IMG/VR virus record: IMGVR_UViG_3300027733_000203
Coordinates: 1 to 23,519 of that record
Origin: a virus
Direction: 5' to 3' (one strand)
Length of the DNA stretch: 23,519 nt
The notes under the pieces: model-generated
What the model was told of the DNA's origin: nothing
The model's database searches: none
What the model saw: only the letters and a program-made list of their open reading frames with translations
Shown: positions 1 to 23,519 of the stretch, one piece after another
Layout of the letters: the number at the start of each line of letters is the position of its first letter
Position numbering within the stretch: the stretch's first letter is position 1
Position numbers and translations under genes: made by a program

Positions 1-34
1 CCCGGATAGTCTCCGCTGAGACCGGGAAGTTTTT
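1..34 (+). terminator. Possible intrinsic terminator of an upstream gene
   Basis: The five bases CCCGG at 1-5 pair with CCGGG at 22-26. An inner TCTC (10-13) pairs with GAGA (18-21) around a four-base loop, leaving a small bulge on the 5' side. A run of five T follows at 30-34. The shape fits a rho-independent terminator ending a gene that lies before the window. The bulge and the two-base spacer before the T run make it imperfect. Confidence 0.45.
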
Positions 35-40
35 GCGCCC

Positions 41-595
41 ATGAAAACCCTCCTGCTCACCCTCTGCCTCGCGCTGGCAACGCCCCTGCATTCCGCCGAG
101 CGCACGCCCACCGATGCCGAGATCAACCGCTACGCCGCCCAAGAACTCGCCAAGGCTCGCGCCGCTCGCCTTGCTGCCGCCAGCGCCAAGGCCGAGATGG
201 AGTTGACCGACAAGCGGCAACGCGAGGCCGCGATCACCGTCGTCGTGAAAGTGTATCAGGTCATCCCTGGGCGCGGCTATCTCGCCAAGGCGATTGGCCA
301 GGGGGCGACCGGTCCCGAGCGCATCGTCGAGCGCCCGCGCGAGGAATGGGTGCAGGGCACCGGGCTGGATGCGCACAAGAAAGTAAAGCGCACATGGGTA
401 GACCGCACCAATGAGCGGCAACGCGTGCCGATGCCCGACCTCTTTTTCGTGCACGATGCCACGGCGGGCCTGATCGATGGCGCCAGCGTGCTCCTGCTTC
501 TCCGGCCTACGGAGCCCTACCACTACGGGGCGGTGAGCGGTGCAGGCAAAACCGTGGCCGGCTATTCCACGAAGCTCGATCCGTTCGCCCCCTGA
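41..595 (+). CDS. Exported hypothetical protein
   Basis: This 184-residue protein begins with a clear Sec signal peptide (MKTLLLTLCLALATPLHSAE), with likely cleavage after the small residues HSA near residue 19. A charged, Ala-rich helical stretch follows (about 24-62), then a beta-rich domain (about 64-175) containing VVVKVYQVIPGRGYLAKAIG and a hydrophobic strand ASVLLLLRP. I do not recognise the family. The alternation of short strands and glycine turns suggests a small beta-barrel such as an OB or SH3 fold, which is inference. No Shine-Dalgarno sequence precedes the ATG. The start is fixed by the signal peptide and by the terminator-like hairpin immediately upstream, which also suggests that a transcription unit begins here. 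It could be a lysogenic-conversion gene or a phage-encoded periplasmic factor. Confidence 0.75.
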   Translation: MKTLLLTLCLALATPLHSAERTPTDAEINRYAAQELAKARAARLAAASAKAEMELTDKRQREAAITVVVKVYQVIPGRGYLAKAIGQGATGPERIVERPREEWVQGTGLDAHKKVKRTWVDRTNERQRVPMPDLFFVHDATAGLIDGASVLLLLRPTEPYHYGAVSGAGKTVAGYSTKLDPFAP

Positions 596-692
596 TTCGT
601 CCTCGCCCTCCGCTAAAACCCGGAATGGGCTGAACCGGTGAAACGTCGGGGGATACACCCCGCGCGCCCTCGTGTAATCTGGCGACAGATAC

Positions 693-1238
693 ATGGGAAC
701 GGCGCAAAAATTTCAAGGCGAAAAGGTCCGCGGGGCGGCCGTCAGCCGCTGCACGGCCACCATCGGCACCTTCTCCGTCGGTGAAATCGCCGCGTGCCGC
801 GCCGCCGGGGCCGTCGCCCTCCACATCTCCACGCCCGCCGGCCGCTTCATCTTCCGCGTCAGCGAGCGCGATTTCGTCGTCAACCTCCGCGGCGCCGTCG
901 ACTACAACCGCAACCCCTTCCGCTCCCTCGCCGAGATCGAGGCCGAGGCCGCGCTGGAGGGCGAGGAACTCCCGTGCCAGGCTCTCGCCCGTGGCGAAGG
1001 CAAGACCCGCTGCGAGCGCGCCTGGTCGCTCCTGATCTCCGACCTCACGCGCACGATTGCCGATGTCGCCCCCGGCTGCGGAATCCGCGCCGAGTCGCTC
1101 CAGAAATGGATCAGCGACCATCACAAAGGCGAGCTGCGCGCCCTCCGTGCCGCCGCCGGTCTGCCCCTCCGTGCCGCCCGCCGCCCCGCGCCCCTCGACC
1201 GCACCCCCGTCGCCAAGCCCAACGGAAAGATTCTCTGA
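693..1238 (+). CDS. Hypothetical protein
   Basis: This 181-residue protein of unknown function has no signal peptide or membrane segment. The N-terminal half (about 18-85) looks beta-rich, with TIGTFSVGEIAACRAAGAVA and a phrase resembling a small sheet (LHISTPAGRFIFRVSERDF). The C-terminal half (about 90-160) is helical and basic, ending in a Pro/Arg-rich tail (about 158-181). Codon use is the same strong GC3 pattern as the neighbouring phage genes, which supports it as a real gene. The ATG has no recognisable ribosome-binding site. The 97-base gap upstream (596-692) contains no convincing promoter that I can point to. A DNA-binding or regulatory role is possible from the basic tail but not demonstrated. 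Confidence 0.65.
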   Translation: MGTAQKFQGEKVRGAAVSRCTATIGTFSVGEIAACRAAGAVALHISTPAGRFIFRVSERDFVVNLRGAVDYNRNPFRSLAEIEAEAALEGEELPCQALARGEGKTRCERAWSLLISDLTRTIADVAPGCGIRAESLQKWISDHHKGELRALRAAAGLPLRAARRPAPLDRTPVAKPNGKIL

Positions 1239-1254
1239 GCCGATCCCGATCATG

Positions 1255-1360
1255 AGTCGCAGAGCACACCGAGCCCGGCCCACAGAGGCCACAGAGCACA
1301 AGCCTGCTGCCTTACTCTGTGACCTCGGATCTGCCTCCCTCCGCCCTCTGTGACACGGCT
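1255..1360. repeat. Degenerate CACAGAG/CTCTGTG spacer repeat
   Basis: The spacer before the lipoprotein gene contains several copies of CACAGAG on one side (about 1263-1300) and CTCTGTGAC on the other (about 1315-1352), so parts are complementary and could fold. The same CCTCTGTGCC word recurs at about 7266-7300. It looks like a short dispersed host repeat rather than coding sequence. Confidence 0.5.
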
Positions 1361-1405
1361 CGAAACCTCCCCGCCTCTCCTCCGATGCCCGACACCCTCA
1401 CTCTC

Positions 1406-1798
1406 ATGAAATTCGCCCTCCTCGCCCTTGCGCTGGTTGCCCTCTGCGTCGTCCTCACCGGCTGCACGACCGGCCTCGCCGCCAAGTTGAACAAGCTCCC
1501 CGACGGCCGCTTCGCCACGGCCACGCTGGAGGAGACCGACAAGTTCACCTCGACCACGATCAAGCTGGAGAACGTCACCAAGGACAACGGCACGCTCGCG
1601 GCCGACCGCATGGCCGTCGACCACACGAACCCGTGGGTCACGAAATTCCACTACGAGGTCACCGGCTACTACGGCCAGCTCAGCGCCGCCGAGAAGAAAA
1701 AGCTCCTCCCGTCCTTTCCGTTGAAAAATGCAAATGCGGCGCCGGCCGATCCGGCACCCGTGGCGGCGACAGTGCCGGCCGCCACGGGCCCGCTCTGA
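1406..1798 (+). CDS. Small outer-membrane-type lipoprotein
   Basis: This 130-residue protein starts MKFALLALALVALCVVLTGC, a textbook lipoprotein signal peptide with lipobox LTGC and the lipidated cysteine at residue 20. The mature part has a Lys/Thr-rich beta-like section (about 28-95) and ends in a Pro/Ala-rich tail (about 113-130). The ATG at 1406 is preferred because a lysine and the hydrophobic core follow at once. An in-frame ATG at 1385 would add seven residues and is also possible, and neither has a Shine-Dalgarno sequence. The next gene encodes an inner-membrane coiled-coil protein, so the pair could be an outer/inner spanin set used in lysis. That is inference from order and topology only; it may equally be a host-envelope lipoprotein carried by the prophage. 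Confidence 0.75.
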   Translation: MKFALLALALVALCVVLTGCTTGLAAKLNKLPDGRFATATLEETDKFTSTTIKLENVTKDNGTLAADRMAVDHTNPWVTKFHYEVTGYYGQLSAAEKKKLLPSFPLKNANAAPADPAPVAATVPAATGPL

Positions 1799-1799
1799 G

Positions 1800-1840
1800 T
1801 TTCCCGCTTTCCCACTTTTCCGCCTTCCCACTTTTCCGCC
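1800..1840. repeat. Pyrimidine-rich TTCCCGC/TTTTCCGCC tandem repeat
   Basis: The 45-base spacer between the lipoprotein and the membrane coiled-coil gene consists of alternating TTCCCGC, TTCCCAC and TTTTCCGCC units. Two copies of CCCACTTTTCCGCC occur. It ends two bases before the next start codon region. Confidence 0.6.
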
Positions 1841-1843
1841 CCC

Positions 1844-2272
1844 ATGCTCCTCCTCGCCGAAGTCGCCGCCACTCCGACGCCCGAGTCGCTCAAAGCCTGG
1901 CTTGAAGTGTTCGCCTACCTCTGCGGCATCATCGCCGCCGCCGCGGTCGCCTGGTCTTACATCACGCAGCGCGGCACGAAGACCGAACTCCTCGGCCAAC
2001 CCATCGACGTCCGCCAGCACGCCGGCACCGTCACCCGCGAGGAGTTGAAACAGGTGCACGGGCGGATCGAGCGCGAGCGCCGCGACATCGACGCCAGTAT
2101 CGCCGCCGTGGCCGCCGCCGCCGAAAAGCGCGCCGACCGCACCGACGCCAAGCTCGATGAAAACACCGCCGTCACGCAGCGCATGAGCGGCGAGGTCAGC
2201 CAGATCAACCAGAGCGTTCAGACGCTCACCTCTTCGCTCACCAGCTTCCTCCAGGGCCAAGCCCGCCACTGA
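1844..2272 (+). CDS. Membrane-anchored coiled-coil protein (possible inner spanin or holin-like)
   Basis: This 142-residue protein has one predicted membrane segment at about residues 21-41 (EVFAYLCGIIAAAAVAWSYI). A long hydrophilic helix rich in Glu, Arg, Ala and Gln follows (about 63-140) with heptad-like spacing, so it should form a coiled coil. The topology, a short N-terminus with a single anchor and an extended coiled-coil tail, is what inner-membrane spanins (lambda Rz type) and several phage accessory membrane proteins show. The preceding gene encodes a lipoprotein, which fits a spanin pair with reversed gene order. No endolysin is recognisable beside it, so lysis function is only a proposal. 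The next gene starts four bases after the stop, indicating one operon. Confidence 0.7.
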   Translation: MLLLAEVAATPTPESLKAWLEVFAYLCGIIAAAAVAWSYITQRGTKTELLGQPIDVRQHAGTVTREELKQVHGRIERERRDIDASIAAVAAAAEKRADRTDAKLDENTAVTQRMSGEVSQINQSVQTLTSSLTSFLQGQARH

Positions 2273-2275
2273 GTC

Positions 2276-2521
2276 ATGAGCCCCCTTCACATCGCCCTCC
2301 TCCTCGCGCTCCGCAGCGTGCAACCCTACGGCCTCCCCGCGGGCACGCTCCTCACGCAAGCCCGCACCGCCGGCCACCGCACGGTCACGTCGCCGCAGAT
2401 CGAGGCCGCCCTGCGCGATCTCGCCGACAAGTCCCTTGTGGCCTCCGTCGTCGGCACGCTCGCGACGACGTGGCGCCTCACCGCCCTCGGCCTCTCCACC
2501 CTCAGCGAGGAGGGGCTGTGA
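2276..2521 (+). CDS. Small winged-helix-like protein
   Basis: This 81-residue protein follows the pattern of a compact winged helix. It has an N-terminal helix (ALLLALRSVQPYGLPAGTLL), a helix-turn-helix-like part (about 36-52, VTSPQIEAALRDLADKSLV) and a hairpin wing ending in TTWRLTALGLSTLSEEG (about 64-80). The phrase W-R-L-T-x-x-G-x-x-x-L near the end is typical of small phage and MarR/PadR-like winged helices. It probably binds DNA or guides packaging or late regulation, but no target can be named. The gene starts four bases after the upstream stop and its TGA overlaps the next ATG (TGATG at 2519-2523), so translation is likely coupled. Confidence 0.65.
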   Translation: MSPLHIALLLALRSVQPYGLPAGTLLTQARTAGHRTVTSPQIEAALRDLADKSLVASVVGTLATTWRLTALGLSTLSEEGL

Positions 2522-2871
2522 TGAAGCGTTCGGCTCTCAGCTCTCAGCTTTCAGCGGTCGGCGGGCTGCTTTTCGCTCTTGCAGTGCTCGCCGTCATCGC
2601 GCTGCACGTGGCCCTCGCGATCATGCTCCTGGGCGGGCCGTCGCCTGTCTCCCGCCCCCTGTCCTCCGTCTCCCGTCCTCCGTCCTCCGTCCCCCGTCCC
2701 CTGTCCTCCGTTTTCCGTTTTCCGTCTTCCGACGCTGGAGCCAGCGTCGGCGGTAGTCGTGTTGTTGGTCAAAATCCTCGCGCGTCGTTAGGGGTAGCGG
2801 CGCGCGAGGTCTCCGCTCCGATCTCTCAGCTCTCAGCTCTCAACTCTCAACTCCGTGTCGCCCACTCATGA
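2521..2871 (+). CDS. Small membrane protein with repeat-derived C-terminal tail
   Basis: This 116-residue product starts [15 protein letters not shown] and continues with one strong hydrophobic segment (about residues 14-39, GLLFALAVLAVIALHVALAI), so it is a candidate holin-like or other small membrane protein. Everything after residue 40 is encoded by low-complexity repeats: a CCGTCC/CCGTTTT tract (2641-2731), a perfect palindrome (2729-2750), a GC-rich repeat (about 2790-2818) and AGCTCTC heptamers (2822-2852). The reading frame therefore may have been extended by repeat insertion, and the functional gene may be only the first 40 codons. Translation coupling is suggested on both sides: TGATG with the upstream gene, and ATGA with the small terminase at 2868. 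Confidence 0.45.
   Translation: MKRSALSSQLSAVGGLLFALAVLAVIALHVALAIMLLGGPSPVSRPLSSVSRPPSSVPRPLSSVFRFPSSDAGASVGGSRVVGQNPRASLGVAAREVSAPISQLSALNSQLRVAHS
2532..2555. repeat. AGCTCTC heptamer repeat (in frame, codes SALSSQLSA)
   Basis: About three copies of the seven-base unit AGCTCTC sit just after the start of the small membrane protein gene and are read as Ser-Ala-Leu-Ser-Ser-Gln-Leu. The same unit recurs at eight other loci in this window. Confidence 0.8.
2641..2731. repeat. CCGTCCC/CCGTCCT/CCGTTTT tandem repeat
   Basis: About a dozen degenerate seven- to eight-base units of the form CCGTCCT, CCGTCCC, CTGTCCT and CCGTTTT run head to tail. They are read in frame as a Ser/Pro/Arg-rich tail of the small membrane protein. 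Confidence 0.75.
2729..2750. repeat. Perfect GC-rich palindrome (REP-like)
   Basis: CCGACGCTGG at 2729-2738 and CCAGCGTCGG at 2741-2750 are exact inverted copies separated by two bases. It lies between two other repeat families and is followed by a second GC-rich repeat near 2790-2818. The unit resembles dispersed REP-type palindromes of bacterial chromosomes and is not followed by a T run, so it is not an obvious terminator. Confidence 0.75.
2822..2852. repeat. AGCTCTC/AACTCTC heptamer repeat before the small terminase
   Basis: Four AGCTCTC or AACTCTC units lie 16 bases upstream of the small terminase start. They occupy the position where a ribosome-binding region would be expected, and are also read as the last residues of the preceding frame. 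Confidence 0.8.
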
Positions 2872-3386
2872 AAAAAGCCCGCGGCGATTCGAAGCTCAAA
2901 ACCCTGCCGCCCGCCGTGCAGGCGGAACTCTTCACGCAATGCCAGGGCAAGGGCGGTTACGATGCGGCCCGTGCCTGGCTGCTCGCGGAGCACGACGTCA
3001 AAACCTCGGCCGGCTCGCTCTCCAATTTCTTCGGCTGGTATCCGTTCTCGCTCTCGCGCACGGCGAGCTATGCGCAGCAGTTCGAGGCGGAGATCGCCAA
3101 GCTCCCGGACATGGCGGGCAAAGCCGCGCAGCTTTCCCAGATCGGGCAAGTGGGTTTCGAGATGCTCGCGATGCAGAGCAACGATCTGGAGGGCTACGCC
3201 ACGCTCAAGAAACTCCGGCTGAAGGAAGAAGAGCAATCGATCTCCCGCGACACCCTCAACCTGAAGGTGCGCCAATACGAGGAGAAGATCGCCGCCGCGC
3301 GCTCCTCGCTGGAGAAGGCGAAGAGCAAGGGCGGCGTCTCGGCCGACACCCTCAAGCTGATCGAGGAACAACTGAAACTCCTCTGA
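2868..3386 (+). CDS. Phage terminase small subunit, Mu gp27-like (DUF3486-type)
   Basis: This 172-residue protein has a helical N-terminal part (about 1-60; KLKTLPPAVQAELF and a helix-turn-helix-like stretch around 44-60) that should recognise phage DNA. A long charged coiled-coil region follows (about 75-172), including KKLRLKEEEQSISRDTLNLK. The LPP-x-x-x-x-x-L opening and overall layout match the Mu gp27/DUF3486 group of small terminases. The decisive context is the large terminase starting six bases after its stop. Its role would be to select phage DNA for packaging and regulate the ATPase. ATGA overlap with the preceding frame suggests coupled translation. Family assignment is by pattern and position; a profile search against PF11985 would confirm it. 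Confidence 0.75.
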   Translation: MKKARGDSKLKTLPPAVQAELFTQCQGKGGYDAARAWLLAEHDVKTSAGSLSNFFGWYPFSLSRTASYAQQFEAEIAKLPDMAGKAAQLSQIGQVGFEMLAMQSNDLEGYATLKKLRLKEEEQSISRDTLNLKVRQYEEKIAAARSSLEKAKSKGGVSADTLKLIEEQLKLL

Positions 3387-3391
3387 CCCAC

Positions 3392-4771
3392 GTGCCCCGT
3401 CCCGTCAAAGCCCGCAACGCCGTGCCTGGCGATTCCAAGTTCTTCCTGAGCTATCAGGCGAAGTGGATCACCGACAACTCCCGGCTGAAGCTCATCGAGA
3501 AGAGCCGCCAGATCGGCCTCTCGTGGGCCACGGCCTACCGGCTCGTGCGCAACAAGAGCGCCGCCGATGCGCGGCAGGATGCGTGGATTTCCTCGCGCGA
3601 CGATCTACAGGCCCGCCTCTTCAAGGAAGACTGCAACCACTTCGCCGGCATCCTCGACACCGCGGCGCAAGACCTCGGCCAGATCGTGGTCGATCCCGAG
3701 CGCGCGATCTCCGCCTACGTGCTCCAGTTCGCCAGCGGCGTGCGGATCAACTCGATGTCGTCAAATCCCGACGCGCAGGCCGGCAAGCGGGGCGACCGCA
3801 CCCTGGACGAGTTCGCCCTGCATCCCGATCCGCGCAAACTCTACGCCATCGCCTACCCTGGCATCACGTGGGGCGGCTCGATGGAAATCATCAGCACACA
3901 CCGCGGCTCCGCGAATTTCTTCAACCAGCTCGTCGTCGAGATCAAACACAAGGGCAACCCCAAGGGCATCTCCCTGCACACGGTCACGCTCCAGGATGCG
4001 CTCAACGCCGGCTTCCTCGCCAAGCTCCAGGCGAAGCTCCCGCCCGACGATCCCCGGCAGGACATGGACGATGCCGCCTACTTCGATTTCATCCGCGCTT
4101 CCTGCGTCGACGACGAAAGTTTTCAGCAGGAATATATGTGCGTGCCGGCCGACGATGCCGGCGCCTTCCTCAGCTACGAGCTGATCGACGGCCTGAAATA
4201 CAAGCCCACCGAGTCGTGGGAGTATTCGCTCGCCCAACTCGCCGCGTGCAAAAACCCGCTCTTCCTCGGCGGCGACATCGGCCGCGTGAAAGACCTCACG
4301 GTGTTCTGGGTCAATGAGTCCGTCGGCGGCGTGCACTTCACCCGGAAGCTGATCCGCCTGCAAAACTGCACCTTCGACGAACAAGAGGCCCGGCTCTACG
4401 AGCTGCTCACGCTCCCGACCATGCGCCGGGCCTGCATCGACAACACGGGCATCGGCCGGCAGTTCGTCGAGCGGGCGCAAAAACGCTTCGGCGAATCCAA
4501 GGTCGAAGCCGTGAGCTTCACGGGCCCCGTGAAAGAGGGCCTCGCCTATCCCGCCCGCGCTGCCGCCGAGGATAAGAGCGCCCGCATCCCGGACGATCCC
4601 AAGGTCGTCTCCGCCTTTCGCGCCATCCGCAAAGAGACCACCGCCTCGGGCAACATCCGCTTCGTCGCCGAGCGCACCGAGGGCGGCCACGCCGATGAAT
4701 TCTGGGCGTGGGCTCTCAGCCTGCACGCCGCCAAGGCTCCCGCCGTCGGCTTCACCGCCACCCTCTGCTGA
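3392..4771 (+). CDS. Phage terminase large subunit, Mu gp28-like
   Basis: This 459-residue DNA-packaging motor subunit combines an ATPase and a nuclease. It shows a Walker A-like motif KSRQIGLSW (about 37-45), a Walker B motif with acidic pair DE (139-140, TLDEFAL), a coupling motif STHRG (168-172), and RNase H-like nuclease acidic residues at D295 (GGDIGRVKDLTVFWV), D350 (ACIDNTGIG) and D435 (ADEFWAWAL). The KSRQIG form is characteristic of Mu gp28-type large terminases. The GTG at 3392 is chosen because it directly follows the small terminase and because residues after it resemble the family N-terminus. Reading further upstream in the same frame only overlaps the small terminase. An alternative GTG lies at 3422. 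All catalytic motifs are intact, so the packaging machine looks functional. Confidence 0.93.
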   Translation: MPRPVKARNAVPGDSKFFLSYQAKWITDNSRLKLIEKSRQIGLSWATAYRLVRNKSAADARQDAWISSRDDLQARLFKEDCNHFAGILDTAAQDLGQIVVDPERAISAYVLQFASGVRINSMSSNPDAQAGKRGDRTLDEFALHPDPRKLYAIAYPGITWGGSMEIISTHRGSANFFNQLVVEIKHKGNPKGISLHTVTLQDALNAGFLAKLQAKLPPDDPRQDMDDAAYFDFIRASCVDDESFQQEYMCVPADDAGAFLSYELIDGLKYKPTESWEYSLAQLAACKNPLFLGGDIGRVKDLTVFWVNESVGGVHFTRKLIRLQNCTFDEQEARLYELLTLPTMRRACIDNTGIGRQFVERAQKRFGESKVEAVSFTGPVKEGLAYPARAAAEDKSARIPDDPKVVSAFRAIRKETTASGNIRFVAERTEGGHADEFWAWALSLHAAKAPAVGFTATLC

Positions 4772-4824
4772 AACGCTGCCCTTTCCCGTGCCCTCCGCCG
4801 CCCACCCGCACCCTTCGCCCTCCC

Positions 4825-4873
4825 GGCCCCCACTTCGGGGCCTTGCAACGCCTTGCAACGCCGTTTGCAACGC
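4825..4873. repeat. Hairpin plus TTGCAACGCC direct repeats
   Basis: GGCCCC (4825-4830) and GGGGCC (4837-4842) form a six-base-pair hairpin with a CACTTC loop. It is followed by three copies of TTGCAACGCC (about 4843, 4853 and 4865; the third separated by CGT). It occupies the middle of the 141-base gap between terminase and portal. There is no T run, so a terminator is not supported. Confidence 0.5.
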
Positions 4874-4912
4874 CCTCCCCGGCCCGACCGCGCCCCGCTT
4901 TTCCGCCACCGC

Positions 4913-7258
4913 ATGAAACTCCGCGACTTCATCCCCCCCGTGTTTGCCCGTGTCGCGCAGAAATCCTTTGCCGCCACCGCCGCCGCCTGGACGCGCGGGG
5001 ATGATCTCACCGACCGCCCCGCCACGAAGCTCGTCAGCTCCTACGCGCAATCCGGCTGGGTGCACGCCGCCGTCAATCTCGTCTCGGGGGAATTCACCGG
5101 CCTGCCGCTCTGCTTCTACGCCGGCACCGAGGAATTCGACAACCCCGCGCTCGACGCCTGGTGGGCCGCGCCCGCCCTCGGTCCCGATGGCAAACGCCTC
5201 GACCGCGCCTCGGTCGATCGCCTGATCGCTCTCTGGCTCCAGACCGAAGGCGAATTCTTCCTGCTCCTCGACGACGCCTGGCTGCTCTCCCGCTTCGCCA
5301 CGTCTTCTGCGTCTTCCAAGTCTTCCGCGTCTTCCCCATTTTCATCCACTCCCTTCATCGTCGCCCGCCCGGATCGCGTCCGCCTCATCGTGCAGGCCGG
5401 CACGCTCCGCGGCTACGAATACACCGACGCCGCCGGCCGCCGCTCCGTCTATCTGCCCGAGCAGGTCGTGCACCGCATGGAGCCCAACCCGCTCGACGAG
5501 TGGCGCGGCCTCGGCCGCACGCAGGTCGCCCGCGTCGCCACCGAGGGCGCCTTCCTCACCGGCGTCTACATCCGCGACCTCATGCGGAACAACGGCGACC
5601 AGGGCTTCATCGTCGTCGGCAAGGGCGGCGTGGTCGACGATGCCCAGCGCGAGCAGATCGTGGCCGGCCTCCGCGCCAAACGGGCCGCCCTCCGCTCCGG
5701 CATCGCCAAAGACCTTTTTCTTACGGGCGACATCACTGTCGAGCGCCCCACCGAGCAGGCGGCCGGCGCCGATCTCACCGCCTCGCAAGGCATGAGCCAG
5801 CAGGAAATCTTTGTGACGCATGGCGTGCCGCCCTCGATGGCGACCGTGAAGGCCGTGTATTCCATCGGCAAGGATAGCGACCGCTACCAGCTCATCACGT
5901 CGACCAGTCAGCCGCTCTCCCGCCTCATCACCGGCGCCTACAGCGAACTCGCCCGCCGGCAGACGGGCCTCGATCTCCGCGCCGAGCACGATTGGGACGA
6001 TCACCCCGTGATGCAGGAGGTGCGCCGCGCCCGCCTCGATGCCGGCCTGAAGCTCTGGGCCACCGGCATGGCCTGGCGCGACATCAACGATTATCTCGGC
6101 CTCGGCCTCAGCAAGTTCCCTGGCTGGGAGGTCGCCTATCTCCCGTTCTCCGTCTCGCCTCTTTCTTCCGGCGACGTCGCGCCCGCCCTCGATCCCGTCG
6201 CCGATCCGATGCTGGCGGAGCCCGAAGACGATACCCTCAAGACCCTCCGCCTCCTGGTGCTCGCCCGCAGCCGCACCGCCGCGCCGCGCTCCGTCGTAGG
6301 GCCGCCGCTCGCCGGCGGGCCGCTCCGTTGCGCCACCGCTCCAGACGAGTTCGCCGCCTTCACGTGCGGGTGCTCCAGTAGCGGCGAGCGCCAGCGAGTG
6401 GCTTCGACGGATCGCGATGAACTCGTCGCCCAACGCGCCGACCGCCCCGCCGCCGAGATCGCCCGCTGGAAAACCCTCATCGCCCAGCGCCGCGGCACCG
6501 TCTCGGCGTTCAAGAGCGCCTTCACCCGCGTCCTCATGCAGGCCCGCGTCGAGACCCTCAAGAAAATCGAGGCGGTGCACGTCGATCCCAATAAGCTCTC
6601 AGCTCTCAGCTCTCAGCGCTCAGCCCCGATCCGCAAGAACGTCGCCATCGATTTCCTTTTTGACCTCGCGAAGTTCGCCAGCGGATTCCGCGGCGCGATG
6701 GAAAACCAGCAGAAGGCCGCGCTAAAGACGGCCGGCGATCAGCTCTTCGCCGAGCTGGGCAAGACCGATCCCTTCGCCTCGCCGCCGGCCGCCGTCACGG
6801 AATTTCTCGCGCAGCGCGAAAACAAACTCCGCGGCGTGCCGCAGTCTGTGTTCGACCGCGTGAAGGCCACGCTTCAGGCCGGGCTCGATGCCGGCGAGAC
6901 CACCGCCCAACTCTCCGCCCGCGTGAAGAGCGAATTCAACGGCATGGCCGACGAAGACGCCCGCCGCATCGCGCAGACCGAGACGAGCGCCGCCTACGGC
7001 TCCGGCCGCGACCAGGCGATGCGCGCCGCGGGCATCCAGTTCAAGGCGTGGCTCACGAGCGGCAACGGCAACGTGCGCAGCTCGCACGAGCAGGCCGGGC
7101 TCGACTACCCGCCCGACCGCGGCATCCCGCTCGACGAGCCCTTCATCGTCGGCGGCGAGGAACTCATGCACCCCGGCGACACGAGCGGCAGCGCCGGCAA
7201 CGTGATCAACTGCCACTGCGTGAGCATCGCCGTCAAAGCCCCGGAGGACGCCGCATGA
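4913..7258 (+). CDS. Phage portal protein fused to MuF-like head morphogenesis domain
   Basis: This 781-residue protein has two recognisable parts. Residues about 30-430 match HK97-type portals (PF04860): AVNLVSGEFTGLPLCFYAG, HRMEPNPLDEWRGLGRTQV, and QEIFVTHGVPPSMATVK, followed by a clip/crown region. Residues about 650-781 form a Mu gpF/SPP1 gp7-like domain (PF04233), with ARRIAQTETSAAYGSGRDQA, WLTSGNGNVRSSHEQAGLDY and the terminal NCHCVSI. The portal forms the dodecameric ring for DNA passage, and MuF proteins are minor capsid components that enter with DNA. The linker (about 445-575) contains repeat-derived segments at nucleotides 6292-6410 and 6594-6624, and the portal domain has a Ser-rich insert at 5301-5336. 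ATG 4913 is preferred over upstream codons because MKLRDFIPP starts a plausible portal N-terminus. Portal-MuF fusions are known but uncommon. Confidence 0.92.
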   Translation: MKLRDFIPPVFARVAQKSFAATAAAWTRGDDLTDRPATKLVSSYAQSGWVHAAVNLVSGEFTGLPLCFYAGTEEFDNPALDAWWAAPALGPDGKRLDRASVDRLIALWLQTEGEFFLLLDDAWLLSRFATSSASSKSSASSPFSSTPFIVARPDRVRLIVQAGTLRGYEYTDAAGRRSVYLPEQVVHRMEPNPLDEWRGLGRTQVARVATEGAFLTGVYIRDLMRNNGDQGFIVVGKGGVVDDAQREQIVAGLRAKRAALRSGIAKDLFLTGDITVERPTEQAAGADLTASQGMSQQEIFVTHGVPPSMATVKAVYSIGKDSDRYQLITSTSQPLSRLITGAYSELARRQTGLDLRAEHDWDDHPVMQEVRRARLDAGLKLWATGMAWRDINDYLGLGLSKFPGWEVAYLPFSVSPLSSGDVAPALDPVADPMLAEPEDDTLKTLRLLVLARSRTAAPRSVVGPPLAGGPLRCATAPDEFAAFTCGCSSSGERQRVASTDRDELVAQRADRPAAEIARWKTLIAQRRGTVSAFKSAFTRVLMQARVETLKKIEAVHVDPNKLSALSSQRSAPIRKNVAIDFLFDLAKFASGFRGAMENQQKAALKTAGDQLFAELGKTDPFASPPAAVTEFLAQRENKLRGVPQSVFDRVKATLQAGLDAGETTAQLSARVKSEFNGMADEDARRIAQTETSAAYGSGRDQAMRAAGIQFKAWLTSGNGNVRSSHEQAGLDYPPDRGIPLDEPFIVGGEELMHPGDTSGSAGNVINCHCVSIAVKAPEDAA
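5301..5336. repeat. GTCTTC-type tandem repeat inside portal
   Basis: Four copies of a nine-base unit close to GTCTTCCGC are read in frame as Ser/Ala/Lys-rich SSASSKSSASS (portal residues about 130-142). The insert sits just after LLSRFA and before PFIVARPDRVR, which otherwise would join as one beta hairpin. Confidence 0.75.
6292..6410. repeat. GC-rich palindromic repeat cluster in portal linker
   Basis: CCGCCG (6302-6307) and CGGCGG (6313-6318) form an inverted repeat that extends outward imperfectly to 6299-6321. A second GC-rich block, CAGTAGCGGCGAGCGCCAGC, lies at about 6376-6395. The stretch is translated in frame between the portal and MuF domains but has Cys/Gly/Arg-rich composition unlike the rest of the protein. 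It resembles dispersed intergenic repeats. Confidence 0.55.
6594..6624. repeat. AGCTCTC heptamer repeat inside portal-MuF linker
   Basis: Four AGCTCTC-like units are read in frame as LSALSSQRSA (residues about 561-571) within the linker before the MuF domain. Confidence 0.8.
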
Positions 7259-7320
7259 ACTCCGTGCCCTCTGTGCCACCTCTTCCGGCCTCTGTGCCTC
7301 CCTCCGTCTCCGGGGCCTGA
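7255..7320 (+). CDS. Possible 21-residue peptide, probably repeat-derived
   Basis: An ATG at 7255 overlaps the portal stop codon (ATGA) and opens 21 codons rich in Ser, Val and Pro (MNSVPSVPPLPASVPPSV). The overlap would allow coupled translation. However, the DNA is a CCTCTGTGCC/CTCCGTC spacer repeat like that at 1315-1352, so the frame may be accidental. Confidence 0.2.
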   Translation: MNSVPSVPPLPASVPPSVSGA

Positions 7321-7321
7321 G

Positions 7322-7352
7322 TCTCTCAGCTCTCAACTCTCAGCTCTCAACT
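7322..7352. repeat. AGCTCTC/AACTCTC heptamer repeat before prohead protease
   Basis: Four heptamer units lie 20 bases upstream of the protease ATG. The 31 bases, plus the following TTTCC, are identical to the copy at 16563-16593 upstream of the tape measure gene. Confidence 0.85.
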
Positions 7353-7372
7353 TTTCCGCCCTCCGCCCTCCC

Positions 7373-8047
7373 ATGAAAACTCTCCGCCGCGAATTTCCCA
7401 CCACCGCTCGCGTCCTCTCCGCCACCGCCGGCACCGTCGAATTCGTCGCGAGCGACGAGACGCTCGACTGTTACCAGGAGATCGTGCGCGCCTCCGGGTG
7501 GCGCTTCACGCACTTCAAGAAAAACGCACCCTTCGTCGATTCGCACGATTACAGCACGATTGAAAAACTCCTCGGCCAGGTGGCCGATTGGCGCATCGAA
7601 GGCCGCCAACTCATCGAGACCGTGCGCTACGATCTCACGCCCGGCTCGCTCGGGCTGAAAGCCTTCAAGCTCGTCCGCGATGGTTTCCTGAAAGCTGTCT
7701 CCGTCGGCTTCGTGCCCACGCGCACCGTCTCGAAATTCGACGGCGCCGAATTCAATCTCGTCCTTGCCGATCTCGCGCTCTCGCCCGCCAACGCCGCCGC
7801 CGTGCGCGTGGTCTACCTGGAGCAGGAGCAGATCGAGCTTTCGCAGTGCGTGATCGGGGCCAACCCCAACGCCCTCGCCCGCGCCTACAAGGCCGGCTGC
7901 CTCAACGATGAGGATATCGACCAACTTTCCGCCCAGATCGAAGTCTCGAAACAAAACGCTCGCCCGGCCGCAGTCTCCGTGGACGCCGGCGCAGCCACCC
8001 CACGGACGAAACTCGCGCTCCTGGCGGCGATCCACGCGCTCCGCTGA
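7373..8047 (+). CDS. HK97-type prohead protease
   Basis: This 224-residue protein fits the HK97 prohead maturation protease family (PF04586), a serine protease with a herpesvirus-assemblin-like fold. It cleaves the scaffold part of the capsid protein during head maturation. Visible signatures are VEFVASDETLDCYQEIVRASGW (strands that open the fold), the catalytic-type His in FVDSHDY (H58), the nucleophile Ser in KAVSVGF (S110), and the IELSQCVIGANPNAL segment (about 154-168), which matches the usual ELS-x-V-x-x-P-A-N-P. The tail after residue 170 is variable. It sits directly before the major capsid gene, the usual order. There is no Shine-Dalgarno sequence; a heptamer repeat lies just upstream. 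Confidence 0.92.
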   Translation: MKTLRREFPTTARVLSATAGTVEFVASDETLDCYQEIVRASGWRFTHFKKNAPFVDSHDYSTIEKLLGQVADWRIEGRQLIETVRYDLTPGSLGLKAFKLVRDGFLKAVSVGFVPTRTVSKFDGAEFNLVLADLALSPANAAAVRVVYLEQEQIELSQCVIGANPNALARAYKAGCLNDEDIDQLSAQIEVSKQNARPAAVSVDAGAATPRTKLALLAAIHALR

Positions 8048-8102
8048 TCGCGGCGCGCATCCAGAAAAACCAACTCAGTCACTCAGAAAGAAAATCAGTC
8101 CC

Positions 8103-9470
8103 ATGAAAAAGTTCCTTCACGCACTCTTCGCTCACGCGAAAAATTCCGCGCTGCTCGTCGCCGCGCTCACCGCTGTCGCGGCCTATAATCTCTTCACGAA
8201 TCTCGGCGTGCACTTCGCGCCCCTCGCCCTCGGCCTCACCGCCGAAGACGAGACCCGCGAGATCAACAAGTCGCTGCTCGCCTCGCTGGGCGGCATCGAG
8301 AAACGCCTCGGCAAGATCGACGAGATCGAAAAGGCCATTGAGAAAAACAAGGGCGACTATGAATCTGTCGTCAAACTCGTCGCTGAGGTGCAGCTTCAGA
8401 TGATCGAGTTTCGCAAGCTCTCGCTCCAGCAGAACTCGATTGCTCAGCGCAGCGCCCGGCCCGGCTTCCTTTCCGATGGCGCCGCGAAGTTCCTCGGCGG
8501 CGTTTACCTGCTCGCGGCCCGCAATCAGGAGAAACTCGGCGGCCTCCGCGTCGGCGATATCGATGAGAAGATTCGCGAGTGCCTCGGCGTCGAAGCCAAG
8601 GCGTCCCTCACAACCAGCGACATCCCGATCCCGACGCAGTGGCGGCCCGAAGTCGTCGAGTTAGTCAGCCAGTTCGGCGCGGCCCGCAAATACGGCACCG
8701 TGTTCCCGCTCGGCGCCGGCGTCGTCAAGCTGCCCCGCCTGGGCACCGACACCGCCTTCGGCCTGATCTCGGCCAGCGCCGCCGTCCCCGCGAAGTCGCC
8801 CACCGTTGTCTTCGTCACGTTCACGCCCGAGAAGACCGGCGGCCTCATCACCCTCCCGAGCGAAATCGACGAAGACTCCATCGTGGCGATGGGTCAGTTT
8901 CTCGGACGCTACTGCGCCCGTCAGATGGCGAAGGCGGAAGACTCCCTCTTCTTCATCGGCAACGGCAGCACGCAGGGCGCGGTCGAGGGCCTCACCTACT
9001 CGACGATCACGAATTCGAAGGTGACGCAAATGGCGTCCACGAAGACGAAGTATAGCGACATGACGCTCGCCTACCTCCGCGGCATCCGTGCCCTGGTCGA
9101 CGCTGCCGCCCTCGGGACGAGCGCCTACTACCTGCACCCGTCGTTTGAGCAAATGCTCGCCGGCTTCAACACCTCGGGCGACAAACCGTATATCGCCAAC
9201 GGCATCCAGGGGGCGAGCCTCGACGGCTACCCGATCCGCTGGGTAGACGTGATGCCCGCCTACGCGGCGAGCGCCAACGTGTCGAAGGTCTTCGCCCTCT
9301 TCGGCGATGTGAGCTACCAATACCTCGGCGTGCGCCGCGGCATCGAGGTCGCCACGTCGAAGGAAGCCGGCTTCACGACCGACGAGATCATCGTGCGTGC
9401 GCTCTCGCGCTTCACGATTGGCCTCATGGCCACCGGTGCCGTCTCCGGCCTGGAGACCGCCGCGAGCTAA
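8103..9470 (+). CDS. Major capsid protein, HK97 fold
   Basis: This 455-residue protein is a HK97-fold major capsid precursor (PF05065-like). Residues about 48-112 form a charged coiled-coil delta/scaffold domain (IEKRLGKIDEIEKAIEKNKG). The mature shell domain starts near residue 118-125 (ARPGFLSDGAAKFLGG) and contains SDIPIPTQWRPEVVELVSQFG, the E-loop/P-domain region and a typical ending FTTDEIIVRALSRFTIGLM. Unusually, residues 15-45 are strongly hydrophobic (NSALLVAALTAVAAYNLFTN), resembling a signal anchor ahead of the scaffold. ATG 8103 is favoured because it is preceded by a purine-rich AGAAAGAAAA stretch (about 8086-8095), the closest thing to a ribosome-binding site in the head module. 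The gene ends 25 bases before a strong terminator, as expected for a highly expressed capsid gene. Confidence 0.93.
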   Translation: MKKFLHALFAHAKNSALLVAALTAVAAYNLFTNLGVHFAPLALGLTAEDETREINKSLLASLGGIEKRLGKIDEIEKAIEKNKGDYESVVKLVAEVQLQMIEFRKLSLQQNSIAQRSARPGFLSDGAAKFLGGVYLLAARNQEKLGGLRVGDIDEKIRECLGVEAKASLTTSDIPIPTQWRPEVVELVSQFGAARKYGTVFPLGAGVVKLPRLGTDTAFGLISASAAVPAKSPTVVFVTFTPEKTGGLITLPSEIDEDSIVAMGQFLGRYCARQMAKAEDSLFFIGNGSTQGAVEGLTYSTITNSKVTQMASTKTKYSDMTLAYLRGIRALVDAAALGTSAYYLHPSFEQMLAGFNTSGDKPYIANGIQGASLDGYPIRWVDVMPAYAASANVSKVFALFGDVSYQYLGVRRGIEVATSKEAGFTTDEIIVRALSRFTIGLMATGAVSGLETAAS

Positions 9471-9493
9471 ACCCCCTGGCGGGAGTTTTCTGC

Positions 9494-9523
9494 GAGGTCC
9501 GCCGCACGGGCGGCGGGCCTTTT
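9494..9523 (+). terminator. Intrinsic terminator after major capsid gene
   Basis: GGTCCGCCG (9496-9504) pairs with CGGCGGGCC (9511-9519) through nine base pairs including one G-T wobble, with a six-base loop. The flanking A9495-T9520 adds a pair. TTTT (9520-9523) follows. This is the clearest terminator in the window and probably sets capsid transcript levels relative to the downstream connector genes. Confidence 0.85.
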
Positions 9524-9542
9524 AGAAACCCTCTCACCGCAA

Positions 9543-9611
9543 ATGCCACCACCCATCCTCACTAAGCCCATCCGCCCCCGCCCGCGCCCCTATCCCACGA
9601 TCAAGCGCTAA
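9543..9611 (+). CDS. 22-residue Pro/Arg-rich peptide
   Basis: This small frame follows the capsid terminator. It encodes 22 residues with eight prolines, four arginines and two lysines and no acidic residue (net charge about +6). Its centre reads KPIRPRPRPYP. It has no clear Shine-Dalgarno sequence, like most genes here, and ends 42 bases before the adaptor gene. The composition resembles proline-rich antimicrobial peptides (oncocin, bactenecin and drosocin contain PRP repeats). It may instead be a small virion peptide or a chance frame. Being downstream of a terminator, it would need read-through or its own promoter. Confidence 0.35.
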   Translation: MPPPILTKPIRPRPRPYPTIKR

Positions 9612-9615
9612 CTCC

Positions 9616-9647
9616 GTCTCTCAGCTCTCAGCTCTCAACTCTCAGCT
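9616..9647. repeat. AGCTCTC heptamer repeat before adaptor
   Basis: Four heptamer units (AGCTCTC/AACTCTC) end six bases upstream of the adaptor ATG. They fully replace any ribosome-binding site. Confidence 0.85.
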
Positions 9648-9653
9648 CCCCTC

Positions 9654-10784
9654 ATGGACCTCGGCCTCGGCAATCTCACGCAGCTCAAGGCGCACCTCCT
9701 CGCCGAGGCGCTGCGCTCCGGCACGACCTACGACACCACCCTCGCCGCGCTCGGCAAAGGCGTGGCCGCGCGCTTCGAAGGCCATTGCCACCGCAAGTTC
9801 GGCCGCGTCGTGGCCGACACCCACGAGTGCTCCGCCGCCCGCGATCACGTCGTGCTCCCGCGCTACCCGGTCGAATCCGTCTCGGCGATCTCCCTCCGCG
9901 AAACGCTCGCCACTGGCTGGGTCGACCAGGGCACCGTCTCCGATCTCGTCGAAAACATTTCCGAGGCCGCGGGGCTCGTCACTCTCAGCTCTCCGCTCTC
10001 CGCTCTCAGCTCGGCACGCCTGCGCGTGACGTATACCGGCGGCTACTGGTATCCCACCAGCGCCGCGCGCACGATCCTCTCCGGCTCCGCCTCCTTCTCC
10101 GTGGGGCAGAGCACCGCCTTCATCACCTTCGCCTCTGCCTTCGATGCCGTGCCGGCCGTGGGCGTCACGCTCCAGGCGCCCGACGGCTCGCCGATCTTCG
10201 ACGTCACCCCGCAGGCCATCACGCGCACGGGCTTCACCATCGCCCTCGCTGCGGCCGCCGGCTCCGGCTATTCGGTCGCATGGGTCGCCGCCGATGCCTC
10301 CGACGATGCCGATGCCTCCGTGCTCCAGAGCGGCAGCGCGAGCCTCACCCTGGCCGCCGAGAGCAAGGCGATCACCTTCGGCACCGCCTTCACGGCCGCC
10401 CCCATCGTCTTCTGCCAGGTCGTCGCGCCCGCGAGCGGGCTCGTGATCGCGTGCTCGCCCACGCTCATCACCACCGCCGGCTTCACCGCCCCGCTCGGCT
10501 TCCCGATCCCCGCCACGGGCTACACCCTCAACTGGTTCGCCTTCGCCGTCGGCGCCACCACCGCCGCGCCCACGCTGCCCTCCGGCGCCACCGCGCTCCC
10601 CGACGATCTCACCGCCGCCTGGCTGCACCAGTGTGCCCTCGTGTGGGCCAGCCTCGACGTGCTCGGCACCGGCCTCTCCGACGAAAAAGCCCGCACCGCC
10701 ACGCGCGACAACCTCGGCAAACTCACTCTCTCGCCCGACGTGGCCGAGACGCTCCGGCGCTACCAGCGCCACGTCGTCACCTGA
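9654..10784 (+). CDS. Head-tail connector/adaptor with two inserted H-lectin-like domains
   Basis: This 376-residue protein begins like a gp6/gp15-type head-tail adaptor: helices at about 8-45, then strands VLPRYPVESVSAISL (67-81) and ARLRVTYTGGYWYP (121-134). It ends with the usual C-terminal helices LPDDLTAAWLHQCALVWASL (315-334) and DVAETLRRYQRHV (362-374). Between them, residues about 142-214 and 224-299 are two related beta domains. Each follows the pattern GSAS-x-x-x-x-x-x-x-x-x-ITF-x-x-AF-x-x-xP...IT-x-x-GFT...GY-x-x-x-W-x-A, which matches the H-type lectin/gp53-like fold (PF09458). The adaptor joins portal and tail and is normally 100-200 residues, so the insert doubles its size and probably projects at the neck. 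A heptamer-derived LSSPLSALSS (111-120) interrupts the core strand region. Confidence 0.85.
   Translation: MDLGLGNLTQLKAHLLAEALRSGTTYDTTLAALGKGVAARFEGHCHRKFGRVVADTHECSAARDHVVLPRYPVESVSAISLRETLATGWVDQGTVSDLVENISEAAGLVTLSSPLSALSSARLRVTYTGGYWYPTSAARTILSGSASFSVGQSTAFITFASAFDAVPAVGVTLQAPDGSPIFDVTPQAITRTGFTIALAAAAGSGYSVAWVAADASDDADASVLQSGSASLTLAAESKAITFGTAFTAAPIVFCQVVAPASGLVIACSPTLITTAGFTAPLGFPIPATGYTLNWFAFAVGATTAAPTLPSGATALPDDLTAAWLHQCALVWASLDVLGTGLSDEKARTATRDNLGKLTLSPDVAETLRRYQRHVVT
9981..10012. repeat. Heptamer repeat inside adaptor gene
   Basis: Four units (CTCTCAG, CTCTCCG, CTCTCCG, CTCTCAG) are read in frame as LSSPLSALSS, between residues GLVT and ARLRVTYTGG of the adaptor. Confidence 0.75.
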
Positions 10785-10788
10785 TCCC

Positions 10789-11355
10789 GTGAGCCTCACC
10801 GTCGACATCGCCCTCACGCCCTCCGCCGCCGCGCTCCTGCGCAGCAGCAAGACGTGGCCCGCGAAAATGTCGCAGGCCATCGCGCACGGCCTCGACTACG
10901 AGAACGAGCTGACCATCGGCCACGCGCAGGCCCGCCACCTCAGCCGCCGCGGGCCCACGACCCTCGGCGTCGTCACCAACCGCCTCCGCTCCTCGCTCAA
11001 CCAGGTCTCCGCCGCCATCGACGGAAACTCCGTCATTTCCTCGATCGGCACCAACGTCGCCTATGCCGGCGCCCACGAGTTCGGCTTCGTCGGCCGCGTG
11101 CAGGTGAAAGCCTTCACGCGGAAGGTGAACACCTACGCCGGCGGCACGAAGCTCGTCGCGCACCTCGCGAAATCCGGCCGCATCGTGAAGAAGAAGGCGA
11201 AGATCACCGCCACCGGCACGCAGCAGGTCAAAGCCCACACCCGCATGATGAAAATGCCCGAGCGCTCCTTCATCCGCTCCAGCATCCGCGAACGCTCCGC
11301 CGACTACTCCGCCACCCTCAGCAGCGCCATCGTCGCCGCCTTCGCCCGCTCATGA
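10789..11355 (+). CDS. Phage virion morphogenesis / tail completion protein, Mu gpG-like
   Basis: This 188-residue protein starts with GTG (read as Met). It contains the motif pair typical of the phage virion morphogenesis family (PF05069; Mu gpG, P2 gpS, HK97 gp10-like). These are ISSIGTNVAYAGAHEFGF (about 84-101), corresponding to Y-A-x-x-H-x-F-G, and the ending MPERSFIRSSIRER (about 156-169), corresponding to P-x-R-x-F-L. The Lys-rich middle (about 108-150) is longer than in short relatives. Members act in head completion or tail-end joining. It starts four bases after the adaptor stop, and its stop overlaps the start of the next gene (ATGA), so the neck proteins are co-translated. Confidence 0.85.
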   Translation: MSLTVDIALTPSAAALLRSSKTWPAKMSQAIAHGLDYENELTIGHAQARHLSRRGPTTLGVVTNRLRSSLNQVSAAIDGNSVISSIGTNVAYAGAHEFGFVGRVQVKAFTRKVNTYAGGTKLVAHLAKSGRIVKKKAKITATGTQQVKAHTRMMKMPERSFIRSSIRERSADYSATLSSAIVAAFARS

Positions 11356-12077
11356 CCACCTTGGAACGTCAACTCCTCGACATGCAGGCCCGGCTCGAAG
11401 CCGACGCCTACTTCATCGACGTGCCCATCTTCGTCCTCCGCCCCCGTGCGCAGGAGGGCGCCGCGCAGATTCAGACCCGCATTGACCAGGCGCTTTCCGG
11501 GCTCGTGCAGAAGGCCGGCAAGTGCGGTGCAGCCGTCACGCTCCTCATGCCCACGGGCGACACCGACAAGCCGAACATTCCCGGCCCCGCCCTCCGCTTC
11601 ACCTACACCGCCCGCGTGCAGGAGATCATTGGTGTGAACATGGGGCCCAACGGCACGCAGAAGAGCGCCGAGGAAATCGCCGTGGCTGTGCTCCAGTGCT
11701 TTCATCACGCGAGCCTCAACGGCCGCCACGTTCTCACCGCCTCGGCCGATACGCTCACGCCCTCCCTGGAGGCCGATCCGAAGCTGACCTATGACGTGCG
11801 CTTCAGTGCGCAGGGCAATCTCGCCAAGCCCACCAAGTGCGCGCAGCCGATCATCTCGCCCAGCTCCGGCGCCGTGCCGCAGACCGTCACCCTCACCTGC
11901 GCCACCGCCACTGCCGCGATCTATTACACGACGGATGGCAGCTATCCCTCGCCCCTGAACTCCACCGCGACCCGCTACACCGCCCCGATCTCCGTCACCG
12001 TCGCGTGCACCCTGCGCACCGCCGCCCACCTCGCCGCCTACCAGCAGAGCGACATCGCCGAAGCCACCTTCACCTGA
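11352..12077 (+). CDS. Tail terminator-like protein with C-terminal chitobiase/Fn3-associated-like domain
   Basis: This is a 241-residue protein. The first about 155 residues (LERQLLDMQARLEADAYFID, TRIDQALSGLVQKAGKCGAA, LRFTYTARVQEIIG, DVRFSAQGN) have the alternating helix/strand layout of tail terminators or tail completion proteins. Position between a gpG-like protein and the tail tube supports this. Residues about 165-241 form an extra domain: PIISPSSGAVPQTVTLTCAT, IYYTTDGSYPS, RYTAPISVTVACTLRTAAH. This is the pattern of chitobiase/beta-hexosaminidase C-terminal or Fn3-associated domains (PF13290/PF13287 type), found on extracellular carbohydrate-active enzymes. The terminator normally caps the tail tube, so the domain would project around the neck. 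ATGA overlap with the previous gene fixes the start. Confidence 0.8.
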   Translation: MTTLERQLLDMQARLEADAYFIDVPIFVLRPRAQEGAAQIQTRIDQALSGLVQKAGKCGAAVTLLMPTGDTDKPNIPGPALRFTYTARVQEIIGVNMGPNGTQKSAEEIAVAVLQCFHHASLNGRHVLTASADTLTPSLEADPKLTYDVRFSAQGNLAKPTKCAQPIISPSSGAVPQTVTLTCATATAAIYYTTDGSYPSPLNSTATRYTAPISVTVACTLRTAAHLAAYQQSDIAEATFT

Positions 12078-12127
12078 TCCCGCCATCCCTTCTTCCACTT
12101 AGACTTCTCACTTAAACTCGAAAAAAC

Positions 12128-13045
12128 ATGAGCGCTCCCACCATCATCGCCGGCCCGGCCATCGTTACGTTCAACTCTCAGACCTACTACACCGAGAGCG
12201 ACATCGTCGTGAATTTTAAGCGCGACACCTTTGCCGTGAAGACCGCGCTGCACGGCACGGTCGACACCCGCCTCGCCTCGCAGATGGCCGAGATCACCTT
12301 CAAGCCCGTCGGCGCGCTCGACACCGTCGCGAAATACATCGCCTATGCCGCGACGCAGGTCGGCCAGATGCTGATCGACCAGACCACGCCGAAGACCGTC
12401 GTGATCTGGGGGCAGGACGGCAAAAAGATGACGTGGGCCAGCGGTTTCATTTCCAAGCTCCCCAGCTTCGAACTCTCCGCCACGAAGACCGCCATCGGCT
12501 CGATGACGATCACCTGCTTCTCCAGCCCGAGCACGACGCTCACCGCTGCCGCCGCGTGGAACACCGCCGCCAGCGCCTCCCTCGCCGACATCACCTTCGA
12601 CGAGACGAAGATCGTGACCGGCGCCTACGCCGCCACCCTCGGCAGCGTCTTCACCTCCCTCGCTGCGGAGGATGGCTTCGTGTTCGAGCCCGTGATCAGC
12701 GTCTCGATGAAGAAGGTCGACAACTTCGGCTATGTGAACGCGCTGCTGTCCGATCTCACCTATGCGGTGCGCTTCAAGCCCGTCGGCCTCACCGAGGCGC
12801 AGCTCTGGGCCGCGCTGAAACTTCAGGACACGACCGCCATCGTGCCAGGGGCGAGCGTCACCGGCTCCGACGATCTCGTCGTCGCAGCCGGCGCCGTGAG
12901 CTTCACCCTGGCGAAAGCCGGCATCGTGTCGGCCGTGACGCAATACGGCCTCGAACCGCTCCGCCTGGGCGAAGTCGCCTTCGTGAACCGGAAAACCTTC
13001 ACGAGCGGCGTCATGAACGCCCCGATCACCGTCGCCTTCACGTGA
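12128..13045 (+). CDS. Major tail tube protein (duplicated-domain type)
   Basis: This is a 305-residue beta-rich protein in the position of the tail tube gene. Two halves look related: residues about 12-70 with AEITFKPVGALDTVAKYI, and about 170-230 with YAVRFKPVGLTEAQLWAAL. The shared FKPVG follows a long beta hairpin in each. Siphophage tube subunits stack as hexameric rings, and trimeric rings built from a duplicated fold are known in T5 (pb6). The two-domain form here may likewise make trimers, which is inference. A purine-rich GAAAAAAC just precedes the ATG, so it may be better translated than neighbours, fitting an abundant structural protein. The upstream spacer (12078-12127) is CT-rich with two CACTTA words. 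Confidence 0.75.
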   Translation: MSAPTIIAGPAIVTFNSQTYYTESDIVVNFKRDTFAVKTALHGTVDTRLASQMAEITFKPVGALDTVAKYIAYAATQVGQMLIDQTTPKTVVIWGQDGKKMTWASGFISKLPSFELSATKTAIGSMTITCFSSPSTTLTAAAAWNTAASASLADITFDETKIVTGAYAATLGSVFTSLAAEDGFVFEPVISVSMKKVDNFGYVNALLSDLTYAVRFKPVGLTEAQLWAALKLQDTTAIVPGASVTGSDDLVVAAGAVSFTLAKAGIVSAVTQYGLEPLRLGEVAFVNRKTFTSGVMNAPITVAFT

Positions 13046-13054
13046 TCTATTCCG

Positions 13055-13087
13055 GCTCTTCGCTCTCAGCTCTCAGCTCTTCGCTCA
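13055..13087. repeat. Heptamer repeat before unknown tail gene
   Basis: Units of CGCTCTCAGCTCTCAGCTCT are flanked by two CTCTTCGCT copies. They run directly up to the proposed TTG start at 13089. Confidence 0.75.
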
Positions 13088-13088
13088 T

Positions 13089-13478
13089 TTGAAAATCGAA
13101 ATCGGAGCCGTCACCCTCTGCGCCGGCGGGCTCGACTCGCCGGAAGACCTCACGCGCGAGGCGGCCGACACGATCCAAGTGATCGCCGGCCTCCGCGCCG
13201 TGTGGGGGCAGGCGGTCAACCGGGGCAACCGGGTGCATACCCTTCGGTTTCAACTCACGAAAAGCTACGACACCGCCCAGCTCGCCGAGGTGGCGCTCCT
13301 CGACCACCCCGGCGACGTGCCCACGACGGGCAACGTGAAGCTGACGAGCGAAGGCACGAGCCCGACGGTGCGCTACATCCGCAACGCCACGGTGCACGCC
13401 TTCGCCGCCCGCCAGATCGGCGTCTCGATCCTCTGGCAATACAGCATAACCGGCGGCGAAATCTCCGCCACCGCCTGA
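13089..13478 (+). CDS. Unknown tail-module protein
   Basis: This 129-residue protein starts at TTG (KIEIGAVTLCAGGLDSPEDL). It is predicted beta-rich, with RGNRVHTLRFQLTKSYDTAQ, a short helix AQLAEVALLDHPGD, and strands up to SILWQYSITGGEI. I do not recognise the family. The start rests on a TTG because no ATG or GTG fits the frame; the heptamer repeat lies immediately upstream and no Shine-Dalgarno sequence is seen. Its place after the tube suggests a tail protein, for example a minor tube or baseplate-like beta barrel. It does not look like a tail assembly chaperone, and no frameshifted pair is evident. Codon use and GC3 agree with its neighbours. Confidence 0.6.
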   Translation: MKIEIGAVTLCAGGLDSPEDLTREAADTIQVIAGLRAVWGQAVNRGNRVHTLRFQLTKSYDTAQLAEVALLDHPGDVPTTGNVKLTSEGTSPTVRYIRNATVHAFAARQIGVSILWQYSITGGEISATA

Positions 13479-13531
13479 GCGCTCCGCCTCTTTCTCTTTC
13501 CTCTTTCTCTTAATCTTTCTCCCGCCCGCCC

Positions 13532-15280
13532 ATGAAACGCCTCCTCCTCCGCCGCTTTGCTCTCAGCTCTCAGCTCTCAGCTCTCAGCTTTCTCCTGGTC
13601 GCGCTCTCCGCTCTCAGCTCTCAACTCTCAACTCGGGCGCTCGGCGCCCAAGGCATCAAAGACCTGAGCCTCGCCGGCACGACCACCGACGCCAGCACCT
13701 ACAACGCCAGCGCCGCGCACACCTTTCTCTCGGGCGCCAGCGCCACCTTCGCGAGCGGCAGCACGCTCACGCTTAGCGGCGCCTTCGCCGGCACGCCCAC
13801 CGGCGGCACGCTCAACCTCGCCGCGCTCACACTTACCCTCCCGAGCAACTTTGTCACGCTTACCGGCACGCAGACCCTCACCAACAAAACCCTCACCAGC
13901 CCGACGCTCACGACGCCCGCCCTCGGCACCCCTGCCAGCGGCACGCTCACCAACGCCACCGGCCTCCCGCTCACCACCGGCGTCGCAGGCACCCTCCCCG
14001 TCGCCAACGGAGGCACCGGCATCACCGCCGTCGGCACGAGCGGCAATGTCCTCACGAGTAATGGCACTGCTTGGGTCAGCTCCGCGCCCACAGGCGGAGG
14101 CGGCGTGGCCAGCATCACCGGGACAAGCGGCCAAATCACCGCGAGCGCGAGCACGGGAGCGGTGACGCTCTCAATCCCCACCGCAGTCACCTCCGTCAAT
14201 AGCATCACGGCGAGCGCGGCCACCGACCTGACACTAAACGCAGGCAGCACGACCGGGAGCGTTTTTCTCGTGCCGACGGGCACTGGTGGCGTCAAGCTTG
14301 GGACATCGGCATATTACGATTGGCCGAATACGCAATTCGTCATAGGGAACTCCGTCCAGGCGGGTCTGTTTTTTTCCAGCACAGGGGAATTTGTCTCCCG
14401 CCGCGAGGCGGCTAATGGAAAGATGCGGATACAAACAGTAGGAGACAATACCGTCCAAGGTTACGTTGCATTCGACCGTGCGCGCGGCACCATTGCCAGC
14501 CCGACCGCCCTCGGCTCTGGCGATGTATTCGCGAGCCTTGTCGGAGTTGGGCACGACGGCAATGCGGGCAGCCTTTACCACTCGCCGCAGATGAATCTTT
14601 ATACGACGGAGGCGTGGACGTCTTCCGCTCACGGCAGCGCGTTTTCGTTCTCTACGGTGGCTAATGGCACCACCGGGCAAGAGTTGAACTTGCGCATCGG
14701 CAACGCCGGAAAAAATTACGTCGATATTCCCAACCAACTGCTGGTCGGAAATACCGTTAATGATACAACCAATGTCCTGCGGATAGCTAAAGCCAACTCA
14801 TCGTCGGGCCAAATGGTCGTCGACGGCGGCACCAGCACACTCCTCCACTTCGGCCTGTTCGCTAACGAGGCCTATCTTTTTAACAATTTTTATTATCTCG
14901 GAGGCCAGCAGACCGACAACTCTGGATTTACCAGCGCGGGCATCATCCTTAGTCAGACGGATATTAAATTTCAGATGGCCCCGGCCTCTGCCTCCCCAGC
15001 CCGCGTTACGGGGATGGCAATGATCGGCACCGCACTTGCTACTGGAAATGTTGCGGTCAACTACACCACCGAAGCAACCACCGGAGGCGCGGGATCTCTG
15101 GCCGCGGCCGGCGGCATCTATGCAGCAAAGCAAGTCGTGAGCACTGGTCACACGCTCGTTCCGCAAACCGCTCCCGCCTCCCCCTTGTCCGGCTGGACGC
15201 TCTACACCGACAGCGGGGACGGCAACAAGCTCAAGGCCAAGGCGTCCACCGGCACCGTCGTCACCATCGGCACCCCGTAA
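13532..15280 (+). CDS. Tail-fibre-like protein with signal-peptide-like N-terminus
   Basis: This 582-residue fibre-type protein contains the classic motif series [20 protein letters not shown] (about 115-134), [19 protein letters not shown] (145-163) and [14 protein letters not shown] (171-184), which recurs in phage fibre shafts. It ends with [19 protein letters not shown], a pattern common at fibre C-termini. The receptor-binding middle (about 247-513; nucleotides 14270-15070) is visibly poorer in GC and uses codons (ATA, TTA, AAT, ACA, GGA) seldom used elsewhere. The first 40 residues are hydrophobic and basic ([20 protein letters not shown]) with a possible cleavage at ALGAQ, built largely from AGCTCTC heptamers. 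Export would be odd for a virion fibre, so either the true start is further in or the protein is displayed at the cell surface. The spacer upstream is CT-rich. Confidence 0.82.
13559..13634. repeat. Double heptamer array inside fibre leader
   Basis: Two arrays (13559-13590 and 13602-13634) of AGCTCTC-type units encode LSSQLSALS and LSALSSQLS, flanking FLLVA. They supply most of the signal-peptide-like leader of the fibre protein. Confidence 0.8.
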
Positions 15281-15291
15281 ACTTTCCTCCC

Positions 15292-15891
15292 ATGAAAAAA
15301 CTACTGTCACTCCTCAGTCTCGCGGTCGCGCTCTGCGCAGCCGCTTTTGCCGCCGACGCTCCCTCGCCCGCCATCCTCTCGCAGTCCACGAAGAATGGCG
15401 TGACGACCCTCGTCACGACCGGGCGCGTGCAAGCCGAAGCGTCGATCAACGCCGATGGATCGGTTACGTTCCAGATTTACCCGACCGTGACGCTCCTCGA
15501 CAGCGCGGGCCAAGTCATCACGACGAAGCTCGACACGGGCGCGGTCTTCAACGTGCCGCTCTCGGCCAAGCTCGTTGCCGCCGTTTTGGTTGAGGTCAAA
15601 TCCGCCTACGATGCGGACGTGGCTGCAAAAGCGAAAGCCGCCGCAGACGCCGCTGCCGCGAAAGCCGCCGCCGATGCTGCGCCGAAGACGACCGCCATCG
15701 AATCCACGACAACCGGGAACGCCCGTATTGTCTTGAATGCGCCAATGCAAATGACGTTCGGCTATCCGGCCACGCTCACGCTGACGGCCAAGGGCGAGGT
15801 CAAATACTCCGGCACGCCCGACGAAGCCGCCGCCGCCTTCGTCTCCGCGCTTCGCCCGCAGCTTCAAGAGCTTTACGCGTCCGCCAAATAA
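15292..15891 (+). CDS. Exported hypothetical protein
   Basis: This 199-residue protein has a Sec signal peptide, MKKLLSLLSLAVALCAAAFA, with cleavage likely after AFA near residue 20. The mature part has a beta region (about 28-98: STKNGVTTLVTTGRVQAEAS, FQIYPTVTLLDSAGQVITTK). An Ala/Lys-rich helix follows (about 103-132, KAKAAADAAAAKAAADAAP), then a second beta part (about 140-175) and a short C-terminal helix. The family is not recognised. It starts 11 bases after the fibre gene and ends 5 bases before the next start, so it is in the same operon. It may be a cell-envelope factor made from the prophage or a fibre partner; no function can be assigned. Confidence 0.7.
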   Translation: MKKLLSLLSLAVALCAAAFAADAPSPAILSQSTKNGVTTLVTTGRVQAEASINADGSVTFQIYPTVTLLDSAGQVITTKLDTGAVFNVPLSAKLVAAVLVEVKSAYDADVAAKAKAAADAAAAKAAADAAPKTTAIESTTTGNARIVLNAPMQMTFGYPATLTLTAKGEVKYSGTPDEAAAAFVSALRPQLQELYASAK

Positions 15892-15896
15892 TCGCC

Positions 15897-16424
15897 GTGC
15901 TCCTCACCCGCTCACAGCTCATCGCGGCCCTGTCCGCTGGCAGCATCCCGCCCGCTGCGCTCTGGGCTGCGTCGCTCAACGGAGACGTGTTTGCCACCGT
16001 CTCCCGCGAATGGGTGACGGCAACGTGGGAGGCCGGCGTGCGAGCCCTCCGCGACAACGCCCCGGCCCTCGTCACGTCTCGGTCCATCGGCGCGAGCGGG
16101 CAGACGCAGCTTGTGCCGCGCTACTTCCTCGATGGATTCAACTGCCGAGGGCATTCGGTGTTTATTTACGCGCACGGACTGACCGGCTTCGCCGTGCAAG
16201 CCGCCGCATCCCCGACGCCGCTCGACCACGACGCTTTGGCGTTCGGGTTTTTGCACTACACCGCGCGCCCGTCTGCCGACAACCTCCAGCGCGACGGACG
16301 GCATCAAATTCTGTGGTTTGTGGACCGCGATGGAGTGTTCCAATCCTACGAGCCGGGCGACGGCGAGGAGAACGAACTCACGCCGGAAGAACTCGCCAGT
16401 ATCACGTTCCTTTACGCGCAATGA
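15897..16424 (+). CDS. Hypothetical protein with possible Cys/His peptidase-like site
   Basis: This 175-residue protein starts at GTG (LLTRSQLIAALSAGSIPPAA). The N-terminal half is helical (about 1-60). The second half has a conserved-looking layout: DGFNCRGHSVFIYAHG (79-94, C83 and H86), AFGFLHYTAR (115-124), GRHQILWFVDRDGVFQSYEP (134-153, H136), then LTPEELASITFLYA. An N-terminal Cys at the start of a helix, followed by a strand carrying His and then an E-P element, is the arrangement of papain-like and related phage peptidase or amidase folds. This is inference; an enzyme is not proven. If enzymatic it could be a lysin-type protein, and its TGA overlaps the next gene, which encodes a tiny proline-rich lipoprotein resembling an outer spanin. 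Confidence 0.6.
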   Translation: MLLTRSQLIAALSAGSIPPAALWAASLNGDVFATVSREWVTATWEAGVRALRDNAPALVTSRSIGASGQTQLVPRYFLDGFNCRGHSVFIYAHGLTGFAVQAAASPTPLDHDALAFGFLHYTARPSADNLQRDGRHQILWFVDRDGVFQSYEPGDGEENELTPEELASITFLYAQ

Positions 16425-16558
16425 AGACGCTCCACGCTTTCATCGCTGCTTGCCTGCTCTGCGCCTTGTCTGGATGCGCCACCACGCCCGCGCTCTCGCC
16501 CTCTGACCCTTCCGTCTACCGCCCCACCGCTCCGATCACCTACCCGCCACCCCGCTGA
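16421..16558 (+). CDS. Tiny proline-rich lipoprotein (possible Rz1-like outer spanin)
   Basis: This 45-residue product begins MKTLHAFIAACLLCALSGC with lipobox LSGC, giving a lipidated Cys at residue 19. The mature peptide is only about 27 residues and proline-rich (TPALSPSDPSVYRPTAPITY). Small size, lipobox and high proline content match phage outer spanins such as lambda Rz1. The start overlaps the upstream stop (ATGA), indicating coupled translation with the possible peptidase gene. No Rz-type inner spanin lies beside it; the coiled-coil membrane protein at 1844-2272 is the only candidate partner. Alternatively it could be an entry-exclusion lipoprotein. Confidence 0.6.
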   Translation: MKTLHAFIAACLLCALSGCATTPALSPSDPSVYRPTAPITYPPPR

Positions 16559-16562
16559 TCGT

Positions 16563-16593
16563 TCTCTCAGCTCTCAACTCTCAGCTCTCAACT
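16563..16593. repeat. AGCTCTC/AACTCTC heptamer repeat before tape measure
   Basis: Four units are identical in sequence to 7322-7352, including the following TTTCC. They end seven bases before the GTG start of the tape measure gene. Confidence 0.85.
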
Positions 16594-16600
16594 TTTCCAA

Positions 16601-17992
16601 GTGCCCGACACCGACCTCAAAATCAACATCACCACCACCGGCAACCCCGCCGGCGCGGAGGCCGTTGCCAAGTCCCTGCAAGGGCTCGGCAAGGCCGCGG
16701 GTGAGACCGGCCAGGAGTCGAAATCCCTTGGTGCCGATTTGCAGTCCCTGGGCGCCCGCCAGAACGCAACGAAGGATGTGATCGAGGGCCTCGACCAGGC
16801 GATGAAGGGCCAGACCGCCTCGATCTTCGGCGTCGCCAAGGCCGCAAAAAACCTCTGGGAAGTCCTCACCGTCTCGACGCCGATGGGCCGCCTCGCCCAG
16901 CTCGCCATCATCGCCGCCGGGGCCTTCAGCCTTTTCAAAGAAAAATTAAGCTCGGTCGAGAAACCAGCGGAAGACACTGCCGTCGCCCTTCAAGCGAGCG
17001 TGACCGCAGCATCAAAAATCAATCAGGTTCGTCTGGATGCGCTGAAGACCGAACTCGAAGCGATTGGAACCCGAGCAAAAGTCGCCTCGGATTCTATCGA
17101 CGCAATTCATGCCGCTTCGGATCGTTTGGCGAAATCACGGATGACGGTTGAGCTGGCTGGCCTTGCGGCCGATGGCACGCTCAGCCCCGAGGACCGTGCG
17201 AAGAAAGAGTATGAAATCAAAAAGCGCTTTTCCGCCGATCAGGCGAAGCGCGATGACGACAAGACCTCGGAGCAGCTCGGGAACGCTGAGCGAAAAGCGA
17301 AGGACCTGCGCGACGTAGCTGATCGCGAATTTTTCACCCAAAAGAAATCGGCCGACGGAAATCTTGAGAATACCGTCGGAAACCGCGACAACTTGAATCG
17401 AGCCCAGAAGGCGCTCCGTGATTTCATGGGCGCCGAGTTGAAACGGAACGGCCCATTGAACGCCGAGGCGAATCTTCGGGCGTTGGAAGCGCTGTTGCCG
17501 ATCTCTCAAGCGCTCACCGAGCGTCAAAACGCCGCCTTTGGGCCCGAGGCCGACGCACGCCTCAGTATCCTTCGTGATCGCGCTGAGTCCGCCGGGAGTG
17601 GAAATACGGCCGCATCGCTGGCGGCAGACAAGGCGGAGGAAGAGCTGCGTGTGCTTCGCGAAACCGCCAGCCGGAACAGCTACGTGAACCCAGTCGTCCG
17701 ATCCAATGAGGATCGGGCCGCTCGCATCGCCGCAGGGATTTCCGACGTCGGATCGTTCGACGACTACCGCAAGAACAATTCGGTGAGCGAGCCGGCGAAA
17801 CTTCTCGTGAACGGGAAAGACGTGACGGATTCGATCAATCGCCAGATGGATCAGATGCGCGCCCTGGGTGAATCCGCCGCGCGCCTCGGCAAGGCCATCG
17901 AAAGCTCCATTATTATCAATGGCGTCGTGATCAGCCAGATCGAGAAGACCGCGGAAAACTTGGAGTCGCAGATCAAGGCTTCGCGCCGCTAA
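16601..17992 (+). CDS. Tail tape measure protein (short)
   Basis: This 463-residue protein starts at GTG (PDTDLKINITTTGNPAGAEA). It is mostly long charged helices with coiled-coil potential (about 15-85, 120-235, 240-350), and one hydrophobic segment at about 96-112 (GRLAQLAIIAAGAFSLF), as in tape measure proteins. The N-terminal strand plus GNPAGAEAVAKSLQGLGKAA opening is common in the family. Such proteins set tail length at roughly 0.15 nm per residue, implying a tail of about 70 nm if the rule applies; this is inference. Its place directly before the large hub-like gene supports the call. No tail assembly chaperone pair with a programmed frameshift is seen upstream. The GC content is slightly lower in the middle than in the head genes. 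Confidence 0.78.
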   Translation: MPDTDLKINITTTGNPAGAEAVAKSLQGLGKAAGETGQESKSLGADLQSLGARQNATKDVIEGLDQAMKGQTASIFGVAKAAKNLWEVLTVSTPMGRLAQLAIIAAGAFSLFKEKLSSVEKPAEDTAVALQASVTAASKINQVRLDALKTELEAIGTRAKVASDSIDAIHAASDRLAKSRMTVELAGLAADGTLSPEDRAKKEYEIKKRFSADQAKRDDDKTSEQLGNAERKAKDLRDVADREFFTQKKSADGNLENTVGNRDNLNRAQKALRDFMGAELKRNGPLNAEANLRALEALLPISQALTERQNAAFGPEADARLSILRDRAESAGSGNTAASLAADKAEEELRVLRETASRNSYVNPVVRSNEDRAARIAAGISDVGSFDDYRKNNSVSEPAKLLVNGKDVTDSINRQMDQMRALGESAARLGKAIESSIIINGVVISQIEKTAENLESQIKASRR

Positions 17993-17998
17993 CCACTC

Positions 17999-20900
17999 AT
18001 GTCCGTCACGTGGAAAATCAACGGCTCGGCGGTCGCCGATCTCGGCATCGAGCGCGCCGTGTTGCGCTTGGTCAACCAGCTGCCTGACACGCTCACCTTC
18101 GAGACGGCACGCGTCGAATTCGACACGAACGCTGCCTACACCAGCGCCCCCACCGTCACCTTCACGGGCGGCGGCGGCACGGGGGCCACTGCCACGACGA
18201 GCATCGCTTCCGGCGTCGTCTCCGCCCTGACGCTCACCGCTCCTGGCAGCGGCTACACCTCGGCCCCGCTTGTTTCACTCGATGGCGGTGGCAGCTTCGG
18301 CGCCACGGCGCGCGCGGTGCTCACGCCCGCCACGGTGGCGAGTGCCACGCTCACGGCTGCCGGCAGCGGATTCACCAGCGCGCCCACCGTCACCGTCTCC
18401 GGTGGCGGTGGCAGCGGGGCCGCGTTCACGGCCGTGCTGGCGACGCGCACCGTCGCCTCGCTGGCGATCACGGCCGGCGGCACCGGTTACACGAGCGCGC
18501 CCACGGTGGTCTTCACGGGCGGCGGCGGCACCGGCGCCACGGCCACCGCGGTGCTCTCCGGTGGATCCGTCGTCTCCCTCACACTCACGGCCGCCGGCAC
18601 CGGCTACACGAGCGTGCCCACCGTCGCACTTTCCGGTGGTGGCGGCACGGGCGCCACGGCCACGGCGGTGCTCACCGGCACGAGTGTGGCCTCGGCTGCG
18701 CTCAGCGCCGCCGGCGCCGGATTTACGACCGCGCCAGCCGTCACGGTCTCGGGCGGAGGCGGCACGGGTGCGGCGGTCACCGCCGTCCTGGCCGGCACGA
18801 GCCTCATCGGCCTCACGGTGAGCGCGGGAGGCGGTGGCTACACTACGCCGCCCACCGTTTCGATTACGGGCGGCGGCGGCAGCGGTGCCACCGCCGTGGC
18901 GATCCTCAGTTCCGGCGCGGTGATAGGTATCACGCTCACGGCGGCCGGCACGGGCTACACCTACGACACCATCGTGACCCTCTCCGGCGGCGGGGGCAGC
19001 GGGGCGACCGCCCATGCCGTGCTCACCGCCACGGGCGTGGGTTTCGTGAATCCGGTGAGCGACTACAACGCGTGGGCGGCGGGCATCACGCCGGTGATCA
19101 CCTTCAGCGGCGGGGGCGGATCAGGGGCCGCGGCCACGGCAGTCCTCGCCGACGTCGTCACTTCGATTGCGGTGGGTGGATTCGGCAGCGGCTACACTTC
19201 GGCGCCCACCGTCACGATCTCCGGCGGCGGCGGCAGTGGCGCCACGGCCTTTGCGGTGCTCAGCACGGGCACGGGCGCCGGTAAGGTTTACAAAGTCGTC
19301 ATCACCAACCCTGGCACGGGCTACACCTCGGCGCCCACGATCACGCTGTCTGGTGGGGGCGGCTCGGGCGCCTGGGCGACCGCGGCTGTGGCCCGCGTGA
19401 TCACCTCCGTCACGATCACCGCGGCCGGCAGCGGCTACACCTCGCCACCCACCGCGCGCTTCGTGGGCGGCTTCAACGACTACACGACGACGACGGAACT
19501 TCAGGCGACCTCCATCGGATCCATTGCCGTCACGGCTGGCGGCAGTGGCTACACCAGCGCGCCCGCGGTGGCGATTTCCGCCCTCAATCTCGGCCGGGCC
19601 TACCTCACGCTCGAAATCGCGGGCGGGGCCGTCTCGGCGCTCCATATCACGACGCCGGGCCGCAACTACACGAGCGCGCCCACCATCACCATCGTCACGG
19701 GCGACGGTCTGGGCAGCGGTGCCACCGCCACGTGCACGATTTCCGGCGGATCAATCGCCACCGTGACGCTCACGGCGGGTGGCAGCGGGTATTCTGACTT
19801 CCGGGGCGGCGATCTGCTCGCGCTCCCCGTGCCGACCAGTGGCACCGGGGCGACGGCCACGGCCAGTTTCGGCGTGTCGGTGAGCAGCCTCGCACTCACG
19901 GCCGCAGGCACGGGCTACACCAGCGCGCCATCGATCAGCTTCAGCGGGGGAGGCGGCAGTGGAGCCGCTGCCTCCGCGGTGCTCACGCCCACCACACTCG
20001 CCTCGCTCACGGTAAGTGCGGCCGGCACGGGCTACACCTCCGCGCCGACGCTCACCATCGCCCTCGGCGCCGGCGCGGGCGCCACCCTCGCGACCGGCAC
20101 AGCTACGCTCACCGGCACGTCGCTGGCCTCGCTCAGTGTCACGGCTGGCGGCACGGGCTACACCTCAGCCCCCACGGTAGGCTTCACGGGCGGCGGTGGC
20201 ACCGGGGCCACGGCGACGGCCGCCATCGCCACCCAAGTGGCCTCGCTCACGCTCACCGCGGCCGGCACGGGCTACACGAGCGCACCGGCGATCTCGTTCA
20301 CCGGAGGTGGCGGCACCGGTGCGGCCGCCACGGCTGCACTCACCGCGGCCGTCCTCGCCTCGCTCACGCTCACGGCGGCCGGCACCGGCTACACGAGCGC
20401 GCCCACGCTCACGATTTCAGGGGGCGATGGCACCGGCGCGACGGCGGTGGCGGTGCTGACTCCTACCAGCATCGCGAGCCTCGTGCTCACTAATAACGGC
20501 GGCGTGCTCCAGCCCGACACCGCCATCGTGCTCACGCGCGAGGAGTCCGGTGCGGAGGTCACGTGGTTTTCCGGCGTGATCCGCCAGACGCCCCGCTCCC
20601 GCAGCTCGCAGGACAATCGGATCGGCTACGTGGCGGAAGGGCCCTGGCAATGGCTCCAGCGGCTGCCCTACCTCCAGGTCTTTAAGCAGGCGGCCACGCC
20701 CTCTGATCCCCTGTCGACGCTCTCCGACTATTTGCGCGGCCGTGTCGTGATCGGCCAAAACGAGGCCGGAGAAAAAGTCTCCCTGGGCGAATTTCTGAAC
20801 CTCGTGCTCGACTACGCCATCGCCGCCAAGCCGGGCGTGATGCAGCGCGCGGATTTCAGCACCGCGATCACCGGCACGATCCCCTGGGATGAAGTCACCG

Positions 20901-22366
20901 ACCTCTCCTGCGCCGAGGTGATCTCGCGCGCGCTCCAGTTTGTGCCCGATGCCGTGTGTGCGTGGGACTACACCGTGGCGCCGCCCCGCCTCAATATCCT
21001 GCGCCGCGCCGATCTCACCGCCCTCGATCTCGCTGTGCAGCCCACCGGCACGGCTGACAGTGCCGCCTACGTGCCCTTCTCCTCGGTCGATCTGCGCGAG
21101 CGTCCCGACCTCAAAAAGTCGGCGGTGTGTCTCCTCTACCTCGCGACCAATCGCGACAACGATGCACAGTGGGAAATCGTCACCGCCGACTACTACCCCA
21201 CCGACGCCACGCCCAACCATCCCGACACGCTGTATCGCACGATCCAGCTCGCCGGCTCCGTGTCGACCAGCACGAACCTCCAGCAGAAAATCGACGTGGA
21301 CCCGCTGGGAAGCTACCTTGATTACGCTACCTCGGCTTGGCTCACGAGCGGCAGCCAGTTCGATTCGTTGAAAACATGGTGGCTCAACCACTCCAAGGAA
21401 CTGGACAGCGCCTACATCACGGTGAAGGGCTTCCTCAAGTGTGCCCGCACCGGCGACAGCATCGGCACGACCGGCCAGCTCGACAACGAACTCGTCGGCG
21501 GTGCGGTGACCGACTGGATGGAAAGCGCGCAGGAAATCCGCTCGGAAGAGCAGCAGGTGACGGCCTACATCGCGTTCGAAGAAGCGCGGCCGAACGACTC
21601 CAGTAAAAAGGCGCGCCACATCAAGAAATTCGTGGCCAGCGTGCGGGCCACCAACGCCACGACGAAGACCTACTCCTTTTCGTCCGGTTCGGAGTCGACT
21701 GCGGCCGAAGCTGTGCCCACGGGATTGGCCGAGATGATCCATGGCGCGATCAGCGTGACGCAGTGGGATGGCTCGCTCCTGATCGTGGAAGCTGAGGCCA
21801 CCCGCTCGGCGCTCATCGGTTGCGTGATCAACCTGACGGGCAGCCTCACCGATTGGGCCACCATGCGGGCGCAGGTGCAATCGGCCCAGATCGATCTCTT
21901 TCGCGGCGAAACCCGCGTAAATGTCGGCCCGGCGAGGCACCTCGGCCCGGACGATCTCGTCGAACTGTATCGCGTGAACCGAAACCGCCAGGCCGTGACC
22001 TCAACCGGCACGCGCACGAGTGGCGTCACAGGCACGGTCGGCGGCAATCAGGGCCTCGGCCGCCACCATCGCGGCGGCGCGCGGGCGACAGGCGTCGCGC
22101 AGGCGCCGGGGCGCTATACCTCCGCCGTGACCGTGGCCGGCACCGTGCCCACATCGAGCGAGATCGGCGCGGCCGTGCTGGCGGCCTACTCGGGTGACAA
22201 TATCCCCGTCGAAGGCGATGTCGTGAGCCTCACCGTGGGCGGCACCGTCAAGTTCTCTGCCATCGTCACCCTCACCGCCATCGCGGTCGATGGCTGGCGT
22301 CGCGTTGCCTTCACTTTTTCGAGCGTCAGCTACTATGCGTGGGTGAGCCAAGTGGGGCTCTACTGA
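17999..22366 (+). CDS. Giant baseplate-hub-like protein with inserted 20-unit beta repeat array
   Basis: This is a 1455-residue protein. Residues 1-38 (MSVTWKINGSAVADLGIERA) look like the start of a phage tail hub. The same domain appears to resume at about 833 (LQPDTAIVLTREESGAEVTW) and continues through WFSGVIRQTPRSRSS, a helical part (DYLRGRVVIGQ), LSCAEVISRALQFVPDAVCA and DYTVAPPRLNILRRADL, typical of hub or late-control proteins. Between, residues about 45-828 hold about 20 tandem units of roughly 39 residues, consensus GYTSAPTVTFSGGGGTGATA followed by TAVLT and a strand ending TLTAAGT. Such repeats probably form an extended beta-solenoid or fibre. The C-terminus (about 1340-1455) is Gly/Thr-rich and then a small beta domain. 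It starts six bases after the tape measure stop. An adhesion or spike role is inference. Confidence 0.85.
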   Translation: MSVTWKINGSAVADLGIERAVLRLVNQLPDTLTFETARVEFDTNAAYTSAPTVTFTGGGGTGATATTSIASGVVSALTLTAPGSGYTSAPLVSLDGGGSFGATARAVLTPATVASATLTAAGSGFTSAPTVTVSGGGGSGAAFTAVLATRTVASLAITAGGTGYTSAPTVVFTGGGGTGATATAVLSGGSVVSLTLTAAGTGYTSVPTVALSGGGGTGATATAVLTGTSVASAALSAAGAGFTTAPAVTVSGGGGTGAAVTAVLAGTSLIGLTVSAGGGGYTTPPTVSITGGGGSGATAVAILSSGAVIGITLTAAGTGYTYDTIVTLSGGGGSGATAHAVLTATGVGFVNPVSDYNAWAAGITPVITFSGGGGSGAAATAVLADVVTSIAVGGFGSGYTSAPTVTISGGGGSGATAFAVLSTGTGAGKVYKVVITNPGTGYTSAPTITLSGGGGSGAWATAAVARVITSVTITAAGSGYTSPPTARFVGGFNDYTTTTELQATSIGSIAVTAGGSGYTSAPAVAISALNLGRAYLTLEIAGGAVSALHITTPGRNYTSAPTITIVTGDGLGSGATATCTISGGSIATVTLTAGGSGYSDFRGGDLLALPVPTSGTGATATASFGVSVSSLALTAAGTGYTSAPSISFSGGGGSGAAASAVLTPTTLASLTVSAAGTGYTSAPTLTIALGAGAGATLATGTATLTGTSLASLSVTAGGTGYTSAPTVGFTGGGGTGATATAAIATQVASLTLTAAGTGYTSAPAISFTGGGGTGAAATAALTAAVLASLTLTAAGTGYTSAPTLTISGGDGTGATAVAVLTPTSIASLVLTNNGGVLQPDTAIVLTREESGAEVTWFSGVIRQTPRSRSSQDNRIGYVAEGPWQWLQRLPYLQVFKQAATPSDPLSTLSDYLRGRVVIGQNEAGEKVSLGEFLNLVLDYAIAAKPGVMQRADFSTAITGTIPWDEVTDLSCAEVISRALQFVPDAVCAWDYTVAPPRLNILRRADLTALDLAVQPTGTADSAAYVPFSSVDLRERPDLKKSAVCLLYLATNRDNDAQWEIVTADYYPTDATPNHPDTLYRTIQLAGSVSTSTNLQQKIDVDPLGSYLDYATSAWLTSGSQFDSLKTWWLNHSKELDSAYITVKGFLKCARTGDSIGTTGQLDNELVGGAVTDWMESAQEIRSEEQQVTAYIAFEEARPNDSSKKARHIKKFVASVRATNATTKTYSFSSGSESTAAEAVPTGLAEMIHGAISVTQWDGSLLIVEAEATRSALIGCVINLTGSLTDWATMRAQVQSAQIDLFRGETRVNVGPARHLGPDDLVELYRVNRNRQAVTSTGTRTSGVTGTVGGNQGLGRHHRGGARATGVAQAPGRYTSAVTVAGTVPTSSEIGAAVLAAYSGDNIPVEGDVVSLTVGGTVKFSAIVTLTAIAVDGWRRVAFTFSSVSYYAWVSQVGLY
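18131..20482 (+). repeat. Coding tandem repeat, about 20 units of 39 codons
   Basis: Each unit reads roughly Gly-Tyr-Thr-Ser-Ala-Pro, a strand, Gly-Gly-Gly-Gly-Ser/Thr-Gly-Ala-Thr-Ala, a strand, a turn and a strand ending in Ala-Gly-Thr/Ser. I count about 20 units. Those in the middle (units 8, 10, 12-15 and 17) are degenerate or carry short insertions, while units 2-7, 11, 16 and 18-20 are close to consensus. All are in frame inside the hub-like gene. Confidence 0.9.
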
Positions 22367-22373
22367 TCCCCCG

Positions 22374-23381
22374 ATGAGCTGGAGCCACTACACCGCGGCG
22401 CTGGCGGCCGGCGACCTTATCACCACGGCGCAGCGCAACGAACTCTACGACGCCTTCCTGGAGCGGGCGGAAGTCGCGGCGCCCTACCTCTTCGGTGTGA
22501 CCTTTTCGGCCGGTTCGACGCTGCGCACCTCGGGCTTTTCGACCGATCTGATCGACCGCAGCAGCGGCGGCCCGGTGCGGCTGTTGGATGCCCTCGGGAT
22601 GATCAGCGCGGCCTTCGTGCGCCCCGCCGTGATCGACGGCGCTCCCTCCATCGGCGTGGGCACGAATAAGGGGTTTTCGGGCACCACGGCCGCGAGCACC
22701 AATCTGCTCAACCTGGCCGCGACCGCGGCGAGTGTTTCGGTGGCCGAACTCGACGACCTGATCGCAAACCCGCTGCTCGATGCGTGGAAGCGCTGGAACG
22801 TGATCAGAGAGGCGATCCGGCTCCTCAAATACGCCAACCTCGGTCTGCCCACGCCGACGGCCCATCATATCTACGCGAGCGACTTCACCTGGGCCGACAC
22901 AAAGACCGCGGCCTTCGTTAGCGAGGCCTCGGGGCTTTTTGGCAGCACCACGGAAAACCTGATACTCTTAACGCTCTACACTGAGGCCGGCGCGCCCCCG
23001 GTCGGCGCCTACGAGATCACGAGCAATCGCAGCACCTACTCCCTCGCGATCCCGGCCGCCGGTGCCTTTACGGCGGGCTACACGGTGGCGGCGATGCTCA
23101 GCTACGGAAACCTCGACACCGAGGGCCTGTCGCTGGCGGTGGATTTTCACGGCGCGCTGAATGTCGGCAGCCTGACCGGCTACGGCTACCAGCAGGCGAA
23201 GGACGTGAGCGCAAGCGGGCAGACAGCGACGGGCTCGCAGACCCTGGAGGCGTCGATCTTGGGCTACTACGACAGCGTGGAGATGGACAGCTACGAACCG
23301 GCAGCGGTCGACGGCGCCTTCAAGAACGGCCACGTGATCGTGCACGCCTTCATCGGCAAGCCGACATTCACGCACCCCTGA
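22374..23381 (+). CDS. Baseplate/fibre-like hypothetical protein
   Basis: This is a 335-residue protein. It opens with MSWSHYTAALAAGDLITTAQ and RNELYDAFLERA, a short helical N-terminus resembling the attachment part of phage tail or baseplate proteins. A helical middle follows (about 95-165, LLNLAATAASVSVAELDDLI). The C-terminal half is beta-rich (about 190-335) with GAYEITSNRSTYSLAIPAAG and ends FKNGHVIVHAFIGKPTFTHP. I do not recognise a family. It starts seven bases after the hub stop, closing the tail operon, so a tail-tip or host-contact role is reasonable inference. GC and codon use match the hub gene. No terminator with a T run is visible after it. Confidence 0.7.
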   Translation: MSWSHYTAALAAGDLITTAQRNELYDAFLERAEVAAPYLFGVTFSAGSTLRTSGFSTDLIDRSSGGPVRLLDALGMISAAFVRPAVIDGAPSIGVGTNKGFSGTTAASTNLLNLAATAASVSVAELDDLIANPLLDAWKRWNVIREAIRLLKYANLGLPTPTAHHIYASDFTWADTKTAAFVSEASGLFGSTTENLILLTLYTEAGAPPVGAYEITSNRSTYSLAIPAAGAFTAGYTVAAMLSYGNLDTEGLSLAVDFHGALNVGSLTGYGYQQAKDVSASGQTATGSQTLEASILGYYDSVEMDSYEPAAVDGAFKNGHVIVHAFIGKPTFTHP

Positions 23382-23405
23382 CGCTGATTTTTCGTCCTCT
23401 GCCGC

Positions 23406-23450
23406 ACCCCTGCAAACCCCCGGCAACCCCTCGCGCGAACCCCTGCAAAA
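23406..23450. repeat. ACCCCTGCAAA direct repeats at end of structural module
   Basis: Exact copies of ACCCCTGCAAA lie at 23406-23416 and 23439-23449, with degenerate copies ACCCCCGGCAA (23416-23426) and ACCCCTCGCGCGA (23426-23438) between them. The 138-base stretch after the last gene (23382-23519) holds no other recognisable gene or terminator. Confidence 0.55.
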
Positions 23451-23519
23451 GCCCGATCTTTCCCGAACTCGCCGGAATTCTTCTCAAACCCGGCTGGAAA
23501 CTACACCGCTGAACGTCAC

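Follow-up and report, generated by a model that had tools for sequence, protein, structure and literature searches.

Head-tail adaptors, which seal the DNA and dock the tail, are among the more constrained parts of the virion, and the presence of two extra lectin-like domains within one of them raises the question of how they came to be there and what they might do at the neck. The window, that is, the whole stretch of DNA that we analyzed, is the 23,519-base virus record IMGVR_UViG_3300027733_000203 (positions 1 to 23,519). An ORF located between 9654 and 10784 on the plus strand codes for a protein of 376 aa and contains the feature at 10076-10553 (residues about 142-301). Upstream of it lie a portal protein with a fused Mu F-like domain (4853-7258) and the major capsid protein (to 9470), and directly after it a tail-completion/Neck1 protein (10789-11355) that matches PHROG 26. 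The gene thus follows those for portal and capsid and precedes the neck/tail completion gene, the order expected of a head-tail adaptor. A second contig carries the same sequence, with 99.95% identity over 7,982 bases around the adaptor gene, which makes an assembly accident unlikely. The features of this region, all on the plus strand, are the following:

9654 to 10784, plus strand: head-tail adaptor of 376 aa into which two H-type lectin-like domains are inserted, as assigned by PHROG 442, PF09458, alignment and fold.
9654 to 10052, plus strand: N-terminal part of the adaptor, residues 1-133, predicted to hold a pair of tube helices together with an attachment-type beta domain whose end is TYTGGYWY (PHROG 442; alignment with 38 relatives; pLDDT mostly 90-98).
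10080 to 10295, plus strand: H-type lectin-like domain copy 1, residues about 143-214 (PF09458 above cut-off; repeat of copy 2).
10296 to 10328, plus strand: Asp/Ala/Ser-rich linker between the copies, residues 215-225 (residues 218-220 of low confidence in the model).
10329 to 10547, plus strand: H-type lectin-like domain copy 2, residues about 226-298 (single-domain fold search; repeat of copy 1; equivalent to the single copy of the related loci L007 and L008).
10578 to 10781, plus strand: C-terminal part of the adaptor, residues 309-376, with PSGATALPDDL, a tube helix, the adaptor loop and C-terminal helices (alignment with relatives; helices predicted at 317-333, 344-355 and 361-370).
11352 to 12077, plus strand: terminator-like gene, its role assigned by position, with a C-terminal CHB_HEX_C_1/Fn3_assoc domain at about 11865-12056 (PF13290, E 7.8e-13).

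To which family does the protein belong? PHROG 442 (head-tail adaptor) matches residues 17-131 with an E-value of 3.7e-9, and it also recognizes 35 of the 39 relatives that were aligned. At the other end of the protein, residues 309-376 correspond in the alignment to the C-terminal part of the relatives; the first-pass annotation, made from the letters of the window, had likewise placed adaptor sequence on both sides of the lectin-like region. An AlphaFold2 model of the 376-aa protein, built with 39 aligned sequences, reached a pLDDT of 83.9 overall, with values mostly of 90-98 in the adaptor core, about 70 in copy 1 and about 86 in copy 2. When the core was compared with known structures using Foldseek, it resembled the neck adaptors of RcGTA, DT57C and phage 812 with probabilities of 0.99-1.00, and the model retains the attachment-type domain (residues 52-129), whose last strand is predicted at 122-129. 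Judged by PHROG 442, gene order and predicted fold, the ORF at 9654-10784 is a head-tail adaptor. The full model also matched, over 227 columns, the BFVD entry A0A6J5SH11, a predicted phage protein of 285 aa (Gp6 domain containing protein) that is about 90 residues longer than the other Gp6-type proteins listed and may represent a further adaptor bearing an insert.

Between the two adaptor halves, the annotation had proposed two domains at 10076-10553 that share an ITF/GFT/GY-W pattern, and this repeat was borne out. Over an alignment of 71 residues, copies 1 and 2 are 37% identical (E 2e-10), and their alignment score of 107 compares with 32 +/- 6 for shuffled sequences, of which the maximum was 60. 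In a six-frame translation of the window, the motif ITF-x2-AF-x3-P ... IT-x2-GFT ... GY-x3-W has exactly two occurrences, each of them in the adaptor insert, and it arose in none of 20,000 shuffles of the adaptor protein. The Pfam family H_lectin (PF09458) matches residues 155-201 of copy 1 with an E-value of 1.6e-7 and 31.8 bits, against a cut-off of 24, and the score rises to 35.5 bits when the insert alone is used as the query; six other window proteins included in the same scan gave no match to it. Copy 2 alone (13.2 bits) and the L007 copy (12.9 bits) fall below the same cut-off, and the L008 copy had no match to PF09458. Since its Pfam score is sub-threshold, copy 2 is taken as lectin-like from its repeat relation to copy 1 and its predicted fold. 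The annotation had suggested H-type lectin or gp53-like domains: the former agrees with the Pfam match of copy 1, while the latter stands by fold, through AP22 gp53, and not by Pfam, as Gp53-like_C (PF21882) scored 11.3 bits on the adaptor, under its cut-off of 24.9.

Searches of the PDB at the sequence level produced nothing convincing for either the protein or the profiles, so a comparison of folds was needed. Foldseek matched the insert of the full model to discoidins, the Helix aspersa agglutinin, the R2 pyocin fiber and the LKA1 tailspike. Copy 2 modeled alone was predicted to form six strands, with a pLDDT of 91.8, and its top 20 PDB matches consist only of lectins of the H-type fold and of pyocin or phage fibers or tailspikes. 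The lectins, from snail, slime mould and coral, are HAA, HPA, SLL-2 and discoidins; the fibers and tailspikes are the R1/R2 pyocin feet (TM-score 0.68-0.71), AP22 gp53 (4mtm), LKA1, phi297 and Pam1, for most of which a discoidin-like domain is documented (PMC6363177, PMC6116203). At about 1e-2 the E-values of these matches are modest, as is usual for a query of 81 residues, but the list is uniform. PDB matches to PRD1 P3, an antibody and VKOR were considered chance, as they are partial and have E-values of 0.03 or worse, and an Ig-like domain was rejected, since no Ig-family Pfam match was obtained at E-values up to 1 and H-type lectin folds rank first in the fold search. That two domains of the H-type lectin fold lie between the two adaptor halves is thus well supported by profile matches and predicted structures. 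The annotation had also said what would speak against it, namely the lack of an H-lectin match or a fold in which this region forms part of the adaptor core; we found an H_lectin match, and the region is modeled as a separate beta-sandwich pair. The inserted domains are short, about 75-80 residues compared to about 100 in the snail agglutinins (102 alignment columns), so their sugar-binding loops may be reduced. A sequence alignment to HPA and HAA, in which we sought the GalNAc-binding residues, covers one core region only, and loops are variable across the whole H-type/discoidin-like fold (PMC6363177).

How did the domains enter the adaptor? Alignment-based scans retrieved 41 viral and two bacterial loci; with the window protein alone as the query, the scan of bacterial genomes gave no loci. 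The bacterial loci are a Verrucomicrobia MAG and Luteolibacter marinus, and as both belong to Verrucomicrobiota the host of the virus is probably a member of that phylum. A tblastn search of 50,697 phage records with the adaptors of the window, L008 and L019 yielded nothing meaningful among isolated phages. The spacing between the GGYW motif and the next helix is 13-28 residues in 39 related loci (a few of them near-duplicates), compared to 101 in L008 and 106 in L007, with one copy each, and 182 in the window, with two; the single copy of L007 and L008 aligns on copy 2 of the window. In the model, the insert falls between the final strand (122-129) of the attachment-type domain and the tube helix that follows (317-333). 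Only three of about 44 relatives have the insert, and further scans for adaptors bearing it added no others to L007, L008 and the near-identical contig. From these alignments, the lectin-like domains are a true insertion in the adaptor. A foreign base composition of the insert was ruled out, as its G+C content is like that of the flanks. In a tree of adaptor cores the inserted state requires one change (support 68/88; 64% of bootstrap trees), and a single gain, with which this tree is compatible, is favored but not proven.

What might the domains do at the neck? We propose that an exposed adaptor loop, between the last strand of the attachment domain and the tube helix, took in an H-type (discoidin-like) lectin domain, which this phage has in two copies. 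As solved relatives suggest, 12 adaptors would form a ring around the DNA channel, with about 24 lectin-like domains pointing outward from the neck. In RcGTA the channel is 35 Å wide at its narrowest (PMC7296036), and twelve inserts of 160 residues (about 17 kDa each, about 210 kDa in all) are too large for it and would have to face outward; in the R4C and 812 adaptors, too, the accessory beta-sandwiches are located on the outside. There they could bind host-surface or capsular glycans weakly but multivalently, a contact that would help to keep the particle on the cell or to orient it, as with carbohydrate-binding modules that other phages have on necks, tails and capsids. In a lactococcal phage of the 936 group, a neck CBM binds host cells, albeit weakly (PMC6669499), and the R pyocin fiber foot, with its H-type/discoidin-like fold, has been proposed to bind LPS as the receptor (PMC6363177). 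Counted against glycan contact are the short loops, the presence of the insert in only three of about 44 relatives, and the argument of the R4C authors that an adaptor-borne domain is too near the head to aid adsorption and serves local stability (PMC10276861). Weighing these analogies, we lean slightly towards domains that point away from the neck and touch host glycans in a weak but multivalent way.

The main rival, which we regard as less likely, is that the domains are a structural brace that binds no sugar: they would rest against the capsid vertex, the stopper or one another, making the neck stiffer and taking up the mismatch between 5-fold and 12-fold symmetry. The beta-sandwiches of the R4C and 812 adaptors sit outside and touch the capsid (PMC10276861, PMC12886913), as the RcGTA attachment domain binds it (PMC7296036), the LKA1 tailspike study gives stabilization as a possible second role of the fold (PMC5701251), and the short loops of the inserted domains fit as well. 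However, the adaptor already has an attachment-type domain (52-129) and 39 related loci do without the insert; a copy number varying between zero, one and two would be odd for a load-bearing part, and documented members of the fold mostly bind glycans or belong to receptor-binding proteins. It is less probable still that the domains serve as a platform on which a further component of the virion docks, for instance neck whiskers or collar fibers. Whisker density surrounds the neck adaptor of phage 812 (PMC12886913), and the lectin-like and CHB_HEX domains on several neck/tail proteins of these phages could bind each other, but no whisker or collar-fiber gene was identified in the window and the H-type lectin fold typically serves for binding at the end of a protein and not as a base for docking. 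Finally, a low-complexity coincidence or assembly artifact, to which the Ala/Ser/Thr-rich protein and the heptad repeats within its gene might point, is highly improbable, given the second contig at 99.95%, the motif never arising in shuffles, the uniform fold matches and, excluding it in practice, the two divergent phages with one copy at the same place.

The heptad repeats are short arrays of CTCTCAG/CTCTCAA, all on the plus strand and mostly at gene junctions:

2527-2849, 6589-6622, 7323-7349, 9618-9651, 9982-10008, 13056-13082, 13553-13630 and 16564-16590, plus strand: heptad arrays.

One of them ends just 5′ of the adaptor ATG, and another lies inside the adaptor gene, where it encodes LSSPLSALSS. 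A 20-base heptad probe gave 25 matches compared to 0 expected, and in the related loci such arrays are absent except in the near-identical contig. A different repeat is found in the 1455-aa tail protein (17999-22366), which has a long array of the GYTSAPTV-x-GGGGTGATATA type near its N-terminus, with a 117-base period in part, apparently inserted into an otherwise ordinary tail-hub-like protein; repeats similar to it give many matches to PHROG structural proteins.

Besides the adaptor, several neck/tail proteins of these phages bear lectin-like or other beta-sandwich modules. The CHB_HEX_C_1 domain is present once each in 24 of 35 related records. In the phage of L008, a second lectin-like domain (hhalign probability 96) forms the end of a 221-aa protein (L060:1051-1716) whose gene lies about 3 kb downstream of that for the adaptor, and a protein with a weak terminator match (L051:3473-4225, E 0.1) has a lectin-like domain at its C-terminus. 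The same lectin-like domain ends a pectate-lyase tailspike in L053, the usual place of the fold. Phages of the group commonly have a terminator-like protein that ends in a CHB_HEX_C_1/Fn3_assoc domain (11352-12077 in the window; L004:5394-6146; L007:4454-5161; L008:4449-5177). We tentatively suggest, as a possibility that we would not yet call probable, that the group builds an adjustable glycan-binding collar into an obligatory connector, with zero, one or two copies per adaptor (0, 12 or 24 domains per virion) and with beta-sandwiches shuffled onto neighboring neck and tail proteins, which would create a second zone of host contact at the head end of the tail. The relatives with zero, one and two copies form a natural series in which to ask whether decorations of the neck contribute to contact with the host or do no more than stiffen it, and the insert marks an adaptor loop that tolerates 80-160 extra residues.

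No description of a tandem H-type lectin inside an adaptor was found in the open-access literature searched. Adaptors with accessory beta-sandwiches and necks with carbohydrate modules are already known separately, and H-type lectin domains of phages had been noted on tail-side proteins, namely gp17 of a P. acnes phage (PMC3094311) and the Page tail fiber (PMC3990757). The RcGTA adaptor Rcc01688 (PDB 6toa, 6tba; PMC7296036) shares with the window protein the tube helices, attachment beta domain, adaptor loop and C-terminal part, but it has about 195 residues and lacks the lectin insert, and its attachment domain binds the capsid. The R4C adaptor (PMC10276861) also carries an accessory beta-sandwich on the outside of the ring; however, this is one N-terminal Ig-like attachment domain touching the capsid, whereas the window protein is predicted to have two H-type lectin folds within an inner sequence loop. 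The adaptors of phages 812 and Mycofy1 (PMC12886913) are similar in combining an alpha-helical core with an outer beta-sandwich, which in their case contacts the capsid and for which a lectin nature is not reported. As for the fold itself, the R pyocin foot, AP22 gp53, the C-termini of the LKA1 and phi297 tailspikes, and HPA, HAA and the discoidins (PF09458 fold) have TM-scores of 0.5-0.7 to copy 2, but they are trimeric fiber tips or free trimeric or hexameric lectins, with loops longer than those of the window. Mycobacteriophage Douge (PMC13033339) resembles the proposed arrangement in having domains that bind the surface of the host and sit on the virion body, apart from the tail tip, but these are Ig-like and are placed on the capsid and tail tube, not on the adaptor. 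The neck passage structure of the lactococcal 936 phages (PMC6669499) likewise displays CBMs at the neck, one of them shown to bind host cells; these have other folds and belong to a separate collar protein, whereas in the window the predicted lectin-like domains are part of the adaptor itself.
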